64,000 nt of DNA. Source: Polaromonas sp. Its GTDB lineage: Bacteria > Pseudomonadota > Gammaproteobacteria > Burkholderiales > Burkholderiaceae_C. The stretch spans positions 1 through 64,000 of the forward strand of contig JAUXPP010000065.1 in the NCBI GenBank assembly GCA_030683705.1, read 5' to 3'. The position numbers and the translations under genes were made by a program. Position 1 is the stretch's first letter. The number at the start of each line of letters is the position of its first letter. Under the pieces are notes generated by a model that did not search any database, was not told where the DNA came from, and was given only the letters and a program-made list of their open reading frames with translations. Below, piece by piece: positions 1-64,000 of this stretch.

Positions 1-277
1 CCTGGATGATGTCGCGCGCCCGCTGCGCGCGCCGCCCCAGGTCGTCCACATCCTTGACGTCAAGGCCGTCCAGGGCCTGGTGCAGGCCCGGCCAGGCGTT
101 CGCCTGGTCCAGCAGGTAGCGGTAAGCCCCGGCCGTGACCGAGAAGCCGTTGGGCACCCGCACGCCCTGTGCGCCCAGCTCGCGGACCATCTCGCCCAGC
201 GAGGCGTTCTTGCCGCCCACCAATGCGCCATCGCCGGCGCCGATTTCTGAAAACCAGCGGATATGGGGTGTTGTCAT
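1..277 (-). CDS. ppsA: Phosphoenolpyruvate synthase, N-terminal part (cut by window edge)
   Basis: The gene starts at the ATG at 277 on the minus strand and runs off the left edge, so only about 92 N-terminal residues are present. They include the PEP synthase opening with the glycine/lysine signature LVGGKNASLGEM of the nucleotide-binding domain. The enzyme converts pyruvate, ATP and water to PEP, AMP and phosphate in gluconeogenesis. It lies downstream of, and in the same direction as, a PfkB-type phosphofructokinase, so opposing steps of central carbon metabolism are paired. The catalytic His and PEP-binding domains are outside the window. Confidence 0.9.
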   Translation of the reverse strand, partial: MTTPHIRWFSEIGAGDGALVGGKNASLGEMVRELGAQGVRVPNGFSVTAGAYRYLLDQANAWPGLHQALDGLDVKDVDDLGRRAQRARDIIQ

Positions 278-378
278 GATTGCGTGCCGCGGATGGCGGC
301 TGCCTCCGGTTGCCGTTGTTGCGCCCACCTTAGGCGCGCCCGGCCGGTCTGGCATTGCGCCAGATCAAGCGTTAAGGC

Positions 379-1323
379 TCAGGCCGGCGTGATGTGCACT
401 TGCCGGCTGAGGCGTTCCACATCGGCCGGCTGGCACAGCGCGGTGCCAGCCGACAGCAGGGCGGCCGCGGCCGACCCCATGGCGTAGCGAAAAGCCTGGG
501 CCAGATCGGTTTGCCGGCTCAGCGCCCAGACCAGGCCGCCGACAAAACTGTCGCCCGCGCCTATGGTGCTGGCCACGGCGACCGCTACGGCGCTGGCCCG
601 CAGCGCCTGGTCGGCCGTGACGAGCAAGGCGCCTTCCTCGCCGAGCGACAGTGCCACGATCTGCGCCTGCCCGGCGGCGATGATGGACCGGGCTGCGGCC
701 AGCCGCTGCGGGTCGGTCTCCAGCGGCAGGCCGGTGAGCTCGCGCAGTTCGCGCAGGCTGGGCTTGATCAGGTGCACGCCTTCGGCGAGCGCCGCTGCAA
801 GCGCCGGGCCCGAGCTGTCCAGCACCACGCGGCTGCCGCGCGTACGTGCCAGCCGTGTGAGCTGCGCGTAGAAGTCGAGCGGCACCCCGGGTGGCAGGCT
901 GCCGCTGGCCACCAGCCAGGACGGTGGCGCCGCGGCGGCGCCGACACCATCGAGGCAGGCCTGCCATTCGGCTGTGTTCAGGGCCGGGCCGGGTAGGACA
1001 AAACGGAAGTCCCGCCCGCTGGCGGTTTCGTGGACATGAAAACTCTCGCGTGTTTCACCCGCGATGGCCAGGCACTGGCTGCGCACCTGTTCCTGGTCCA
1101 GCAACTGGCGCAGCCGTTGCCCGTTCATGCCGCCGGCCGGGTACAGCGCCAGGCAGTTGCTGCCGAGTCGCTGCAGCACGCGCGCCACGTTGATGCCGCC
1201 GCCGCCGGGATGGAATTGCGCGGCGGCGCAGCGCAGCTTGTGGGTATCCGTCACCTTGTCCGTCGACGTCGACACGTCAAGGGCGGGGTTCATGGTGAGG
1301 GTCAGGATGTCGGAGCTGCGCAT
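379..1323 (-). CDS. pfkB: 6-phosphofructokinase II-type sugar kinase (PfkB family)
   Basis: This 314-residue protein has the size of E. coli Pfk-2 (309 aa). The N-terminus TLTMNPALDVST is typical of the family, followed by the substrate-binding glycine run near residues 40-43 and the C-terminal anion-hole motif GAGDSF with catalytic Asp258. The C-terminal stretch (GSAAAALLSAGTALC) resembles Pfk-2 more than FruK. It probably phosphorylates fructose-6-phosphate in the cytoplasm; 1-phosphofructokinase or tagatose-6-phosphate kinase activity cannot be excluded. About 100 bp separate it from ppsA downstream, consistent with one transcript. Confidence 0.85.
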   Translation of the reverse strand: MRSSDILTLTMNPALDVSTSTDKVTDTHKLRCAAAQFHPGGGGINVARVLQRLGSNCLALYPAGGMNGQRLRQLLDQEQVRSQCLAIAGETRESFHVHETASGRDFRFVLPGPALNTAEWQACLDGVGAAAAPPSWLVASGSLPPGVPLDFYAQLTRLARTRGSRVVLDSSGPALAAALAEGVHLIKPSLRELRELTGLPLETDPQRLAAARSIIAAGQAQIVALSLGEEGALLVTADQALRASAVAVAVASTIGAGDSFVGGLVWALSRQTDLAQAFRYAMGSAAAALLSAGTALCQPADVERLSRQVHITPA

Positions 1324-1365
1324 CGCTGCACTGTACTCCGGCCGGGCCGCCCCCCGGCGCCGGCT

Positions 1366-4300
1366 TCAGGCGCGCAGCTGCTGCGCCATCAGCACCGCCA
1401 CATGGATCGCCTCGCGCTGTGCGCCGTCGCGGATCTGGTGGCGGCAACTGGTGCCGTCGGCCACCACAATCGCGTCGGGCTGTTTGCGCACCGCGGGCAG
1501 CAGGCTGAGTTCGGCCATCTGCATGGAGACTTCGTAGTGGCTGGCCTCATAACCGAAACTGCCGGCCATGCCGCAGCAACTCGACTCGATCAGCTCGGGT
1601 TGTGCGCCGGGAATCAGCTTGAGCACATCGATGATGGGGCTGACCGCGCCAAAAGCTTTCTGGTGGCAATGGCCATGCAGCAGGATGGGCTTGCCCGCCG
1701 GCTGCAGCTTCTGCTTCAGGCCGTCGAGCTTGCCGGCCGCCGCTTCACGCGCGAGGAACTCCTCGAACAGCAGGGCCTGGCCGCTGATGGTTTGCGCGGC
1801 TTCGCCCAGCCCCATGACCAGCATCTCGTCGCGCATGGTCAGCAGACAGGAGGGCTCGAGGCCGACGATGGCGATGCCGCGCTCGGCAAAGGGGAGCAGG
1901 GCATCCACCAGTTCCGAGGCCCGGGCCTTCGCCTCATCGACCATGCCGCTGGCCAGGTAGGTGCGGCCGCAACACAGCTGCTTGCCATCGGCGACCTGTT
2001 TGCTGGCGATGTGCACGGTGTAGCCGCCGGCTTGCAGCACCTTCAAGGCCGCACTCGCGTTGTCCGACTCGAAGTAACCGTTGAAGGTGTCGACAAACAG
2101 CACCACGGGCTTGCTCGCGGCCAGCACCTCGTCGCGTGTGGCGCCCCCGTGCCGGGTGTTGAAGAAGGTGTGGCGCTGCCATTGCGGCAATGTGCGCTTT
2201 GCCGAAAAACCGGTGAACTTTTCGCTGAGCGCTGCCAGCCCCGGGATTTTGTCGCGCAGGTTCAGCAGCGGCGCCAGCCGGCTGGCCCAGTGCGCGTACT
2301 CGGGCAGGCGCGCCACCAGCTTGTCTTTCAGCGTGTAGCCGTGTTTCGCCTTGTAGTGGTGCAAAAACTCGACCTTCATCTTCGCCATGTCCACGCCGGT
2401 CGGGCAGTCGCGCTTGCAACCCTTGCAACCCACACACAGGTCGAGTGCTTCACGCACCGGCTCGCTGGTGAAGGCGTCCTGCGCGTTGATGCCGTCCAGC
2501 TGGCCCGACAGGGCCAGCCGCAGCGTGTTGGCGCGGCCGCGCGTCAGGTGTTGTTCGTCGCGCGTGACGCGGTAGCTGGGGCACATGGTGCCGGCGTCGA
2601 ACTTGCGGCAGTGGCCGTTGTTGTTGCACATCTCCACCGCCTTGGCCAGGCCCTGGGCCGGGTCGCCGCCGCTGCCGGGTGCGCTGGTCTGTTCGGTGGC
2701 CGGGTCGTTCTGCACGTCCCAGGCGCGCCAGTCGAGCGCGGTCCTGATCGGGATCACCTTGTAGCCCGGCGGAAAACGCATCAGCCGCGTGTCGTCCATC
2801 TTCGGCGGGTTGATCATGCGTCCCGGGCACAGCAGGCCGGCCGGGTCCATGAACTGCTTGATCTTCGCGAAGGCTTCGTTGATCTGCGGGCCGAACTGCC
2901 ACTGTATCCATTCGCCGCGGCACAGGCCGTCGCCGTGTTCGCCGCTGTAGGCGCCCTTGAACTTGCGCACCAGTTCGGAGGCTTCCTCGGCGATCGCGCG
3001 CATCTTGGGCGCGCCCTCGCGCCGCATGTCCAGGATGGGCCGCACGTGCAGGGTGCCGACCGAGGCGTGGGCATACCAGGTGCCCTTGCTGCCGTATTTT
3101 TTGAAGACTTCGGTCAGCGCATCGGTGTACTCGGCCAGGTGCTCGAGCGGCACGGCGCAGTCCTCGATGAAACTGACCGGCTTGCCGTCGCCCTTGAGGC
3201 TCATCATGATGTTGAGGCCCGCCTTGCGCACCTCCCACAGGTTTTTCTGCGGCGCGTCCTCGGTCATTTCGACCACCGAGTCGGGCAGCAGCAAGTCGCC
3301 CATCAGTTCGCCCAGGCGCTTGAGGTGCGGCAGCAACGCTGCCTTGCTGGCGCCCGAAAACTCCACCAGCAGGATGGCTGCGGGCTGGCCGATCAAGGCG
3401 CTGCGAATCGTGGGCGCAAAGGCCGGGTTCTGCAGCGACAAATCGATCATGGTGCGGTCCACCAGCTCGACGGCCGTCAGCGTGCCGTCGCCGATCTTCA
3501 CGAGGTGCTGGGCCGCGTCCATCGCGCGGTAAAAGGTCGGGAAGTTCACCACGCCCAGCACCTTGGCCCTGGGCAATTCCGCCAGTTGCAGGGTCAGCGA
3601 CTTGGTCAGCGCCAGTGTGCCTTCGCTGCCGATCAGCAGGTGCGACAGGTTGACCGAGCCGTCGCTCGTGTAGGGCCGCTCGCTGCGCGGATCGAAGATG
3701 TCGAGGTTGTAACCGCCGACCCGGCGCATCACGGTGGGCCAGAGCCGCTGGATCGCCGGTTGCAACTCTTCGGCCAGCGTGCGCACATAGCTGCCGAGCT
3801 CGCGCGCCTTGCCGCTGCTGCCGGCCCAGGGGCCCAGTTGCAGCAGGCTGCCGTCGGAAGTCCAGGCTTCGGCGCCCAGCACGTTGTGCACCATGTTGCC
3901 GTAGGCGATGCTGCGGCTGCCGCAGGAGTTGTTGCCGGCCATGCCGCCCAGTGTGGCCTGCGCCGCGGTGGACACATCGACCGGGTACCACAGGCCGTGT
4001 TTTTTCAGCGCCGCGTTCAGGTGGTCCAGCACGATGCCGGGTTCGACCTCGGCCGTGCGCTTGTCGGGATCGACATCCAGGATGTTGCGCATGTGTTTGG
4101 CATGGTCGATCACCAGCCCGGTGCCCACGGTCTGGCCGCACTGGCTGGTGCCGCCGCCGCGCGCAACCATCGGCACACCCATGTCGCGGCAGATGTCGAG
4201 TGCGGTCTTGACGTCGGGTGCGCCCGTCGGCACAAACACCCCGGCCGGCATCACCTGGTAAATCGAGGCGTCCGTCGCGTAACGGCCGCGGTCAGCGGGG

Positions 4301-4440
4301 GAGAACAGCACTTCACCGCAGGTTTCCGACGATAGCCGCGCCGCCAGCCGGCCGGCGACCTCGTTGCTGACGCGGGCCACCTGTTCGTAAGCCTGGGCCG
4401 CGCTGTCGCGCGTGACCTTCAGGGGCAGGGGCGCGTTCAT
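1366..4440 (-). CDS. FAD-linked oxidase / Fe-S oxidoreductase, YdiJ-like 2-hydroxyacid dehydrogenase
   Basis: The protein has 1024 residues from the ATG at 4440, close to E. coli YdiJ (about 1018), a D-2-hydroxyglutarate dehydrogenase. In order it has a PCMH-type FAD-binding domain (about 45-280, with STAAQATLGGMAGNNSCG), an FAD-oxidase C-terminal domain (about 280-540), a two-cluster ferredoxin-like domain (cysteines near 600-615 and CVGCKGCKRDCP near 667), and two CCG cysteine-rich domains near 822 and 957. This is the layout of a membrane-associated quinone-reducing 2-hydroxyacid dehydrogenase. Its start overlaps the GntR stop (ATGA), so the two are translationally coupled. D-lactate or D-2-hydroxyglutarate are the obvious candidates; the exact substrate is not readable. 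Confidence 0.85.
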   Translation of the reverse strand: MNAPLPLKVTRDSAAQAYEQVARVSNEVAGRLAARLSSETCGEVLFSPADRGRYATDASIYQVMPAGVFVPTGAPDVKTALDICRDMGVPMVARGGGTSQCGQTVGTGLVIDHAKHMRNILDVDPDKRTAEVEPGIVLDHLNAALKKHGLWYPVDVSTAAQATLGGMAGNNSCGSRSIAYGNMVHNVLGAEAWTSDGSLLQLGPWAGSSGKARELGSYVRTLAEELQPAIQRLWPTVMRRVGGYNLDIFDPRSERPYTSDGSVNLSHLLIGSEGTLALTKSLTLQLAELPRAKVLGVVNFPTFYRAMDAAQHLVKIGDGTLTAVELVDRTMIDLSLQNPAFAPTIRSALIGQPAAILLVEFSGASKAALLPHLKRLGELMGDLLLPDSVVEMTEDAPQKNLWEVRKAGLNIMMSLKGDGKPVSFIEDCAVPLEHLAEYTDALTEVFKKYGSKGTWYAHASVGTLHVRPILDMRREGAPKMRAIAEEASELVRKFKGAYSGEHGDGLCRGEWIQWQFGPQINEAFAKIKQFMDPAGLLCPGRMINPPKMDDTRLMRFPPGYKVIPIRTALDWRAWDVQNDPATEQTSAPGSGGDPAQGLAKAVEMCNNNGHCRKFDAGTMCPSYRVTRDEQHLTRGRANTLRLALSGQLDGINAQDAFTSEPVREALDLCVGCKGCKRDCPTGVDMAKMKVEFLHHYKAKHGYTLKDKLVARLPEYAHWASRLAPLLNLRDKIPGLAALSEKFTGFSAKRTLPQWQRHTFFNTRHGGATRDEVLAASKPVVLFVDTFNGYFESDNASAALKVLQAGGYTVHIASKQVADGKQLCCGRTYLASGMVDEAKARASELVDALLPFAERGIAIVGLEPSCLLTMRDEMLVMGLGEAAQTISGQALLFEEFLAREAAAGKLDGLKQKLQPAGKPILLHGHCHQKAFGAVSPIIDVLKLIPGAQPELIESSCCGMAGSFGYEASHYEVSMQMAELSLLPAVRKQPDAIVVADGTSCRHQIRDGAQREAIHVAVLMAQQLRA

Positions 4441-5132
4441 GCCTTGGCCTGCGCCGCGGCCGCACGATGGGCTTCGCGCACCTGTTCGATCACCACGCTG
4501 AGCTTGTTGTTGAGGTGGGCGCCCAGCACGGCGCGCATCGCCTGCGGGTCGCGCGCGCTCAGCGCCTGGATCATCAGTTCGTGCTCCTGCACCGCGCCTT
4601 TCCACTTCTCGCCGTCCTGGGTGGAGCGGAAGCGCAGCGCCTGCAGGCGCGCGTTGACCTGGTTGTAGGTGGCGGTCAGCACCGGGTTCTTGGCCGCGGC
4701 ATTGATCGCGCGGTGGATCGCCGAGTTGAGCTGGTAATAAGCCGGCAGGTCGCGCCGCGTGTACGCCGCCAGCATTTCGTAATGCATGGCCTTGATCTCG
4801 TCGAGTTCGGCCTCGGTGATGCGCTCGGCCGCCAGTGCGCCGGATTGGGCTTCCAGCCCGGACATCACCTCGAAGGTGTTGAGGATGTCGGCCTCGGTCA
4901 GCTCGACGGCAATCGCGCCGCGGTTGGGCAGCAGCTCGACCAGGCCCTCGGCGGCGAGCATCTTGATGGCTTCACGCAGCGGCGTGCGCGAGACGTTGAG
5001 CACCTCGCTGAGCTCGCGTTCATTGAGCTTGGCGCCCGGCGCGATGCGGTTTTCGACCAGCATCTGGCGCAGCCGGTGGGCCACCTGTTCATGCAGGGCG
5101 GCACGCGGAATGGGGATGATGTCAGCACTCAT
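4437..5132 (-). CDS. GntR-family (FadR/FCD subgroup) transcriptional regulator
   Basis: The protein has an N-terminal winged helix-turn-helix (about residues 15-75, with LNERELSEVLNVSRTPLREAI) followed by an all-helical FCD ligand domain with the expected acidic and histidine residues. I place the start at 5132 (MSADIIPIPR, 231 aa). The in-frame ATG at 5162 would put the operator-like palindrome inside the coding region. It overlaps the dehydrogenase gene by 4 bp and is divergent from the aminotransferase operon. FCD regulators usually bind organic acids and repress the neighbouring catabolic genes, so it likely controls both directions. Confidence 0.88.
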   Translation of the reverse strand: MSADIIPIPRAALHEQVAHRLRQMLVENRIAPGAKLNERELSEVLNVSRTPLREAIKMLAAEGLVELLPNRGAIAVELTEADILNTFEVMSGLEAQSGALAAERITEAELDEIKAMHYEMLAAYTRRDLPAYYQLNSAIHRAINAAAKNPVLTATYNQVNARLQALRFRSTQDGEKWKGAVQEHELMIQALSARDPQAMRAVLGAHLNNKLSVVIEQVREAHRAAAAQAKA

Positions 5133-5135
5133 GCG

Positions 5136-5216
5136 TGAATTTTGTATGCAAAAATAATCCAAGTCAAACCCTATATTTGGCTTAAAAAGGTTGACAAATG
5201 AATTTTGTATGCAAAA
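5136..5216. promoter_or_regulatory. Paired GntR-type operators in a divergent promoter
   Basis: An 18-bp sequence, TGAATTTTGTATGCAAAA, occurs twice without mismatch at 5136-5153 and 5199-5216. Each contains the near-palindrome TTTTG-TATG-CAAAA, which fits FadR-subfamily sites. The repeats are 63 bp apart, about six helical turns. The right copy follows TTGACA at 5191-5196. On the minus strand TTGACT lies 17 bp from CAAAAT within the left copy. Both sites thus cover likely -10 regions of the two divergent promoters. The promoter hexamers are inference; the repeat is directly visible. Confidence 0.75.
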
Positions 5217-5246
5217 AATGGCATCTATTCATGGAGACTCCGATTT

Positions 5247-6467
5247 ATGCTGACGCTTGACTTCCACCCCACCGGCCGCCACTTCCTGCAGATTCCCGGC
5301 CCGTCGCCGGTGCCCGACCGCATCCTGCGTGCGATGAGCCTGCCGACCATCGATCACCGCGGTCCCGAGTTCGGTGCACTCGGCCTGAAGGTGCTGGCCG
5401 ACATCAAGAAAATCTTCCAGACCAGGCAGCCGGTGATGATTTACCCGGCCTCCGGCACAGGCGCCTGGGAAGCGGCCCTGGTCAACACCCTGTGCGCCGG
5501 CGACCATGTGCTGATGTACGAAACCGGCCACTTTGCCGCCCTCTGGCAAAAGCTCGCAGTGCGTGTCGGCCTGAAAACCGAGGTGATGAGCGATCCCGGC
5601 GCCGAAGTCTGGCGGCACGGCGTGCGTGCCGACCTGATCGAGGAGCGGCTCAAGGCCGATACCCAGCACAGCATCAAGGCAGTCTGTGTGGTGCACAACG
5701 AAACCTCCACCGGCGTGACCAGCAACATCGCCGCGGTGCGCAAGGCCATCGATGCGGCGAAACACCCGGCGCTGCTGCTGGTGGACACCATCTCCGGCCT
5801 GGCTTCGGCCGACTACCGGCATGACGAGTGGGGCGTCGACGTCAGTATCAGCGGCTCGCAAAAAGGCCTTATGCTGCCGCCCGGCATCAGCTTCAATGCG
5901 GTATCAGGCAAGGCGCTGGAAGCCAGCAAGACCGCCAAACTGCCGAAAGCCTTCTGGGCCTGGGATGAAATCATCGAGATGAACAAGACCGGCTACTGGC
6001 CGTCCACGCCCAACACCAATCTGCTTTATGGCCTGAACGAAGCCTGCGACATGTTGCTCGAGCATGGCCTGGACGTGGTGTTTGCGCGGCACCAGCGCTG
6101 GGCCGAGGGTGTGCGCGCGGCGGTCCGGGCCTGGGGCCTGCAGATCCAGTGCGCCGATGCGGCGGTGTATTCGCCCATCCTCACCGGCGTGATGACGCCC
6201 GCGGGTGTGGACGCCGATGCGGTGCGCAAGATCATTTACGAACGTTTCGACTGTTCGCTGGGCACCGGCCTGGGCAAGGTCAAGGGCAAGATGTTCCGCA
6301 TCGGCCACCTCGGCGACTGCAACGACCTGACCCTGATGGCGGCGCTGTCGGGCTGCGAGATGGGCCTCAAGCTCGCCGGCGTCAAGCTGGCCGGCTCGGG
6401 TGTGCAGGCCGCGATGGACCATTTTTCCAGCCACGCCGCGGTGATTCCGCTGCGCAAGGCGGCCTGA
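5247..6467 (+). CDS. Class V aminotransferase, serine/alanine-glyoxylate aminotransferase type
   Basis: This 406-residue PLP enzyme belongs to the serine-glyoxylate/alanine-glyoxylate aminotransferase family. Its N-terminus HFLQIPGPSPVPDRIL is characteristic, and the Schiff-base lysine is Lys206 in GSQKGLMLPPG. I chose the ATG at 5247 because GGAGA lies a proper distance upstream and the family normally starts there; an upstream frame from 5205 would run through the operator. The reaction would transfer an amino group to glyoxylate or a related 2-oxoacid. It is the first gene of the operon facing the GntR/dehydrogenase pair, so it may handle the 2-oxoacid produced by that dehydrogenase. Confidence 0.87.
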   Translation: MLTLDFHPTGRHFLQIPGPSPVPDRILRAMSLPTIDHRGPEFGALGLKVLADIKKIFQTRQPVMIYPASGTGAWEAALVNTLCAGDHVLMYETGHFAALWQKLAVRVGLKTEVMSDPGAEVWRHGVRADLIEERLKADTQHSIKAVCVVHNETSTGVTSNIAAVRKAIDAAKHPALLLVDTISGLASADYRHDEWGVDVSISGSQKGLMLPPGISFNAVSGKALEASKTAKLPKAFWAWDEIIEMNKTGYWPSTPNTNLLYGLNEACDMLLEHGLDVVFARHQRWAEGVRAAVRAWGLQIQCADAAVYSPILTGVMTPAGVDADAVRKIIYERFDCSLGTGLGKVKGKMFRIGHLGDCNDLTLMAALSGCEMGLKLAGVKLAGSGVQAAMDHFSSHAAVIPLRKAA

Positions 6468-6551
6468 ACTCCGCTTTTTTTCTGTTCCTTCCTGTTTTCC
6501 CGCGCTTCCTTTTCTTGCTGACGATTTCAAAAAACCTACTGGAGACACACC

Positions 6552-7520
6552 ATGCAACGCAGAACCCTCGTGACCGCCGGCGCCGCAGCCCTGGCCTTTC
6601 CCTCGCTGATCCTCGCGCAGAACCTGCCTGCCGGGCCGGTGCGCATCATCGTCGGCTTCGCGCCCGGCGGTGGCACCGACATCCTGGCGCGTGTGATCGG
6701 CCAGAAGCTCGGTGAGATGTGGAAGACCCAGGTCATCGTCGAAAACAAGGCCGGCGCTTCCGGCACCATCGCCGCCGACTTCGTCGCCAAGGCACCCGGC
6801 GACGGCAACACGCTGCTGATGGCGCACATCAACAGCCAGGCCATCACGCCGGCGCTGCAGAAGGTCAACTACGACGCAGCGAAAGACTTCGCGCCCATCG
6901 TGCTGGTCGGGGTCACGCCGAATCTGCTGATCTGCAACGAGAACCAGCCGGCCAAGACCGTCAAGGACCTGGTCGAGTTGTGCCGGGCCAACCCGGGCAA
7001 GATCAGTTTCGGTTCGGCCGGTACGGGCAGCGCGCAGCACCTGGCGCTGGAGATGTTCATGCTGGCCGCCAGGGTCAAGGCCATCCACGTGCCGTACAAG
7101 GGGTCGGGTCCCATGCTGACCGACCTGATTGGCGGCACCATCCAGTACAGCTTCGACACCATGACGGCGGCCACGCCGCATGTCAAAAGCGGCAAGGCGA
7201 TCGCGATCGCGCAGACCCGCCAGCAGCGTGTGCCGGCCTACGCCAATGTGCCGACCATGGCCGAGTCGGGCTTCCCGGGTTTCGAGGCCACCACCTGGTA
7301 CGGCCTGGCCGGCCCGGCGAAGATGCCAGTGGCCATGGCCAAACGCATGAACGAGGACATCAACAAGGTCATGCAGATGCCCGACGTGATGGAAAAGCTG
7401 GCCGCTTCGGGCGCGCAGGATGGCGGAGGCTCGACCGAGAAGTTCGGCGACTTCATGGCTGCCGAGCAGGTCAAGTGGGCCAAGATCATCAAGGACGGCG
7501 GGGTCAAAGCAGAGTCTTGA
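6552..7520 (+). CDS. Bug-family tripartite tricarboxylate transporter receptor
   Basis: This 322-residue protein has a signal peptide (MQRRTLVTAGAAALAFPSLILAQ) and the Bug/TctC fold signatures: VRIIVGFAPGGGTDILAR near 30-47, the ENKAGASG loop, and HVPYKGSGPMLTDLIGG. It is a periplasmic solute receptor that usually binds carboxylates. GGAGA precedes the ATG. No TctA/TctB membrane genes lie nearby, so it must use distant transporters or act in sensing, as is usual in Burkholderiales with many Bug paralogues. Its place between the aminotransferase and CoA transferase genes points to capture of the pathway substrate. Confidence 0.9.
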   Translation: MQRRTLVTAGAAALAFPSLILAQNLPAGPVRIIVGFAPGGGTDILARVIGQKLGEMWKTQVIVENKAGASGTIAADFVAKAPGDGNTLLMAHINSQAITPALQKVNYDAAKDFAPIVLVGVTPNLLICNENQPAKTVKDLVELCRANPGKISFGSAGTGSAQHLALEMFMLAARVKAIHVPYKGSGPMLTDLIGGTIQYSFDTMTAATPHVKSGKAIAIAQTRQQRVPAYANVPTMAESGFPGFEATTWYGLAGPAKMPVAMAKRMNEDINKVMQMPDVMEKLAASGAQDGGGSTEKFGDFMAAEQVKWAKIIKDGGVKAES

Positions 7521-7598
7521 CTCCCCCCGTAGCGCCTCCGGCGCTTCCCACCCCTGAGGGGGGCGCCACCTGTGGCCCGGCAAAGCCGGTTCCACGGT
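7521..7598. repeat. GC-rich Comamonadaceae-type intergenic repeat inside the operon
   Basis: The gap between the Bug gene and the CoA transferase holds a run of short inverted repeats: GCGCCTCCGGCGC, CCACCCCTGAGGGGGG and CCGGCAAAGCCGG. It resembles the CCCCnGAGGGGG repeats common in this family. It starts directly at the Bug stop codon and could form stable RNA hairpins that protect or attenuate the transcript. It is related in motif (CCCCxGAGGGGG) to the element inside the coding region at 11462-11566. Confidence 0.55.
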
Positions 7599-7629
7599 GG
7601 CACTTGAATTTCTGAAGGATGCAGCGTTA

Positions 7630-8829
7630 ATGAAAAAACTTCCCCTTGAGGGCGTGAAAGTTCTCGATATCAGCCAGGTGATGGCCGGCCCTTACGCCTG
7701 CATGCTGCTGGCCGACATGGGGGCCGACGTGATCAAGATCGAGCCGCCGGGCGCCGGCGACCAGACGCGGGGCGCCATGGGTTTCAAGATGAAGGGGCCG
7801 GATTCGCTGGGCTTCCTGAACATGAACCGCAACAAGCGCAGCATCGCGCTCAACCTCAAGTCGGAAGCGGGCAAGGCCTTGCTGTTGCGGCTGGCGAAAG
7901 ATGCCGACATCCTGCTGGAGAACTACCGCCCTGGCGCCATGAAAAAGCTGGGCCTGGGTTACGAGGTGCTCAGGGAAGTTAATCCGCGGCTGGTCTACAC
8001 CAGCATCTCGGGTTTCGGCCAGACCGGCCCCTGGGCCGACCGCCCCGGCTTCGATTTGATGGCGCAGGCCATGTCCGGCGTGATGAGTGTCACCGGTTAC
8101 CCGGGTGGCCCGCCGGTCAAAGCCGGTGTGCCGGTAGCCGACATCGGCTGCGCGCTGTTCGCGGTGTATGCCACGCTGTCGGCCTACATTGGCGCCAAAA
8201 CCAGCGGCCAGGGCCAGCATGTGGACGCCTCGCTGTTCGACTCGGCGCTGGCCTTTTCGGTCTGGGACATCTGCGACTACTGGGGCACCGGCAAGGAGCC
8301 CGAGCCGCTGGGCACCTCCAACAAGATGACCGCGCCCTACCAGGCCATGGCCTGCTCGGACGGCTACTTCGTCATGGGCGCGAACAACCAGAAACTCTGG
8401 CTGCAGTTGTGCAAACTCATGGGCCGCGAGGAACTGCTGGCCGACGAGCGCTTTTCCACCATCTCGCTGCGCCTGGCCAACCGCCACGCGCTGGAGGTGG
8501 AGCTGGAGAAAACTTTCCGCCTCAAGCCCAAGGATTACTGGGTCAGCACCTTTCTCGAGGCCGGTATTCCGGCCGGACCCATCCTGACCTATCCCGAGGC
8601 CTTCGGCAGTGATCACGCGAAGGCGCGCGAGATGCGCATGGAGATTGACCATCCCGCCGAAGGCAAGGTGCCCAACATCGGCTTTGCGGTGAAGATGTCC
8701 GGCACGCCGCAGCAGGTGCGCCGCCACCCGCCACGCCTGGGTGAACACACGGCCGAGGTGCTGACCGAGCTGGGCCTGAGTGCCGAAGAACAGGCGGCGC
8801 TGGGCGAGCAGGGGGCTTTCGCAGCATGA
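7630..8829 (+). CDS. Family III CoA transferase (CaiB/BaiF type)
   Basis: This is a 399-residue formyl-CoA-transferase-like protein with N-terminal GVKVLDISQVMAGPYACMLL and the GADVIKIE motif. The likely catalytic aspartate is Asp171 in GVPVADIG. The start at 7630 has GAAGGA about 11 bp upstream; another ATG at 7597 is in frame but lies in the GC-rich repeat and adds a non-family peptide. Such enzymes move CoA between an acyl-CoA donor (often succinyl-CoA) and a carboxylic acid. It overlaps the following hydratase gene by 4 bp (ATGA), so CoA activation and hydration are translationally coupled. Confidence 0.9.
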   Translation: MKKLPLEGVKVLDISQVMAGPYACMLLADMGADVIKIEPPGAGDQTRGAMGFKMKGPDSLGFLNMNRNKRSIALNLKSEAGKALLLRLAKDADILLENYRPGAMKKLGLGYEVLREVNPRLVYTSISGFGQTGPWADRPGFDLMAQAMSGVMSVTGYPGGPPVKAGVPVADIGCALFAVYATLSAYIGAKTSGQGQHVDASLFDSALAFSVWDICDYWGTGKEPEPLGTSNKMTAPYQAMACSDGYFVMGANNQKLWLQLCKLMGREELLADERFSTISLRLANRHALEVELEKTFRLKPKDYWVSTFLEAGIPAGPILTYPEAFGSDHAKAREMRMEIDHPAEGKVPNIGFAVKMSGTPQQVRRHPPRLGEHTAEVLTELGLSAEEQAALGEQGAFAA

Positions 8830-9602
8830 GTGCGGGCATGGTTCATCTGGGCATCGACGCCGGCGTGGCGTCGGTGGTGTTCGACCGCCCGGCCGCGCGC
8901 AATGCCATGACCTGGGCCATGTACGAACAGCTCAATGCCATTTGCGAACAATTGAGGGGCGATCGCACGGTGCGGGTCGTGACTTTCCGCGGCGCCGGCG
9001 GCCAGGCCTTCGTGGCCGGCACCGACATCGAACAGTTCACCACGTTCCGCAGCGGCGAAGACGGGGTGGCCTACGAGAAGCAGATCGACCAGTGTATTGC
9101 CCGGCTGGAATCGCTGCCCATGCCCACGGTGGCGGCGATTGAAGGCTGGACCATAGGCGGCGGCCTGGCGATTGCCACCGCCTGCGATTTCCGCATCGCC
9201 ACCACCGGCTCGCGCTTCGGCGTACCGATCGCCCGGACGCTGGGCAACTGCCTGTCGGTGGCCAACCTGGCGCGGCTTACTGCCGTGTTCGGCATGCCGC
9301 GCGTCAAGCGCATGTTGATGCTGGCCGAAGTGCTGGCGGCGGAGGAAGCCTTGTCCTGCGGTTTCCTGCTGCAAGCGGTCGAGCCCGGTGAGATGGACGG
9401 GGCGCTGCAAGCCTTGTGTGGGCGGCTCGCTGCACTGGCGCCGGTGACGCAGCGCGTCAGCAAGGAAGGCTTGCGTCGTCTGGTGAACAGCAACCTGCCG
9501 CCCGATGAAGACCTCATCAGGCTTTGTTATGGCAGCGCCGATTTTCACGAGGGTGTTGCCGCCTTTGTAGAAAAAAGAAGTACTGTTTGGAAGGGCGAGT
9601 GA
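8826..9602 (+). CDS. Enoyl-CoA hydratase/isomerase family protein
   Basis: A 258-residue crotonase-fold protein. The oxyanion-hole segment GGQAFVAGTDIEQF lies near residues 58-71 and the second, IEGWTIGGGLAIATACDFRIA, near 105-125. The two usual crotonase glutamates are not clearly placed: the second position falls in the ARTLGNCLSV region, where the motif differs from classic hydratases. Hydratase, isomerase or hydrolase activity on the CoA ester made by the preceding transferase is the reasonable inference. It is the last gene of the operon that begins at 5247. Confidence 0.85.
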   Translation: MSAGMVHLGIDAGVASVVFDRPAARNAMTWAMYEQLNAICEQLRGDRTVRVVTFRGAGGQAFVAGTDIEQFTTFRSGEDGVAYEKQIDQCIARLESLPMPTVAAIEGWTIGGGLAIATACDFRIATTGSRFGVPIARTLGNCLSVANLARLTAVFGMPRVKRMLMLAEVLAAEEALSCGFLLQAVEPGEMDGALQALCGRLAALAPVTQRVSKEGLRRLVNSNLPPDEDLIRLCYGSADFHEGVAAFVEKRSTVWKGE

Positions 9603-9779
9603 GAACTAAGAGTTACATGGTGTGAACCCTGTGTTGCACCTGGCCGACGTTGCGGCGCCGCTTGTCGTGCACAGGGTGACACCCATCCCAAAGCCGCAGA
9701 ACCACGCCGATTTTTTACCGGCGCCACCTAGGATGTGAAGGTCCTGCTGGATCCCGGCTTTGTTCTGATGGAAAGACCC

Positions 9780-10910
9780 ATGTTCGCCACTTCACCCTCC
9801 TCATCGTCTGTTGTTTCCTCCCTGTTCGTTGCCTTGCTGCTTGCAGCCGGCGCCAGCCATGCGCAAAAAGCCTGGGTTGTCGGGCAGTCTGCGCCCCTGA
9901 GCGGCGGCAATGCCGCTTTTGGCCGCGACATCCAGGCCGGTGCGCAGGCCTACTTCAAGTCGGTCAATGCCAAAGGCGGTATTGCCGGCCTGCCGGTCGA
10001 ACTGGTGTCGCTCGACGACAAGAACGACCGCAAGCTGGCCGGCGTCAACACCGGAAAACTGCTGGGTGACAACGAGGTGGTGGCGCTGTTCGGTTTTGCC
10101 TCGGCGACATTGAGCCTGGATGCGATGCCCCAGGCCGAGAAGGCCGGCGTGCTGTTTTTTGCGCCGTTTTCCGGCGCCAATCCCGTGCGCAAACCCAGTC
10201 CGGTGGTGTTCACCCTGCGTGCGTCCTATGGCGACGAACTTGAAAAAATGCTGTCCTTCTGGACCGGCCTCGGCATCAAGCAGGTGGTGGTGGTGCATTA
10301 CGACGACGAGGTCGGTACCCAGAACCTGGGGGTTGTCACCGACTACCTCGCCAAGCAGGGCAAGAAGCCCGCGGCCTTTGCCCTGCAGCGCAATGCCAAA
10401 GTCGGCGAGGCGCAGGTGGCGCAGTTGCTCAGCCTCAAGCCCGACGTGATCATCAACACCGTGTTGTCCGGGCCTGCCGCCGAGATCAGCAAGCAGATCG
10501 TGGCACAGGGCAAATTCATCCCGACGTCCAGCCTGTCCTTCGTCGGCGCCCAGCAATACATCGAGGCGGCTGCCGAGGCCGGTGCCGGCGTGTCGATCTC
10601 CCAGGTGGTGCCCAACGCCGCCGCCTCGCTGCCGGTCGTCAAGGAATGCAGCAAGGCGCTGAAAGACGCAGGTGTCAAGCAGGTCATGAACAGCACCCAT
10701 CTCGAGTCCTGCATAGGCGCCAAGGTGCTGGCCGAAGCCATGCGCCGCAGCAAGAAGCCCGGCGACCCCAAAGCGCTGCTGGCGGCCATGAGTTCCATGG
10801 GCAGCTACGACACCGGCGGCTTCACCGTGTCCTATTCCTCCGGCCAGCACCACGGCAGCAAGTATGTGGAACTGGGCATGGTCACGCGCGACGGCAGGCT
10901 GCGCAACTGA
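9780..10910 (+). CDS. ABC transporter substrate-binding protein, LivK-like (orphan)
   Basis: A 376-residue periplasmic binding protein of the branched-chain amino acid receptor type. It has a signal peptide ending near SHAQ, then VVGQSAPLSGGNAAFGRDIQAG and the lobe-linking segment with NDRKLAGVNTGKLL. I chose the ATG at 9780, preceded by GGAAAG; in-frame starts at 9735 and 9768 give unusually long leaders. No permease or ATPase genes adjoin it, so it is an orphan receptor, perhaps for an aromatic or organic acid, feeding a transporter encoded elsewhere. Confidence 0.82.
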   Translation: MFATSPSSSSVVSSLFVALLLAAGASHAQKAWVVGQSAPLSGGNAAFGRDIQAGAQAYFKSVNAKGGIAGLPVELVSLDDKNDRKLAGVNTGKLLGDNEVVALFGFASATLSLDAMPQAEKAGVLFFAPFSGANPVRKPSPVVFTLRASYGDELEKMLSFWTGLGIKQVVVVHYDDEVGTQNLGVVTDYLAKQGKKPAAFALQRNAKVGEAQVAQLLSLKPDVIINTVLSGPAAEISKQIVAQGKFIPTSSLSFVGAQQYIEAAAEAGAGVSISQVVPNAAASLPVVKECSKALKDAGVKQVMNSTHLESCIGAKVLAEAMRRSKKPGDPKALLAAMSSMGSYDTGGFTVSYSSGQHHGSKYVELGMVTRDGRLRN

Positions 10911-10992
10911 GGACGGGATGCGCCGGGCGCCGTCGCTTCGGCACCCATGCGCGCGCAGTTTTGTGGCCGGCGATTCGGCGTAGCATGGCGGC

Positions 10993-11943
10993 ATGACGAC
11001 AGACATCCGGACCGTAGACGCCGCCCTGCTGGCCAGGCTGCAAACCTGGGTCGGCAAGACCGAGACCCTCAGCGACACCGTCACCGCCACACCGGTGCGC
11101 GCCCTGTCCGCCACGCTGGACCGCGAAGATGCCGACCCGGTTGCCGGCACGCCGCTGCCCGAGTTGTGGCACTGGCTGTACTTCCTGCCGGTCGCCCGCC
11201 AGTCCGGCCTCGGCCCCGACGGCCACCCGCAGCGCGGCGGCTTTTTGCCGCCGGTGCCGCTGCCACGCCGGATGTGGGCCGGCGGCCGTCTGCAATGGCA
11301 TCAGCAGGTGCTGCAGGTGGGCGACGCGATCACGCGCAGCTCCCGCATCGCGTCGGTGACGCACAAGTCCGGGCGCAGCGGCGACCTGGTGTTTGTGCTG
11401 GTCAGGCATGAAGTGCGTAATACCCAGGGCCTGGCGCTGACCGAAGAACACGACATTGTTTATCGGGGGAGTGTGGCCCCCACGCTTGTCGCTTCGCGTA
11501 CTTCGCTGCCCCCCGAGGGGGCTAATTTTCCTAGGGGCGGCCCGTCGGAAAATTCCGCTGTCCCCGCTCCTGTTGCGGCCATGAAAGACGCCGCCTGGAG
11601 CCGCGAGGTCGTGCCCGACGACGTGCTGTTATTCCGTTATTCGGCACTGACCTTCAACGGCCACCGCATTCACTACGACCGCAAGTACGTGACCGAAGTC
11701 GAGGGCTACCCGGGCCTGGTGGTGCATGGCCCGCTGATCGCGACCCTGCTGGCCGATCTGCTGCGCCGGAACCTGCCGGGTGCGCGCCTGCTGAAGTTCG
11801 AGTTCCGCGCCGTGCGCCCGGTGTTCGACCTCTGGCCCTTCAAGCTGCACGGCCTGCCGTCGGCCGACGGCAAAACCGTCAGCCTCTGGACCGAGGACCA
11901 CGAAGGCTGGCTCACCATGCAGGCCACGGCGACGCTGGCCTGA
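10993..11943 (+). CDS. FAS1-like/MaoC-type dehydratase, mesaconyl-C4-CoA hydratase-like, with in-frame repeat insertion
   Basis: This 316-residue protein matches the mesaconyl-C4-CoA hydratase/HTD2 type. An N-terminal FAS1-like hotdog half (PLPELWHWLYFLPVA, GFLPPVPLPRRMWAGG) is followed by a C-terminal hydratase half with LLFRYSALTFNGHRIHYDR and EGYPGLVVHGPL. Residues about 160-192, between the halves, are not family sequence. They are encoded by a GC-rich intergenic-type repeat (11462-11566) read through in frame. The reaction would be reversible hydration of an unsaturated dicarboxyl-CoA. With the CoA transferase at 12465 it could form a mesaconate/citramalate-type module, though no citramalyl-CoA lyase is seen. 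Confidence 0.82.
   Translation: MTTDIRTVDAALLARLQTWVGKTETLSDTVTATPVRALSATLDREDADPVAGTPLPELWHWLYFLPVARQSGLGPDGHPQRGGFLPPVPLPRRMWAGGRLQWHQQVLQVGDAITRSSRIASVTHKSGRSGDLVFVLVRHEVRNTQGLALTEEHDIVYRGSVAPTLVASRTSLPPEGANFPRGGPSENSAVPAPVAAMKDAAWSREVVPDDVLLFRYSALTFNGHRIHYDRKYVTEVEGYPGLVVHGPLIATLLADLLRRNLPGARLLKFEFRAVRPVFDLWPFKLHGLPSADGKTVSLWTEDHEGWLTMQATATLA
11462..11566. repeat. GC-rich dispersed repeat inserted in frame in a coding sequence
   Basis: This stretch contains the arms GTGGCCCCCACGCTTGTCGC, CTGCCCCCCGAGGGGGCTAA and GGGGCGGCCCGTCGG, the pattern of intergenic repeats common in Comamonadaceae. The surrounding DNA encodes a conserved hydratase, and the repeat adds about 33 codons with no stop. 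Junctions are approximate, judged from where recognisable protein sequence stops and resumes. Confidence 0.6.
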
Positions 11944-12002
11944 GCTGTCTGGCGCAGGATGGCCTCACGTTGCGGCAGTAGCTTGTCCTGGACAGTAGTT
12001 AC

Positions 12003-12393
12003 AACTCCCCACTCCCACCCCTGGCCCCTCCCTCGCCCCGCTGGGCGATGGAGGGGGACTTCATGTGGCCGCGTGCGCTGCGCTCGCGTGCACACATGAC
12101 GGTCTGTTGGGATTCCCGCAGAACAAGCGCTGCGCGCTTCTTCTGCTCCGGATTTTGTCCCCGCATTTGGTCTCCCCACCCGTCGGGCTGGGCCGAGGAG
12201 CGCAGGTCAACGGGGATCAGGGCGAGCGATTGTCTGAGCCGAAGGCGAGTTCGAGCTCGACCCCGCTTTGACCGAGCACCACAGGTTGCCCGTAGCGAAG
12301 CGGAGGGACCCAGACCATCGGGTCGCCTTTTCTTTGGTGACTTTCTTTTGGCGAAGCAAAAGAAAGTTACTTGCTGCCGGGCAACCCCCGGCA
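12003..12393. repeat. Long dispersed repeat, copy A (about 390 bp)
   Basis: This non-coding block is repeated at 33565-33964 in the same orientation. Shared landmarks in order are AACTCCCCACTCCCA, CTCGCCCCGCTGGGCGA, GGTCTGTTGGGATTCCCG, CACCCGTCGGGCTGGGCCGA, GCGATTGTCTGAGC, GAAGCGGAGGGACCCAGACC and a 14-bp stem hairpin (12337-12370) with loop GCGAAG, ending in the palindrome GCCGGGCAACCCCCGGC. The variable parts keep local complementarity, such as AAGCGCTGCGCGCTT. It fills most of the gap from 11944 to the CoA transferase start at 12465. No convincing protein is encoded on either strand. Confidence 0.8.
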
Positions 12394-12464
12394 TACCCGG
12401 CAAACTACATGCTTTCCAAATTACAACCGCGGCTGTAACGAGCCGGGGCCCGAAGGGGACAATC

Positions 12465-13652
12465 GTGACCCAAGCAACCCGACCCCTGACCGGCATCACC
12501 GTCATCTCCCTCGAACACGCGATTGCCGCGCCGTTCTGCACCCGCCAGCTCGCCGACCTGGGGGCGCGCGTGATCAAGATCGAGCGGCCCGGCAGCGGTG
12601 ACTTTGCGCGGGATTATGACCAGCGGGTGGAGGGCATGGCCTCGCATTTTGTCTGGGTCAATCGTTCCAAGGAAAGCCTGACTCTGGACTTGAAGCAAGC
12701 AGCCGCGCGGGCGGTGCTCCAGCAGTTGCTTGAGACCGCCGACGTGCTGGTACAGAACCTCGCCCCCGGCGCGGCCGCGCGTCTGGGCCTGGGTGTTGAG
12801 GAACTGGGCAAGGCACTGCCGAAACTGATCGTCTGCGACATCTCCGGCTACGGCGACGACGGCCCTTACCGCGACAAAAAAGCCTACGACCTGCTGATCC
12901 AGAGCGAAGCGGGGTTTCTCTCGGTCACCGGCACACCCGACGAGGTGTGCAAATCGGGCAGCCCGATTGCCGACATCGCAGCGGGCATGTATGCCTACAG
13001 CAGCATCCTGGCGGCCTTGCTGCAGCGTGGCCAGACCGGCAGGGGCTCGCACATCGACGTCTCCATGCTGGAGTCGCTGGCCGAGTGGATGGGTTTTCCC
13101 ATGTATTACGCCTACGCCGGCGCCACGCCGCCACCACGCAGCGCGGCCTCGCACGCCACCATTTACCCCTATGGCCCGTTCGCGGCCAGCGACGGCACCG
13201 TGATGCTGGGTCTGCAGAACGAGCGTGAGTGGCTGGTGTTTTGTGAGCGTGTGCTGGGCCAGCCCGAGCTGGCGGCCGATCCGCGTTTCGACAGCAGTGC
13301 CCGCCGCAACGAACACCGCGATGCGCTGCAGGCCATCATCCTGGCCGCGTTTGCCGGCATGACGGCTGGCGAGCTCACATGCAAGCTCGACGAAGCGCAG
13401 ATCGCCAACGCCCGCATGAACGACATGGCCGGTCTCTGGGCGCACCCGCAGCTGCAGGCGCGCGGGCGCTGGCGCGCTGTCGCCTCGCCGGTCGGCGACA
13501 TTCCCGCGCTGCTGCCGCCGGGCCGCAACAACAGCTTCGACTACCGCATGGACGCCATCCCGGCGGTCGGCCAGCACACCCAGGCCATCCTGCGTGAGCT
13601 GGGCCATGACGAGGCGGGCATCGCCGCGCTGCATCGGGCGGGCGCGATCTAG
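12465..13652 (+). CDS. Family III CoA transferase (second copy)
   Basis: A 395-residue CaiB/BaiF protein with GITVISLEHAIAAPFCTRQLADLG at the N-terminus, ARVIKIERPGSGDFAR, and likely catalytic Asp170 in GSPIADIA. The start is taken as the GTG at 12465, preceded by GAAGGGGA. The longer open frame back to 12048 runs through the dispersed repeat and is not family sequence. It follows the mesaconyl-CoA-hydratase-like gene in the same direction, so it may activate the acid that the hydratase acts on. It differs clearly from the CoA transferase at 7630. Confidence 0.87.
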   Translation: MTQATRPLTGITVISLEHAIAAPFCTRQLADLGARVIKIERPGSGDFARDYDQRVEGMASHFVWVNRSKESLTLDLKQAAARAVLQQLLETADVLVQNLAPGAAARLGLGVEELGKALPKLIVCDISGYGDDGPYRDKKAYDLLIQSEAGFLSVTGTPDEVCKSGSPIADIAAGMYAYSSILAALLQRGQTGRGSHIDVSMLESLAEWMGFPMYYAYAGATPPPRSAASHATIYPYGPFAASDGTVMLGLQNEREWLVFCERVLGQPELAADPRFDSSARRNEHRDALQAIILAAFAGMTAGELTCKLDEAQIANARMNDMAGLWAHPQLQARGRWRAVASPVGDIPALLPPGRNNSFDYRMDAIPAVGQHTQAILRELGHDEAGIAALHRAGAI

Positions 13653-13703
13653 TTGCCGTCGGCGGTGTGGTCTGCAAGAAGAAAATGCCACCAGCCCACG
13701 GCG

Positions 13704-13735
13704 GACGAGCGTGAGCAGCTATTAATAAGATAGCG
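13704..13735. repeat. Short dispersed repeat (GCGTGAGCAGCTAT type)
   Basis: GCGTGAGCAGCTATTAATAA followed by GATAGCG is nearly identical to the sequence at 43310-43342. It belongs to the wider GCTATCAAAA...ATAGC family in this window. It lies between the convergent stops of the CoA transferase and nth, where a bidirectional terminator would be expected. Confidence 0.65.
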
Positions 13736-13805
13736 AATTTGGCGGCATGCCGTCCCCGTTGTCTTCCCCGACTCGATCCCGGGGTTCCTGCCGCGACCTT
13801 GGGCC

Positions 13806-14447
13806 TCACTCCGGCAGCGGCGTCTTCGGCGTGAAGTCGCAATACGGCGCCACCGCGCACTGCCAGCACATGGGTTTGCGCGCCACGCACACATAACGCC
13901 CGTGCAGGATCAGCCAGTGGTGCGCATCCACCAGGTACTCGGGCGGGATGCGCTTGAGCAGCTTCAGCTCCACTTCCAGCGGCGTCTTGCCCGGCGCCAG
14001 ACCTGTGCGGTTGCCCAGGCGAAAGATGTGAGTGTCCACCGCCATCGTCGCTTCGCCGAACGCCGAGTTCAGCACCACGTTGGCGGTCTTGCGGCCCACG
14101 CCGGGCAGGGCCTCCAGCGCCTCGCGGCTGCGCGGCACCTTGCCGCCGTGCTGTTCTACCAGCATGCGGCAGGTTTCCATCAGGTGCCTGGCCTTGCTGC
14201 GGTACAGGCCGATGGTCTTGATGTAGCCCTCCAGCCCCTCGACGCCGAGGTCCAGGATTTTCTGTGGCGTGTTCGCCACCGCAAACAGCCTGCGCGTGGC
14301 TTTGTTCACGCTCACGTCGGTGGCCAGCGCACTCAGCAGCACGGCTGCCAGCAGCTCGAACACGCTGGAGTATTCCAGCTCGGTCACCGGCATCGGGTTG
14401 GCGGCTTTCAGGGTGGCGAAAAAGGGGGCAATCGACTCGGTTTTCAT
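13806..14447 (-). CDS. nth: Endonuclease III (DNA glycosylase/AP lyase)
   Basis: The 213-residue protein aligns without gaps to E. coli Nth through the core. Catalytic Lys120 sits in the hairpin motif LPGVGRKTA and Asp138 in VDTHIF. The [4Fe-4S] cysteines are 187, 194, 197 and 203, numbering identical to E. coli. It excises oxidised pyrimidines in base-excision repair. The segment that is SAQATDVSVN in E. coli reads SALATDVSVN here, so the intercalating Gln41 is Leu. Its start overlaps the hipA stop by 4 bp (ATGA), placing this repair gene behind a hipBA-type module. Confidence 0.95.
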   Translation of the reverse strand: MKTESIAPFFATLKAANPMPVTELEYSSVFELLAAVLLSALATDVSVNKATRRLFAVANTPQKILDLGVEGLEGYIKTIGLYRSKARHLMETCRMLVEQHGGKVPRSREALEALPGVGRKTANVVLNSAFGEATMAVDTHIFRLGNRTGLAPGKTPLEVELKLLKRIPPEYLVDAHHWLILHGRYVCVARKPMCWQCAVAPYCDFTPKTPLPE

Positions 14448-15802
14448 GGAAGCTCTGAAATGAATTGTTCGGCCTGCGCCAGCATGCCCGCGCGTATGGG
14501 CTTGAACACCCGCTGCGGGAACCCGGCCGGCAGTTGCGCCTGCACACGCGCCAGCGCCTCGGGCACCTGCAGCACCAGCGCCACCATGTGGTCAAAGGCA
14601 TCCGGCACACCAGATTGCCGGGCCAGCAACTCCCAGTGGCGGGTGCGGATCTCATGCAGATGGTAGTGCGTGTTTTTGCCTCGCAGGGCCATCGCCAGTT
14701 TGGCGCGGCGCGGATGCAACTGATTCGGCCCGGTGCCCATGATGGGCCAGGTCGACAACACGTCGTAAAGCGGCGTCATGCGGTAGCCGCCGCCGCGCTC
14801 CAGAAAGATCGAGAAGTTCTTGGCATGGCCGTCGGTGGCGGCCATGAGCCAGAAGGCCAGCTGGGTGGTCACAAAGGTCAGCTTGTCTTCCTCCGCGCAG
14901 CTGCTGTTGTCCAGCTGGCGAAGAATGGCCCGCAGTCCCGGGCCACCTTCGTTTTCATACTTCCGTTCGCCGGCGACGCCAAGCGCCTGGCAGAAGTCTT
15001 CCTGCGGCAGCCGTGCAATCCATGGCGCGCGTCCTTGCGGGTGCTGAAGCGCCCGATCGAAGCGCTCTACCACCAGCACCTTGCGCTGCCCGAAGCGGGC
15101 CATCTCGCAGGCAGCCACTGGCAGCCCAAGCTGCGCAAGCAACTGGGCGCACAACCATTCGTTTTCTACCGAGGCGCTCATGTCGGCGCGCATGTTTCCC
15201 ACAAGACCCAGGGGAAGCTTGAAAATATGCGTGGTGGGTGTCGACCCCACCGGCCTGCACCACTGGTCCTGGTGCCAGAGCAGGGCGGTTTTTTCCTGAG
15301 CGCCGGCGATGGAAATACGGAAGTCATCCGTCGATTCCTGGCCCACAACACGCCCGCCGGTAACCGCGTGGTTGATGGCCTCCTCAACCCCGGCCTCATT
15401 CAGTGGCAAGGATTCAATTCGGTCGAACCCCTCCGGTGCCATGCCAGGCGGAAGCAACTGCACAGCCCCCACGCAGTCACGCCCGATCGCTGCGAGCAGG
15501 TCAAACGCCGCGATGCTGCCGGTGTTGAACTTGTCGCGCAGCCGCCGGCGAATGGCGTCACTGTCAGGCAACAGGTTGTCAAAAAAGTTGCGGACCACTT
15601 CTCCACGGTGAGGCAGGTTGTCCGGCATGAATGGCAGGGAAAGCGACAGCCAGCGCGCTGCCGGTGAGGCGGGCCAGTTGTCGTCATAGGCGAAGCGGTG
15701 CTCTGCATCCACCACAGACCATGTGCCTACCCGTTCACCATTGGCCCAGACCCCCAGCACACTGTCTTGCGGGTTGGTGCGGGGGCGGCGAAAAGTCACC
15801 AT
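14444..15802 (-). CDS. hipA: HipA-family serine/threonine kinase (toxin)
   Basis: This 452-residue protein has the HipA N-subdomain (about 10-110, with FFDNLLPDSDAIRRRL), the couplet SIAGAQEKTALL near 165-176, a kinase core with ATDGHAKNFSIF (catalytic loop) and MTPLYDVLS (metal-binding region). E. coli HipA (440 aa) phosphorylates glutamyl-tRNA synthetase and causes growth arrest. The start overlaps hipB by 7 bp, as in a normal toxin-antitoxin pair, and the 3' end overlaps nth. No obvious inactivating lesion is visible. Confidence 0.9.
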   Translation of the reverse strand: MVTFRRPRTNPQDSVLGVWANGERVGTWSVVDAEHRFAYDDNWPASPAARWLSLSLPFMPDNLPHRGEVVRNFFDNLLPDSDAIRRRLRDKFNTGSIAAFDLLAAIGRDCVGAVQLLPPGMAPEGFDRIESLPLNEAGVEEAINHAVTGGRVVGQESTDDFRISIAGAQEKTALLWHQDQWCRPVGSTPTTHIFKLPLGLVGNMRADMSASVENEWLCAQLLAQLGLPVAACEMARFGQRKVLVVERFDRALQHPQGRAPWIARLPQEDFCQALGVAGERKYENEGGPGLRAILRQLDNSSCAEEDKLTFVTTQLAFWLMAATDGHAKNFSIFLERGGGYRMTPLYDVLSTWPIMGTGPNQLHPRRAKLAMALRGKNTHYHLHEIRTRHWELLARQSGVPDAFDHMVALVLQVPEALARVQAQLPAGFPQRVFKPIRAGMLAQAEQFISELP

Positions 15803-16050
15803 GTGTCCGGTCCCGGCTCGGCCACGCGGTGTGCCGACGGTTCTTCGATCACCAGGCGGTAGCCCAAGGCAGTGACCATGCGGGAAATCTGGTCGAAGGC
15901 GGTGACCTCCGGTGCGGCCTCGATGCGGGCGATTCGCTTTTGCGTGACACCCAGCCGCTCGCCAAGTTGCGTCTGGGTCAGGCCTCGCGCCTGCCGCAAT
16001 GACCGCAGAATGGTCCGGAGCTGCTGTGGGCTGTCAACGGGGTATTTCAT
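15796..16050 (-). CDS. hipB: HipB-type XRE antitoxin
   Basis: An 84-residue DNA-binding protein with one helix-turn-helix (about 25-48, GLTQTQLGERLGVTQKRIARIE) and a dimerisation tail (MVTALGYRLVIEE). It is encoded first and overlaps hipA, so it should neutralise HipA and repress the operon. The AT-rich segment just upstream (16051-16130) is the probable operator. Confidence 0.9.
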   Translation of the reverse strand: MKYPVDSPQQLRTILRSLRQARGLTQTQLGERLGVTQKRIARIEAAPEVTAFDQISRMVTALGYRLVIEEPSAHRVAEPGPDTW

Positions 16051-16063
16051 GGATACACCTCAA

Positions 16064-16115
16064 GAGTAGTTATCCAAATTTACTATTTTAAAGTAGTTAA
16101 GTCAAATTACTACTC
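16064..16115. promoter_or_regulatory. Probable hipBA operator/promoter
   Basis: An AT-rich 52-bp stretch directly upstream of hipB is bounded by the inverted copies GAGTAGT (16064-16070) and ACTACTC (16109-16115), with TACTATTTTAAAGTA (another inverted repeat) in the middle. It is strikingly AT-rich against its surroundings and holds several TA-rich hexamers. Binding by HipB is inference from position and symmetry. Confidence 0.6.
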
Positions 16116-16151
16116 CTAAGGAGTTCATTCCATCCTGGTCCCGCCCTTGAA

Positions 16152-16568
16152 TTACCCCGCCTTGCGAATCGTCCCCTGCGCCGCCGCGCACAGCGTGCGC
16201 TCGGCGCCGCGCAGCACAAAAATGTCGCAACGGCACACTGCCTGCGTCTTGCCGCTGCCCACCACCGTGGCGACGGCCAGCAGGCGCTCGGCGTCCTTGG
16301 CCGGGCGCAGGTAGTTGATCTTGAACTCGGACGTCACCGAGTCGCCCAGCACCGAGCCGCCGGCAAAGGTCAGCGCGTTGTCGGCCAGGTAAGACAACAC
16401 ACCGCCGTGCACAAAGCCGTGCTGCTGCAGCAGCGCTGGCGCCAACGGCACCGACAGCTCGGCGCTGCCCGGGGCAAAAGCGTCCAGCCGCGCGTTCAGC
16501 ATGACGCTGAAGGCTTGCTGGCTCAGGACCTGCCGGCCATGAGCGAGCATGTCAGCCGGCACGGGCAT
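16152..16568 (-). CDS. PaaI-type hotdog thioesterase
   Basis: A 138-residue single hotdog-domain protein. The HGGVLSYLADNAL segment (about 54-66) is the usual PaaI-family active-site helix start (HGG...D). It probably hydrolyses acyl-CoA esters. It overlaps the SRPBCC gene by 17 bp and lies in a TetR-SRPBCC-thioesterase gene order on the minus strand. Confidence 0.85.
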   Translation of the reverse strand: MPVPADMLAHGRQVLSQQAFSVMLNARLDAFAPGSAELSVPLAPALLQQHGFVHGGVLSYLADNALTFAGGSVLGDSVTSEFKINYLRPAKDAERLLAVATVVGSGKTQAVCRCDIFVLRGAERTLCAAAQGTIRKAG

Positions 16569-17076
16569 CCCCCTGCGCGGCTTGTGGTTTCGACTTGCCC
16601 AACGACATCAGCCAGCGCAACAGCCGCACTTTGGCCGGCCAGGGCACGACCAGCGGCTTGTTGCCCACGGCGCGCTGCGCCTGCGACAGCGCGTCTTCGA
16701 TCAAGGCGTTGTGCAGGTGGCGGATGGCCAGCTCCCAGAGCAGGGTGGCGCGGCCTTCGGTCTGCATCTCGATGCGGTGTTCCAGGAAACAGTCTTCTTC
16801 TGTGGCGTCCAGCACGGTGAAACTGTGCCAGCCCTCAAAACCCTTGGGCTCCGTGAAGCGGAAGCGGATGGATTCGCCCGGTGTGTAAGCCGTGACCACG
16901 TAGCCGATGGGGCCGTGCCCGCCCACCGCGCCCGGCACCAGCGGCCGGTCGAACCGGATGCGCGGCCAGTGGGGCGGCCACAGTTTGTCGTCGGGCGAGC
17001 CCAGCGAGGCCATCAGCTCAGCCACCTGGGCCGGTGTGGCCTCCAGCCGCCGCTGGTGGACGTTCACGATATTCAT
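16552..17076 (-). CDS. SRPBCC (START-like) domain protein
   Basis: A 174-residue protein with a polyketide-cyclase/SRPBCC fold pattern: an N-terminal strand, then GPIGYVVTAYTPGESIRFRFTEP and GWHSFTVLDATEEDCFLEHRIEMQ. Such domains bind hydrophobic ligands. Its start has AAGGAG nearby. It overlaps the thioesterase downstream and follows the TetR gene by about 50 bp, suggesting a small regulated operon; the ligand is unknown. Confidence 0.72.
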   Translation of the reverse strand: MNIVNVHQRRLEATPAQVAELMASLGSPDDKLWPPHWPRIRFDRPLVPGAVGGHGPIGYVVTAYTPGESIRFRFTEPKGFEGWHSFTVLDATEEDCFLEHRIEMQTEGRATLLWELAIRHLHNALIEDALSQAQRAVGNKPLVVPWPAKVRLLRWLMSLGKSKPQAAQGDARAG

Positions 17077-17124
17077 GCCTTGCTCCTTGCGTTGTCGAGT
17101 TGCTGAAAAAAAGACGGCGCCACA

Positions 17125-17703
17125 TCACGCGGCCACCGACATCCATGCCGCGTGCTCCAGCGCGGCCCGTACCCTGGGCGCCACCGCGGGTTGCGGCTGG
17201 CTGGCCCAGTGCGGCGTGAGTGATATCGCCGGTGAAAACACCAGCGCCATCCAGACCGGCAAAGGCAGGGCGCGCATGTCGCCGGCTGCCACTTTGGCGT
17301 CCACCCATTGCGCCAGCGCGCCGAAGGCCTCGGTATTGGCCGCGCCTATCTCCGCGCCGCCTGTCATGTCGCCGCTGCGCCTGAGCTCGTGCAGCAGGCG
17401 CGCCCGCGTGGGGTGTTGTTCCACCCAGGCGATGTAGGCGCGTATCAAACCCTTCACGCCGGCCTGTGCGGAGGCCCGCCCGGAGACGGGCCCCAGCAGC
17501 GCCGCATGAAAATCGCGCAGCGTGTGGGCATACAGCGCGTCGGCCAGCAGCGCCTTGGTGGGGAAGTGGTGGTACAGGCTGCCGTTGCTCACCCCCGCCG
17601 CCTGGCGCACCATGTCCATGGACGCGGCGGCATACCCATGGGCCAGGAACACCGTGGCAGCGGCGTCCAGCAGGCGTGATCGGGTCGAGCTCGGGTCTTC
17701 CAT
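17125..17703 (-). CDS. TetR/AcrR-family regulator
   Basis: A 192-residue regulator from the ATG at 17703, with a TetR helix-turn-helix at about 25-48 (GVSNGSLYHHFPTKALLADAL) and a helical C-terminal ligand domain. An in-frame start at 17739 would place the perfect palindrome at 17706-17722 inside the gene, so I prefer 17703. It likely controls itself and the SRPBCC and thioesterase genes. Confidence 0.87.
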   Translation of the reverse strand: MEDPSSTRSRLLDAAATVFLAHGYAAASMDMVRQAAGVSNGSLYHHFPTKALLADALYAHTLRDFHAALLGPVSGRASAQAGVKGLIRAYIAWVEQHPTRARLLHELRRSGDMTGGAEIGAANTEAFGALAQWVDAKVAAGDMRALPLPVWMALVFSPAISLTPHWASQPQPAVAPRVRAALEHAAWMSVAA

Positions 17704-17705
17704 GG

Positions 17706-17722
17706 CTGGAGTATCACTCCAG
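17706..17722. promoter_or_regulatory. TetR-type operator palindrome
   Basis: CTGGAGTATCACTCCAG is a perfect 7-bp inverted repeat around a 3-bp spacer, immediately upstream of the TetR start. A further half-site CTCCAG follows at about 17730-17735. Position and symmetry suggest autoregulation. Confidence 0.7.
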
Positions 17723-17775
17723 AGTAAAGCTCCAGTCAAGGGCCGTGTGGGGGCGCCGGCCAGGCCCGGTGCGGG

Positions 17776-18510
17776 TCAGGCTTGCAGCGTGCGCCTGAAC
17801 AGGTCGAACAGCCGCTCCCAGTGCCGCTCTGCCGCTGCCTGGTGGTAAATGCCCGTGCGTTTCGGGAACACAAAGCCGTGTTCGGTGCCCGGGTACCACT
17901 CGATGCGGTGCGGCGTGCCGCCGGCCACCAGGGCGTCCTGCAACGTGTGCACGAGTTCGGGCGGCGCCCAGCGGTCGGTCTCGGCGCAGGCAAAGTAGCT
18001 TTCGCAGCGGATCAGCGGCGCCATCAGGTGGGGTGAATCGTGCCTGTCGGTCACCAGGTTGGCGCCGTGGATGCTGGCGATGCTCTGGATGCGCTCCGGC
18101 AGGGTCGCTGCCGCCGCCATCACAAACGGGCCGCTCATGCAGTAGCCCACTGCACCCACGCGGCTTGCGTCGGCCTGCGGCTGCGTATCGACAAAACGCA
18201 GCATGGCCTCGGTGTCGCGCACCACCATGGCGTTGCTCAGCGAGTTCATGTGTTCAAACATCACCGCCATCTGCTGCTCGGTGCGTTCGGTGAGCCAGAA
18301 GTCGCGCGAACGCCGATAGTACAGGTTGGGCAGCACCACGTAATACCCCACCGCCGCAATGCGCCGCGCCATGTCGTGCAGCTCTTCGCGCTTGCCCGGC
18401 GCGTCCATGTAAAACAGCACCACCGGGTGCGGGCCGCCTTCTTCGGGGCACACCACAAAGCTGTTCATGGCACCGTCGGCGCCGGGGATGTCTGGGTGCT
18501 GTTCGATCAT
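17776..18510 (-). CDS. Dienelactone hydrolase family protein
   Basis: A 244-residue alpha/beta hydrolase with the DLH triad visible: Cys124 in GYCMSG, Asp179 in AETDRW and His211 in GTEHGF. The family hydrolyses dienelactone or related esters; many members are of unknown substrate. It is a monocistronic minus-strand gene upstream of and divergent from the aminotransferase at 18645. Confidence 0.87.
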   Translation of the reverse strand: MIEQHPDIPGADGAMNSFVVCPEEGGPHPVVLFYMDAPGKREELHDMARRIAAVGYYVVLPNLYYRRSRDFWLTERTEQQMAVMFEHMNSLSNAMVVRDTEAMLRFVDTQPQADASRVGAVGYCMSGPFVMAAAATLPERIQSIASIHGANLVTDRHDSPHLMAPLIRCESYFACAETDRWAPPELVHTLQDALVAGGTPHRIEWYPGTEHGFVFPKRTGIYHQAAAERHWERLFDLFRRTLQA

Positions 18511-18644
18511 GGATACGCCTCAACAGGGTGGACGACAAGGCCGCCGGCATGGGCGGCAGCGCGTTGTTCATGCCGGTATTCTGCCGCGGCGCCGGAAAGT
18601 AATGCGCAAATTGGCGACAATGCGGGGCAGAAAGAGAGACCGCC

Positions 18645-19838
18645 ATGCCCTTGCCCTTTGCCGACCGCCTCAACAACGTCGAAACCTCCGCCATTCGTGA
18701 ACTGTTCAAGCTGCTGGGCAAGCCCGGCATCATCAGTTTTGCCGGTGGCTTTCCGGACAGCGCCATGTTCGACGTCGAAGGCATCAAGGAAGCCGCCAAC
18801 AAGGCACTGAGCGAAGAAGCCGGTGGCGCGCTGCAGTACGGCGCGACCGAAGGCTACAACCCGCTGCGCGAACAACTCGCGGCCTTCATGGCCACCAAGG
18901 GCGTGACGGTCGCGCCGGACGGCCTGATCGTCACCACCGGCAGCCAGCAGGCGCTGGACCTGCTCGGCAAAACCATGATCGACCCCGGCGACAAGGTGAT
19001 CGTCGAAGGCCCGACCTTTCTGGCCACCATCCAGTGCTTCCGGCTCTACGGCGCCGACCTGGTCAGCGCGCCCATCGACGCCAACGGTGTCGATACCGAT
19101 GCGCTGGAAAAACTGATCGCCGAACACAAGCCCAAGTTCGTCTATTTGATCCCGACCTTCGGCAACCCGAGCGGCGCCATGCTGAGCCTGGAGCGCCGCA
19201 AAAAAGTGCTGGCCCTGGCCGTCAAGTACAACACCCTGGTGGTCGAGGACGACCCCTACGGCGACCTGTACTTCAACGCCGCGCCGCCGCCGTCCATCCT
19301 GAGCCTGAGCCAGGATGTGCCCGGCAGCCGCGAGCTGATCGCACATTGCGGCTCCATGAGCAAGGTGCTCAGCCCCGGCCTGCGCGTGGGCTGGATGATC
19401 GCCCCCGCCGAGCTGCTGGCCCGCGCCACCATGTGCAAACAGTTCAGCGACGCCCACACCAGCACTTTTGCCCAAGCCACCGCCGCGCAGTACCTCAAAG
19501 CCGGCCGCATGCCCGCCACCCTGGCGAAAGTGCGCAAGGCCTATGGCGAACGCGCGCTGGCGATGGGCGCAGCGCTGAAACGCGAACTCGGCGACGCGAT
19601 CGAATTCACCCAGCCACAGGGCGGCCTGTTCTTTTGGGCACGCCTCACCGGTGCAGGCGGCAAGACGAAAGACGCCGGCGAGTTCGCGAAAAAAGCGATT
19701 GAACAAGGCGTGGCCTTTGTGCCGGGCGCGCCGTTTTTTGCAGATGCGCCGGATGTGAGTACCTTCCGGCTCAGCTTTGCGACCGCGGATGTCGCGAAGA
19801 TCGAACAAGGCATTCAGCGCCTGAAACTGGCACTGTAG
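18645..19838 (+). CDS. PLP-dependent aminotransferase, class I/II (2-aminoadipate type)
   Basis: A 397-residue fold-type I aminotransferase. It has LQYGATEGYNPLREQLA (about 63-79), the cofactor Asp in EDDPYGDLYF, and Schiff-base Lys240 in GSMSKVLSPGLRVGWM. It resembles the LysN/2-aminoadipate and MocR-C-terminal type without the regulator domain. The amino donor cannot be told from sequence. It ends 33 bp before the chlorite-dismutase-like gene, so the two are probably cotranscribed. Confidence 0.87.
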   Translation: MPLPFADRLNNVETSAIRELFKLLGKPGIISFAGGFPDSAMFDVEGIKEAANKALSEEAGGALQYGATEGYNPLREQLAAFMATKGVTVAPDGLIVTTGSQQALDLLGKTMIDPGDKVIVEGPTFLATIQCFRLYGADLVSAPIDANGVDTDALEKLIAEHKPKFVYLIPTFGNPSGAMLSLERRKKVLALAVKYNTLVVEDDPYGDLYFNAAPPPSILSLSQDVPGSRELIAHCGSMSKVLSPGLRVGWMIAPAELLARATMCKQFSDAHTSTFAQATAAQYLKAGRMPATLAKVRKAYGERALAMGAALKRELGDAIEFTQPQGGLFFWARLTGAGGKTKDAGEFAKKAIEQGVAFVPGAPFFADAPDVSTFRLSFATADVAKIEQGIQRLKLAL

Positions 19839-19871
19839 TTGCGTGCCACTCTGTCGAAAGGCAGGCAGGCC

Positions 19872-20429
19872 ATGGCATCACGGTTGTTTTCATTTGTGGG
19901 CGGTGACACCGGCCCTTGGCGCGTTACCAGTGCGCGGGCGGTGACCGGCGAACCCATCGCGCAGCCTGCAAGGCTAGCTGTGGTGCCCGATCTGGTGGCG
20001 GGAGCCGCATCGCCCTTCGGCTGGGTACTCAAGGGCATCACCAGCAACGAGCGTTATGTGGAGCGCAGCGAAAAAGACCAGCTGCTGGCCAAACAACAAG
20101 GCCTGGGACGGCCCGAGGCGACGTGCGCGGCGCTGATCCCGATCCGCAAAAGCCCGGCATGGTGGGCGCTGACGCAGGACGAGCGGCGCGCCATCTTCGA
20201 GGAGCAGTCGCACCACACCCGCATCGGCCTGAACTACCTGCCCGCCGTGGCCCGCCGGCTGCACCACTGCCGCGACCTGTCGGGCAACGAGCCCTTCGAC
20301 TTCTTGACCTGGTTCGAGTTTGCGCTTGAGCATGAGGAAAACTTCAACCACATGCTGGCCGAGTTGCGCGCCACACCCGAGTGGACGTATGTGGAGCGGG
20401 AAGTCGATATCCGGCTGGCACGGGATTGA
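19872..20429 (+). CDS. Chlorite dismutase-family heme protein (short, dimeric type)
   Basis: A 185-residue protein of the short Cld lineage. It has SHHTRIGLNYLPAVARRLHH, DFLTWFEFALEHEENF and the terminal EWTYVEREVDIRL. In the dimeric Cld of Nitrobacter winogradskyi the proximal heme ligand is His114 and the distal Arg is 127. Here His115 and Arg128 have the same 13-residue spacing, so both key residues seem present. The family decomposes chlorite or binds heme for other oxidants. The start at 19872 is preceded by AAAGGCAGG. No perchlorate or chlorate reductase genes are near, so its physiological role is open. Confidence 0.82.
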   Translation: MASRLFSFVGGDTGPWRVTSARAVTGEPIAQPARLAVVPDLVAGAASPFGWVLKGITSNERYVERSEKDQLLAKQQGLGRPEATCAALIPIRKSPAWWALTQDERRAIFEEQSHHTRIGLNYLPAVARRLHHCRDLSGNEPFDFLTWFEFALEHEENFNHMLAELRATPEWTYVEREVDIRLARD

Positions 20430-20466
20430 GCTTCTTTATTCACGAGCAGCTAAGCGCTCCGGAATG

Positions 20467-20503
20467 AAAAAAAGCCTGCTGCGCATGCGGAACAGGCTTT
20501 TTC
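20467..20503. terminator. Intrinsic terminator, probably bidirectional
   Basis: The stem AAAGCCTG (20471-20478) pairs with CAGGCTTT (20493-20500), is preceded by an A-run and followed by TT. It sits between the convergent ends of the chlorite-dismutase-like gene and the small gene at 20529, so it can serve both strands. Confidence 0.8.
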
Positions 20504-20528
20504 GTTGAGCGGGCAGGGGGGCGGCCGC

Positions 20529-20717
20529 TCAGCCCGCAGGCTGCTCGTCCTTCTCAACCGTTTCGCCGTCGGTCTCGGGCTTGTCGTCGGTGCTCACCAG
20601 ATGCGGCTTCTTGCCGGGCTGAACGGCATGTTCCGCGCCGGGCGCGATCTCTTCACCGCGGTGTTTCTTTTCCTGCTGGACTTTTTTGTCGTGGGCAATG
20701 TTGCGTGGGTCGGTCAT
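20529..20717 (-). CDS. Small hydrophilic conserved hypothetical protein
   Basis: A 62-residue highly charged protein (MTDPRNIAHDKKVQQEKKH...) with no hydrophobic segment and many Lys, Glu and Asp residues, probably disordered. The start at 20717 is chosen because the sequence from there is compact and Burkholderiales-like. An extended frame upstream to 21014 has unrelated composition. Function unknown. Confidence 0.6.
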   Translation of the reverse strand: MTDPRNIAHDKKVQQEKKHRGEEIAPGAEHAVQPGKKPHLVSTDDKPETDGETVEKDEQPAG

Positions 20718-21074
20718 GGGGGTCCTGTGTATTTGATAGGGAATGCAGGGCCTGAGTGAACCTGTTCCTTCACATTGCGCGCCGGATCTGCCTGGCGATA
20801 CCGCTGCAATGCCTGAGCTTGTGTGGGAGAGGGCCCACGGCGTCCTAAGTGATTCAACTTGAATGCCTGCATAGTGAAACCGGTAATCCATGTGTTTGGC
20901 TGACTCATGGTTAGCTGCGACTTCTCTGCATAGAGGCGGCAGGTGTGCGACCCTTCCACCGGCTGCAGTCTCATCCAATTGGAGGAGACGAATTTGTAAC
21001 AAACCCCGTACCATGTGTGTTTTGTATATATACAGCCCCCCGTGTCACACGAACGGGGGCTTACTAGGAAGACT
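20718..21074. promoter_or_regulatory. AT-richer intergenic region with a strong leader hairpin
   Basis: No gene is seen in these 357 bp. The DNA becomes visibly AT-richer towards the alarmone synthetase gene, with TATATATA at about 21025-21032. A GC-rich hairpin follows: AGCCCCC (21034-21040) pairs with GGGGGCT (21055-21061). AGGAAG and the start codon at 21075 come directly after. The hairpin would lie in the mRNA leader, just before the ribosome-binding site. Confidence 0.5.
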
Positions 21075-22091
21075 ATGGCCACGCGACAGCCCAAAAAGAA
21101 CAAGATTGATCTTGAAGCGTTTCGTGAAGATTTTGAGAGAGCAGAGCCCCGGGCTCGACGTTTGCTAACAGCCTTACTGAAGGAGATCGAGCAACTGCTC
21201 GGAACTCAGTCCCTACCTCTCGCTGTTCCCTTAGAGGGGCGAGTCAAGACTTGGGATTCGATTCGAGAGAAGCTGGACAGAAAATCCTTAAATATTGCTT
21301 CCCCCACAGACTTGAACGACTTTGTAGGGATTCGAATAATCCTGCTATTCCGTAGCGATGTCGCTTCAGCGATAGAGCATTTGTCCAAGACCTTCGATGT
21401 GCAGAGCATTGAGGACACGGGCAAGCGCTTAGCGGACTCTCAATTCGGCTACCAATCACAACATCTTATCGTCACGCTTCAGAAATCTTGGGCGCAGGTA
21501 CCCAGCTTCTCCGATCTGGTCGGTTTAAAAGCAGAAGTGCAGGTGCGAACAGTCGCACAGCACATTTGGGCCGCAGCGTCGCACAAGCTGCAGTACAAAC
21601 AGGAGCAGAGTGTTCCGCCACCACTTCGCCGGACTATCTTTCGCATTTCTGCACTGCTTGAAACGGTTGACCTTGAGCTTGATCGGGTACTCGATGAGAA
21701 ACTGGAGTACGCAAAGACCACGTCGATTGCGCCACCTGACGACAAGCTTAACGTTGACCTCATCTCAGCGGTCCTTGATGAGATGCTCCCAGCCGAAAAT
21801 AAGCGTGAAGAAGAGGATTACTCCGACCTGATGGTCGACCTACAGCTCTGCAAGGTAGAAACAGTCGGTGCCTTGAGGACGATCATCCAGAAACACGTCA
21901 AGGAGGTGATTGTCGAGGACAAGAGCACAGTGAAGGCTAGGAAAGAAAAGAACTCGACGTTGGGAACAACGGCTGACCGGATAGCCAAAGGCGTGTATTT
22001 CGGCCATATTGGGCTAGTACGCATGTCTCTCAGGCGCGAATTCGGCGATGAAAAATTTGATGAATTGTGGGGAAAGAAAAAAAAGAGTTGA
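21075..22091 (+). CDS. RelA/SpoT-domain alarmone synthetase (small, single-domain)
   Basis: This 338-residue protein has a lone (p)ppGpp-synthetase domain. EGRVKTWDSIREKL (about 54-67) is the basic nucleotide-binding motif, DLNDFVGIRI (79-88) carries the metal aspartate, FGYQSQH (124-130) matches G-Y-x-S-x-H, and EVQVRTVAQHIWAAASHKL (154-172) is the ExQxRT motif. There is no N-terminal HD hydrolase and no TGS/ACT domain. A helical C-terminal extension of about 130 residues (210-338) ends in a basic tail and is unfamiliar to me. Codon and base composition are clearly less GC-rich than the neighbours, suggesting transfer. Housekeeping small alarmone synthetase, toxSAS toxin or phage-defence effector are all possible. 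Confidence 0.8.
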   Translation: MATRQPKKNKIDLEAFREDFERAEPRARRLLTALLKEIEQLLGTQSLPLAVPLEGRVKTWDSIREKLDRKSLNIASPTDLNDFVGIRIILLFRSDVASAIEHLSKTFDVQSIEDTGKRLADSQFGYQSQHLIVTLQKSWAQVPSFSDLVGLKAEVQVRTVAQHIWAAASHKLQYKQEQSVPPPLRRTIFRISALLETVDLELDRVLDEKLEYAKTTSIAPPDDKLNVDLISAVLDEMLPAENKREEEDYSDLMVDLQLCKVETVGALRTIIQKHVKEVIVEDKSTVKARKEKNSTLGTTADRIAKGVYFGHIGLVRMSLRREFGDEKFDELWGKKKKS

Positions 22092-22312
22092 GTGATCCAC
22101 TTAGCCACACGCGACAACGGCTTCCCAGTTCGCAGCTCCGGATTGATCGGGGAGCCGCCACTGCCTCGAACCGTAAGGCCGGGCCGAAGTAAATTCTGGC
22201 TATTTGTCCAGACTTCGTCGCAAGTTGCGATGGGACATAGGTTCACGTGAGTCCCACTTCTGCCGAAGAGTGGTGGCCCCAACAGAGGACAGTCCACTCG
22301 CGCTTTGTAAAC

Positions 22313-23350
22313 TTACACAACCCGCCGAAACCACACCAACGAGCAAACCCCCGCCGCCAGCGCCAGCCCCGCCGACCACAAGGCGAACAAGGCCGTGACC
22401 TCTGTCTCCCGCGTCTGCACCTGCACCCTTGACCCCAGGTTTTCATACACGCTGCGCAGCGCTTCGGCGGTGCCTGCATGGTGGTACTCGCCGCCGGTCA
22501 TGCGGGCGACTTCGCGTAATGTGGGTTCGTCCAGTTGCAAATAGATGGGCATGCCCTCGGGCATGGGGGCGGCGTCGCCCACGCTGCCCAGGCCGATGAC
22601 GTAGATGCGCACGCCGCGGTCGGCGGCCATTTTTGCCGCTTCCAGGGTGTCCACGCCCGTGGTGCTGCGGCCGTCGGTGAGCAGGACGATGGCTGCGGCG
22701 TCGTAGGAGCCCGGCGCCACCGGGGTGATCTGTTTGGGCGGCGGTTTGCCCTGGTCGTCCAGGCTGCGCCCGCGCGGCTTGATACCGAAGGTCAGTTCCT
22801 CGAGGTTGATGCCGTGCTCGGGAAACAGCTCGATCAGGCTGCTGACGATGGCGCTGCCGACGGCGGTGCCTCGCTGCATCTGGAAGCCGTCGATCGCGGC
22901 GACCAGGGCCGGGCGGTCCAGCGTCGTGGCATGCGCCACCTGGCTGTTGCCCGCAAAGGTGACCAGGCCGACTTCGACCTTTTTGGGCAGCTCGCCCAGG
23001 AACTGTTTTGCGGCCTCTTGCGCGGCCACCATGCGGGTGGGCTTGACGTCGCCGACGCGCATGCTGAGGGACACGTCCATCGCCAGGATGACGGTGGAGC
23101 GCGCCCAGGGCAGCGGCACCTTCGCCATGGGGCGCGCCGTTGCCAGCAGCAAGCCGGCGAGGGCCAGCAGCGCCAGGGCGGGTGGAATGTGTTGGCGCCA
23201 GGCGCGCCCGGCCGACGCGGCGCGAACCATGCCGAGGTTGCTGTAACGCACGGCCAATTTGCCCCGACGCCGCAGCAGCCAGAGGTAGGCCAGCGGTAGC
23301 AGGGGCAGCGCCAGCATCAGCCAGAGGGAGTGGGGCGACTGGAAAAACAT
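22313..23350 (-). CDS. BatA-like VWA-domain membrane protein
   Basis: A 345-residue protein from the ATG at 23350. Two N-terminal membrane segments (about 8-26 and 57-73) are followed by a von Willebrand A domain and a C-terminal membrane helix. The MIDAS metal site is intact: Asp92-x-Ser94-x-Ser96 in MDVSLSM, a later RGTAVGS threonine and LLTDGRS. This is the Bat/aerotolerance-type layout in which the VWA domain faces the periplasm. The usual MoxR ATPase and DUF58 partners are absent nearby, so its operon may have been broken up. Confidence 0.85.
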   Translation of the reverse strand: MFFQSPHSLWLMLALPLLPLAYLWLLRRRGKLAVRYSNLGMVRAASAGRAWRQHIPPALALLALAGLLLATARPMAKVPLPWARSTVILAMDVSLSMRVGDVKPTRMVAAQEAAKQFLGELPKKVEVGLVTFAGNSQVAHATTLDRPALVAAIDGFQMQRGTAVGSAIVSSLIELFPEHGINLEELTFGIKPRGRSLDDQGKPPPKQITPVAPGSYDAAAIVLLTDGRSTTGVDTLEAAKMAADRGVRIYVIGLGSVGDAAPMPEGMPIYLQLDEPTLREVARMTGGEYHHAGTAEALRSVYENLGSRVQVQTRETEVTALFALWSAGLALAAGVCSLVWFRRVV

Positions 23351-23466
23351 GGAGCCACCATCTTGCCGCGTAAGCGATGGGCAGGCAACCGGCTGGGGCA
23401 TTGGGGGGACCGGCCGCTTTGCACCCACAACCCACTGGGATAAGCCCGCTTTGTTAGCCTGTGGGC

Positions 23467-24039
23467 ATGAAACGCCTGATCCCCTCCCTTGCACCGTTTT
23501 TGGGCGCTGCGCTGCTGGCCGCTTCCGTCTCCGTCGCCGCCGCAGACGCCTGGCCCGAGCTGACCCAGCCCGGCACCATCGTGCTGTTCCGCCACGCCAC
23601 CGCGCCGGGCATTGGGGATCCGGACAACTTCAAGCTCGATGCCTGCGCCACCCAGCGCAACCTGGACGAGCGCGGCCGGGCCGAGGCGCGCAGGCTGGGC
23701 GAGCAGTTCCGCAGCCGCAAGATCACCGTCGGTGCGGTGCTGAGCTCGCAATGGTGCCGCACGCGGGAGACGGCCCGGCTGGCCTTTGGGGAGGCTGCCG
23801 TGAAGGACGAGCCGGCCTTCAATTCGTTCTTCAGCCGTTCGGCCGGGATCAGCGAGACGCAGACGGCGCAGGCACGCACCATCCTGGCGCGCTGGCGCGG
23901 CCCCGGCACGCTGGTGGTGGTGACGCACCAGGTCAACATCACGGCGCTGACCGGGGTGAACCCGGCCTCGGCCGAAGGCGTGGTGCTGCGGCCGGTGGCC
24001 GACGGCAGCCTGCAGGTGGTGGGGCGCGTGACGCCCTAG
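23467..24039 (+). CDS. Exported histidine phosphatase-family protein
   Basis: A 190-residue protein with a signal peptide (MKRLIPSLAPFLGAALLAAS...) and the phosphohistidine core: Arg42-His43 in LFRHATAPG, arginines in SSQWCRTRET, and the second His154 in VVTHQVNI. It is the size of SixA/Ais-type phosphatases; the exported location suggests an extracytoplasmic phosphate ester. The ATG at 23467 is preferred over the GTG at 23461. Confidence 0.83.
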   Translation: MKRLIPSLAPFLGAALLAASVSVAAADAWPELTQPGTIVLFRHATAPGIGDPDNFKLDACATQRNLDERGRAEARRLGEQFRSRKITVGAVLSSQWCRTRETARLAFGEAAVKDEPAFNSFFSRSAGISETQTAQARTILARWRGPGTLVVVTHQVNITALTGVNPASAEGVVLRPVADGSLQVVGRVTP

Positions 24040-24181
24040 CTGTGTGGCTGGCCGCCGGCCTGTCGGTGTAGAGGTTGCCGACCACGTCCGGGACAGGCGC
24101 TGCCCGCAATGACAAAATGGCCTTCCCTGGTCACCCGGCTGGGGGACGGCTTGTTTATTTGTTGAAAGACGGAGGGGCCTC

Positions 24182-24616
24182 GTGATGCTGATGCAGCGCT
24201 TCATGGAAAACTACAAAAAGGCTTGGGAAACCCGAGACGAGGTGTTGCTGGCCTCGCTGTTCACCGGGGATGGCCGCTACCACAACACGCCGTTTGCGGT
24301 GCAGACCGGGCATGCGCAGATCAAGCAGTACTGGCAGCGCGTCAAGCTGCAGGCCGACATCGCGCTCAGCTTCGACATCCTGCATGCCGGGGCGCTGGGC
24401 GGCATTGCGCACTGGCACACCACTTACCAGGTGACTTCGGAAGAGATGTTTGCGATGTGGGCCACTTCCTCCGGCACCACGCAACTGGCGCGCCAGCCGG
24501 GCGACCCCCTGCCGCGCCTGGCGCTCGATGGCGTGGCCGTCGCCGAGTTCGAAGCCGGTGGCCTGTGCCGCGACTTCAGGATCTGGTGGCATTCGGTGGT
24601 GCAGCCACCGGCTTGA
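24182..24616 (+). CDS. NTF2/SnoaL-like domain protein
   Basis: A 144-residue cone-fold protein. MQRFMENYKKAWETRDEVLLASLFTGDGRYHN and the later HWHTTYQVTSEEMF and FRIWWHS fit the nuclear transport factor 2-like superfamily with a polar pocket. No enzyme activity can be assigned. It stands alone, with a short dispersed repeat after its stop. Confidence 0.75.
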   Translation: MMLMQRFMENYKKAWETRDEVLLASLFTGDGRYHNTPFAVQTGHAQIKQYWQRVKLQADIALSFDILHAGALGGIAHWHTTYQVTSEEMFAMWATSSGTTQLARQPGDPLPRLALDGVAVAEFEAGGLCRDFRIWWHSVVQPPA

Positions 24617-24708
24617 CCCGCCACGGGTCGGGGCAGGCCCCATGCCCCCGCCAATCGCCAGAGAACGCCAACAGTCCGGTTCAAGCCGTGGTCGGCGGCT
24701 CGAATCTG

Positions 24709-24767
24709 CTACCAAATTAATAGCTGTCTACGCAAGTCAGCTGTGGCCTGAAGGCCGATTTGGCTAT
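24709..24767. repeat. Short dispersed repeat (ATAGCTG type)
   Basis: GCTACCAAATTAATAGCTG, then CAGCTGTGGCCTGAAGGCCG and GATTTGGCT, form a member of a roughly 57-bp family seen at several gene ends here. It lies between the convergent ends of the NTF2-like and DUF4389 genes. Confidence 0.65.
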
Positions 24768-24782
24768 GAATCAGGGCGGCGA

Positions 24783-25061
24783 TCAAACCTCGCTGGATGG
24801 CCAGTCGCTGAAGGGGAAGGGCAGGGTCTCGGTCGAGAAAGACACGAAGCCGGCGATCTGGCCGAGGTAGCGGCCCAGGCTGCGGCCCAGGCCCTGCAGG
24901 CGCGGGTTGGACTCTTCGCTGAACACCGCAAAGGCCAGCTGCACCACGGCGACGGCAATCAGCACCCAGGCGGCGAGCTGGAAGGCCAGGCACATCAGGA
25001 ACATGAGCAGGGCGCGCATCGGCAGCTTGCGCGGCTCGGCGGTGAGGGTGGTGTCGGTCAT
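24783..25061 (-). CDS. DUF4389-type small membrane protein
   Basis: A 92-residue protein with one long hydrophobic region (about 15-47, MRALLMFLMCLAFQLAAWVL...) followed by FSEESNPRLQGLGRSLGRYLGQIAGF, the pattern of DUF4389 membrane proteins. Function unknown. Confidence 0.7.
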   Translation of the reverse strand: MTDTTLTAEPRKLPMRALLMFLMCLAFQLAAWVLIAVAVVQLAFAVFSEESNPRLQGLGRSLGRYLGQIAGFVSFSTETLPFPFSDWPSSEV

Positions 25062-25189
25062 GGTCGGCTCCTTCAGGGTTGCCCCAAATCGTGCTACTTC
25101 CATGGTGGGGCCGGATTGCGCTGCATCAAGCTTTTGTTTCTGGCCACGCCTTGCGCTTTCGCGCAAATGGCCATGGCCAGCCGCTGCGC

Positions 25190-26311
25190 CTAGAGCGGTT
25201 TTTTGGGATCTTTGCTTTTCGGGTCCTTGCTTTTGGGATCCGGCAGCGCGAGCTTGCGCGCCACCCCGTAACGGGCCCACATGGCATTCACGTCAAATTC
25301 GGTCCCGCGCATGGCCTCCAGAACCAGCTCGGGCTTGTGCCCCGAGCCGGCACGCGTGTAAAACGCCTGGGACGGCTTTGGATGGTACCGGGATGCCCAA
25401 TCGAGATTCTCGGCGATGTAGCTCAAGTCAACGGTGCCGTCGGGCTTGAGGGGCGGCAGGATGTATCTGTCGCGGCCTGTGGCCGCATTCACCCTGTGGT
25501 CCGTAGGCGCCACGATTTGCTGGCTGGCACTGCCATACATCCGTATGCTGGCTTCCAGCAGGCCGAAGGTGATGTCGTGTTCACCCCGCAGCATTTCCTT
25601 TTGAAGATGCAGCAGCGTTTCAAGCGGCAGGTCCGAGAGCCGGAAGATGGGCGACGTGAAATACTTGACGGCCATGAACTTCTTCTTCAGGGCCTGCTCT
25701 GCCATCAGGGCCACATAAGGCTGGTACAGATTCATGATGAGTGCCAGGCGATCGCGGTGGGAATCGTTGACGATTCTGCAGGCCTCCGCGTAGGCCTGGC
25801 TGATCACCGCCTCATACTCTGCACCGAGTTTTTTCTTCATGGACATGTCCGATCCCTTGACGACCAGGACATGCTGGAAATGACCGCGGGTTTCGGCCTG
25901 AAATTTCAGGAATTTGTCGAAATCCCTGCGTTGCTCCGCAGTGATCATTTTGTCTGCAGGAGCAATGAAGGTTGTTTTTCCATTCGAAATGCCCAGGACC
26001 TCCAGCGCGAGCATACGGTTGGTCACGCGCTCGAGATACGAAGCTGAGTTCGATGCGGAGCCGACATCGGCAAGCATCAAAAAATTCTGCTTGGCGCCAG
26101 GCGTGCTGGTGCCGCTGTCTATGGTTTTTTTGATGGCCGCCGCGGTGCCCGTGGTGTCCGCGACCGAGGTGTAGTAGGTGCGGCGGCCCGTCTTGACCAA
26201 TGTGCCGTGGTCTTTCTTGACCGAGAGCGTCAGGTAGACTTTTTTCGCCGGTGCCAAACAGCGCACAACACTGGTCGATCTCAGCGCGAGGCCGCGTAAG
26301 CGGAAAGTCAT
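25190..26311 (-). CDS. Hypothetical protein of unknown family
   Basis: A 373-residue, apparently cytoplasmic protein I do not recognise. It has no signal peptide or membrane segment, is rich in Lys, and ends in a short tandem repeat (DPKSKDPKSKDPKKPL). A central portion, SDMSMKKKLGAEYEAVISQAYAEACRI, looks helical. Composition is less GC-biased than adjacent genes, which may mean acquisition. Neighbours give no functional hint. Confidence 0.7.
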   Translation of the reverse strand: MTFRLRGLALRSTSVVRCLAPAKKVYLTLSVKKDHGTLVKTGRRTYYTSVADTTGTAAAIKKTIDSGTSTPGAKQNFLMLADVGSASNSASYLERVTNRMLALEVLGISNGKTTFIAPADKMITAEQRRDFDKFLKFQAETRGHFQHVLVVKGSDMSMKKKLGAEYEAVISQAYAEACRIVNDSHRDRLALIMNLYQPYVALMAEQALKKKFMAVKYFTSPIFRLSDLPLETLLHLQKEMLRGEHDITFGLLEASIRMYGSASQQIVAPTDHRVNAATGRDRYILPPLKPDGTVDLSYIAENLDWASRYHPKPSQAFYTRAGSGHKPELVLEAMRGTEFDVNAMWARYGVARKLALPDPKSKDPKSKDPKKPL

Positions 26312-26485
26312 GATGCGTCTCCGAAGTCCTGGAGAAATTCTAGGAAGCGGCGGGCGTTTATCCCTGTGGCTTATTCACGCGCAGGCTGTAGAGTTTTAGC
26401 AGCCGGCGTGGCGACATACACCCGCCCGGCGCGCAGGGGCCATGCTTTTTCGGTAGATGCGCAAGTGTTGCGCGGCTCCGCGTCG

Positions 26486-27103
26486 TCAGGCGGACTTGCT
26501 CGCAGCCTGCGGATAGACGGTTTCCCCGCGCGCCAGCATCTGCGCGAACTGCGCGATGCGGCGCGCCCGCGTTTCGGGTTTTTTCGCGGTCTGGATGCGG
26601 AACAGCACGGCGTAGCGGTTCTGGGCGCTGACCGTCGCAAAAAAGTCCGCAGCGCCGGGATGGGTCTCCAGCGCGGCCTGCAGATCGGGCGGAATCTGCG
26701 CCTGGCTGGCCGGTGCATAGGCGGCGTCCCAGCGGCCATCCTTCTTCGCCCGTTCGATCTCGGCCAGGCCGGCGGGCTGCATGTGGCCGCTCTCGATGTA
26801 GCCCAGCGCCTTGTCCCGGTTGACTTGCGACCACAGGCTGCGCGCGCCGCGCGGGCACCAGCGCTGCAGGTAGTAGTGCTCGCTTTCGGCGTTGCGCTGG
26901 CCGTCGATCCAGCCGAAACACAGCGCCACTTCCAGCGCTTGCGGATTGGTCACGGTGGCTATGGGCGCGCCTTTTTTCGCGTGGCGCAGCCAGACGCTGG
27001 TCTTGCCGGCATGGTGCTGGGCCAGCCACTGCGCCCATTCCGCCTGGTAGCGGAACTGCAGCACGGCTTCGCCCTTGTGGCGGGTAGCGGGCGTTGGGCT
27101 CAT
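26486..27103 (-). CDS. YdeI/OmpD-associated-family protein
   Basis: A 205-residue protein with the YdeI-type features GKTSVWLRHAKKG, ALCFGWIDGQ, W-rich RGARSLWSQVNRDKA and the C-terminal KPETRARRIAQFAQMLARGE. The family is tied to antimicrobial-peptide tolerance in enterics and is otherwise poorly defined. The start overlaps the acetyltransferase stop by 4 bp (ATGA), making it the third gene of a VOC-acetyltransferase-YdeI operon. Confidence 0.85.
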   Translation of the reverse strand: MSPTPATRHKGEAVLQFRYQAEWAQWLAQHHAGKTSVWLRHAKKGAPIATVTNPQALEVALCFGWIDGQRNAESEHYYLQRWCPRGARSLWSQVNRDKALGYIESGHMQPAGLAEIERAKKDGRWDAAYAPASQAQIPPDLQAALETHPGAADFFATVSAQNRYAVLFRIQTAKKPETRARRIAQFAQMLARGETVYPQAASKSA

Positions 27104-27642
27104 GCGGCTTCAGGGCGTTTGCAGATCATCAGCAGGGCCGTGCCATCGGGCGTCAACACCTCGCCGGTGCTGCGAAAGCCGGCTTTTTCATAACAGCGGA
27201 TGGCGCGGGCATTGCGCGGGTCGGGGTCGGTCTGGATGTGGCTGACCTGCGGATCGGTGAACAACTTCGCGACAAAGGCTTTCACCATCGCCGTGCCGAA
27301 ACCACGGCCGAGTTTCGCTGCGTCGGCGATCGACTGGTCGATACCGCGTACGCCGGGGTCGGTTTCATCTTCCCACCAGCCGCCACCGGAACCCATGGCC
27401 ACATAGGACTGGATGTAGCCGAAGGGTTCTCCGTCGAGCAGGGCGATGTACGGCTGCACCTGGCGCGGGTCGTCTATCCAGGCGCCGTACTCGGCCTCGA
27501 CGTCGGCCAGGCTGGGCGCGTCGCCCCACCACTCGGTCCAGTGCGGGCGGGCTATCCACGCGTGCAGCAGGGGCAGGTCGGTCCTGGCCAGCGGGCGGAA
27601 GGCAAAACGTCTGGCCAGGTCGTCGGTGTGCTTTGTCTCCAT
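27100..27642 (-). CDS. GNAT acetyltransferase resembling AAC(6')-Ib aminoglycoside acetyltransferases
   Basis: A 180-residue GNAT protein. Its segments WTEWWGD, TPYIA-like QPYIALLDGEPFGYIQSYVA, GGGWWEDETDPGVRGID, GFGTAMVKAFVAKLF and RNARAIRCYEKAGF closely follow the plasmid-borne AAC(6')-Ib enzymes as I remember them, in the same order. The acetyl-CoA pyrophosphate loop is LGRGFGTAM (111-119). It could acetylate aminoglycosides or an unknown amine. The start at 27642 is 4 bp after the VOC stop; frames further upstream overlap that gene. No integron features (attC, intI) are visible, so it looks chromosomal. Confidence 0.85.
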   Translation of the reverse strand: METKHTDDLARRFAFRPLARTDLPLLHAWIARPHWTEWWGDAPSLADVEAEYGAWIDDPRQVQPYIALLDGEPFGYIQSYVAMGSGGGWWEDETDPGVRGIDQSIADAAKLGRGFGTAMVKAFVAKLFTDPQVSHIQTDPDPRNARAIRCYEKAGFRSTGEVLTPDGTALLMICKRPEAA

Positions 27643-27646
27643 GCGC

Positions 27647-28270
27647 TCAGACCTGCGTCCACACCGCCAGCTCGTAGCCGTCGGCGTCCTTGAAGTGGAA
27701 GCGCCGCCCACCGGGAAAGCTGAAGATCTCCCGGCAGATGCTGCCGCCGGCAGCCAGCACGCTGTCGCGGGCGGCCTCGAGCTGTTGGGCGTACAGGATG
27801 ACCAGCGGCCCGCCGGCGGGCGAGGGCGCGGCCGTGGTGGTCAGGCCGCCCTTCATGGCACCGTCGGAAAACTCGGCGTATTCGGGGCCGTAGTCGGTGA
27901 AGGTCCAGCCGAAGGCCTGGCCGTAGAAGGCCTTGGCTTTGGCGATGTTGCGAACGTTGAATTCGATATAGGGCCTGTTCCCACTATTTACACAAGTGCG
28001 AACGTACTTAAAACAGCGCCAATCTAGGCGCGCGACGACGTCCAGCCTGGGCGGCTGGGCTAGGAGTGCAACAACGAGTGGCGCTGTTTTAAGCACATTC
28101 CCTCCGGGTTGCGGCCAAAAAGGGCCATGCGCAGTGTTGCAAAGCCTTGCCGGGCGCCGGCCCGGCTGCATTTTGCGCCTCGCGCATGACCTTTTTGACT
28201 CGCAACGCATCTTGCATAAATAGTGGGAACAGGCCCTGATGATGCGGCAGTTTTCGGGGGTGGTGCTCAT
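27647..28270 (-). CDS. VOC/glyoxalase-like protein with a MITE-like element inserted in frame
   Basis: The C-terminal 115 or so residues are a VOC domain: RPYIEFNVRNIAKAKAFYGQ, TDYGPEYAEFSDG, and SFPGGRRFHFKDADGYELAV. The first residues (MSTTPENCRIIR) would normally join directly to PYIEF. Instead 87 codons from the 266-bp element intervene, Cys- and Arg-rich and unlike VOC sequence. The frame stays open through the element, giving 207 residues. Whether the product folds is unknown; it may be a functional null. The gene is first in the operon with the acetyltransferase and YdeI-like genes. Confidence 0.65.
   Translation of the reverse strand: MSTTPENCRIIRACSHYLCKMRCESKRSCARRKMQPGRRPARLCNTAHGPFWPQPGGNVLKTAPLVVALLAQPPRLDVVARLDWRCFKYVRTCVNSGNRPYIEFNVRNIAKAKAFYGQAFGWTFTDYGPEYAEFSDGAMKGGLTTTAAPSPAGGPLVILYAQQLEAARDSVLAAGGSICREIFSFPGGRRFHFKDADGYELAVWTQV
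27971..28236. mobile_element. 266-bp MITE-like element with perfect 20-bp terminal inverted repeats
   Basis: The left end GGGCCTGTTCCCACTATTTA (27971-27990) is the exact reverse complement of the right end TAAATAGTGGGAACAGGCCC (28217-28236). Inside, CTTAAAACAGCGCC near 28004 and GGCGCTGTTTTAAG near 28080 form a second inverted pair. No transposase is encoded. Flanks rejoin a VOC gene cleanly when 261 bp are removed, so only about 5 bp could be target duplication or shared ends. This is typical of a non-autonomous element mobilised in trans. Confidence 0.8.
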
Positions 28271-28557
28271 GCAGGTTCTCCGGAAAGTGATGGTTTTATT
28301 GTGCACGGACGGCACACCCCCGGCTTAACGCGACACAAGGGCGCTGCGCGCATCCCTTGTTTATGGGATGGATGCCTCGCGCCAGTGCCAATAAGCTGCG
28401 TTGGCACAGGCCGGAGCGGTGATCTCCTGCCGGGCCGAGCCGCCCACAGAAGGAGTCGGTCGAGGTGCTTGGTCCCGGCGGCGATGGGGGCCAGGCAAGC
28501 CAGCGGACTGACCATGTGGGCAAACCGGGCTTGAATCCGGAGTAAAGTCTCTTCGAG

Positions 28558-29370
28558 ATGTCGATTGGAATTTCCCTGTTGAAGATGCGCATGAATGTTG
28601 GCATATGGGCCAAACGAAGTCTGGTGGGCTTGCTGATGGCCGGACCGGTGCTGGCAATTGCCTGCGCAAGGACTGCGACTGACAGTGCTATTGCGGCGCG
28701 CCGCTGGATCCCCGTGATCAAGGCGGGGGAGCAGCAAGCCCCCCTCAAACAACACATGGTGATCGGATCGGTACATGCCTATCTGGTGCCGGAACAGACC
28801 GAGGCCAGCGTACAGACAGTCCGCCAGGGGATGATGGCGCCTTTGCAGATATTGTCCGATGAGGCGGTCGCGCGGGCGAGCCGGCGTTTTCGGTTTACGG
28901 GTGACGAGGTCTCGGCTTCCGCGCCTCCCGGCAGGAAGTGGATCCATGTCTACGCGTCGAGTTTCGGCAAAAGCGAGCTGCGATTGTCGGATTCATCGGG
29001 CTGGCGTCAGGTGGTGGAACTCGGCATGGTCTATCCGCAGCCCCAGCCGCGCGGCGAGCCCACCGAACTGAATCCCGATTCTGGTGGTGAACCCGTTTCG
29101 TTCGACGTGGACGCAAATAACAACACGCTTTGGCTCAGCCTGCCCGGACTCCTCAAGGAACGCTGGTCGATGGTCGAGGGCGAGGATACGAGTTTTGAAC
29201 TCGTGCGGATGGAGCAATTGCCAGTGCCCGATGGCGATCCGGCGCGGGTCGGTGTGTTCTTGGTGGGGAGCCGCTCCGCGCGCAGTGGGCAGATCCGCAT
29301 CGAAGGCGGGGGCATGCCGCGCAAGACCTTCAAATTCAATGTGCGTGTGAGACCGACAGCTGCGTGCTGA
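28558..29370 (+). CDS. Exported hypothetical protein
   Basis: A 270-residue protein with an N-terminal hydrophobic leader (about 18-36, SLVGLLMAGPVLAIACA). The LAIAC sequence is a weak lipobox, so lipoprotein anchoring is possible but unsure. The rest is soluble, beta-rich and without a motif I know. It may start at the ATG at 28558 or at later in-frame ATGs (for example MRMNVGIW). The 287 bp before it, back to the VOC gene, hold no other feature I can name. Confidence 0.6.
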   Translation: MSIGISLLKMRMNVGIWAKRSLVGLLMAGPVLAIACARTATDSAIAARRWIPVIKAGEQQAPLKQHMVIGSVHAYLVPEQTEASVQTVRQGMMAPLQILSDEAVARASRRFRFTGDEVSASAPPGRKWIHVYASSFGKSELRLSDSSGWRQVVELGMVYPQPQPRGEPTELNPDSGGEPVSFDVDANNNTLWLSLPGLLKERWSMVEGEDTSFELVRMEQLPVPDGDPARVGVFLVGSRSARSGQIRIEGGGMPRKTFKFNVRVRPTAAC

Positions 29371-29412
29371 GACACGAGGCGGTGCGCCCATCCAGAATGA
29401 TTGTCGGGAGGG

Positions 29413-30699
29413 TCAGAACACCTCGTTGAAGATATAAAACCAGTTGTCCTTGAACTTGTGCCACAGGCCGCGGTGTTGCCAGGCCTTGAGTTCGATCTCG
29501 TTGCAGCGGGCCACGTATTTTTCAAACACGGCGTCGAGCTGGCCGGCGAGCGCTTCGTCCTGGATGCCGAGGGTGATTTCGTCGTTGGTGTCGAAGGAGC
29601 GGTCGTCGAAGTTGCTGGAGCCGATGGCGCTCCAGACACCGTCGATGGTCATGACCTTCTGGTGCAGCAGCGTGTGCGGGTACTCAAACAGGCGCACGCC
29701 GCACTTGAGCAGCTTTTCGAAATTGCGGTGGCCGGCGTGTTGCACCATGGGGTTGTCGGAGCCGCTGGTGGACGGCATCATCACGCGCACATCGACGCCG
29801 CGCTTGACGGCTTCACCGAAGGCGTCGATGGCCTCGGGCTCGGGGATGAAGTAGGGGTTCTGGATCCAGATGCGCTTTTTCGCCAGGCAGATCACGGTGT
29901 GGTGAAGAATCTTGACTGCCGGGGCCGAGCCTTCCGGCTTGGCGTAGGCGGCGTGGATGCTGACCGTGCCGGCCGGCGCCAGTTGCGGGAAAACGTCTTC
30001 GCCGACAAACAGCTCGCCGGTCTGGCCACCCCAGTTTTCGCTGAAGGCCGCCTGCACGCTGTGCACGATGGGCCCCTGCAGGCGTACGCTCAAGTCGGCG
30101 TAGTGCTTGCCGTCCTCGGCGTTGCCCAGCCACTCGTCCACCACGCAATGGCCGCCGACAAAGGCCTCCCTGCCGTCGATCACCGCGAGCTTGCGGTGGT
30201 CGCGTTCGTTCATCACGCCGATGTTGTAGATCGAGCGTTCATGGAACATCTTGACCTTGCAACCGGCGTCCTGCATTTGCTGGCGCTCGGCCTTGCCGAT
30301 CTCCTTGGAGCCGGTGGCGTCGAGCAGCACACGTACCTTGATGCCGGCGCGCGCGCGTTCGGACAGCGCATCGGCCAGCCGCTGGCCGAGCTGGCCTTCT
30401 TTCCACAGAAAGGTCTCGAAATGCACGGTCTGTTCGGCCGCGCGTATGCGTTCGATCAGCACGTCGAAGAAGGCGCCGTTTTCCAGCAGTTCCACCGCGT
30501 TGCCCGAGGTGACGCTGCCCAGGCTCAAGCCCGCCAGCGAGGGCATCAGCGTGTCTATCGACGCGCCGCATTCGATCTTGAGTTTGGGGTTGCGGTGGCG
30601 CTTGATCGACCAGATGACCAGTCCCAGCAGGGTGATGATGATGCCGAGGACCAGTGCCAGCGCCCCGTGCAGGGTGCTGCCGAGAAAGGATTCGCTCAC
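29413..30699 (-). CDS. Cardiolipin synthase (phospholipase D superfamily)
   Basis: A 428-residue membrane protein with one N-terminal helix (about 12-31) and two HKD motifs: His168-x-Lys170-x4-Asp175 in RDHRKLAVID and His346-x-Lys348-x4-Asp353 in LLHQKVMTID. It resembles ClsB-type bacterial cardiolipin synthases. Translation starts at GTG (30699), overlapping the stop of the DUF3606 gene (GTGA), so the two are coupled. Its product would matter for the inner-membrane lipid pool, to which PssA at 59894 also contributes. Confidence 0.9.
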   Translation of the reverse strand: MSESFLGSTLHGALALVLGIIITLLGLVIWSIKRHRNPKLKIECGASIDTLMPSLAGLSLGSVTSGNAVELLENGAFFDVLIERIRAAEQTVHFETFLWKEGQLGQRLADALSERARAGIKVRVLLDATGSKEIGKAERQQMQDAGCKVKMFHERSIYNIGVMNERDHRKLAVIDGREAFVGGHCVVDEWLGNAEDGKHYADLSVRLQGPIVHSVQAAFSENWGGQTGELFVGEDVFPQLAPAGTVSIHAAYAKPEGSAPAVKILHHTVICLAKKRIWIQNPYFIPEPEAIDAFGEAVKRGVDVRVMMPSTSGSDNPMVQHAGHRNFEKLLKCGVRLFEYPHTLLHQKVMTIDGVWSAIGSSNFDDRSFDTNDEITLGIQDEALAGQLDAVFEKYVARCNEIELKAWQHRGLWHKFKDNWFYIFNEVF

Positions 30700-30905
30700 G
30701 ATCCGCCGAGGTCGTGCACGCGTTCGGCGTTGGTGGTGCTGCGCGTGCCTTTCAGGTGCATCTCGATGTCGGCGGCCTTGTCGCCGACTTTGGCAATCGC
30801 GTCACGCAGCTGGTCTTCCGTGGTGTCCAGCTTCCTGGTCCATTCGGCAAAGGCGGCGGGATCGTTGATGGCGATGCGGTCGGGGTGAACACCGGGCTGG
30901 GTCAT
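30696..30905 (-). CDS. DUF3606 small protein
   Basis: A 69-residue protein with the DUF3606 pattern: RIAINDPAAFAEWTRKLDTTEDQLRDAIAKVGDKAADIE. No membrane segment; function unknown. It is cotranscribed with, and overlaps by 4 bp, the cardiolipin synthase gene. Confidence 0.8.
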   Translation of the reverse strand: MTQPGVHPDRIAINDPAAFAEWTRKLDTTEDQLRDAIAKVGDKAADIEMHLKGTRSTTNAERVHDLGGS

Positions 30906-31105
30906 GGGATTCTCCTGATGGGGTGACATGCGTGGAGATCGCAGCCTAAGGCGTGCGCGGCGCCGGCACTGTAGGCGGTTGCCGCAGACTGCTGAGCGCG
31001 CCGGGCGCTTGCGTCGCGGCGAACTGACTGCCGCCACCAGCCGATGCCGTCTCTGCCTGCCGTCCTACAGATCGCCCGCCGTGCGGTGGCCTACGCTGCC
31101 CGCTG

Positions 31106-33514
31106 ATGACCACACCGCCTGACATCGACCCGAGCGAGCCCACTCCTTCCCGCCTGCGCCTTTGGGCCGCCGCTGTGGGCCATGGCTTGCGGCACCCGAC
31201 GCTGCGCGGCGTGGCCTGGGGGCTGGCGGCGCTGCCTGTGGTGTTGCTGCTGTATGTGCTGGCGCTGATTCCCTTCACGCCCAGCATTGACGACCTACGC
31301 AAGGTGAAGGCCGCCAAACCCTCGGTGGTGTTGTCCGCTGACGGCCAGCAGTTGACGGTGTTCGAGCGCGCCAACCGAGAATGGGTGCCGCTGGCCGGGA
31401 TCTCCCCGCATGTGGTGAACGCCCTGATCAGCACCGAGGATGCGCGCTTCTACCAGCACCGCGGCATGGACCTGCGGCGTACTGTGGCGGCCGCGATGAA
31501 CACGGTGCAGGGCAAGGTGCAGGGCGGCTCGACCATCACGCAGCAGCTCGCGCGCAACCTCTACCCGGAGGAAATCGGCCGCTCGCGCACCCTCACACGC
31601 AAGATCAAGGAGGCCATCACCGCGCTGAAGATCGAGGCGGTGTATTCCAAGGACGAGATCCTCGAGACCTACCTGAACACCGTGCCTTTCCTGTACAACG
31701 CCTACGGCATCGAGATGGCGGCACGCACCTATTTCGACAAAACCGCCGACACCCTGGATGTGCTGGAAAGCGCGACCCTGATCGGCATGCTCAAGGGCAC
31801 CAGTTATTACAACCCGGTGCTCAATCCCGAACGGGCGCTGCAGCGGCGCAACACCGTGCTGGGCCGCATGGTGCGGCAGCAGAAGTTGCCGGTCGCACAA
31901 CTCGCCGCGCTGAAACAGATGCCGCTGAATGTGGACTTCGAGCGCCAGGAGCCCGAGATCGGCCCGGCGCCGCATGTCGCGCAGCAGTTGCGCCGCTGGC
32001 TGATCGAGTGGGCAGACCGCAACAGCTACAACATCTACGCCGACGGCCTTGTGTTGCGCACCACCCTCGATTCACGCCTGCAGGCCATGGCCAGCGAGGC
32101 CGTGACACGCCAGGCCGACAAGCTGCAGGCGCTGTCGGACGCCGACTGGGCGCAGAAGTCCGGCTGGACCGCGAAAGGCGCCAAACGCGCGCTGATGCTG
32201 GACTTTGTGCGCGACTCGGCAGGGTACAAGGCCGCCATGGCGGCAGGGCAGAACGATGGGCAGGCGCTGGCGACGCTGCTGGCCGACACCGCCCTGGTGC
32301 AGAAACTGCGCGAGGACAAGACCCGCTTGCAGGCCGGCTTCCTGGCGCTGAACCCGGCCAACGGCCATGTGCTGGCCTGGGTCGGCAGCCGCGACTTCGC
32401 CACCGACCAGTTCGACCATGTGGCGCAGGCACGGCGCCAGCCGGGCTCGACCTTCAAGCCCTTTGTGTACGGTGCGGCCTTTGAAAACGGCTCGCGGCCT
32501 TTCGACGGTTTCATGGACCAGCCGGTCGACATCGCCCTGGGCGACGGCACGTTCTGGCGGCCCGGCGACGGCGGCGGCCCGAGTGGCGCGCCCATGACGC
32601 TGCGCGAAGGGCTGGTGTATTCGAAGAACACCATCACCGCGCAGGTGATGCAGATCGTCGGCCCGGCGCGCGTCGCCGGTCTGGCGCGCAGCATGGGGGT
32701 GCGCCAGAGCAAGCTCGACGAGGTCTTGTCGCTGGCGCTGGGCACCAGCCCGGTGACGCTGAAGGAAATGGTGGCGAGTTACGGCACGCTGGCCAATGAC
32801 GGCCGCTATGTCGAACCGATGCTGGTGACGCGCGTGGAAGACCGCCATGGCCGTGTGCTCGAGGAGTTTTCACCGGCGGTGGCCGAGGCCGGGCTGTCCA
32901 CCAGCGCCGCGAACATGCTGGTCGACGTGCTGCGCGGCGTGGTGGACCAGGGCACGGGCGCCGCCATCCGCAGCCGCTACGGCATACGCGCCGACGTGGC
33001 GGGCAAGACCGGCACCACCCAGGACAACACCGACGGCTGGTTCATCCTGATGCACCCGCAGCTCGTCGCGGGCGCCTGGGTCGGCTTCAACGACAACCGT
33101 GTCACCATGGGCGATCGCTGGGGCCAGGGCGCGCACAGCGCACTGCCCATGGTGGGCGAGTTTTTCCGGCAGGCACTCAAGGAAAAGGTCGTCGATGCGC
33201 GTGCCCGCTTTTCCGCGCCCGATGGCCTGAGCAAACAGGCGCCACCGCCGGGGCTGGACCCGTTGCTGCTGCCGGGCGCCCCGCTGGCGGAAGTCAACTC
33301 GACCGAGCCGCCGCTGGCCAGCGGGGTAGCAGGTGCGCCCGCGACCTCGGGACAGCTGTCCCCGCCGCCGATCAAGTACATCAACATCCAGATCCATCCG
33401 GCCGCGCCCGCACCAGTGGCCGAACTGCCGCCGGCCGAGCCAGCGCCGCCTGCCGCCGTCGTGGGCGAACTGCCGGCGATGGAGCCTGCGCCGAGGATTG
33501 TTTCCGAGCCGTGA
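31106..33514 (+). CDS. Class A penicillin-binding protein (PBP1-type), first paralogue
   Basis: An 802-residue bifunctional peptidoglycan synthase with one N-terminal membrane helix (about 38-57). The glycosyltransferase-51 domain has catalytic Glu111 in STEDARFYQHRG and QGGSTITQQLARNL. The transpeptidase has Ser448-x-x-Lys451 in GSTFKPF, Ser506-Lys-Asn and Lys634-Thr-Gly. The C-terminal 90 or so residues are Pro/Ala-rich. It is closely paralogous to the protein at 36608. It polymerises and cross-links glycan strands at the periplasmic face. Confidence 0.93.
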   Translation: MTTPPDIDPSEPTPSRLRLWAAAVGHGLRHPTLRGVAWGLAALPVVLLLYVLALIPFTPSIDDLRKVKAAKPSVVLSADGQQLTVFERANREWVPLAGISPHVVNALISTEDARFYQHRGMDLRRTVAAAMNTVQGKVQGGSTITQQLARNLYPEEIGRSRTLTRKIKEAITALKIEAVYSKDEILETYLNTVPFLYNAYGIEMAARTYFDKTADTLDVLESATLIGMLKGTSYYNPVLNPERALQRRNTVLGRMVRQQKLPVAQLAALKQMPLNVDFERQEPEIGPAPHVAQQLRRWLIEWADRNSYNIYADGLVLRTTLDSRLQAMASEAVTRQADKLQALSDADWAQKSGWTAKGAKRALMLDFVRDSAGYKAAMAAGQNDGQALATLLADTALVQKLREDKTRLQAGFLALNPANGHVLAWVGSRDFATDQFDHVAQARRQPGSTFKPFVYGAAFENGSRPFDGFMDQPVDIALGDGTFWRPGDGGGPSGAPMTLREGLVYSKNTITAQVMQIVGPARVAGLARSMGVRQSKLDEVLSLALGTSPVTLKEMVASYGTLANDGRYVEPMLVTRVEDRHGRVLEEFSPAVAEAGLSTSAANMLVDVLRGVVDQGTGAAIRSRYGIRADVAGKTGTTQDNTDGWFILMHPQLVAGAWVGFNDNRVTMGDRWGQGAHSALPMVGEFFRQALKEKVVDARARFSAPDGLSKQAPPPGLDPLLLPGAPLAEVNSTEPPLASGVAGAPATSGQLSPPPIKYINIQIHPAAPAPVAELPPAEPAPPAAVVGELPAMEPAPRIVSEP

Positions 33515-33564
33515 TGTATTGGCCGCGCGCGCAGCACCCGGCTATGCAAAAGACGGCAGGACTG

Positions 33565-33964
33565 AACTCCCCACTCCCAACCCCCCGCCCTTCCCTCGCC
33601 CCGCTGGGCGAGGGAAGGGAGCCTCATTTGGCTGTGTGTGCTGCTCTCGCGTGCAAACATGTCGGTCTGTTGGGATTCCCGTGCAGGAAGCGCTTTGCGC
33701 TTCCTGCACTCCGAACGGGGGCCGGTATCCGGCTATTGGTTTTCTTCCCCCACCCGTCGGGCTGGGCCGAGGAGCGCAGCCGAAAACGGATCAGGACGGG
33801 CGATTGTCTGAGCGAAGCGAGTTCGAGCCCGGCCCCGTTTTCGGCGAGCACCGCAGGTTGCCCGCAGCGAAGCGGAGGGACCCAGACCATCGGGTCGCCT
33901 TTTCTTTGGTGACTTTCTTTTGGCGAAGCAAAAGAAAGTTACTTGCCGCCGGGCAACCCCCGGC
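33565..33964. repeat. Long dispersed repeat, copy B (about 400 bp)
   Basis: This is the second copy of the block at 12003-12393, in the same orientation and order, with the 14-bp-stem hairpin at 33909-33942 and the terminal GCCGGGCAACCCCCGGC. Shared stretches are nearly identical while inner loops differ but stay complementary (GGAAGCGCTTTGCGCTTCC). The 637-bp gap 33515-34151 consists of this repeat, a GCGGATCAAGTCCGGGATGAC segment and a second GCCGGGCAACCCCCGGC at about 34041-34057. No gene is seen in it. Confidence 0.8.
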
Positions 33965-34151
33965 TTGTTGCCAGACCACCGGGCGGAGCTAGCCAACATG
34001 GATCGCGGATCAAGTCCGGGATGACAAGCGAAGTGCTTGCGCCGGGCAACCCCCGGCCAACAGCCGCTGTGTGCTGCAAACCGCTTGACCTCGAGTGCAC
34101 TCGAGCTTGCCCAATCGAGTCCCTTCCAGAATTCCAAACAAGGACACCGAC

Positions 34152-34448
34152 ATGAGCACCCCATCTTCCAACCCCAACAAACAACGGATGCAGGCGATTT
34201 TTGCCGAACTGGCGCAGGGCAATGGCCAGCCCTTTGTCGACGCCATGGCCGACAACTTCTGCTGGATCCTGCCCGGGCAAACGGCCTGGTCGCGCCGTTA
34301 CGAAGGCAAACAGGTCGTGCACGAGCAGTCAGTTCGCCGATGCGCAGCGTCGGGGTGTCCTGCAGAAACAAGGAGGTGGTGGGCATGCGGCGCATTCTGG
34401 CGCAGCGGCGCGCCGGCTTCAAGCCCGGGGACCGTGAGCCGGGTTTGA
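34152..34448 (+). pseudogene. Truncated NTF2/SnoaL-like gene remnant
   Basis: AAGGA precedes an ATG. About 58 codons encode a recognisable SnoaL-like start (MQAIFAELAQGNGQPFVDAM, FCWILPGQTAWSRRYEGKQ). After about 34325 the frame continues into Cys/Trp/Arg-rich sequence with no family character, and the rest of the fold is missing. The break and the flanking repeats (copy B before, ATAGCTG-type repeat after) suggest deletion or recombination. Confidence 0.55.
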
Positions 34449-34451
34449 CGC

Positions 34452-34508
34452 GCTATCAAATCAGTAGCTGCCTGCGCTTGCCGGACGGACGCTGGAGGCC
34501 GATTTGAT
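34452..34508. repeat. Short dispersed repeat (ATAGCTG type)
   Basis: GCTATCAAATCAGTAGCTGC, then TGCGCTTGCCGG and GCTGGAGGCCGATTTGAT, form one of the best-preserved copies of the short repeat family, just after the truncated SnoaL-like gene. Confidence 0.7.
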
Positions 34509-34591
34509 GATAAACCGGTACGGGTCGCCGCGGGCGCAGCAAACCGGCCGGCTTGCGGGGAAAATGGTGCTTTCAGCCCGACGACCCCACC

Positions 34592-35191
34592 ATGCCCCTG
34601 CCTGCCCCCCAAGCCCGCTCCCAACTGCACACCCGCGCCGTGGTTTACCGCGGTTATCTCCGCGATGACGGCCTGTGGGACATCGAAGCCGAGATGAGCG
34701 ACACCAAGACCTATGCGCTGGACCGCTCCGAGCGTGGCGAGATGCCGCCAGGCACACCCATCCACGGCATGGCGATACGCGCGACGGTAGACGACCAGAT
34801 GACCATCCGCGAGATCAGCACCGCGATGGACCACACACCGTTCGGCGAATGCCGGGGCGGCGTGGACCCGATGCAGCAGATGGTGGGCGTGACCATGGGG
34901 CCGGGCTGGCGCCAGGCGATTGAAAAAGCGCTGGGCGGCACGCGCGGCTGCACGCATCTGCGCGAGTTGCTGTTCAACATGGCGACCGCCGCCTACCAGA
35001 CCGTGCCGGTCTACCGCGAGCGCCTGCGCCGCCAGTCGGGTATGCCTGAGGCAGAAAACGCCGCGCCGCCCTACCACCTCGGCAAATGCCTGGCCTGGGA
35101 TTTCAATGGCGCGGTGGTGCAGCGGCATTACCCGCAGTTCGCCGGCCTGCAGCCGGTGAAGAAGCCGCCGCGCGTGCCAGAACAGGGCTGA
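34592..35191 (+). CDS. DUF2889 protein
   Basis: A 199-residue protein with the DUF2889 signatures: YRGYLRDDGLWDIEAEMSDTK, PIHGMAIRATVDDQMTIRE and GGTRGCTHLRELLFNMATAAYQ. It is probably cytoplasmic; the conserved Cys/His could bind metal. Function unknown. It is convergent with the ROK-like gene (19-bp gap). Confidence 0.83.
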   Translation: MPLPAPQARSQLHTRAVVYRGYLRDDGLWDIEAEMSDTKTYALDRSERGEMPPGTPIHGMAIRATVDDQMTIREISTAMDHTPFGECRGGVDPMQQMVGVTMGPGWRQAIEKALGGTRGCTHLRELLFNMATAAYQTVPVYRERLRRQSGMPEAENAAPPYHLGKCLAWDFNGAVVQRHYPQFAGLQPVKKPPRVPEQG

Positions 35192-35209
35192 CGGCCACGC
35201 TGCGCGGCC

Positions 35210-36298
35210 TTAGCCGCGTCGCAGCTTGTGGTTCACATAACTGGCGTTGCCCAGGCCGGTGCCCACCGTCAGCACGGCCCAGCGCTTGACATCCCGCATG
35301 TGCGGCAGCTCCGACAAACCCTGCACCACCGCGTCGTTGTGCATCCTGACCTGCGTGTCCTGGCCGGCGATGCGCGGCAGCCTGTCGCTCAGGCGTTGCG
35401 GCAGGTGAAAGCCCGCGCCCTCCCAGTTGCCGGGCAGGTTCTGCGTGCCGTTGGCGATCGAGCCGTCCTCGCGGATCACGCCGGGACAGGCGACGCCGAC
35501 AAAGGGCGCAAGCTTGAGCTTCTTTTTCTTCGCCTTGCGGATCAGGGTTTCCAGCATGTCGGCGATGCCCTGCACCAGGTCCTCGCGCCGGGTCGCGTCA
35601 TCGTCGTCGGCATGGCCCCACTTGCTGCGGCCGATCACGTCGGCCAGCGACAGGTTGGCGGCCTTGTGCTGGCGTGTGCGCACAATGCCGCAGCGCACAT
35701 TGGTGCCGCCTATGTCCACCGCCAGCAGGGCGTTGTAGCTGTCCAGCAGTTCGGGCGGCGCCAGGTGCACCCAGCCGACCAGGCCGCCTTCGTCCGAATG
35801 GTGGTGCAGGGTGCGCAGCCGCACTTTGAGTCCCTGCTCTGCCAGCAGCGCCGACGCGCGCCGCACCGCACGGCGGCCGACCTCGGTTTGCTGGAAGCCG
35901 CCGCCCACCACGACGCGCTCGACCCCACGCCAGGAGGCATGGCGCAGGAAGCGGCGCACCACATGCGCGAGCTGGAAGGCATAGTCTTCGCTGGCCGCCG
36001 CAATCACCGCGCCGGCCGGCGTGTCGCCGCCGCGCAGGCGGTCCAGCCTGGCCTTGCCGAGTTCTGCCGTCGGCTTGTGGCCGAAAGGGTCATCGCCGCC
36101 GTCGAGTTCGCGGAACAGCGTACGCCAGTCGTCCAGCATGACGGAGAAGGCCTTGCGGCTGACCTGGTCGCCGAGGAAGCCGCCGCGATCACGCAGCGCC
36201 AGGCTGTAGCCGCGGATGCCGACGGCAGGCAGTTGCAGGCTGCCATGCAGCAGGGAAGGGTGGTAGTCGGCGGGCAGGGCGGGGACGCGTCGGGCCAT
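35210..36298 (-). CDS. ROK/hexokinase-fold (ASKHA) protein with circularly permuted motif order
   Basis: This 362-residue protein carries all ROK/hexokinase motifs in rotated order. The adenosine-type motif VERVVVGGGFQQ (126-137) and following ROK-like C-terminal elements (to SDEGGLVGWVHLA, about 180) come first. They are followed by phosphate-1 DIGGTNVRCG (195-204), a VGVACPGVI segment, the catalytic Asn321-Asp322 in MHNDA and phosphate-2 VGTGLG (345-350) at the very C-terminus. In standard family members phosphate-1 is N-terminal and the adenosine motif is last. Catalytic residues look intact, so sugar kinase activity is plausible. A run AKKKKLKL lies near 256-263. Neighbours (DUF2889, PBP genes) do not reveal the substrate. 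Confidence 0.8.
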   Translation of the reverse strand: MARRVPALPADYHPSLLHGSLQLPAVGIRGYSLALRDRGGFLGDQVSRKAFSVMLDDWRTLFRELDGGDDPFGHKPTAELGKARLDRLRGGDTPAGAVIAAASEDYAFQLAHVVRRFLRHASWRGVERVVVGGGFQQTEVGRRAVRRASALLAEQGLKVRLRTLHHHSDEGGLVGWVHLAPPELLDSYNALLAVDIGGTNVRCGIVRTRQHKAANLSLADVIGRSKWGHADDDDATRREDLVQGIADMLETLIRKAKKKKLKLAPFVGVACPGVIREDGSIANGTQNLPGNWEGAGFHLPQRLSDRLPRIAGQDTQVRMHNDAVVQGLSELPHMRDVKRWAVLTVGTGLGNASYVNHKLRRG

Positions 36299-36607
36299 GG
36301 AAGTGCGAGTCTTTCGGGCGAGTGGAAAAAGGTGATGGCTTCATGCTGGTCCGCGCACAGCGCACGCGCCAGACCTTGCGGGCGCGTCGGCCTGTCGGAC
36401 TATGCCTTGCCATGCCCGCACTGGCGGGGCCTCGGGGTTGCTATGAAAGTCATAGCTGGCCACGCTGTTCCGGCGGGCGCTGGAGCCTGATTTGCTTGAG
36501 GATGCCGTGCCGGGGAGTGGCAGCGGCGGCTGGCCCGCCGGGCACACCGCAGGACGGGGCAGACCAGGCCGGCCAGGCCTTCACGGACAGCGCCTACACT
36601 GGCGGCG
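36299..36607. repeat. Intergenic region with a short dispersed repeat
   Basis: The 309 bp between the divergent ROK-like and PBP genes hold no gene I can support. At about 36440-36495 lies a copy of the short repeat: GCTATGAAAGTCATAGCTGG ... GGCGCTGGAGCCTGATTTG. The rest should contain both promoters, but I cannot single out convincing hexamers. Confidence 0.55.
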
Positions 36608-39046
36608 ATGAACAAATTTCTTGAACGTATCCAACCTTTTGTTACGAAGGCGATGTACCACCTGCGGCACCCGACGCGGCGCGGTGTGCTGCTGGGCCTG
36701 GCGGCCTTGCCGGCCCTCGTGGTGCTGTATTTCCTGCTGCTGATTCCCTTCACGCCCAGCATCCGCGACATCCAGAAGTCCCGGACCCAGCAGCCGGCCA
36801 TCGTGATGTCGGCCGACGGCAAGGAAATCGCGGCCTTCAAGGGTGCCAACCGGGACCGGATCAAGCTGGCCGACATTTCGCCGAATGTGGTGGCGGCGCT
36901 GATCTCGACCGAAGACCACCGCTTCTACGAGCACCACGGTCTCGACTTCACGCGGATAGGCGGCGCGGTGCTGCGCACTTTCGGCGGCGACCTGCAGGGC
37001 GGCTCCACCATCACCCAGCAACTGGCGCGCAACCTGTACCCGGAAGAGGTCGGCCGCTCGCGCAGCCTGACGCGCAAGTTCAAGGAGATCATCACCGCGC
37101 TGAAGATCGAGGCGATCTACAGCAAGGACGAGATCCTCGAGACTTACCTGAACACCGTGCCTTTCCTCTACAACGCCTACGGCATCGAGATGGCGGCGCG
37201 CACCTATTTCGACAAGTCGGCCGACAAACTCGACGTGCTGGAAAGCGCCACCCTGGTCGGCATGCTCAAGGGCACGAGTTATTACAACCCGGTGCAGAAC
37301 CCCGAGCGCGCCAAGGAGCGCCGCAACCTGGTGCTGGGCCAGATGGTCAAGCACAACAAGCTCGATGCCAAAAAGCTGGAGGCGCTGAAAAAACGCCCGC
37401 TCAAGGTGGACTTCGAGCGCCAGACCGAGCCGCTGGGCGCTGCGCCGCACCTGACGCAGTATTTGCGCCGCTGGCTGATCGACTGGGCCGACCGCAACGA
37501 CTACAACATCTATGCCGACGGCCTGGTGCTGCGCACCACGATCGATTCGCGGCTGCAGAAGCTGGCCAACGAGGCGGTCACGCGCCAGGGCGACCGCCTG
37601 CAGGGCGTGGCCAACAACGAGTGGGGCCCGCGCGCCTGGGCCGGAAAAAAAGACCTGGTGCGCACGCTGGTGCGCGAGACGCCGGACTACAAGGCCGCCA
37701 GGGAGCAGGGCGAGGCTGACGAGGACATCCTCAAGCGCCTGCTGGCCGACACGGCCTTTTTGCAGGCCCTGCGCCGGGACAAGACCCGGCTGCAGGTGGG
37801 CTTCATGGCGCAGGACCCGACCAGCGGCCATGTGAAGGCCTGGGTCGGCAGCCGCGATTTTGCGACCGACCCGTTCGACCACGTGCAGCAGGCACGGCGC
37901 CAGGCCGGTTCGACCTTCAAGCCCTTTGTGTACGGCGCGGCGTTTGAAAACGGCGCGCGGCCCACCGACAGCTACATGGACGACGCGGTCGAGATTTCCC
38001 TGGGCGGCAACCAGGTCTGGCGGCCGACCGACGGCGGCGGTCCCAGTTATGCCCCCATGACGCTGCGCCAGGGCCTGATGTACTCCAAAAACACCATCAC
38101 CGCGCAGGTCATGCAGAGCGTCGGCCCGGCCCGGGTTGCCGATCTGGCGCAGGCCGCCGGTGTGCGCCAGAGCAAGCTCGAGCGGGTGATGTCGCTGGCG
38201 CTGGGCACCAGCCCGGTCACGCTCAAGGAAATGGTGGCGTCTTATGCGACCATCGCCAACAAGGGCAGCTACATCGAGCCCTTCATCGTCACCAGCGTGG
38301 AAGACCGCCACGGCAAGGTGCTGGAAAGCTGGCAGGCCAGGGCGCCCGAGCAGGCCATGCAGGTGTCCACCGCGGAAACGCTGGTGGATGTGATGCGCGG
38401 CGTGATCGACCAGGGCACCGGCACCGGCATCCGCAGCCGCCACGGCATCCAGGCCGACGTGGCCGGCAAGACCGGCACCACCCAGGACAACACCGACGGC
38501 TGGTTCATCCTGATGCACCCGCAACTGGTGGCGGGCGCCTGGGTCGGCTTCAACGATAACCGCATCACCTTGAGCGATTACTGGGGCCAGGGCGCCCACA
38601 GTGCGCTGCCCGTGGTCGGGGACTTTTTTGCGGCCTCGCTGCGCAGCAAGGTGGTCGATGCCCAGGCCCGCTTCGATGTGCCGAAAAACGCCAGTGCGCC
38701 GGCCGCCGCGCCGTCCAACCCGGTCAACGACTGGTTCAACAGCCTGTTCCCGCCGGCCGGCCAGGTGACACCGCCATCACAGCCCATGACCACCCCGGAC
38801 GGCAGCCCGATTCCCGGCCTGTCGCAGCCCCCGCCGCCGCCACCGCCACCGCAGCCGGTACAGCAGCAGCCGGCGTATGCGCCGCCGGGTGTGGGTGTGG
38901 TGATCCCGCCGGCGCCCCTGCCACCGCCCGGCGCTGCGCCGCCCGGCTACGTGGTGGTGCCGGCGCGGCCGGTCCCGCCGCAGGGCAGCGGTGGCGGCAT
39001 CCCCATCCTGCGCGAATACGGCGCGCCCGACGCCGGCAACCGCTGA
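36608..39046 (+). CDS. Class A penicillin-binding protein (PBP1-type), second paralogue
   Basis: An 812-residue paralogue of the protein at 31106, with the same layout: an N-terminal membrane helix (about 27-47), GT51 catalytic Glu102 in STEDHRFYEHHG, QGGSTITQQLARN, transpeptidase Ser435-x-x-Lys438, Ser493-Lys-Asn and Lys621-Thr-Gly. It is clearly similar along almost its whole length. The tails differ: here about 110 residues with a poly-proline run near 740 (PPPPPPPPQPVQQQP). Both copies look catalytically competent. Confidence 0.93.
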   Translation: MNKFLERIQPFVTKAMYHLRHPTRRGVLLGLAALPALVVLYFLLLIPFTPSIRDIQKSRTQQPAIVMSADGKEIAAFKGANRDRIKLADISPNVVAALISTEDHRFYEHHGLDFTRIGGAVLRTFGGDLQGGSTITQQLARNLYPEEVGRSRSLTRKFKEIITALKIEAIYSKDEILETYLNTVPFLYNAYGIEMAARTYFDKSADKLDVLESATLVGMLKGTSYYNPVQNPERAKERRNLVLGQMVKHNKLDAKKLEALKKRPLKVDFERQTEPLGAAPHLTQYLRRWLIDWADRNDYNIYADGLVLRTTIDSRLQKLANEAVTRQGDRLQGVANNEWGPRAWAGKKDLVRTLVRETPDYKAAREQGEADEDILKRLLADTAFLQALRRDKTRLQVGFMAQDPTSGHVKAWVGSRDFATDPFDHVQQARRQAGSTFKPFVYGAAFENGARPTDSYMDDAVEISLGGNQVWRPTDGGGPSYAPMTLRQGLMYSKNTITAQVMQSVGPARVADLAQAAGVRQSKLERVMSLALGTSPVTLKEMVASYATIANKGSYIEPFIVTSVEDRHGKVLESWQARAPEQAMQVSTAETLVDVMRGVIDQGTGTGIRSRHGIQADVAGKTGTTQDNTDGWFILMHPQLVAGAWVGFNDNRITLSDYWGQGAHSALPVVGDFFAASLRSKVVDAQARFDVPKNASAPAAAPSNPVNDWFNSLFPPAGQVTPPSQPMTTPDGSPIPGLSQPPPPPPPPQPVQQQPAYAPPGVGVVIPPAPLPPPGAAPPGYVVVPARPVPPQGSGGGIPILREYGAPDAGNR

Positions 39047-39117
39047 CACGGCACTGCCTACAATCGGCAGGCGGCCGCTGACGGGCGCGCCTTCCCTACC
39101 TGCCTACGCCCTTGTCC

Positions 39118-40335
39118 ATGACCCCTGGCTCCGCCACCCTGCCTGCGGCCACGCGCCGGTCCATCCTGCTGCTGTCCTTTGCCACCTTCGCCAGCATGGC
39201 GGTGCAGCGCATCTGCGACGCCATGCTGCCCGAGCTGTCGCGCACGTTTTCGGTCAGCCTGACCCAGGCCGCGCAGGTGGTGTCGGTGTTCGCCGTGGTC
39301 TATGGACTGGCGCAGCTGGTGTACGGCCCGCTCGGTGACCGCTTCGGCAAGTTCGGCATCGTGACCTTCGCCACGCTGGCCTGCAGCATAGGCAGCGTGG
39401 TCGCGGTGTTGGCCACCAGCCTGGACATGCTGCTGCTGGCGCGTGTGCTGGTGGCCCTGGGCGCAGCGGCTGTGATCCCGCTGGCCATGGCCTGGGTCGG
39501 CGACACCGTGGCCTACGAATTGCGCCAGGAAACGCTGGCACGCATCGGCCTGGGCACCACCCTGGGCCTGGTCAGCGGCCTGCTGGTGGGCGGCGTGGTG
39601 ACCGATGCGCTGGGCTGGCGCTGGGCGTTTGTGCTGACCACCGTGCTGTTCGCCGTGGTTGGCGCCTTGCTGTTGGTGGACTGGCGCCGCCAGCTGGCCG
39701 TGGGGCCGGCCGTGGTGAAGGCGGCCGGGCCGCGCACGCCTTACCTGCGCCAGGTGGGCGCCATCCTCGGCGGCCGCTGGCCGCGCTGGGTGCTGATCGT
39801 GGTGTTTATCGAAGGCATCACTGGCTTCGGCGTGCTGGCGATCTGGGCCTCACACCTGCACGCGGTGCACGGTGTGTCGCTGACCTTGTCGGGCGCGGTG
39901 GTGGCGCTGTTCGGGCTGGGCGGCATGGGCTACATGGCGCTGGCGCGGCAGCTGGTGCGGCGTTTCGGCGAGCGCGGCCTGGCCCTGCTGGGCGGCAGCA
40001 TTGCCGGCGCGGGCGCCATGCTGCTGGGGCTGTCGCCCTGGTGGCAACTGGCGATTCCGGCCAGCCTGCTCAGCGGCTTCGGCTTTTTCATGCTGCACAA
40101 CACCTTGCAGACCAACGCCACGCAAATGGCGCCGAGTGCACGCGGCACGGCGATGTCGATGTTCGCGGCCATCCTGTTCCTCGGCCAGGCCATCGGCGTG
40201 CTGCTGGCCGCCGGCCTGAGCGCGCGCATCGGCTCGACCGCGGTGGTGGCGCTGGGCGGCGCGGTGCTGGTCGTGCTCGGTGCGGTGTTTGCCCACGGCA
40301 TCCGGCGCCGCGACAGCCTGCAGGCCACGGCCTAG
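39118..40335 (+). CDS. MFS transporter
   Basis: A 405-residue, 12-helix major facilitator. The loop 2-3 signature is GPLGDRFGKFG, with a second half containing GLGGMGYMALARQLVRRFGERG. It resembles drug/sugar exporters of the DHA type. The ATG at 39118 is chosen over the in-frame TTG at 39112. It stands alone, with a short dispersed repeat at its 3' end. Substrate unknown. Confidence 0.88.
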   Translation: MTPGSATLPAATRRSILLLSFATFASMAVQRICDAMLPELSRTFSVSLTQAAQVVSVFAVVYGLAQLVYGPLGDRFGKFGIVTFATLACSIGSVVAVLATSLDMLLLARVLVALGAAAVIPLAMAWVGDTVAYELRQETLARIGLGTTLGLVSGLLVGGVVTDALGWRWAFVLTTVLFAVVGALLLVDWRRQLAVGPAVVKAAGPRTPYLRQVGAILGGRWPRWVLIVVFIEGITGFGVLAIWASHLHAVHGVSLTLSGAVVALFGLGGMGYMALARQLVRRFGERGLALLGGSIAGAGAMLLGLSPWWQLAIPASLLSGFGFFMLHNTLQTNATQMAPSARGTAMSMFAAILFLGQAIGVLLAAGLSARIGSTAVVALGGAVLVVLGAVFAHGIRRRDSLQATA

Positions 40336-40344
40336 CTTTCATTA

Positions 40345-40402
40345 GCTATCAAAAGCATAGCTGCTTGCGCTTGCCAGGCGTGGTCCAGAGCCTGATTGAG
40401 TT
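40345..40402. repeat. Short dispersed repeat (ATAGCTG type)
   Basis: GCTATCAAAAGCATAGCTGC, TTGCGCTTGCCAGG and GAGCCTGATTGAG match the family consensus. It fills almost all of the 74-bp gap between the convergent stops of the MFS and GlxA-type genes. Confidence 0.75.
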
Positions 40403-40409
40403 CAAGAGA

Positions 40410-41462
40410 TCAGGGCGCCGCCTGGCGGCCCGACAGGCGCTGCAACTGCCGCCCCATGCTGCCGAAGCGCCGCCGGTACTGCGCCGGGGTCAGCGCCACC
40501 TCGCGCCGGAACAGGCGGGTAAAAAAGCTGGGGTCCTGGTAGCCGACCTCGAGCGCAATTGCTTCCACCGGCTCGTCGCCCGACTCCAGCATCTGTTTGG
40601 CTTCTTCCAGCCGCAAGCGGTGGATGTAGTCGAGCGGGCTCATGCCGGTGGCCTGGGTGAAGCGGCGCTTGAAGGTACGTTCGGCCAGGCCTGACATCGC
40701 CACCATGCGCGCCACCGGTGACTCCAGGCTGTAGTTGGAGGCGGCCCAGACCTGGCAGTCGGCGATCAGCGGGTCGCCGGCAGTGCCGCCGGCCGTCAGC
40801 GAGGCATAGGCCACCGGGCTGGTGCCATGGAGTTCGAGCAGGTTGATGCGCGCCACCTGCATCGCGTCTTGCGGTCCGGCGAAACGCGCGATCAGGGCCA
40901 GCACCAGCGTGTGCCAGACCGTGCCGCTGCCGGCCATCAGGATGCGCTGGTCGGCGCCGGCCACCACGAAGCCGCGCTCGGCGTGCCAGCGCGTGGCCGG
41001 GTGATTGCGCCGCAGCATGTCGCAATAGGCCCAGTGCGAGGTCGCGTCCTCCCCGTCCAGCAGGCCGGTGCGCGCCACCAGCAGCGCGCCCGAGCAGGCG
41101 CAGGCCAGCATCGCGCCGGCCGCATACCGCTCACTGATCCAGGCCACCTCCGGCTCGTACAGCTCGTCCAGCGGCTCGCCGGGCGGTACCGCGAGGTCGG
41201 TGATACACACCACGTCGGGCGCCGGGCAGTCGGCGAAGCTGCGGTCGGGCGTGATACACACGCCGTTGGCGGCCTCCAGCGGCAGGCCGTCGCGGCTGAC
41301 CACCAGCGGCAGAAACGGCGAGCTGGCCGGTGCGCCGCCGTGCAGCATCTGCCAGTCGCGGCGCACGCTGGACAAGGCGTCGTAAAAGCCGTACAGGGTG
41401 GCGGCGCTGACCGCGGGCGCGGCGATCAGGGCCACCGTGATGGGGGCGGGGGAAGAAGCCAT
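40410..41462 (-). CDS. GlxA-type AraC-family transcriptional regulator
   Basis: A 350-residue protein with an N-terminal DJ-1/PfpI-like domain (about 8-185, with CACSGALLVARTGLL at the nucleophile elbow) and a C-terminal AraC domain (about 235-330, LAERTFKRRFTQATGMSPLDYIHRLRLEEAK and VGYQDPSFFTRLFRR). Such regulators are usually activators responding to small metabolites. It is divergent from the TPR gene at 41580 and is its likely regulator. Confidence 0.88.
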   Translation of the reverse strand: MASSPAPITVALIAAPAVSAATLYGFYDALSSVRRDWQMLHGGAPASSPFLPLVVSRDGLPLEAANGVCITPDRSFADCPAPDVVCITDLAVPPGEPLDELYEPEVAWISERYAAGAMLACACSGALLVARTGLLDGEDATSHWAYCDMLRRNHPATRWHAERGFVVAGADQRILMAGSGTVWHTLVLALIARFAGPQDAMQVARINLLELHGTSPVAYASLTAGGTAGDPLIADCQVWAASNYSLESPVARMVAMSGLAERTFKRRFTQATGMSPLDYIHRLRLEEAKQMLESGDEPVEAIALEVGYQDPSFFTRLFRREVALTPAQYRRRFGSMGRQLQRLSGRQAAP

Positions 41463-41579
41463 GGCATGTTCGTCCTGTTTGTTGCATGAATGACGCTGGT
41501 GCCCGGCCGCGGGCGCGGCGAGACTGGCGCCTTGCAAAAACGCAATTCTTGCAGCAACCCTCTCACCACAGGAAATTTT

Positions 41580-42905
41580 ATGAAAGACAGTTTCGGTCAC
41601 GATTTTTCCGGCGCCAACGATGCCAGCCTGCAGGCTTTGCTGCAGGCCCAGGACGAGCTCCGGTGTTACCTCAACGATCCCGCCGCCAGCGTGGAGCTGG
41701 CGCTGGCCGCCAGTCCCGACATGACGATGGCCCATGTCATGAAGGCCTGGCTTTATCTGCTGGGGACCGAACCGGGCGGCATCGCGGTGGCGCGCGCCTG
41801 CTGCGAGGCGGCGGCCGCCTTGCCGGCCAACGAACGCGAGCAGCAGCACCTGAAAGCCGCCAGCCTGCTGGCGCACGGCCACCTGCAGGAAGCGGCGCGG
41901 GTGCTGGAGGACCTGAGCCTGCGTTACCCGCATGACCTGCTCGCGCTGCAGGCCGGGCACCAGATCGATTTTTTCCGCGGCGATTCACGCATGTTGCGCG
42001 ACCGCATCGCGCGCGCCTTGCCGGCCTGGGGCCCGGGGCAGCATGGCCGCCATGCGGTGTTGTCCATGTACGCCTTCGGCCTGGAGGAAACCGGCGACTA
42101 CGCGGGGGCCGAGCGTTTTGGCCGCCAGGCGCTGGAGCTCGAGCCGCGCGACGGCTGGGCCTGGCATGCGGTAGCCCATGTGCTGGAAATGCGCAACGAT
42201 CCGGCCGCCGGCGTGGCCTGGCTGGCGCCGCAGGCCGCGGTCTGGTCGCGTGACAGTTTTTTTGCCGTACACAACTGGTGGCACCTGGCGCTGTTCCACC
42301 TGGAACTCGGCCAGGTCGACGAGGTGCTGCGCCTGTACGACGGCGCCATTGCCGGAACCGGCTCCTCCCTGATGCTGGACCTGGTGGACGCCAGCGCCAT
42401 GCTCTGGCGGCTCAAGCTGCGCGGCTTGGACGCGGGTGCGAGATGGGCAGCGCTGGCCGAGCGCTGGGCCGCCGCGTCGGTACCGGGTCTGTACGCCTTC
42501 AACGATGTGCATGCCATGATGGCTTACACCGGCGCCGGCCAGGCGGGGCGGCAACGCGCGCTGCTGGATGCCCAGCGCGCCGCCATGGAGCGCGACAACG
42601 ACAACGCCGGTTTCACGCGTGAGGTCGGTGAGCCGGTGTTGCGCGCGCTGCAGGCGCTGTCCGAAGGCGAGGGCGGCCGGGCCGCTGCGTTGCTGCGCCG
42701 CATCCGCAGCCAGGCGCACCGTTTCGGCGGCAGCCATGCGCAGCGTGACGTGATCGACTTGACCCTGCTGGCGGCGGCGCGCCAGGCCGGCGACCGCCCG
42801 CTGGCCGATGGGCTGGCCGCCGAACGCCAGCGCCTGCGGCCCTGGGCGGCGCGTGTGGCGGCACGCGCGATGCCGGCGGAGGACGCGCTGCTCTGCGCGG
42901 CCTGA
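41580..42905 (+). CDS. TTC38-like tetratricopeptide repeat protein
   Basis: A 441-residue helical repeat protein of the TTC38 type, with MYAFGLEETGDYAGAERFGRQAL, AWHAVAHVLEMRNDPAAGVAWL and FAVHNWWHLALFHLELGQVDEVLRLYD. The start at 41580 follows AGGAAA; earlier in-frame starts overlap the intergenic region. It has no signal peptide. The protein family is widespread and of unknown function. The divergent GlxA-type regulator suggests conditional expression. Confidence 0.85.
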   Translation: MKDSFGHDFSGANDASLQALLQAQDELRCYLNDPAASVELALAASPDMTMAHVMKAWLYLLGTEPGGIAVARACCEAAAALPANEREQQHLKAASLLAHGHLQEAARVLEDLSLRYPHDLLALQAGHQIDFFRGDSRMLRDRIARALPAWGPGQHGRHAVLSMYAFGLEETGDYAGAERFGRQALELEPRDGWAWHAVAHVLEMRNDPAAGVAWLAPQAAVWSRDSFFAVHNWWHLALFHLELGQVDEVLRLYDGAIAGTGSSLMLDLVDASAMLWRLKLRGLDAGARWAALAERWAAASVPGLYAFNDVHAMMAYTGAGQAGRQRALLDAQRAAMERDNDNAGFTREVGEPVLRALQALSEGEGGRAAALLRRIRSQAHRFGGSHAQRDVIDLTLLAAARQAGDRPLADGLAAERQRLRPWAARVAARAMPAEDALLCAA

Positions 42906-43008
42906 ACTGGCCTGCGCTTGCGCGGGTGCCTGCGGACAGGCCGGTTGGGGGCAAAAGCGTGATTCAATCACCCCAGCGCTCCCCTCCGCACCCAACCCCA
43001 GGCACCCC

Positions 43009-43266
43009 ATGGCATCCGCTCAGGCAATCACCACCGACGACTACAAGCTGTTCCCCTCGCCGCGCAACCGGCACAAGGTCATTTTTGCGCAGCAGGTGTT
43101 TGTTCCTTACCCCTACATGCTGATCGACATGGACAGTTATGACTTCAAGGGCAAGTCCAGCCTGTTCGCCGCTTGCCGGCTCAGCGACGGCAAGATGGGG
43201 CAACTGGTGACGCTGGAGTTGCCGGAAGACGAAGCCCGCTTCAAGGACCGCTTTGTGCCGGATTGA
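43009..43266 (+). CDS. Small hypothetical protein
   Basis: An 85-residue protein starting at the ATG at 43009 (MASAQAITTDDYKLF). Longer in-frame starts run back into the TPR gene. It is soluble and beta-rich (VFVPYPYMLIDMDSYDFKGKSSLFAACRL) with no motif I recognise. A short dispersed repeat lies downstream. Confidence 0.55.
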   Translation: MASAQAITTDDYKLFPSPRNRHKVIFAQQVFVPYPYMLIDMDSYDFKGKSSLFAACRLSDGKMGQLVTLELPEDEARFKDRFVPD

Positions 43267-43309
43267 AGGCTTGTTGATGGATGTACCGTATCGGACTGCA
43301 GCCCCTGTC

Positions 43310-43342
43310 CGACGGGCGTGAGCAGCTATCAATAACATAGCG
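43310..43342. repeat. Short dispersed repeat (GCGTGAGCAGCTAT type)
   Basis: GCGTGAGCAGCTATCAATAA followed by CATAGCG differs at only two positions over 27 bp from 13709-13735, including the flank CGACGGGC versus GGACGAGC. It lies between the small gene at 43009 and the GIY-YIG-like gene. Confidence 0.65.
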
Positions 43343-43381
43343 TTCTGGTCAATGGGCGCTTGATGCATACTTGCCCCCATC

Positions 43382-43771
43382 ATGGCGACCGCGCCCCGCA
43401 AACCCGCAAAAACAAAGGCCGCGCCGCCGCCGAAAAAGCCGCGCACGCCGCGCAGCCACCACTACCACGTCTATGTGATCGAGCTGTCCGACGAAGTCTG
43501 GAACGTCGGCCGCTTCCGCCGCGCCAACCCCGACTGGCAGCTCGGCAAACCCTTTGTGTACGTCGGCATGACCGGGCTGGATCCGGACGTGCGTTTCGAC
43601 AAACACAAGGCCGGCATCCAGGCCAACACCTATGTGCAGAAGTGGGGCCTGCGCCTGCTGCCGCAGCTCTACACCATGTACAACCCCATGCCTTATGAAG
43701 GCGCGCGCGACATGGAAGTCGAGCTGGGCATTGCGCTGCGCGAGCAGGGGTACGGGGTGTGGCAGGCCTGA
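43382..43771 (+). CDS. GIY-YIG-like domain protein
   Basis: A 129-residue protein. A basic, Pro/Lys-rich N-terminal tail (1-25) precedes HVYVIELS...FVYVGMTGLDPDVRFDKHKAG, the two-strand pattern of the GIY-YIG nuclease fold with Tyr, Gly and Arg in place. The usual catalytic Glu may be within DMEVELGIALRE. Nuclease activity is inference only. Confidence 0.65.
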   Translation: MATAPRKPAKTKAAPPPKKPRTPRSHHYHVYVIELSDEVWNVGRFRRANPDWQLGKPFVYVGMTGLDPDVRFDKHKAGIQANTYVQKWGLRLLPQLYTMYNPMPYEGARDMEVELGIALREQGYGVWQA

Positions 43772-43946
43772 GACGGTTCCGGATGCCGGCGCAGCTTGTG
43801 GCTGGCCGCGTAGTGAAAAAGACCGATATGTCTGTATAAACACGCAGTTGCCTTGGACCTGCGCTGGCCTGCCTGTCCCGGGCACCGGCGCTGTGCAGTT
43901 TTCCTGCGGCCTGAGCCGGTCCACCTTCATGCGAAAGAATTGATAC

Positions 43947-44621
43947 ATGCACGTTTTTATCGCGGGCGCAGGCAAACTCGCCACCGAGTTGCTCGACCAG
44001 CTGGCCCAAGGCAGCCCGTTCAATGTCTCGCCGTGGTCTGGTGCGCTCGATGCGGGAGCGCGCGCCATCGTCGTGCATGCAGGCTCGGGGCGCGAGATGG
44101 GTGAGATTGAGCGCTTCTGCCGGAGAACCTCATCCGTGCTTGTCGAGCTGGCCACCGGCTCTTCCATGGAAGGCCAGCAGCCCGGCTTTCCGGTCGTGCT
44201 GTGCCCGAACACCAACATCCTCATGCTCAAGTTCATCTGCATGCTGGAGCGCGCCGGCCCCTTGTTTGCGGGGAGCCGGATCAGCATCACGGAGTCCCAC
44301 CAGGCCTCGAAGGCGTCCGTTCCCGGCAGCGCGGTGGCGATGGCCCATGCACTTGGAGTTGCTGCGTCCGGGGTCAGATCCGTGCGCAGTGCGTCCGAGC
44401 AGGCCACAGAGCTCGGCATCCCGACAGAGCATCTGGCGCGGCACGCGTATCACCGCATCGAGATTCACGAGGGCCCCTGCACCATCGCCATGGAAACCCG
44501 CGTGTACGGTGAGTCCCCCTACGCGAGCGGGCTCCGGCAACTGATCGTTGCCATCCAGCAGAGGCCGTTGCAGACCCGTGTGTATGGCGTCAACGAGTTT
44601 ATCGAGAACGGCTGGGTGTGA
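43947..44621 (+). CDS. DapB-like dihydrodipicolinate reductase-family protein
   Basis: A 224-residue protein with an N-terminal dinucleotide-binding glycine motif (FIAGAGKLATELLDQL) and a C-terminal DapB-like part: SITESHQASKASVPGSAVAMAHALG in place of the classical His-Lys-Asp-Ala-Pro-Ser-Gly-Thr, then YHRIEIHEGPCTIAMETRVY. The substitutions suggest a different substrate, such as another imine or an aspartate-dehydrogenase-like reaction. It is shorter than true DapB (about 270). The stop overlaps the next gene (TGATG), so the two are coupled. Confidence 0.65.
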   Translation: MHVFIAGAGKLATELLDQLAQGSPFNVSPWSGALDAGARAIVVHAGSGREMGEIERFCRRTSSVLVELATGSSMEGQQPGFPVVLCPNTNILMLKFICMLERAGPLFAGSRISITESHQASKASVPGSAVAMAHALGVAASGVRSVRSASEQATELGIPTEHLARHAYHRIEIHEGPCTIAMETRVYGESPYASGLRQLIVAIQQRPLQTRVYGVNEFIENGWV

Positions 44622-45226
44622 TGTTTTCAAGCAGTGACCGGAAGATGCTCCTGGCCGTGAAAGGGGTTGGACCGGCAGTCATCGCGCGGCTGGAGCAGAT
44701 GGGCTACTCGAACCTGAGGGACCTGGCCGCCGCTGACGCGCGGCAGATTGTCGAGGGAGCGGCAGCACTGGCAGGGTCCACCTGCTGGAAGAACAGTCCG
44801 CAGGCCAAAGCGGCGATACAGGCAGCGATTGCCGCAGCGGCCGGTGCCAGCCGGTCGAGGCAGGCCGCCGGGCCAGCCGGAAAGTCTGCGCCATCGCCGC
44901 AGGCCATCCGTGAACTTCAGGCCATCGCCAACCTTGGCCCGAAGTCTGCCGCGGTGCTTGCGGCTGCTGGCGTCCAGTCGTTTGAGCACCTTGCGGCGCT
45001 GGGGTCCGTGGCGGCTTTCTCCATGGCCAGGCGCTCGGGCGCGCGGGTCAGCCTCAATCTTCTGTGGGCGATCGAGGCGGCGCTTTGTGGCGAGTCATGG
45101 CAAACCGTCGCCCGCGAGCACCGAACCAGCCTGCTGCTGGCTCTGGAGTCGCACGAAAACGGCGGCCAGGCCTATGCTCGGGGGCTGCAAGCCGACGGCA
45201 CGCTCAGTCCATCGCAATCGACTTGA
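44621..45226 (+). CDS. Helix-hairpin-helix / TfoX C-terminal domain fusion
   Basis: A 201-residue protein with two DNA-binding-like modules. The N-terminal Cdd1-like HhH (about 8-60, VKGVGPAVIARLEQMGYSNLRDLA) and a linker of about 35 residues precede a TfoX C-terminal-type HhH domain (about 98-175, IANLGPKSAAVLAAAGVQSFEHLAALG). TfoX_C is normally fused to TfoX_N or alone. The start is ATG 44621 (GTG 44618 is an alternative). It is translationally coupled to the DapB-like gene. Its 3' end overlaps the convergent exported-protein gene by 23 bp. Confidence 0.75.
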   Translation: MFSSSDRKMLLAVKGVGPAVIARLEQMGYSNLRDLAAADARQIVEGAAALAGSTCWKNSPQAKAAIQAAIAAAAGASRSRQAAGPAGKSAPSPQAIRELQAIANLGPKSAAVLAAAGVQSFEHLAALGSVAAFSMARRSGARVSLNLLWAIEAALCGESWQTVAREHRTSLLLALESHENGGQAYARGLQADGTLSPSQST

Positions 45227-46064
45227 ACGACGCGCCGGGCAGCTTGTCGGAGCTGGTGTTGCGCAGCTTGCTGACGTCGTTGAGGAGCCGGGCATCGCGC
45301 GGCGTCATGACTGGCCTGGACTCGATATGCGCCTCCAGCACCCCCAGGTTTTTGTACAGGTCGGCCTTGTCGGGCGATACCTTGATCTGGCTGGCTGCAC
45401 CTTGGCCGTAGTTGCGGCTGGCGGAGTCCTTGAGCAGCACGTTGGAGATGCCGACCGAAAAGTTGCCCCAGACGGCGGCCTTGGCCGTGTCCTTGTCCGA
45501 GGCTTTTTCGAGTGCGATTTCCCCGGTGAGCGCTCGCAACTGCTCCAGCTTGGCGCGCCCGGCCGGCGTGGCGCTCATGGCCGCCCAGCCGGGACTGGCG
45601 GGGTCGAAGCTGGCCGTCCAGGTGGAGGTGTCGACATTGGCGAACTGGGTCGCCAGCGGCGTGTCCCTGGTCACGTCCCGCACCGCGTAGGCGATGTCCA
45701 CATACACGAACTCCAGCTCGGCGACCGACAGCTGGCAGCCCTTGAGCGAAACCTCGCGGGTGCCCGGCACGGTGTAGCCCTTGGTGCGTTCGTTGCGCGG
45801 TGGCACGATCTTGAAGTTTTTCGCAGTGAGGTCCTCGGGTTTGCACGCGAAGCGGCAACTGAGCTTGCCATTGGCGTCGGTGTTGCCCGGGCATTCGCCG
45901 CCGGCCGAGGCCGTGTCGCCCAAACGGATATTGAAGCTGCCCACATCGCGAAACGGCCGTGGGGTGTTGGGCATGGCGTGCTGCTTGACCAGCAACTGCA
46001 GGGTCACCTCGGCGAAAACCGGGCTGGCAGAGGCCAGCACAAGACTGATGGCAAGGGTGCGCAT
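45204..46064 (-). CDS. Exported hypothetical protein
   Basis: A 286-residue protein with a clean signal peptide (MRTLAISLVLASASPVFAE). The mature part has cysteines in pairs (GGECPGN, CRFACKPED, KGCQLS), probably disulfide-bonded, and no motif I know. It follows the membrane protein at 46066 by one base between stop and start, so they form a two-gene operon. Confidence 0.72.
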   Translation of the reverse strand: MRTLAISLVLASASPVFAEVTLQLLVKQHAMPNTPRPFRDVGSFNIRLGDTASAGGECPGNTDANGKLSCRFACKPEDLTAKNFKIVPPRNERTKGYTVPGTREVSLKGCQLSVAELEFVYVDIAYAVRDVTRDTPLATQFANVDTSTWTASFDPASPGWAAMSATPAGRAKLEQLRALTGEIALEKASDKDTAKAAVWGNFSVGISNVLLKDSASRNYGQGAASQIKVSPDKADLYKNLGVLEAHIESRPVMTPRDARLLNDVSKLRNTSSDKLPGASFKSIAMD

Positions 46065-46065
46065 G

Positions 46066-46725
46066 TCAATCTCCTTTCTTGCTCCATCCCGTCAGAACCA
46101 GCACGGCGCTGCCTGCGACGAGAAGCAGCAGCGCCGATGCGAGGATCTTGCCCAGCGGGCTTGCACGCACGGGCCAGTTGAAAAGCGTCGCATTCTCGAC
46201 CCGGCACACGCCGCCCTTCAGGCCGGTTTCGTACACCACAAACACGCCGAGGTCGTCCAGCGTTCCGGGCTTGGCCAGCCGGATGTGGAAGCGGTAAAGA
46301 AAGGACTCGCTCAGGTCCCGCAGGGTGAAGTTGATTTTGGGCTCGCCGCCGTCGGTGTAGACCGTTCCTTCGCAGAGTGCGCCCGGGCAGGTCTCGCCGG
46401 CCATCGGGTGCAGGCCGAGGTTGGCGTCCTTGTTGGCGCCCGTGAGGTCTGCGGAACTGAGGAACTTGACATTGAGCAGCAGGGGCTTGTTGGCGCTGAA
46501 GCTCAGCGGCAATGCCGAGGGGGCCTGTCCCCGCATGTAGCCGGTCACCATCAGCTTGATCGGGCTGAGTTGCTCTTTCTCGATGACGATCAGGCAGCGT
46601 TCCAGCCAGCCGGACATCAGTGACTTGAGGGTCGATTCGCTGAAGGTCACCAGCGGCACGAGCAGGGCCAGGACCACGGCCGCCGCGGCGGGGCGAAACT
46701 TCCGGAGCGCTTCCTGGATGGGCAT
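46066..46725 (-). CDS. Bitopic membrane hypothetical protein
   Basis: A 219-residue protein with a hydrophobic N-terminal segment (about 12-27) and a C-terminal membrane helix (about 194-212) around a soluble, probably periplasmic, beta-rich domain with Cys113/Cys118. I start it at ATG 46725, preceded by GGGAAG; a longer frame upstream has no family character. It is first in an operon with the exported protein at 45204. Function unknown. Confidence 0.7.
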   Translation of the reverse strand: MPIQEALRKFRPAAAAVVLALLVPLVTFSESTLKSLMSGWLERCLIVIEKEQLSPIKLMVTGYMRGQAPSALPLSFSANKPLLLNVKFLSSADLTGANKDANLGLHPMAGETCPGALCEGTVYTDGGEPKINFTLRDLSESFLYRFHIRLAKPGTLDDLGVFVVYETGLKGGVCRVENATLFNWPVRASPLGKILASALLLLVAGSAVLVLTGWSKKGD

Positions 46726-46962
46726 GCGGGAACTTCCCTGAAACAGCGCGCGGCCGGGCTGGGCCATGACCGCACAGAAAGGCAGTTTCCGGCGCTCGCC
46801 CCCCGCTGTCATCCTGCATTTGGAGGAGAACAAAAAGCCTACAGACAGGCGCGATAGCCCGTGTCCCACACGCAGCCCGTTCGCGCGCCTACGGCCCGCG
46901 CGTGCGCAGGCCTTAAGGTCGACAGTCGGGTTTGTTTCCCGGACTTTTGCAAAGCGAGCATC

Positions 46963-47271
46963 ATGGATATTTCCACCCAGGGCGAAAAAAGGGCTTTTTT
47001 GCATGACCAGCGGGCGGCGCAGCGTTTCGGCCTGGCCCTGCGCCTGACCGTCGACGGCGACGAGGGCGCGACGCATGACCTGAGCGCCACCGGCCTGTAT
47101 TTCGCCTCCGACACCCCTTATGCGCCGGGCCAGACCCTGGCGATGGTGCTTGATCTGCCGGACGGCACCGGCACCCGCCAACTGAACTGCGAGGCCGAGG
47201 TGGTGCGGGTGACGCCCGTCGAGCAGGGCTTCAACGTCGCGGTGCGCCTGCTGACGCCGCTGTTTCCCTGA
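46963..47271 (+). CDS. PilZ-domain c-di-GMP-binding protein
   Basis: A 102-residue stand-alone PilZ domain. The RxxxR motif is RAAQR (17-21) and the D/NxSxxG motif is DLSATG (39-44), so c-di-GMP binding is expected. The start at 46963 is the first that gives a normal PilZ length. The 237 bp upstream, back to the divergent membrane-protein gene, hold no other gene I can support. Confidence 0.85.
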   Translation: MDISTQGEKRAFLHDQRAAQRFGLALRLTVDGDEGATHDLSATGLYFASDTPYAPGQTLAMVLDLPDGTGTRQLNCEAEVVRVTPVEQGFNVAVRLLTPLFP

Positions 47272-47365
47272 ACGGCCCCGGCGCGGCGAGCGCTGTCACC
47301 GCGGTTGCACGCCGGCGGGAAGCCTAGGCATAAACTGGGAACCATCAACCCAGGAGACTTTTCCC

Positions 47366-48010
47366 ATGCTGACCCTTTGCGGCTCCCCGATTTCCAACTA
47401 CTACAACAAGGTCAAGCTCGCGCTGCTTGAAAAAGGCGTGCCTTTCACCGAAGAGCTGGCGGCCACCCACAGCACGGACGAGGCCATCCTCAGCGCCTCT
47501 CCGCTGGGCAAGATCCCGTTTATCCGCACCGAGCGCGGCGGCCTGTGCGAGAGCCAGGCCATCCTCGACTACATCGAGGCGACCGTGCCCCAGCCCGCGC
47601 TGATGCCCGCCGACCCCTTCGAGGCGGCCAAGGTGCGCGAACTCACCACCTTCATCGACTGGCACCTGGAGATCGTCGCGCGCCAGTTGTACGCCTCGAC
47701 CTTCTTCGGCGCAGCGCCGCTCAGCGAAGGCAACCTGGCGCGCATCCGCAAGCAGCTCGAGACCAACATCGCGGCCTTCAGGAAGCTGGCGAAGTTCTCC
47801 CCCTACGTCGCCGGCGACAGCCTGACGCAAGCCGACTGCGCCGCCTTTGCCAACCTGCCGCTGGTCGGCATGGCCAGCAAGGCGGCCTTCGGCGAGGACC
47901 TGCTGCTGGCAGGCGGCGTGGACTACAAGCCTTACGTCAAGTTCATCGGCGAGCGAGCCTCGGCGCAGAAGGTCGTGGCCGACCGCAAGGCCGCACAAGC
48001 CAAAACTTGA
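47366..48010 (+). CDS. Glutathione S-transferase family protein
   Basis: A 214-residue GST with the N-terminal thioredoxin-like domain (LTLCGSPISNYYNKVKLALLEKG; glutathione-site motif LGKIPFI and ESQAILDYIE) and an all-helical C-terminal domain. AGGAGA precedes the ATG. It could conjugate or detoxify electrophiles; class and substrate are not apparent. It stands alone. Confidence 0.88.
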   Translation: MLTLCGSPISNYYNKVKLALLEKGVPFTEELAATHSTDEAILSASPLGKIPFIRTERGGLCESQAILDYIEATVPQPALMPADPFEAAKVRELTTFIDWHLEIVARQLYASTFFGAAPLSEGNLARIRKQLETNIAAFRKLAKFSPYVAGDSLTQADCAAFANLPLVGMASKAAFGEDLLLAGGVDYKPYVKFIGERASAQKVVADRKAAQAKT

Positions 48011-48169
48011 GTCCGGCCTGCCGGGCTTTCGGCGCCAAAAAATCACAACTTTTTCTCCTGCGAATGGGGGATGCGCGGCAGCGGCGGCGCGTTTGTAATT
48101 TGCAGCGGAGGAAGGTGATTTTCGCCCGGGTGTGGACTTGTTGCTGCCACAGCGGACGCGTGATCACCG

Positions 48170-49108
48170 ATGGGTATGGACAAGATCACTGTGCAGTGCG
48201 GAGCATCCGGCGGCCCTGGACGTGGCGCGAGGCTGCTGGTTTTCGGGGCCTTGTCGCTGCTGCTGCTGGCTGGGTGCTCCAGCTTGCGCCACGGCGGCGC
48301 GCCGGACCCGGCGTTCAGCGTCGAGACCGATCTGGCGGCCATGCGCCAGGCCTTGGGGACCACCGGTTCGGTCACCGGTTATTACGCGGGCGCGGCCACC
48401 GAGGAGCGGCGCAATGCCTTCGTCGATTCCCGCGTCGCGCTGGCCAACCTGGCCTACATCCAGTTCATCAGCGAGCTGACGGCCGACAAACAACACCTGG
48501 ACGCCGCATCCGACATGCTGATCCTCGGCCTCAACCTGCTGGGCACGGCCGCCAACGGCGTGCGTGCACAGGCCAACCTGGCGGCGACGGCAGCGGGGGT
48601 GGGCGGCGGCAAGGCGATTGTGGACAAGAGTTATTACTACCAGAAGACGACCTCGGCGCTGGTGACCAGCATGAACGCATCGCGCAAGGAGGTGCTGCTG
48701 CGCATCCTGGAGGGTGTGAAGAAACCGCTGGCGCAGTACAGCTTCAGCCAGGCGCTGGCCGATACCCATGACTATTACGCCGCCGGCACCCTGACGTCGG
48801 CGGTTGCCGCGGTGCAGGCCGGCGCAGCCGCGCGTGAAGCGAAAGCCGACCAGGCGCTGGCGGTGCTCGGTGAGGCCCGGGTGCTCACGGACGCCCAAAT
48901 CGACAACCGTGTGGTGGTGGTCAACGCCATCCTGGCGGCCACCCAGAAGGACGACCTGCCCAAAATGAAGAACCTGCTCAAGCTGCTCGGGCTGGAGTCG
49001 CTGCCGCAAAACACGGTGGAGGAGGCGAAGTCCTCGCTGCTGGGCAACTACCGGCGCGTGCTGCGCGACAAGCCGGACCTTCCCGCCACCATCAAGGACA
49101 AGCTTTAA
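48170..49108 (+). CDS. Lipoprotein of unknown function
   Basis: A 312-residue protein with a lipobox (LLLLAGCSS, Cys36) after a hydrophobic leader. The mature part is long, Ala-rich and helical, with no known domain. An in-frame ATG at 48176 is an alternative start. It is followed at 14 bp by a 97-residue protein and then a GH19 muramidase-like gene, so the three probably form one envelope-related cassette. Confidence 0.72.
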   Translation: MGMDKITVQCGASGGPGRGARLLVFGALSLLLLAGCSSLRHGGAPDPAFSVETDLAAMRQALGTTGSVTGYYAGAATEERRNAFVDSRVALANLAYIQFISELTADKQHLDAASDMLILGLNLLGTAANGVRAQANLAATAAGVGGGKAIVDKSYYYQKTTSALVTSMNASRKEVLLRILEGVKKPLAQYSFSQALADTHDYYAAGTLTSAVAAVQAGAAAREAKADQALAVLGEARVLTDAQIDNRVVVVNAILAATQKDDLPKMKNLLKLLGLESLPQNTVEEAKSSLLGNYRRVLRDKPDLPATIKDKL

Positions 49109-49122
49109 CGAAGGAGAGCAGC

Positions 49123-49416
49123 ATGGGCAGCTATTACATGACCATGAGCGGGGCGCACACCCTTGCGAAGTTGCAGCAGGCGATACGCGGTGAAGAAGCG
49201 CTGGCCTCGCAGTTTGTCAAAAGCCAGCTGTCGGCGGTCGATGGCAGCATCACCAACCTCGTGACTTTCCAGGAAGTCAATGCGATCCCGCCGGCGCTCA
49301 AGCTGCTCCCGCACGGCAGCGCGGCCCCCGCAGGCAGCACACTCGCCTGGTCCGGCGTGATGCTGGTGGGTGGTTCCAACGCGGTGGTGGATGCCTACCG
49401 CACATCGGGCGGCTGA
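49123..49416 (+). CDS. Small hypothetical protein in a lipoprotein-GH19 cassette
   Basis: A 97-residue protein with strong AAGGAGA before the ATG. It has no signal peptide, and a possible buried glycine-rich strand near the end (GVMLVGGSNAVVDAY). It lies between the lipoprotein and the GH19 gene. Function unknown. Confidence 0.65.
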   Translation: MGSYYMTMSGAHTLAKLQQAIRGEEALASQFVKSQLSAVDGSITNLVTFQEVNAIPPALKLLPHGSAAPAGSTLAWSGVMLVGGSNAVVDAYRTSGG

Positions 49417-49449
49417 TTTTTTATTGCCTCGCGTCGCGGGAGACGGGCC

Positions 49450-50049
49450 ATGTTTTTCGATCATCAGGCGTTTGTGGCTGGGTACGAAAACCGGTTTTCG
49501 CGGCTGACGGCCTCGCAGTACCAGGGGCTGGACCAGTTGCTGGCCTTCATCGAACTGGACCCCGAGATCCAGGACTTGCGCTGGGTGGCCTACATGCTGG
49601 CGACGGTCAAGCATGAATGCGCCAACACCTTCCTGCCCATCACCGAATACGGCGCGAACTCGTATTTCGCCAAGTACGAGCGGCCGTCGGCGATCAGTGT
49701 CCGGCTGGGCAACACCGAAGCCGGCGATGGCCTGCGTTTCAAGGGGCGCGGTTATGTGCAGATCACCGGCCGCGCCAACTACGCACGGCTCGGCCATGCG
49801 CTGGGCCTGGGCGATGCTTTCATCACCCAGCCGGCGCTGGTGCTCGAGCCGGTCAGTGCCTACCGCATCATGTCGCTGGGCATGCGCGCCGGGCTGTTTA
49901 CCGGCAAAAAGCTGGCGAGCTTCATCACGCCCGCCGGGTGTGACTATGTGGCGGCCCGCCGCATCATCAACGGGCAGGACAAGGCCCGGGAAATCGCCGA
50001 CATGGCCGACAGGATCGAGGCTGCGCTGACGGTGGCCCTGCTCGATTGA
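49450..50049 (+). CDS. GH19-family chitinase/endolysin-like protein
   Basis: A 199-residue glycoside hydrolase family 19 protein. Candidate catalytic Glu56 is in ATVKHEC and Glu66 in PITEYG; then FKGRGYVQITGRANYARLG, the substrate-groove strand of GH19 endolysins. No signal peptide is seen. It could act on peptidoglycan, as phage-type GH19 lysins do, after a dedicated export route or lysis. No holin or spanin genes adjoin it. Confidence 0.83.
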   Translation: MFFDHQAFVAGYENRFSRLTASQYQGLDQLLAFIELDPEIQDLRWVAYMLATVKHECANTFLPITEYGANSYFAKYERPSAISVRLGNTEAGDGLRFKGRGYVQITGRANYARLGHALGLGDAFITQPALVLEPVSAYRIMSLGMRAGLFTGKKLASFITPAGCDYVAARRIINGQDKAREIADMADRIEAALTVALLD

Positions 50050-50203
50050 GGCCTGCGGCTGCCGCCTGTCGGCTCCGCGCGACGCCTGGCTAAAACTTTC
50101 GTTCTGGCGGCAGCGGCGCGCGATGGGTGCTGCCTGCGTGTGGGAAGATTCGCGGATTGCTGCAGGCATTCCTGCCCCCCTCATCCCGCATGGAGCGCTG
50201 TCC

Positions 50204-50683
50204 GTGAAGAAGTTTTTCCTCGCCTGCCTGCTGTTGGCGGGCGCTGCCCTGGCGCAGCCCCTCTGGTTCACGGTGCTCGGTGACCCTGCCAACCCGGCTG
50301 TGGACACCATCGAGGTCGATCCCTCGCCCGTGAGCGTCACGCCGGACGCGCAGACCATGCGCGTGCGGGTGAGCCGCGCCCAGCTCCGCAAGAACTGGGA
50401 GGGTGTGCCTTACCGCTCCTATGAATCGGAGGTGGTGTTCGATTGCACCAGCCGCAAGGCCAGATATACCTCCATGGTGTTTTACATGCAGCCCTTGTGG
50501 CAGGGCCCGTCACACAACACCTCGACCTACACCCGCGACAATCCGCGCTGGATGGAGTTTCGCGACGTCAGGCCCAACCCGAACCGGCAGATCATCCGGG
50601 CCGCCTGCGAGAGCGGTCGGGTGAAAACCAGCGATGTTCCCGGAAGTTTGTATCCCCTGGAAGACTACATCCAGTCGCTATAA
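50204..50683 (+). CDS. Exported protein resembling surface-adhesin E family
   Basis: A 159-residue protein with a signal peptide (MKKFFLACLLLAGAALA, starting at GTG 50204 after GGAG). The mature part has VVFDCTSRKARYTSMVFY and a second Cys in RAACESGRV, a two-cysteine pattern like surface-adhesin E proteins. That assignment is tentative. Its TAA stop is formed by the first bases of a short dispersed repeat. Confidence 0.65.
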   Translation: MKKFFLACLLLAGAALAQPLWFTVLGDPANPAVDTIEVDPSPVSVTPDAQTMRVRVSRAQLRKNWEGVPYRSYESEVVFDCTSRKARYTSMVFYMQPLWQGPSHNTSTYTRDNPRWMEFRDVRPNPNRQIIRAACESGRVKTSDVPGSLYPLEDYIQSL

Positions 50684-50733
50684 AAACGATAGCTGGCTGC
50701 GCTGGCCCTGCATGGGCTGAAGGCCGTTTAATT
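50677..50733. repeat. Short dispersed repeat bridging two stop codons
   Basis: GCTATAAAAACGATAGCTGG ... GGGCTGAAGGCCGTTTAATTG is a family copy. Its left end supplies the TAA (50681-50683) of the exported-protein gene, and its right end the TAA of msrA on the other strand (50728-50730). Confidence 0.75.
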
Positions 50734-51441
50734 GTCAAGGGCGGAGGCCACCAGCGCCGGCGTCTCGCGGTACAGCGCCGGCAACACGGTTTTCAGGCTG
50801 GCGATTTTGGGCAGGTCGAAACGCCGGATGTAGGGCGAATTCGGGTGGCGCGTGGCGTAGTCCTGGTGATACGCCTCGGCCGGGTAAAACGCGGTGAGCG
50901 GCGTCAGCTGGGTGACGATCTTGCGGGGATACACCTGCGCCGCATCGAGTTGCGCGATGTAGCGCTCGGCCACCTGTTTCTGGCTGTCCGTGCGGTAGAA
51001 AATCGCCGAGCGGTACTGGGTGCCGGTGTCCGGCCCCTGGCGGTTCAGTTGCGTCGGGTCGTGCGCGACCGAAAAATAAATCTGCAGCAACTGGCCGTAG
51101 GACACCTGTTTCGGGTCGTAGCTGACCTCTACCGCCTCGGCGTGACCGGTGCGGCCCGTGCCTATGCTGCTGTAAGTGGCGGTTTCGCGGGCGCCGCCGG
51201 AATAACCCGACACCGCGTTCAGCACGCCCCGGGTGTGCTGGAAAACCGCCTGCACGCCCCAGAAGCAACCGCCGGCAAACACGGCCGTCTCAAGCGCGGC
51301 AGGGCTGCTGGCGGGCGCCCAGGCTGGCGGCGGCAGCACCACGGCTTTTTCGGTGGCGGCGCTGGGGCCCAGCAGTCCCCAGCCCAGCAGGCCGGCCGCA
51401 GCCACCGATGCCAGCAGATTGAAGCTGAAGGGGCTGCGCAT
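50728..51441 (-). CDS. msrA: Peptide methionine sulfoxide reductase A, exported
   Basis: A 237-residue MsrA with catalytic Cys59 in FAGGCFWG and the typical downstream YSGG, GHAEAVEVSYDP and GTQYRSAIFY. An N-terminal hydrophobic leader (about 7-28) suggests periplasmic location. It follows msrB with a TGATG overlap, so the two act together in repairing oxidised methionines (S- and R-forms) of envelope proteins. Confidence 0.93.
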   Translation of the reverse strand: MRSPFSFNLLASVAAAGLLGWGLLGPSAATEKAVVLPPPAWAPASSPAALETAVFAGGCFWGVQAVFQHTRGVLNAVSGYSGGARETATYSSIGTGRTGHAEAVEVSYDPKQVSYGQLLQIYFSVAHDPTQLNRQGPDTGTQYRSAIFYRTDSQKQVAERYIAQLDAAQVYPRKIVTQLTPLTAFYPAEAYHQDYATRHPNSPYIRRFDLPKIASLKTVLPALYRETPALVASALDN

Positions 51442-51941
51442 CAGGCCGCCGCAAAACTCAGGGCGACGCCGTTCATGCAGTAACGCAGGCCGGTCGGGCG
51501 CGGGCCGTCGTTGAACACATGGCCCAGGTGCCCGCCGCAGCGGCGGCACAGGACCTCGGTGCGTTTCATGAACAGCGTGCGGTCCACCTCCTCGACGACG
51601 GCCTGGTCCAGCGGCTTCCAGAAGCTGGGCCAGCCGGTGCGGCTGTCGTACTTGGTGCTGGAGGCAAACAGCGGCAGGGCGCAACCGGCGCAACGGTAGG
51701 TGCCGGCGCGTTTTTCCTGGTTGAGCGGGCTGCTGTGGGGCCGCTCGGTGCCGGCCTTGCGCAGCACCGCGTACTGGTCTGGCCGGAGCAGGGCTTTCCA
51801 CTCGACGTCGGTTTTGCTGACTTCATAGGCACGGGCGGGCGCCGCGGCTTCAGCCGGGCCGCTGGTGAACAGGGCGCGCGCGCCGGCCAGCCAGGCCGAC
51901 AAGGCGCCCAGGCCCAGCAGGGTGTTTCTTCGGCTTTTCAT
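51441..51941 (-). CDS. msrB: Peptide methionine sulfoxide reductase B, exported
   Basis: A 166-residue MsrB with catalytic Cys155 in RYCMNG and the zinc cysteines 84/87 and 132/135. The N-terminus (MKSRRNTLLGLGALSAWLAG) has a double arginine before the hydrophobic core, suggesting Tat export. It is the first gene of msrB-msrA. Confidence 0.93.
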   Translation of the reverse strand: MKSRRNTLLGLGALSAWLAGARALFTSGPAEAAAPARAYEVSKTDVEWKALLRPDQYAVLRKAGTERPHSSPLNQEKRAGTYRCAGCALPLFASSTKYDSRTGWPSFWKPLDQAVVEEVDRTLFMKRTEVLCRRCGGHLGHVFNDGPRPTGLRYCMNGVALSFAAA

Positions 51942-52145
51942 GGTGTGTCCTGGAGGCTGGCCATCCGGCCGATGCGGGTTGGAGTCGCCGGGGCGGTCGC
52001 GGTTCCGGATATTTCCGGGCCGGCGGCAGATTTTCTGCCGGACGGCGCATCCGGCCGGAAGCCCGGCAGGGCCGGTGCGGGGCCGGGCGATATGATCTGC
52101 CGCAGGGGACGCAGGGCCCCATCACAACAACATCAGGAGGAAACC

Positions 52146-53342
52146 ATGAACGCTTCAGTGCCGTCCAGCCTGAACACGCCGGGTGCTGCCCGGGTGCCGG
52201 GCCAGGATCCACAGTCCTATCACCTGCAAATCCGCTTCACCGGCTCCGGCAGCGAATATTTCCGCATCTGGATCGTCAACCTGCTGTTGATGCTGCTGAC
52301 CCTGGGCATTTATTACCCCTGGGCCAAGGTGCGGCGCCTGCGTTATTTCCATGGCAACACCCTGCTGGACGGCGCACCGCTGGACTTTCATGGCAAGCCC
52401 ATCAAGATGCTCAAGGGTTACCTGCTGGTCGGCCTGCTGTTTGCGCTGTACTCCGCGGCCGGCAATTTTTCTGCCGTCGCCGGCCTGATTGCGTTTGTGA
52501 TCGTGATGGCGCTGTGGCCCGCCTTGCTCAAGTCGTCCATGCAGTTCCGGCTGGCCAACACCAGCTGGCGCGGCATGCGTTTTCGTTTCCAGGGCTCGCT
52601 GCCGGATGTGTACCGCGCGGTGCTGCCGATGTTTGTGCCCAGCCTGGCGATCGTGGCGGCGCTGGTGGGGGTGGACGATCCCGACAAGCCACCGGCCTGG
52701 TACCTCGCGGTGGTGGGGGGTGTGTTCCTCGTGACGGCGGCGGTGTTGCCCTGGCTGCTGTGGAACCTCAAGCAGTACCAGCACAACAACTATGCGCTGG
52801 CGTCGCTGACCACCAAATTCAAGGCCTCGCTGGGCTCCTTTTACTTGGTGTTTTTGAAGACCTTCGGCGTGATGCTGCTGGCTGTGTTGCTGGCCGCCCT
52901 GCTGGTGGTGGTGTTCATTTTCGGCGGCAAGGCCAGCGGCCTGCTGGCCGGGCGGGCCGGTGCAGCGGCTGCCATCTTTGCCGGGGTGCTGGGCGCCGTG
53001 GCCGGTGTGTTTGCCATGCTGGTCGTGGTCCGGCCCTACCTGACCTCGCGCTTCCAGAACCTGATCTGGACACGCACCGGCAACGCCTCGATGCGCTTCC
53101 TGAGTGACCTGCGTTTCCGGCGGCTGCTGGTGCTGACGCTCAAGAACTGGCTGCTGGTGATCCTGACCCTGGGCCTGTACTGGCCGTTTGCGGCGGTGGC
53201 GCTGGCGCGCATGCGGCTGGAGGCGGTGACTGTCAAGACCCGGGTCAGCCCCGACACGCTGGTCAACCAGATGAAGGGGGCCGAAGGGGATGCCGCCGGC
53301 GATGCCGCCGGCGACCTGTTCGGACTGGATATCGGTTTCTAG
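52146..53342 (+). CDS. YjgN/DUF898 membrane protein
   Basis: A 398-residue multi-pass membrane protein of the YjgN type, starting at 52146 after AGGAGGAAACC. It has LQIRFTGSGSEYFRIWIVNL, then YYPWAKVRRLRYFHGNTLLDG and several hydrophobic helices, with a repeated second half containing LTLGLYWPFAAVALARMR. Function unknown. It abuts an M48 protease gene (stop TAG immediately followed by ATG), a pairing also known elsewhere. Confidence 0.87.
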   Translation: MNASVPSSLNTPGAARVPGQDPQSYHLQIRFTGSGSEYFRIWIVNLLLMLLTLGIYYPWAKVRRLRYFHGNTLLDGAPLDFHGKPIKMLKGYLLVGLLFALYSAAGNFSAVAGLIAFVIVMALWPALLKSSMQFRLANTSWRGMRFRFQGSLPDVYRAVLPMFVPSLAIVAALVGVDDPDKPPAWYLAVVGGVFLVTAAVLPWLLWNLKQYQHNNYALASLTTKFKASLGSFYLVFLKTFGVMLLAVLLAALLVVVFIFGGKASGLLAGRAGAAAAIFAGVLGAVAGVFAMLVVVRPYLTSRFQNLIWTRTGNASMRFLSDLRFRRLLVLTLKNWLLVILTLGLYWPFAAVALARMRLEAVTVKTRVSPDTLVNQMKGAEGDAAGDAAGDLFGLDIGF

Positions 53343-54416
53343 ATGGCGCAGACGCCCGGGCCCGTGCTGGAGGCGGTCTATTTCGACGGCCAAAGTGCGC
53401 GCGCCCGGCCGGTGCGGCTGCGTATCGATGGCGCCGTGTTGCGTGTCGAAGGCGAGGGCGTGGACCGCAGCGTGGCGTTGGCCGACGTGAACTGGCCGGA
53501 GCGCACCCGCCACGGCATGCGGGTGGCGCATTTCGAGGGTGGCGGCTCGGTGCAGTGCAGCGACGCCGCAGCCTGGGACGCCTGGAGCCGGGCTGGCGGC
53601 CGGCGCGATTCGCTGGTGGTGCGCCTGCAGCAAAGCTGGCGCGGCGTGCTGGTCAGTGTGACGCTGCTGGCGGCGCTGGCGGTGGCCTTGCAGCAATGGG
53701 GCCTGCCTGCCGCCGCCCGGGCGGTGGTGGCGGTCACACCGCTGAGTGTGGATGAATCGCTGGGCGCCGCCACGCTGGACGCCATCGACGGCACGCTGAT
53801 GTTGCCCAGCCGGCTGGCTGCCGGTGAACGCGCGCGCCTGAAGGCCGCGTTTGCCAGCGCGCTGGCGGACCAGCCGCCGGGCAGCGTGCCGGCATGGAAC
53901 CTGGAGTTCCGCAGGAGCCGCATCGGCCCGAATGCACTGGCCTTGCCGGGCGGCACACTGCTTGTGACCGACGAACTGGTGGAACTGGTGGATCGCGATG
54001 AACGTGTCATCACCGCCGTGCTGGCGCACGAGCTGGGCCATGTGCGGCACCGGCATGGGCTGCGCGCGCTGGTGCAGGTGACCTTGCTGGGGGGGCTGGC
54101 CAGCGTGGTGCTCGGCGACTTCAGCAGCGTGCTGGCGGGTGTTCCGGTGTTGCTGGGGCAGGCCAGCTATTCGCGCGCGGCCGAACGCGAAGCCGACGCC
54201 GAGGCCGTGCGCATCCTGCAGGCGGCATCGATTTCACCGGAGGTGATGGTGACCCTGTTCGACAAGCTGGCCCAGAGAAACAGTGCGAAGGACGCGCCGG
54301 ATGGCGCCGACACCGGCCGGGCCGAGCGGCAAGCCTCCTGGCTGGGCATCGCCTTCGCCTCGCACCCGGCAGACGCCGAGCGGGTGCAGTATTTCCGGCA
54401 GGCGGCCAGGCCTTAG
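53343..54416 (+). CDS. M48-family metallopeptidase
   Basis: A 357-residue zinc protease with catalytic HELGH (His229, Glu230, His233) followed by VRHRHG, and a membrane helix (about 103-118). The N-terminal region (about 1-90) is a beta-rich module. The third ligand Glu is likely in AEREADAEAV. It is coupled with YjgN/DUF898 and probably acts at the membrane surface. Confidence 0.88.
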   Translation: MAQTPGPVLEAVYFDGQSARARPVRLRIDGAVLRVEGEGVDRSVALADVNWPERTRHGMRVAHFEGGGSVQCSDAAAWDAWSRAGGRRDSLVVRLQQSWRGVLVSVTLLAALAVALQQWGLPAAARAVVAVTPLSVDESLGAATLDAIDGTLMLPSRLAAGERARLKAAFASALADQPPGSVPAWNLEFRRSRIGPNALALPGGTLLVTDELVELVDRDERVITAVLAHELGHVRHRHGLRALVQVTLLGGLASVVLGDFSSVLAGVPVLLGQASYSRAAEREADAEAVRILQAASISPEVMVTLFDKLAQRNSAKDAPDGADTGRAERQASWLGIAFASHPADAERVQYFRQAARP

Positions 54417-54419
54417 GAT

Positions 54420-54474
54420 GCTATAAAAAGCGGAGCAGCTTACGCAAGTCAGCCATGGGCTGGAGCCCGTTTTC
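54420..54474. repeat. Short dispersed repeat (ATAGCTG type, degenerate)
   Basis: GCTATAAAAAGCGGAGCAGC, TTACGCAAGTCAGCC, GGGCTGGAGCCCGTTTTCAT. It starts 3 bp after the M48 protease stop and has an internal hairpin GGGCTGGAGCCC that could act as a terminator. Confidence 0.65.
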
Positions 54475-54536
54475 ATGCACAAGCCCGGCGCGGCGTGATG
54501 CCGCGCCGCCGGCCGGCCGGTGAAGGCAGCGCCTTG

Positions 54537-54585
54537 TTGATGTGCATCAAGCCAGATGCGCAGGCGCGCTCCTATATTGGCAGCA
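54537..54585 (+). promoter_or_regulatory. FNR/ANR-type site and -10 box before the hemerythrin gene
   Basis: TTGATGTGCATCAA (54537-54550) is a perfect FNR-type TTGAT-N4-ATCAA site. TATATT at 54573-54578 is a good -10. A start site about 7 bp after it would fall on the A of the ATG at 54585, which puts the FNR site at about -41.5, the class II activation position. This would give a leaderless mRNA. Confidence 0.65.
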
Positions 54586-55136
54586 TGACAACCCCTCCTG
54601 CCTCGCACGACCCGGGCCATTCCAGTGAGCCGCTGACCGGTTTTTCCAGGTGCCATCTGGGCATCCTGTCCAAGCTTCAGGCCTTCGAGGAGTTGCCCGC
54701 GCTCCAGGCGGCCGCGGCCCAGGCGCGAACCATCGCCACGGACACGCTGGCCCTGTTTCAGCATGCGGTGATCGAGCACCATGCGGATGAGGAGCGCGAG
54801 TTGTTTCCCGCCGTGTTGCGCAGTGCCCGCCGCGGCGCGGAGGCCGAGGAAGTCCAGGCCATGGCGCAACGCCTGACCGCGGAGCACCGCCAGATCGAGG
54901 CCATGTGGAAAAAGCTGGAACCCGTGGTCAAGGCCGTGGCCAAGTCCCAGGCGGTCGATCTGGACTTGGATGCCGTGGAGACCCTGGTTCACGCCTACTC
55001 GGCGCATGCCCGTTTCGAGGAGGAATATTTCCTGCCCCTGGCCGAAACCATTCTTGGCCGCGACGGCCTGCACATGGCGGCGCTGGGTCTGTCGCTGCAC
55101 CTGCGGCACGCCCCGCAGCCTGCCGGCTACATCTGA
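54585..55136 (+). CDS. Hemerythrin HHE-domain protein
   Basis: A 183-residue four-helix protein with HHE-type ligands: His60, EHHADEE (65-70), His101 and HARFEEE (141-147). It would bind a di-iron centre for O2 or NO sensing, transport or repair. I choose the ATG at 54585 from the FNR-type promoter; no clear ribosome-binding site precedes it. An in-frame ATG at 54495 would run through the repeat. Confidence 0.82.
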   Translation: MTTPPASHDPGHSSEPLTGFSRCHLGILSKLQAFEELPALQAAAAQARTIATDTLALFQHAVIEHHADEERELFPAVLRSARRGAEAEEVQAMAQRLTAEHRQIEAMWKKLEPVVKAVAKSQAVDLDLDAVETLVHAYSAHARFEEEYFLPLAETILGRDGLHMAALGLSLHLRHAPQPAGYI

Positions 55137-55247
55137 GCCGGCGCTGCAGCACCGGTGTGGCGGGGATCCCGCCTGCAGCGCTGTACGATAGCCGACAGCG
55201 CTCGGGGCGAAGGGTTCCGGGGCAGTTTTCTTACATCGGTGCATCCC

Positions 55248-55610
55248 ATGAAAAGTCATTCACGCCCCGGCGGACTCGTTTATTCGACCGACGCGGGACG
55301 CATGTGCCCGGCTTGCCGCCAGCCGCAGGCGCGTTGTGTCTGCCGCCAGGCCAAAGCCGCTGCGCCGTCTGACGGCATTGTCCGGGTCTCGCGCGAAACC
55401 AAGGGCCGAGGCGGCAAAAGCGTGACCGTGGTCAAGGGCGTGCCGCTGGCCCAGCCTGCGCTGGAGCAACTCGGCAAGCAGCTCAAGGCGGCCTGCGGCT
55501 CGGGCGGCACCGTCAAGGACGGCGTGATCGAGGTCCAGGGCGACCACCTGGCGAACCTGATCGAGCTGCTGAAGAAACAGGGCTTTACCGTCAAGCAGGC
55601 GGGTGGCTGA
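55248..55610 (+). CDS. yciH: SUI1/eIF1-family translation factor (YciH-like)
   Basis: A 120-residue YciH-type protein with an N-terminal Cys cluster (CPACRQPQARCVCRQ, possibly zinc-binding) and the SUI1 fold: RVSRETKGRGGKSVTVVKGV and LKAACGSGGTVKDGVIEVQGDH. It is expected to bind the 30S subunit. The next gene begins at the base after its stop. Confidence 0.92.
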   Translation: MKSHSRPGGLVYSTDAGRMCPACRQPQARCVCRQAKAAAPSDGIVRVSRETKGRGGKSVTVVKGVPLAQPALEQLGKQLKAACGSGGTVKDGVIEVQGDHLANLIELLKKQGFTVKQAGG

Positions 55611-55826
55611 GTGGCGCCCGAGGACCTGCAATTGCTGGTCACACGCGAGATGCCCTTCGGCAAGTACAAGGGCCGCCTCATCGCCGACCTGCCGGGCAAC
55701 TATCTGGCCTGGTTCGCGCGTGAAGGTTTCCCCAAGGGCGAGACAGGGCGTTTGCTGGCACTGATGCTGGAGATCGACCACAACGGCCTGTCGGCGCTGC
55801 TGCAGCCGCTGCGCACCTCACGCTAG
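55611..55826 (+). CDS. DUF3820-type small protein
   Basis: A 71-residue protein starting at GTG 55611, directly after the SUI1 stop. The sequence MPFGKYKGRLIADLPGNYLAWFAREGFPKGE is the DUF3820 signature. Function unknown; translation is probably coupled to the SUI1 gene. Confidence 0.82.
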   Translation: MAPEDLQLLVTREMPFGKYKGRLIADLPGNYLAWFAREGFPKGETGRLLALMLEIDHNGLSALLQPLRTSR

Positions 55827-55937
55827 TCACAGTCTGTTGCGTCTGCGGCGGACTGTCCCCTTGTTTCAGCCCCGGCCGCGGCATACCATGAGAAGGCATC
55901 GTGCGACGGGCGCCGGTGCTGAACCGTGGGAGCCGGT

Positions 55938-56582
55938 ATGCCGCAACTCATTGCCTCGGTCGAGGGTGTGGAGATCAAACATGTCCACCTGCGCAAGGAC
56001 CGCACCACGCTGGGCCGCAGGCCCTACAACGACATCGTGCTCAACAACCCGCTGGTCAGCGGCGAGCATTGTGTGTTCGAGCTGCACGGCCTGGCCGATG
56101 TGTACGTCGAGGACCTGGCCAGCACCAATGGAACTTACCTGAATGGCCACATGATCAAGGCGCGAGAGCGCTTGCAGGACAACGACGCGATTGCGATCGG
56201 CAACTTCAGGATCCAGTACATCGCGGCCTCGGAAGAGTCGGGTTTCCACCAAACCGCTGAGATGAAGCTCGACGCCCACAGTGCGGCCGCTGCCTCGTCA
56301 GCCCTGGCGTCGCTGAACGCCAGTTTCAAGGTCCTGTCCGGCTCGTCGGCCGGGCTGGAGGTGCCGGTGGTCAAGGCGGTGAGCACCTTCGGCAATCCCG
56401 CGGTCAGCGTGGTGGCGGTGTCGCACCGGCGTTACGGTTATTACGTGGCGCACCTGACGGGACCGATTGCGCCCACACTGAACGGCATCGCCGTAAGCGG
56501 CGAGGCCGTGCCGCTGGTGCACAACGATGTGCTGGAGCTGGCCGGCACCAGCATGCAGTTTTTGCTGAAGGACAGCAGCTAG
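55938..56582 (+). CDS. FHA-domain protein, likely two FHA-like modules
   Basis: A 214-residue protein. The N-terminal FHA domain (about 10-95) has TLGRRPYND, the Ser-x-x-His in VSGEHC, and STNGTYLNG. The C-terminal part (about 125-214) looks like a second, degenerate FHA-like sandwich (TLNGIAVSGEAVPLVHND). It binds phosphothreonine peptides. No kinase or T6SS genes adjoin it. Confidence 0.8.
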   Translation: MPQLIASVEGVEIKHVHLRKDRTTLGRRPYNDIVLNNPLVSGEHCVFELHGLADVYVEDLASTNGTYLNGHMIKARERLQDNDAIAIGNFRIQYIAASEESGFHQTAEMKLDAHSAAAASSALASLNASFKVLSGSSAGLEVPVVKAVSTFGNPAVSVVAVSHRRYGYYVAHLTGPIAPTLNGIAVSGEAVPLVHNDVLELAGTSMQFLLKDSS

Positions 56583-56827
56583 GCGGCGCGGCCCGCCGCG
56601 GGCCGTTCCCTGCGCCTGGCATTGACCTGCGTCATGGACGGTTTTGCCGACTTGCTGTCCCATAGCATGGCTGGCACTGTCCGGCGAGAGGCTTTCCCGG
56701 ACCCCGCGCCCGGTGCGGCGGCGCCCGTGCCGCTGGTGCCCTTGGCGGTGAAGGCCTCGCGCGATGCCGATAAATCATCTATCACTTGCCAAATTTTCTA
56801 TCAGGACGGAGGCATACCCTATAGACT

Positions 56828-57445
56828 ATGAGCGTTCATACACTGATCAGGGAAGGCCGCAAGCGGCTGGCCATGAGCGAGCAGCAGTTTGCTGACGCTG
56901 CAGGCGTCAGCCGCGGGGCGGTACAACAATGGGAAAGACCGGGCGGCACGGCGCCGAAACGCTCCAACCAGCGCAGGGTGGCGGAACTGCTGGGCGTGTC
57001 CGTGGCCGAACTGATGTCCGGTGGCTCCAATGTCAGCCCGGGTTTTGACGTGAGGGCAGAGGTTCCACTGATCTCGGAAGTCCAGGCGGGCAACTACACG
57101 GTCATCGACAACTTCCAGCCACGCGACGGGCTGGAAATGGTCCCGGTGACCATTCCGATCAAGCGCCACACTTTTGCCCTGCGGGTGCAGGGGGACAGCA
57201 TGGTGGGGGACAGCCTCGACTCCTTTCCCGAAGGCTCCCTGCTGATCGTCGAGCCCGAGATGGATGCCTTGCCCGGCGACTATGTGATCGCGCTCAACAG
57301 CGAAAACCAGACCACCTTCAAGCAGCTCATCCGGGACGGTGGAGAACTGTTCCTCAAGCCGCTCAATGTGCGTTACCCCATCAGGCCGCTGGGCACTGCC
57401 GAGATCATCGGCGTCGTGCGCGAGTTCACCAAGAAATTCCGCTAG
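56828..57445 (+). CDS. LexA/CI-like repressor (XRE HTH plus S24 peptidase)
   Basis: A 205-residue protein with an N-terminal XRE helix-turn-helix (about 5-60, SEQQFADAAGVSRGAVQQWE) and an S24 domain. Ser124 in VQGDSMVGD and Lys165 in TTFKQLI are the catalytic dyad, and Ala87-Gly88 is a plausible self-cleavage site. It would be inactivated in a RecA-dependent manner. No prophage genes adjoin it. The GGAGG at 56806-56810 lies 17 bp from the ATG, longer than usual, so the start is a little uncertain. Confidence 0.85.
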   Translation: MSVHTLIREGRKRLAMSEQQFADAAGVSRGAVQQWERPGGTAPKRSNQRRVAELLGVSVAELMSGGSNVSPGFDVRAEVPLISEVQAGNYTVIDNFQPRDGLEMVPVTIPIKRHTFALRVQGDSMVGDSLDSFPEGSLLIVEPEMDALPGDYVIALNSENQTTFKQLIRDGGELFLKPLNVRYPIRPLGTAEIIGVVREFTKKFR

Positions 57446-57582
57446 GCAGCCTGCCGGCCACACATTGGCGGCTTGCCGGACCCGGCCTGTGCGGTTTCAG
57501 CACAAAAAAGCCGTCGACGATAGAAAAAATATCTTTACCCCCGGATTTGGTTAGACTCCCTTGAAAACAGGGGGAGAACCGG

Positions 57583-58272
57583 GTGTTTGCTGATCTGACG
57601 GGGCCGGTGGGAGCGGGCGCTGTTGTGGTGTTGGGCATGGCGGCCGCTGGCGTGCTGATTCGGCGCTGGCGCCTGCGCCAGACGGCCCTGCGCAACCTGC
57701 GCGCGCCCAGCCAGTGGCCGATCATGACGCGCGAACTGGTCACGCCGGACGAACAGGTGCTCTGGCAATGGTTGTGCGGGGAGTTTGCCGGTTACCCGGT
57801 GATGATCAAGCTTCCGCTGCTTCGCTACATCGCGCTCACCACGCCTGCCGACAGCGCCGTCTGGCACAAGCGCCTGAGCGGTGTGTACTGCACATTCACG
57901 GTTTGCAGTACCGACGGAACCGTGATCGGCTGTGTGGACTTCGTCGGCGCGGATGAGGACCGGGCGCATTGTTACCTCAAGGAGTCGATTCTGGGCAAAT
58001 GCGGCATACCCTATGTGATGGCCGGCCCGGGCCGCTGGCCGGCCGCAGACAGCCTGCGCACGGCGTTTATCGGGGAGATTGAACTGAGCGGCCCGGAGCT
58101 GACCGGGCCCGGGGCACCGGAATCCCTGGCAGCCATTGCGGAGATGGAGTTGACGGCGGCCGATTCGCTGGCGCCGGCGGCGGTTGACCGGGCGCGCAGC
58201 GACCTGCAGTCCAGTCTGGAGCATAGGCGCAGGCAGCGGCCGGTTCCGCCTGGCGGGATGCCGGGCGCCTGA
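57583..58272 (+). CDS. DUF2726-like protein with N-terminal membrane segment (paralogue 1)
   Basis: A 229-residue protein starting at GTG 57583 after GGGGGAGAA. An N-terminal membrane helix (about 8-25) precedes a DUF2726-like domain (RELVTPDEQVLWQWLCGEF, VMIKLPLLRY, SGVYCTFTVCSTDGTVIGCVDFVG). The C-terminal tail is charged. It is paralogous to the next protein (58432), indicating a local duplication. Function unknown. Confidence 0.72.
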   Translation: MFADLTGPVGAGAVVVLGMAAAGVLIRRWRLRQTALRNLRAPSQWPIMTRELVTPDEQVLWQWLCGEFAGYPVMIKLPLLRYIALTTPADSAVWHKRLSGVYCTFTVCSTDGTVIGCVDFVGADEDRAHCYLKESILGKCGIPYVMAGPGRWPAADSLRTAFIGEIELSGPELTGPGAPESLAAIAEMELTAADSLAPAAVDRARSDLQSSLEHRRRQRPVPPGGMPGA

Positions 58273-58431
58273 AGTGGCGGGGGTGTACCGTGCTGGCGAC
58301 AGAACCGGGGGGCGGATTCATTTCGACACCGTTGTGCAGCGCAAGTTTTGACCGCCGGGTGTTTTGTGATTTATGCTGGTTCCGCAGGCAGGGCTGAACA
58401 CCGCAGCATGCCGCAATAGAAGGAGATTGTT

Positions 58432-59223
58432 GTGAACCTGTCCACATGGCTGATGACTTTGGTAGGCGTCCTGCTGGGCGTTGGCGTCGGTGTTGTGCTG
58501 CATATCGGCTGGGTGCGGCGCCACGCCGAACGCAAGCTGCGCCTTCCTGACCGCTGGCTGCTCAATGCCAGGGGCCTGGTCACCAGCGAGGAGATGGACG
58601 TCTGGAAATGGCTGCGCATGGCGTTTCCTGACCACGCCGTGATGGTCAAGGTGCCGGTCATGCGGTTCACGGTTCCCAGCACCCGGGACAAACCGGAAAA
58701 CAAGGACCAGCACTGGCACGAACTGCTCAACGGCGTGTACTGCAGCTTCACCGTCAGCACGCTGGACGGCAAGGTCGTCGGTTGTGTGGATGTGCCCGGC
58801 AAGCGCGGTTTGACCAAGGCCCAGCGAGACATGAAGGAGAGCCTGTTGATGGAATGCGGCATTGGCTACACCACCGTGCGCAGCAACAGCCTGCCCTCGG
58901 CCGGCGCCATGCGCACGGCCTTCCTGGGTGAGGCGGAAATCGTCGAGCAGGAGGCCGAGGAGACGCGCGGCGGCGACAGCAGCTTCCACGCAGCGCTCAC
59001 CGAATTCACCAGCGAAAAAGTCCGCGCGGCCAAGGCGGCCGCGATCCAGGAACTCAAGGACAAGCAGGCCGCGACCACCGAAGCGCGTGGCAGGAATGCC
59101 AGTGTGGGGTTCAATCCCGACGGCACCGGATCGTTCATGACCAAGGAAAAACCGGACCGTTTTGCCACCAAGTGGGAAGACTCCTTCACCATGGGTGAAA
59201 GCCGGCCGGCCAAGCTGTCCTGA
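58432..59223 (+). CDS. DUF2726-like protein with N-terminal membrane segment (paralogue 2)
   Basis: A 263-residue paralogue of the protein at 57583: same membrane leader (about 5-22), then GLVTSEEMDVWKWLRMAFP, VMVKVPVMRF, NGVYCSFTVSTLDGKVVGCVDV. It has an extra 60-residue charged C-terminal region. It starts at GTG 58432 after AAGGAGA. The DUF2726 label is tentative. Confidence 0.75.
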   Translation: MNLSTWLMTLVGVLLGVGVGVVLHIGWVRRHAERKLRLPDRWLLNARGLVTSEEMDVWKWLRMAFPDHAVMVKVPVMRFTVPSTRDKPENKDQHWHELLNGVYCSFTVSTLDGKVVGCVDVPGKRGLTKAQRDMKESLLMECGIGYTTVRSNSLPSAGAMRTAFLGEAEIVEQEAEETRGGDSSFHAALTEFTSEKVRAAKAAAIQELKDKQAATTEARGRNASVGFNPDGTGSFMTKEKPDRFATKWEDSFTMGESRPAKLS

Positions 59224-59369
59224 GGTGCTGGCGGGATGGCATCCCCGCTGAAAGACCTGTCCTACAGTTGCTCGGGCGGCTCACCCCGGGCGTCGGCGAT
59301 AAATTCCCTCAGGGGCCCGACCGCGCCGGTTCCAGACTCAAGCATCTTCCAAAGCCCAGGAGCTTGAGC

Positions 59370-59861
59370 ATGTCCACATCTTTCCAGTCTTACTTCACAG
59401 CCCGAACCCCCCGCCTGCTGGCGGCCATGGGTGTGTCCCTGTTGATGGCTTCCGGCGCCGCACTGGCGCAGGTGCCGATCACCGCCACCGGCACCACCGG
59501 CATCGATGCGTCCGGCAATGTCCAGAAAGAACGTGAAGCCTGCATGACCGGGCGCACACAGCAGGACCAGGCGACCTGCCTGCGCGAGGCCAACAATGCA
59601 GCGGCCGAAAAACGCAGTGGCAAGCTGGACAATGCCGGCGCCCAGTTCGAGGCCAATGCACGCCAGCGCTGCGAAGTGCTGACCGGTGAGGACCGCGTGG
59701 CTTGCGAAGCCCGCGTCATGGGTTATGGCAACAGCCAGGGCAGTGTCGCCGGCGGCGGCGTGATCCGCGAGGTCGAGACCGTGGTGGTTCCGCCTGGCGC
59801 GACCTCGGTGCGAATCGAGCCCCAGACCAGCGCGCCCGTGCTGATCGTTCCCGCCAAATAA
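59370..59861 (+). CDS. Exported hypothetical protein
   Basis: A 163-residue protein with a signal peptide (cleavage near AALAQ) and a small mature part with four Cys (ACMTG, TCLREANN, RCEVLTG, VACEARV) in a CX-repeat suggesting disulfide pairing, and a hydrophobic tail rich in Val/Pro. No known family. It precedes pssA by about 30 bp. Confidence 0.65.
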   Translation: MSTSFQSYFTARTPRLLAAMGVSLLMASGAALAQVPITATGTTGIDASGNVQKEREACMTGRTQQDQATCLREANNAAAEKRSGKLDNAGAQFEANARQRCEVLTGEDRVACEARVMGYGNSQGSVAGGGVIREVETVVVPPGATSVRIEPQTSAPVLIVPAK

Positions 59862-59893
59862 AATCCGTGTCCAGCCCCTTCAAAACGACGCCA

Positions 59894-60517
59894 GTGACTG
59901 AGCGACCACGCCATTTCTCCATGGTCAGGGACTTCCACCTGGCCGACTTCCTGACCTTGTGCAATGCGGCTTGCGGAGTGGCCGGGGTGTTCCTGGCCAT
60001 GCTGTTTGCCGTGGAGGGCGACAAACGCTTCTTCTACCTCGCTGCGGTGATGGCGCCGGCCGCCTTCGTGTTCGATGTATTCGACGGGAAAGTGGCCCGC
60101 TGGCGCAACCAGCATTCGGCGCTGGGCCGCGAGCTGGACTCCCTGGCCGACATCATCTCTTTCGGGGTGGCGCCCGCAGCGCTGGCTTTTGCGGCCGGCA
60201 TGCGCGGCGGCTGGGACTGGGTCGCACTGATTTATTTTGTCTGCTGCGGCGTGAGCCGCCTGGCGCGTTACAACGTGACGGCCGAAACCCTGTCCGCGGG
60301 CGCTGCCAAGGTCGCCTATTTCGAAGGCACGCCCATCCCCACCAGCGTGTTGCTCACGGCGCTGCTAGCCTTCGCCGCCTGGCAGGAGCGCCTGGGCGCC
60401 CAGTTGTACGGCGGCGTGTGGCAACTCGGTCCGTGGGACCTGCATCCGCTGTCACTGCTGTTTGTGCTGTCCGGCACGCTGATGCTCAGCAAGACCTTGC
60501 GTATTCCCAAGCTGTAG
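59894..60517 (+). CDS. pssA: CDP-diacylglycerol--serine O-phosphatidyltransferase
   Basis: A 207-residue membrane enzyme with the complete CDP-alcohol phosphatidyltransferase signature: Asp61, Asp64-Gly65, Ala68-Arg69, Gly78, Asp82, Asp86. It makes phosphatidylserine from CDP-diacylglycerol and serine. Start GTG 59894 (VTERPRHFSMVRDF) matches the usual N-terminus as I know it, but no good ribosome-binding site is visible, so the start is uncertain. Confidence 0.88.
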   Translation: MTERPRHFSMVRDFHLADFLTLCNAACGVAGVFLAMLFAVEGDKRFFYLAAVMAPAAFVFDVFDGKVARWRNQHSALGRELDSLADIISFGVAPAALAFAAGMRGGWDWVALIYFVCCGVSRLARYNVTAETLSAGAAKVAYFEGTPIPTSVLLTALLAFAAWQERLGAQLYGGVWQLGPWDLHPLSLLFVLSGTLMLSKTLRIPKL

Positions 60518-60739
60518 CCTGCCCGGGGCGCGGGCGAGCGCCGCCGGAATCAGGCCTGATCGGCCTCCGGGCCATATCCCGCCAGCGCCTGCAGCTATCA
60601 AAAAAGAAGCATGGGGCGGCCTGGCGCGGACGGATTGTCAGCGCCCGCCGACAAGCGCAGCACATGCCGGCCTATGGGCAGGGATGGGTTGGCGCCGCAC
60701 AATGGAGCTACTTTCTTTCAACTTCCGGCCCGCATTCTC

Positions 60740-60916
60740 ATGAACACGCACCCCCCTTCCTCATTGCCCAGCGGCCCCTTGCTGGCCGGTTCGGGCGCTC
60801 GCCCCCTGGTGATGGCCGTGTTTGCGTATGTCTCTGCGGTCTCGGCGATGGTCGGAGCGGCCGTGGCCGTGGTCGGTGCCGGCATTCCGCTGGATCTGCT
60901 GGTAGCGGTGGCCTGA
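60740..60916 (+). CDS. Very small membrane protein
   Basis: A 58-residue protein with one hydrophobic helix (about 24-56, VMAVFAYVSAVSAMVGAAVAVV...). Start 60740; an upstream frame is not convincing. Function unknown. It is followed two bases later by a Pro-rich small protein. Confidence 0.5.
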   Translation: MNTHPPSSLPSGPLLAGSGARPLVMAVFAYVSAVSAMVGAAVAVVGAGIPLDLLVAVA

Positions 60917-60918
60917 TC

Positions 60919-61071
60919 ATGCATGCCCCGCGAAATCCCACCCAGCACACCCCGCCCAGCGGTGATGAACCCGGAAGCGGGCCGGCTGAACTGCCGGTCG
61001 AACCCGACCTGGGGCCGGTGCCTCCGCTGCCGCATCCCGAAGATCCCGGCGTTGTCCAGCCGGCCATCTGA
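60919..61071 (+). CDS. Very small Pro-rich protein
   Basis: A 50-residue protein starting at ATG 60919 and rich in Pro, Gly and Glu (HTPPSGDEPGSGPAELPVE). It has no recognisable fold. It is the second of four closely spaced small genes (60740-61704). It may be real only because of its neighbours. Confidence 0.4.
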   Translation: MHAPRNPTQHTPPSGDEPGSGPAELPVEPDLGPVPPLPHPEDPGVVQPAI

Positions 61072-61079
61072 AAGCCATC

Positions 61080-61286
61080 ATGACGCCGCCAGACAAACTT
61101 TCCGCGGCCCAGCAGGCGCTGGCTGACTATGACGAGGCCCGCGCCGATTACATGCGTTTTTTGAGCATGAGCCCGCCCGACGATCACGCCGTCAACGCCG
61201 CCATGGTGGCCATGGACCAGGCGCACATCCGCTTCAAACAGGCCATGGGCGACCATGAAGCGCCCACCCACCTGCGGCCGGTTTAG
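61080..61286 (+). CDS. Small helical protein, paralogue of 61498
   Basis: A 68-residue protein, predicted helical and soluble, with LADYDEARADYMRFLSMSPP and VAMDQAHIRFKQAM. It aligns over most of its length with the protein at 61498, also 68 residues. Function unknown. Confidence 0.55.
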   Translation: MTPPDKLSAAQQALADYDEARADYMRFLSMSPPDDHAVNAAMVAMDQAHIRFKQAMGDHEAPTHLRPV

Positions 61287-61497
61287 CCCCACACCCGTCT
61301 TTCCTCTGCCTGCCGGCGCAGCGCCGCCGTCCTGATACGTCTGCGTCCAGCGGTTGCAGCGCACGGTGGTAGGTGGGTTCCCACACTCCGATGTTCACTT
61401 CGCCTATGGTGCCGGCCCGTGCGCGCCCCAACAATCACCGAAGGGTCGCAGGAATGCGGCACACGTGCCGGAATTTGAAGTCAACCAGGAGATGTCC

Positions 61498-61704
61498 ATG
61501 CAGGCTGAAGTGATCACCTCAGGAGGAATGCGGCCCACCGTTGCGCTGGCCGACTACGACTTCCTTCGCGCCACTTACGACATGTTGCTGCGCGCTCCGG
61601 TGCGCAACCCGGCTGCGATCGATGCCGCGTTCGAAGCCCTGGATGCGGCGCATGCGCGCCTGAAGGCCGCCCACATGAAGCAGCACACGGTGCTGATGAA
61701 CTGA
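61498..61704 (+). CDS. Small helical protein, paralogue of 61080
   Basis: A 68-residue protein starting at ATG 61498 (AGGAG lies 7 bp upstream; the in-frame ATG at 61492 is too close to it). VALADYDFLRATYDMLLRAP and EALDAAHARLKAAHM parallel the protein at 61080. The two look like an old tandem duplication; function unknown. Confidence 0.6.
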   Translation: MQAEVITSGGMRPTVALADYDFLRATYDMLLRAPVRNPAAIDAAFEALDAAHARLKAAHMKQHTVLMN

Positions 61705-61762
61705 ACCGGTGCCTGTGCCGACAGGCGCGGGCCGAAAATTTGCAAAAAAGACTGGACAAGCC

Positions 61763-62158
61763 GTGGCATTGATTACTTACCTCGTCGAAGACAACAAGAT
61801 GATCCTCGACAACCTGATTGAGACGCTGGAGGAAATTGCGTCGGTCAAGGTGGTGGGTCACGCGGCCACCGAAGCCGAGGCCACCCGCTGGCTGCTGGTC
61901 CATGACGGCCATTGGCATCTTGCCGTGGTGGACCTGTTTCTGCAGGAGGGCAGCGGACTGGGTGTGCTGGCCGGTTGCCGGCAGCGCGAACCGTACCAGA
62001 AGGTGGTTGTGCTGACCAACTACGCCACGGACGATGTACGCCGCCGTGCCATGGAGCTGGGCGCGGACGCCGTGTTCGACAAGTCCAACCAGCTGGACGA
62101 GTTTTTTGACTACTGCGTTGAAGAGACGTCCAGGGAAGTGGCGCTGCCGCAATCCTGA
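61763..62158 (+). CDS. Single-domain response regulator (receiver only)
   Basis: A 131-residue receiver domain, probably starting at GTG 61763. Acidic pair Glu9/Asp10, phospho-acceptor Asp57 in AVVDLFL, Thr85 in VLTNYA and Lys107 in FDKSNQ are all present. There is no output domain, so it works by protein-protein interaction. The 7TMR sensor at 62683 lies nearby and is a possible partner. Confidence 0.87.
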   Translation: MALITYLVEDNKMILDNLIETLEEIASVKVVGHAATEAEATRWLLVHDGHWHLAVVDLFLQEGSGLGVLAGCRQREPYQKVVVLTNYATDDVRRRAMELGADAVFDKSNQLDEFFDYCVEETSREVALPQS

Positions 62159-62200
62159 GGCGCCTTGCCTTCGGCGCTCGGCATCATTGCCCCAAAACGG

Positions 62201-62545
62201 TCACGGCGCGGGGACGTCCTGGCGCAGCAACAAGGTGACGAGCAGCGAACTGTCGGTCTGAGCCTCAAGCGCATGCGGTTCCCCGGCCGGCAACAGCACC
62301 AGATCCCCGGCCGCCAGGCCGCATTGCCGCCCCGGCGTGTTCAGCAGCACCTGACCCTCCAGGCAAAGCAGGGTGATTTCACCGGTCACCTGATGCTCCG
62401 GCACGGCCTGGCCGGCGGCCAGCACCAGCCGCATCAGTTGTACCCGGTCGGTCTTGAGAAGGCTGTGGGTCCTGACCTCGGAGATCCGCGCTGCCAGGGG
62501 ACGAACGCTGATCACATCGAGTGGCTGGGCATGAACAAGGGCCAT
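62201..62545 (-). CDS. Cupin-domain protein
   Basis: A 114-residue single-domain cupin: VPEHQVTGEITLLCLEGQVLL and GLAAGDLVLLPAGEPHALEA. Metal-binding His and Glu residues look partly conserved (VPEHQ, GEPHAL). It lies between the response regulator and the sensor, on the opposite strand. Function unknown. Confidence 0.8.
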   Translation of the reverse strand: MALVHAQPLDVISVRPLAARISEVRTHSLLKTDRVQLMRLVLAAGQAVPEHQVTGEITLLCLEGQVLLNTPGRQCGLAAGDLVLLPAGEPHALEAQTDSSLLVTLLLRQDVPAP

Positions 62546-62682
62546 GGGCGTCTCCGTCAGGGGTAAGGGGGCACCTTAGCCTTGCGGGCGCGGTTTGTCC
62601 AGCCGGCGCCGCGCAAGGTCCGGCAGGCCGCGTGGATAATGGCCGGCACATTCCCGGCTTGCGCCGGCACAGGGCCCTGCAC

Positions 62683-64000
62683 ATGACCAAGCTACCGCGC
62701 CATTCCGGTTCACGCCTTTTTGCCGGCTGCCTGGCGGCTTGCTTGCTGGGCGTGATGCTGCTGACGGCGCCGCCCCCCGCCCGCGCCCAGGCCGGTGCCA
62801 TGGCGATTGGCACGGCGGGCAGCTACACCCTGTCGCGCGCCTTCATGGTGCTCGAGGACTCCGGCGCCGCGCTGACGCTGGACGAGGTGCTGCAGCCAGG
62901 CCAGCAGGCGCGTTTCCAGCCGGTGGCACAAAGCGGTTCGGCCACCAACTTTGGCCTGACAGCTTCGGCGTTCTGGCTGCGCATCGAACTGCAGCCGGGT
63001 CCGGACGCCCCTGCCCAGTGGTTGCTCGAGGTGGCCTACCCGGCGCTCGACCGGATCGAGCTGTATGCGCCCCTGCCCGGCGGCGGTTTTTCCCGTCAGC
63101 ATGGTGGCGACCTCCAGCCTTTTGCCAGCCGGCCCGTGCCGCACCGCAACCATGTGCTGCCGGTGACCCTTCAGGTGGGCCAGCCCCAGACCCTGTACCT
63201 GCGTGTGCAGTCCCAGGGCACGCTGTCCGCGCCAGTGAACCTGTGGCAGGCGCCGGCGTTGTGGGCGCATGACCAGGCCGAATACGCCATGCTGAGCCTG
63301 TATTTCGGCCTGCTGATCGGCCTGCTGCTTTACAACCTGCTGCTGTACGGCTCGGTGCGCGACCGCGCCTACCTGATTTATGTGGGATTTGTCGCCGGCA
63401 TGGCGGTGGCGCAGGCGGCGCTGACCGGCCTGGGCGCGCAGTTCCTCTGGCCGGACCAGCTCTGGTGGAACAGTGTTTCGCCGCCGGTGGGCATGTCGGT
63501 TGCTGCTGCCTTCGGCCTGCTGTTTGCGCGCAATTTCCTGGCGGCGGCGACCCGCATGCCGCGCATGAACCGGCTGATGCTGGCCCTGGTGGGGGGCTGG
63601 CTGCTGGCCTTGCTGGCGGCGCTGGCGCTGCCTTACGCGGTGTCCTCCTGGATGGTGACGGTGCTGGCCGTGGTCAGTGTCACGACGGTGGTGCTGGCGG
63701 GCGTGCTGAGCGTGCGCGACAAACATCCCGGCGCGCGTTATTTCCTGACCGCCTGGGCGGTGCTGCTGCTGGGGGTGGCCACGCTGGTGCTGCACAACAC
63801 CGGCGTGCTGCCGTCCAACCTGCTGACCGCCAACGCGCTGCTGATCGGTTCGGCGCTGGAGATGGTGCTGCTGTCTTTTGCGCTGGCTGACCGCATCAAT
63901 GTGGCGCTGGCCGAAAAAGAGCAGGCCCAGGCCGCCAGCGAGGCCGGCCACGCCATGGTCGAGGCGCTGAGCCAGTCGCAGGAGCGTTACCGCACCGTGC
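62683..64000 (+). CDS. 7TMR-DISM sensor protein, partial (runs off the window)
   Basis: About 439 residues are present. After a signal sequence comes a 7TMR-DISMED2-type extracellular domain (about 45-195, GLTASAFWLRIEL, WLLEVAYPALDRIELYAP) and seven membrane helices (about 205-405), then a coiled linker (LAEKEQAQAASEAGHAMVEALSQSQERYRTV) that seems to begin a PAS domain. A kinase or GGDEF output is expected beyond the edge but cannot be seen. A receiver-only response regulator lies 525 bp upstream. Confidence 0.85.
   Translation, partial: MTKLPRHSGSRLFAGCLAACLLGVMLLTAPPPARAQAGAMAIGTAGSYTLSRAFMVLEDSGAALTLDEVLQPGQQARFQPVAQSGSATNFGLTASAFWLRIELQPGPDAPAQWLLEVAYPALDRIELYAPLPGGGFSRQHGGDLQPFASRPVPHRNHVLPVTLQVGQPQTLYLRVQSQGTLSAPVNLWQAPALWAHDQAEYAMLSLYFGLLIGLLLYNLLLYGSVRDRAYLIYVGFVAGMAVAQAALTGLGAQFLWPDQLWWNSVSPPVGMSVAAAFGLLFARNFLAAATRMPRMNRLMLALVGGWLLALLAALALPYAVSSWMVTVLAVVSVTTVVLAGVLSVRDKHPGARYFLTAWAVLLLGVATLVLHNTGVLPSNLLTANALLIGSALEMVLLSFALADRINVALAEKEQAQAASEAGHAMVEALSQSQERYRTV

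What the first reader, a model, noticed from the sequence alone, without database searches (positions are those of the whole stretch)
27971..28236. 266-bp MITE-like element inserted in frame in a VOC gene
The perfect 20-bp terminal inverted repeats (GGGCCTGTTCCCACTATTTA and its complement), an internal inverted pair and absence of a transposase are directly visible. Removing 261 bp restores a normal VOC-protein start (...CRII-RPYIEF). Because 261 is divisible by three and the element has no stop in this frame, the gene encodes 87 extra Cys/Arg-rich residues. Elements that keep host genes open are unusual and recall protein-embedded palindromic elements of Rickettsia.
Basis: partly seen in the sequence, partly recalled or inferred. 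Interest (0 to 1): 0.8.

Follow-up and report, generated by a model that had tools for sequence, protein, structure and literature searches.

The report
Folded mobile DNA inside a gene
A 266-base mobile DNA element sits inside a metabolic gene of a Polaromonas bacterium and happens to leave its reading frame open; the frame is probably chance, but the element belongs to a large, strongly foldable family of mobile DNAs.

Summary
A 266-bp element with perfect 20-bp terminal inverted repeats interrupts a VOC-family gene near codon 12 and leaves one frame open. It is a MITE: 84 distinct full-length copies were collected, mostly from Polaromonas, typically flanked by TA in CTAG-like targets. All 10 other VOC copies examined have the empty site. 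IS5-family insertion sequences with similar ends and the same TA target occur in the genus and are the likely helper; none was found in the window's own assembly.

The 'protein-embedded element' reading is not supported, though an open minus frame is commoner than chance in the family. In that phase a 265-bp copy makes TA|G = TAG; 266- or 264-bp copies avoid the stop but shift the frame. None of 10 other likely gene-interrupting copies reads through, and there is no codon-position signal. The VOC frame survives because one duplicated base was lost.

The larger result: the element is an inverted doublet of ~116-nt bulged hairpins. Within the family its arms covary (78 of 105 pairs), G-T and A-C mismatches are equally rare (DNA rather than RNA folding), and related doublets of mostly 261-276 bp with other ends occur in many other families. 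I found no description in the open-access library; two relevant sources could not be read.

The parts
27971..28236 (.). MITE copy, 266 bp
   Evidence: 6 matches in own genome = 4 full copies plus two end self-matches; 84 distinct full-length copies collected; ends and fold
27971..27996 (+). left terminal inverted repeat (perfect 20 bp, extended)
   Evidence: the 20-mer with at most 1 mismatch is in 9 of 101 genomes, all same genus
28211..28236 (-). right terminal inverted repeat
27969..27970 (.). TA, intact copy of the target duplication
   Evidence: TA/CTAG-like context in most listed family copies
28237..28237 (.). remnant of the second TA duplication (one base lost compared with empty sites)
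   Evidence: comparison with L044-L047 and L173-L178
28000..28100 (.). hairpin module A (inverted relative to B)
   Evidence: A1 helices 2-4, columns 30-130; the model built on B finds an adjacent opposite-strand partner in 21 of 24 loci searched (in the window's own copy the opposite-strand hit is B itself)
28101..28107 (.). central CCC/GGG mini-hairpin between the modules
   Evidence: A1 helix 5 (two pairs) invariant in 35 of 35
28108..28206 (.). hairpin module B (basis of model R1)
   Evidence: A1 helices 6-8; R1 hit 28099-28214, 116.7 bits (the window is one of the model's own sequences)
28122..28124 (+). GGG where the 265-bp consensus has GG (+1 base; shared with one other genus copy, L093)
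27647..28270 (-). VOC gene with the element inside (ATG 28270; 11 + 89 + 107 codons)
28094..28096 (-). in-frame GTG inside the element preceded by GGAGG; possible internal start giving a shorter VOC fusion
   Evidence: sequence reading; not tested

Best explanation
It is a non-autonomous DNA transposon (MITE). Shown: a multi-copy family with conserved ends, TA duplication in CTAG-like targets, empty sites in relatives, and IS5-family insertion sequences with a similar end motif and the same target in the genus. Inferred: an IS5-family transposase moved it in trans into the Tyr codon (AAC TA|C) of a VOC gene. That creates AAC TAG, a stop, when both TA copies are intact. Loss of one base of the duplication, together with a copy one base longer than the 265-bp mode, made the net insertion 267 nt and left an open frame. 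The open frame is most likely fortuitous and the gene impaired, because the element folds into an extremely stable hairpin pair right after codon 12. Beyond this gene, the element belongs to a superfamily whose unit is two inverted copies of a ~116-nt bulged hairpin inside TIRs. The arms stay complementary and the length near 266 bp while end sequences differ. I infer that the folded DNA is what is selected, for instance as a structure that helps transposase or host proteins assemble the ends, with the outer ends tracking whichever helper is present.
For: Copies: 19 of 101 genomes have a match, 16 of them same-genus including its own; 84 distinct full-length copies, mode 265 bp; TA target. Empty sites: 10 of 10 other VOC copies, one (L176) alignable on both flanks. 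Helper: 6 of 13 transposase loci examined (L179, L183, L189, L190, L191, L193) have inverted ends such as GGGCCTGTTAACGCTA or GGGCGTGTTAACACTA and TA on both sides, five of them 824-831 bp and L190 708 bp (L172 is the same element as L179). L172 encodes DUF4096 and DDE_Tnp_1 pieces. Its ends agree with the window's in 13 and 12-13 of 16 bases (by reading); one end of L189 is identical over 16 bases to MITE copies L016 and L033. Junction logic: consensus frames; 0 of 10 other through-gene copies open, 7 of them closed by TAG at the junction. Architecture: 78 of 105 pairs with both-sided changes in 35 copies of the family; 96.3% of cells paired versus 80.2% shuffled and 33.7-43.6% slid; GT 50 versus AC 51 cells outside four pairs where GT is commonest; inverted second module in 21 of 24 loci. 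Breadth: 59 of 299 family genomes by DNA; by R1 109 of 349 order, 61 of 369 class and 43 of 299 phylum genomes.
Against: No DUF4096 transposase in the window's own assembly (91.8% complete, 172 contigs) and no hit of the L172 query in G000, so the helper is not shown in this genome. The IS and MITE share only the ends. 7 of 13 transposase loci showed no such ends. Structure kept with changing ends is unusual for a passive IS derivative. Near-perfect palindromy can also be maintained by template-switch correction without selection. Effect on VOC expression is untested; the VOC private changes (9 S: 8 N, with the L-to-F codon scored as two S; neutral expectation about 73% N) leave room for a still-functional gene. 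The commonness of an open minus frame is not explained.
Confidence: 0.82

Rival explanations
1. Protein-embedded palindromic element: the family carries a reading frame that is kept open so that insertions extend host proteins, as in Rickettsia RPEs.
For: The minus frame ending flush with the element is stop-free in 65 of 79 genus copies of 264-266 bp (5 copies of other lengths left out) and 22 of 40 copies drawn across the family, against 7% in shuffles; 48 of 54 close copies versus 36 expected in a star-model simulation; 265 + TA = 267, a multiple of 3; VOC ORF open.
Against: No codon-position pattern in column variability (p=0.64). In that phase 265-bp copies begin with TA|G = TAG, while 266- and 264-bp copies with an intact TA duplication shift the host frame. 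0 of 10 other through-gene copies read through. In the star simulation the plus frame deviates as strongly the other way (24 versus 36.6), so shared ancestry can explain such excesses. No Pfam match to a consensus-like peptide.
Confidence: 0.07
2. Ordinary MITE: an internal-deletion derivative of an IS5-family element with no function for its interior; covariation is a by-product of quasi-palindrome correction during replication.
For: IS-like ends and target; short 39-59-bp end-only palindromes show that deletions occur; GT=AC fits a DNA-level correction process.
Against: No significant similarity of the interior to five of the ISs (best E 0.20). Lengths of 261-276 bp in 30 of 34 divergent loci and ordered loop motifs although TIRs and arms differ. 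Fixed mismatches such as column pair 169/212 T-G in 35 of 35 should be erased by correction.
Confidence: 0.3
3. Mobile structured RNA gene (small RNA or attenuator) rather than a DNA structure.
For: Very stable RNA fold; Bordetella BRE repeats overlap small RNAs (PMC3110155, section 14), relation untested.
Against: GT pairs no commoner than AC outside four GT-preferring pairs (50 versus 51), whereas RNA selection tolerates GU; only one sub-threshold Rfam hit, mir-458, 25.5 bits versus 59.
Confidence: 0.08
4. The 89 codons are a conserved domain of this VOC subfamily.
For: The frame is open.
Against: 10 of 10 other VOC copies lack it and the DNA occurs at unrelated sites.
Confidence: 0.01

Closest known systems
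Bacterial MITEs mobilised by IS5-family (IS427-group-like) transposases
   Same: TIRs, TA duplication in CTAG-like targets, no transposase, multicopy; ISs with similar ends in the genus
   Different: Inverted doublet of hairpin modules, near-constant length over many families, ends that vary independently of the interior. The IS427 group name is recalled, not tested against ISfinder.
Polaromonas MITE cited to Mattes et al. 2008 (JS666)
   Different: Cannot tell: paper not held; known only through a citation in PMC10969869 (passages). It may be the same element.
Rickettsia palindromic elements (RPE)
   Same: Palindromic element lying in frame in a gene; a commonly open frame
   Different: RPEs are reported with a conserved peptide and many in-frame insertions (PMC10969869 passages); here one in-frame case, and no codon-position signal
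REPINs / REP doublets
   Same: Inverted hairpin doublet as a small mobile unit (only the starts of abstracts PMC3116915 and PMC8266576 seen; doublet structure recalled)
   Different: Larger, with TIRs and TA duplication; no search for a RAYT transposase was made
BRE, betaproteobacterial repeat element (Bordetella; 29 in JS666)
   Same: Overlapping taxonomic range, units of about 90 bp (PMC3110155 section 14)
   Different: Described as tandem repeats of variable number; sequence letters not in the text, so homology untested
Coxiella QMITE1/QMITE2
   Same: MITEs that sometimes extend or truncate ORFs (PMC5896051 passages, abstract among them)
   Different: Different organism and duplications; sequence relation not tested

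Membership tests
MITE | terminal inverted repeats | tested here: met
MITE | multiple dispersed copies of near-constant length | tested here: met
   84 distinct full-length copies, 265 bp mode
MITE | target site duplication and empty sites | tested here: met
   TA; 10 of 10 empty VOC sites; the own copy has lost one TSD base
MITE | no transposase of its own | tested here: met
   266 bp; no Pfam match to a consensus-like peptide
IS5-family (IS427-like) derived MITE | autonomous-size IS with matching TIR and target in related genomes | tested here: met
   6 of 13 loci; DUF4096 and DDE_Tnp_1 in L172; match limited to about the outer 16 bp, imperfect for the window copy; no interior similarity
IS5-family (IS427-like) derived MITE | helper in the same genome | tested here: not met
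   no PF13340 match in G000; assembly incomplete; other IS5 subgroups not tested
IS5-family (IS427-like) derived MITE | transposition in trans | not testable with these tools
   needs an assay
Rickettsia palindromic element-like | open frame kept in the element | tested here: inconclusive
   minus frame open in 65 of 79 and 22 of 40 copies, but no codon-position pattern
Rickettsia palindromic element-like | many copies in frame in different genes | tested here: not met
   0 of 10 other through-gene copies open
REPIN | inverted hairpin doublet | tested here: met
   21 of 24 loci
REPIN | associated RAYT/TnpA-REP Y1 transposase | not tested
   no search made
Rfam structured RNA | match to a described family at gathering score | tested here: not met
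   one sub-threshold hit in 27700-28500

The most novel reading that the evidence does not exclude
A previously unrecognised phylum-wide class of mobile DNA: inverted doublets of a fixed-mismatch hairpin module that work as folded single-stranded or cruciform DNA. The class keeps its size and loop motifs while swapping outer ends to match different IS5-type helpers, sometimes several end types in one genome (four copies of G424 have four different ends).
Probability: 0.35. Interest if true: 0.8.

Novelty: new variant of a known kind. Interest (0 to 1): 0.56.

Why it matters
MITEs are usually treated as decayed, lineage-specific IS remnants. An element whose interior is kept as an inverted hairpin doublet over many families, with ends that change, suggests that the interior is functional and that such elements persist by recruiting new helpers. 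It makes testable why some non-autonomous elements have a fixed length. It also shows how a CTAG-targeting element re-creates TAG, so that landing in stop codons is probably harmless (30 of 81 copies against 24 of 80 background CTAG sites, by a codon-usage model).

Tried and rejected
Codon-usage calls of intragenic copies were rejected: inspection of nine of them showed pieces that look like antisense shadow frames. They were replaced by a strand-aware model (81 of 84 copies, 3 dropped for short flanks). That model does not itself recognise the VOC insertion as through-gene, because only 12 codons lie upstream, so it can miss such cases. The VOC substitution test was inconclusive. Plasmid and phage collections gave no match. 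The Rfam mir-458 hit is taken as chance. An extra R1 hit in the own genome (C141; L271) shows no clear TIRs and stays unexplained. The +1 G may be ancestral (shared with L093) or a second compensating indel; not resolved. Paper searches in which I saw no description of a structured Burkholderiales or Pseudomonadota 266-bp MITE: (listings of the top hits only, open-access library). Papers seen: PMC10969869 passages, PMC5896051 passages, PMC3110155 passages and section 14. Not held: PMC2570305, PMC186582.

Full report
1. The observation. Ends 27971-27996 and 28211-28236 are complementary (perfect over 20 bp), with an internal inverted pair 28000-28024/28076-28100. As one strand it folds far below shuffles: RNA (minus strand) -161.9 kcal/mol, z -12.2; DNA (plus strand) -86.4, z -9.7. 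The minus-strand ORF runs through it into a VOC/Glyoxalase domain.

2. It is mobile. The own genome G000 (4.1 Mb, 172 contigs) has four full copies, the other three matching at 89-92%. Of 101 genomes searched, 19 have a match, 16 of them same-genus genomes including its own; the three others are partial matches. The search scores few candidates per genome, so copy counts are lower bounds. A pattern scan of named genomes returned 50 stretches from contigs titled Polaromonas, one MAG titled Ramlibacter and one titled Proteobacteria. I collected 84 distinct full-length copies, mode 265 bp. Flanks are commonly CTA or TTA before and TAG or TAA after the element, with many single-base departures, so the duplication is TA.

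3. Empty sites. Ten of 87 genus genomes, including its own, have a VOC match at E<=1e-30; the nine others hold ten copies. All ten read CR(I/V)N-Y(I/V)EL without an insert. One, L176, aligns with the window on both flanks. Compared with AAC TAC ATC, the window has ATC A[element]TAT ATC: one T (minus strand) of the expected TA duplication is missing and the element is 266 bp, giving a net +267 nt. The extra G at 28122-28124 is shared with one other genus copy, L093.

4. Is the open frame meaningful? In the 265-bp consensus the only internally stop-free phases are those in which the junction codon is TA|G = TAG. The minus one of these frames is open more often than chance: 65 of 79 genus copies and 22 of 40 copies drawn across the family, against 7% in shuffles. 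This favours a coding role, but the columns show no codon-position pattern (p=0.64). A 265-bp copy is in frame but starts with TAG; 266- and 264-bp copies escape the TAG in that frame but, with TA duplicated, shift the host gene. A strand-aware codon model put 10 of 81 copies inside a gene in consistent frame and 30 of 81 with TA|G as a gene's stop codon; background CTAG sites gave 16 of 80 and 24 of 80. None of the ten is read through; seven stop at the junction TAG, three inside the element. So the VOC case is an exception made by an atypical junction. Substitutions private to this VOC are 9 synonymous to 8 nonsynonymous (one L-to-F codon scored as two synonymous), which does not decide whether the gene works. 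A hairpin of this strength right after codon 12 should hinder expression (inference).

5. Helper. Of 13 loci with relatives of the L172 transposase examined for ends, six have inverted ends such as GGGCCTGTTAACGCTA or GGGCGTGTTAACACTA with TA on both sides, five of them 824-831 bp; seven showed none. L172 (the same element as L179) encodes DUF4096 and DDE_Tnp_1 pieces, i.e. IS5-family. The interior of the MITE has no significant similarity to the five ISs compared. No such transposase was found in G000. Short 39-59-bp palindromes consisting of the two ends only also occur.

6. A wider, structured superfamily. With the consensus as DNA query, 59 of 299 genomes of the family have matches at E<=1e-10, in 40 of 141 genera. 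An alignment of 35 copies, the window's and 34 of the 40 fetched, nearly all from other genera of the family (A1), gives a 105-pair fold with 78 pairs changed on both sides. Cells paired are 96.3% against 80.2% in shuffles and 33.7-43.6% when slid. Outside four pairs where GT is commonest, GT and AC cells are equal (50 and 51), as expected if complementarity is kept in DNA and not in RNA. Of 20 family loci whose BLAST match stopped short of the ends, 17 are 263-267 bp between inverted ends, many starting GAGCGTG or GAACGTG; for three the script drew shorter boundaries of 250-254 bp. A covariance model of hairpin B alone (R1) finds 109 of 349 order, 61 of 369 class and 43 of 299 phylum genomes at E<=1e-5 (rough E-values, overlapping genome sets that include close relatives). 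Of 14 hit loci opened have terminal inverted repeats of at least 15 of 16 bases; L257 and L260 do not. Over the 34 loci measure 261-276 bp (some lengths include flanking bases that extend the palindrome); L257, L260, L265 and L271 do not. Six motifs tested in the 14 occur in 11-14 of 14 against 1.1-7.3 in shuffles. In 21 of 24 loci R1 finds a second module on the other strand next to the first (exceptions L260, L264, L265; four of the 24 were in the model's own alignment), so the element is an inverted doublet. Genomes with several copies have them at different sites with nearly the same ends (G555, G841, G929), while four copies of G424 have four different ends.

7. Mechanism proposed. Shown: mobility by comparison, TA target, similar IS ends, inverted-doublet architecture, DNA-type covariation within the family. 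Inferred: trans-mobilisation by IS5-type transposases; the folded doublet as the selected part; ends replaced over time to follow helpers. Template-switch correction of palindromes is a real alternative for the covariation, but it does not explain fixed mismatches, loop motifs or near-constant length.

8. Novelty. MITEs that fuse with ORFs are known (review PMC10969869, passages; QMITEs, PMC5896051, passages). A Polaromonas MITE is cited there to Mattes et al. 2008, which I could not read, so the Polaromonas family itself may be known. I saw no description of the structured superfamily in eight listings, which cover open-access papers only. BRE repeats (PMC3110155 section 14) might be related; their letters were not available. 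Assignment of the genomes to Pseudomonadota follows from the Polaromonas names and recalled taxonomy.

Noticed in passing
window 28313-29412: About 1.1 kb between the VOC start and the end of the PLD-like gene is absent from the syntenic locus L176 of G038 (about 20 bp there), so it is an insertion here or a deletion there; it holds ORF 28558-29370.
   Followed up: partly
L145, L146, L147, L149, L150, L152, L153, L154, L162 (3329-3367): 39-59-bp palindromes made of the two MITE ends only, some with TA flanks; likely deletion derivatives. In L162 one lies about 1.1 kb from a full copy.
   Followed up: partly
G000:C141:44692-44804 (L271): A fifth, weaker module hit in the own genome without clear terminal repeats; possibly a decayed or single module.
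   Followed up: no
84 genus copies: By a codon-usage model, copies often sit in a gene's TAG stop codon, which the TA|G junction re-creates (30 of 81; CTAG background 24 of 80).
   Followed up: yes
genus and family copies: The minus frame that ends flush with the element is stop-free far more often than shuffles predict, without codon-position signal; unexplained.
   Followed up: partly
L011 and L029; L058 and L061: Copies at what look like the same sites in different Polaromonas genomes (similar flanks), i.e. shared old insertions.
   Followed up: no
L143, L144: Truncated copies running into CTAGGAGCCTGTCGG-type sequence close to contig ends; perhaps interrupted by another element with such ends.
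   Followed up: no
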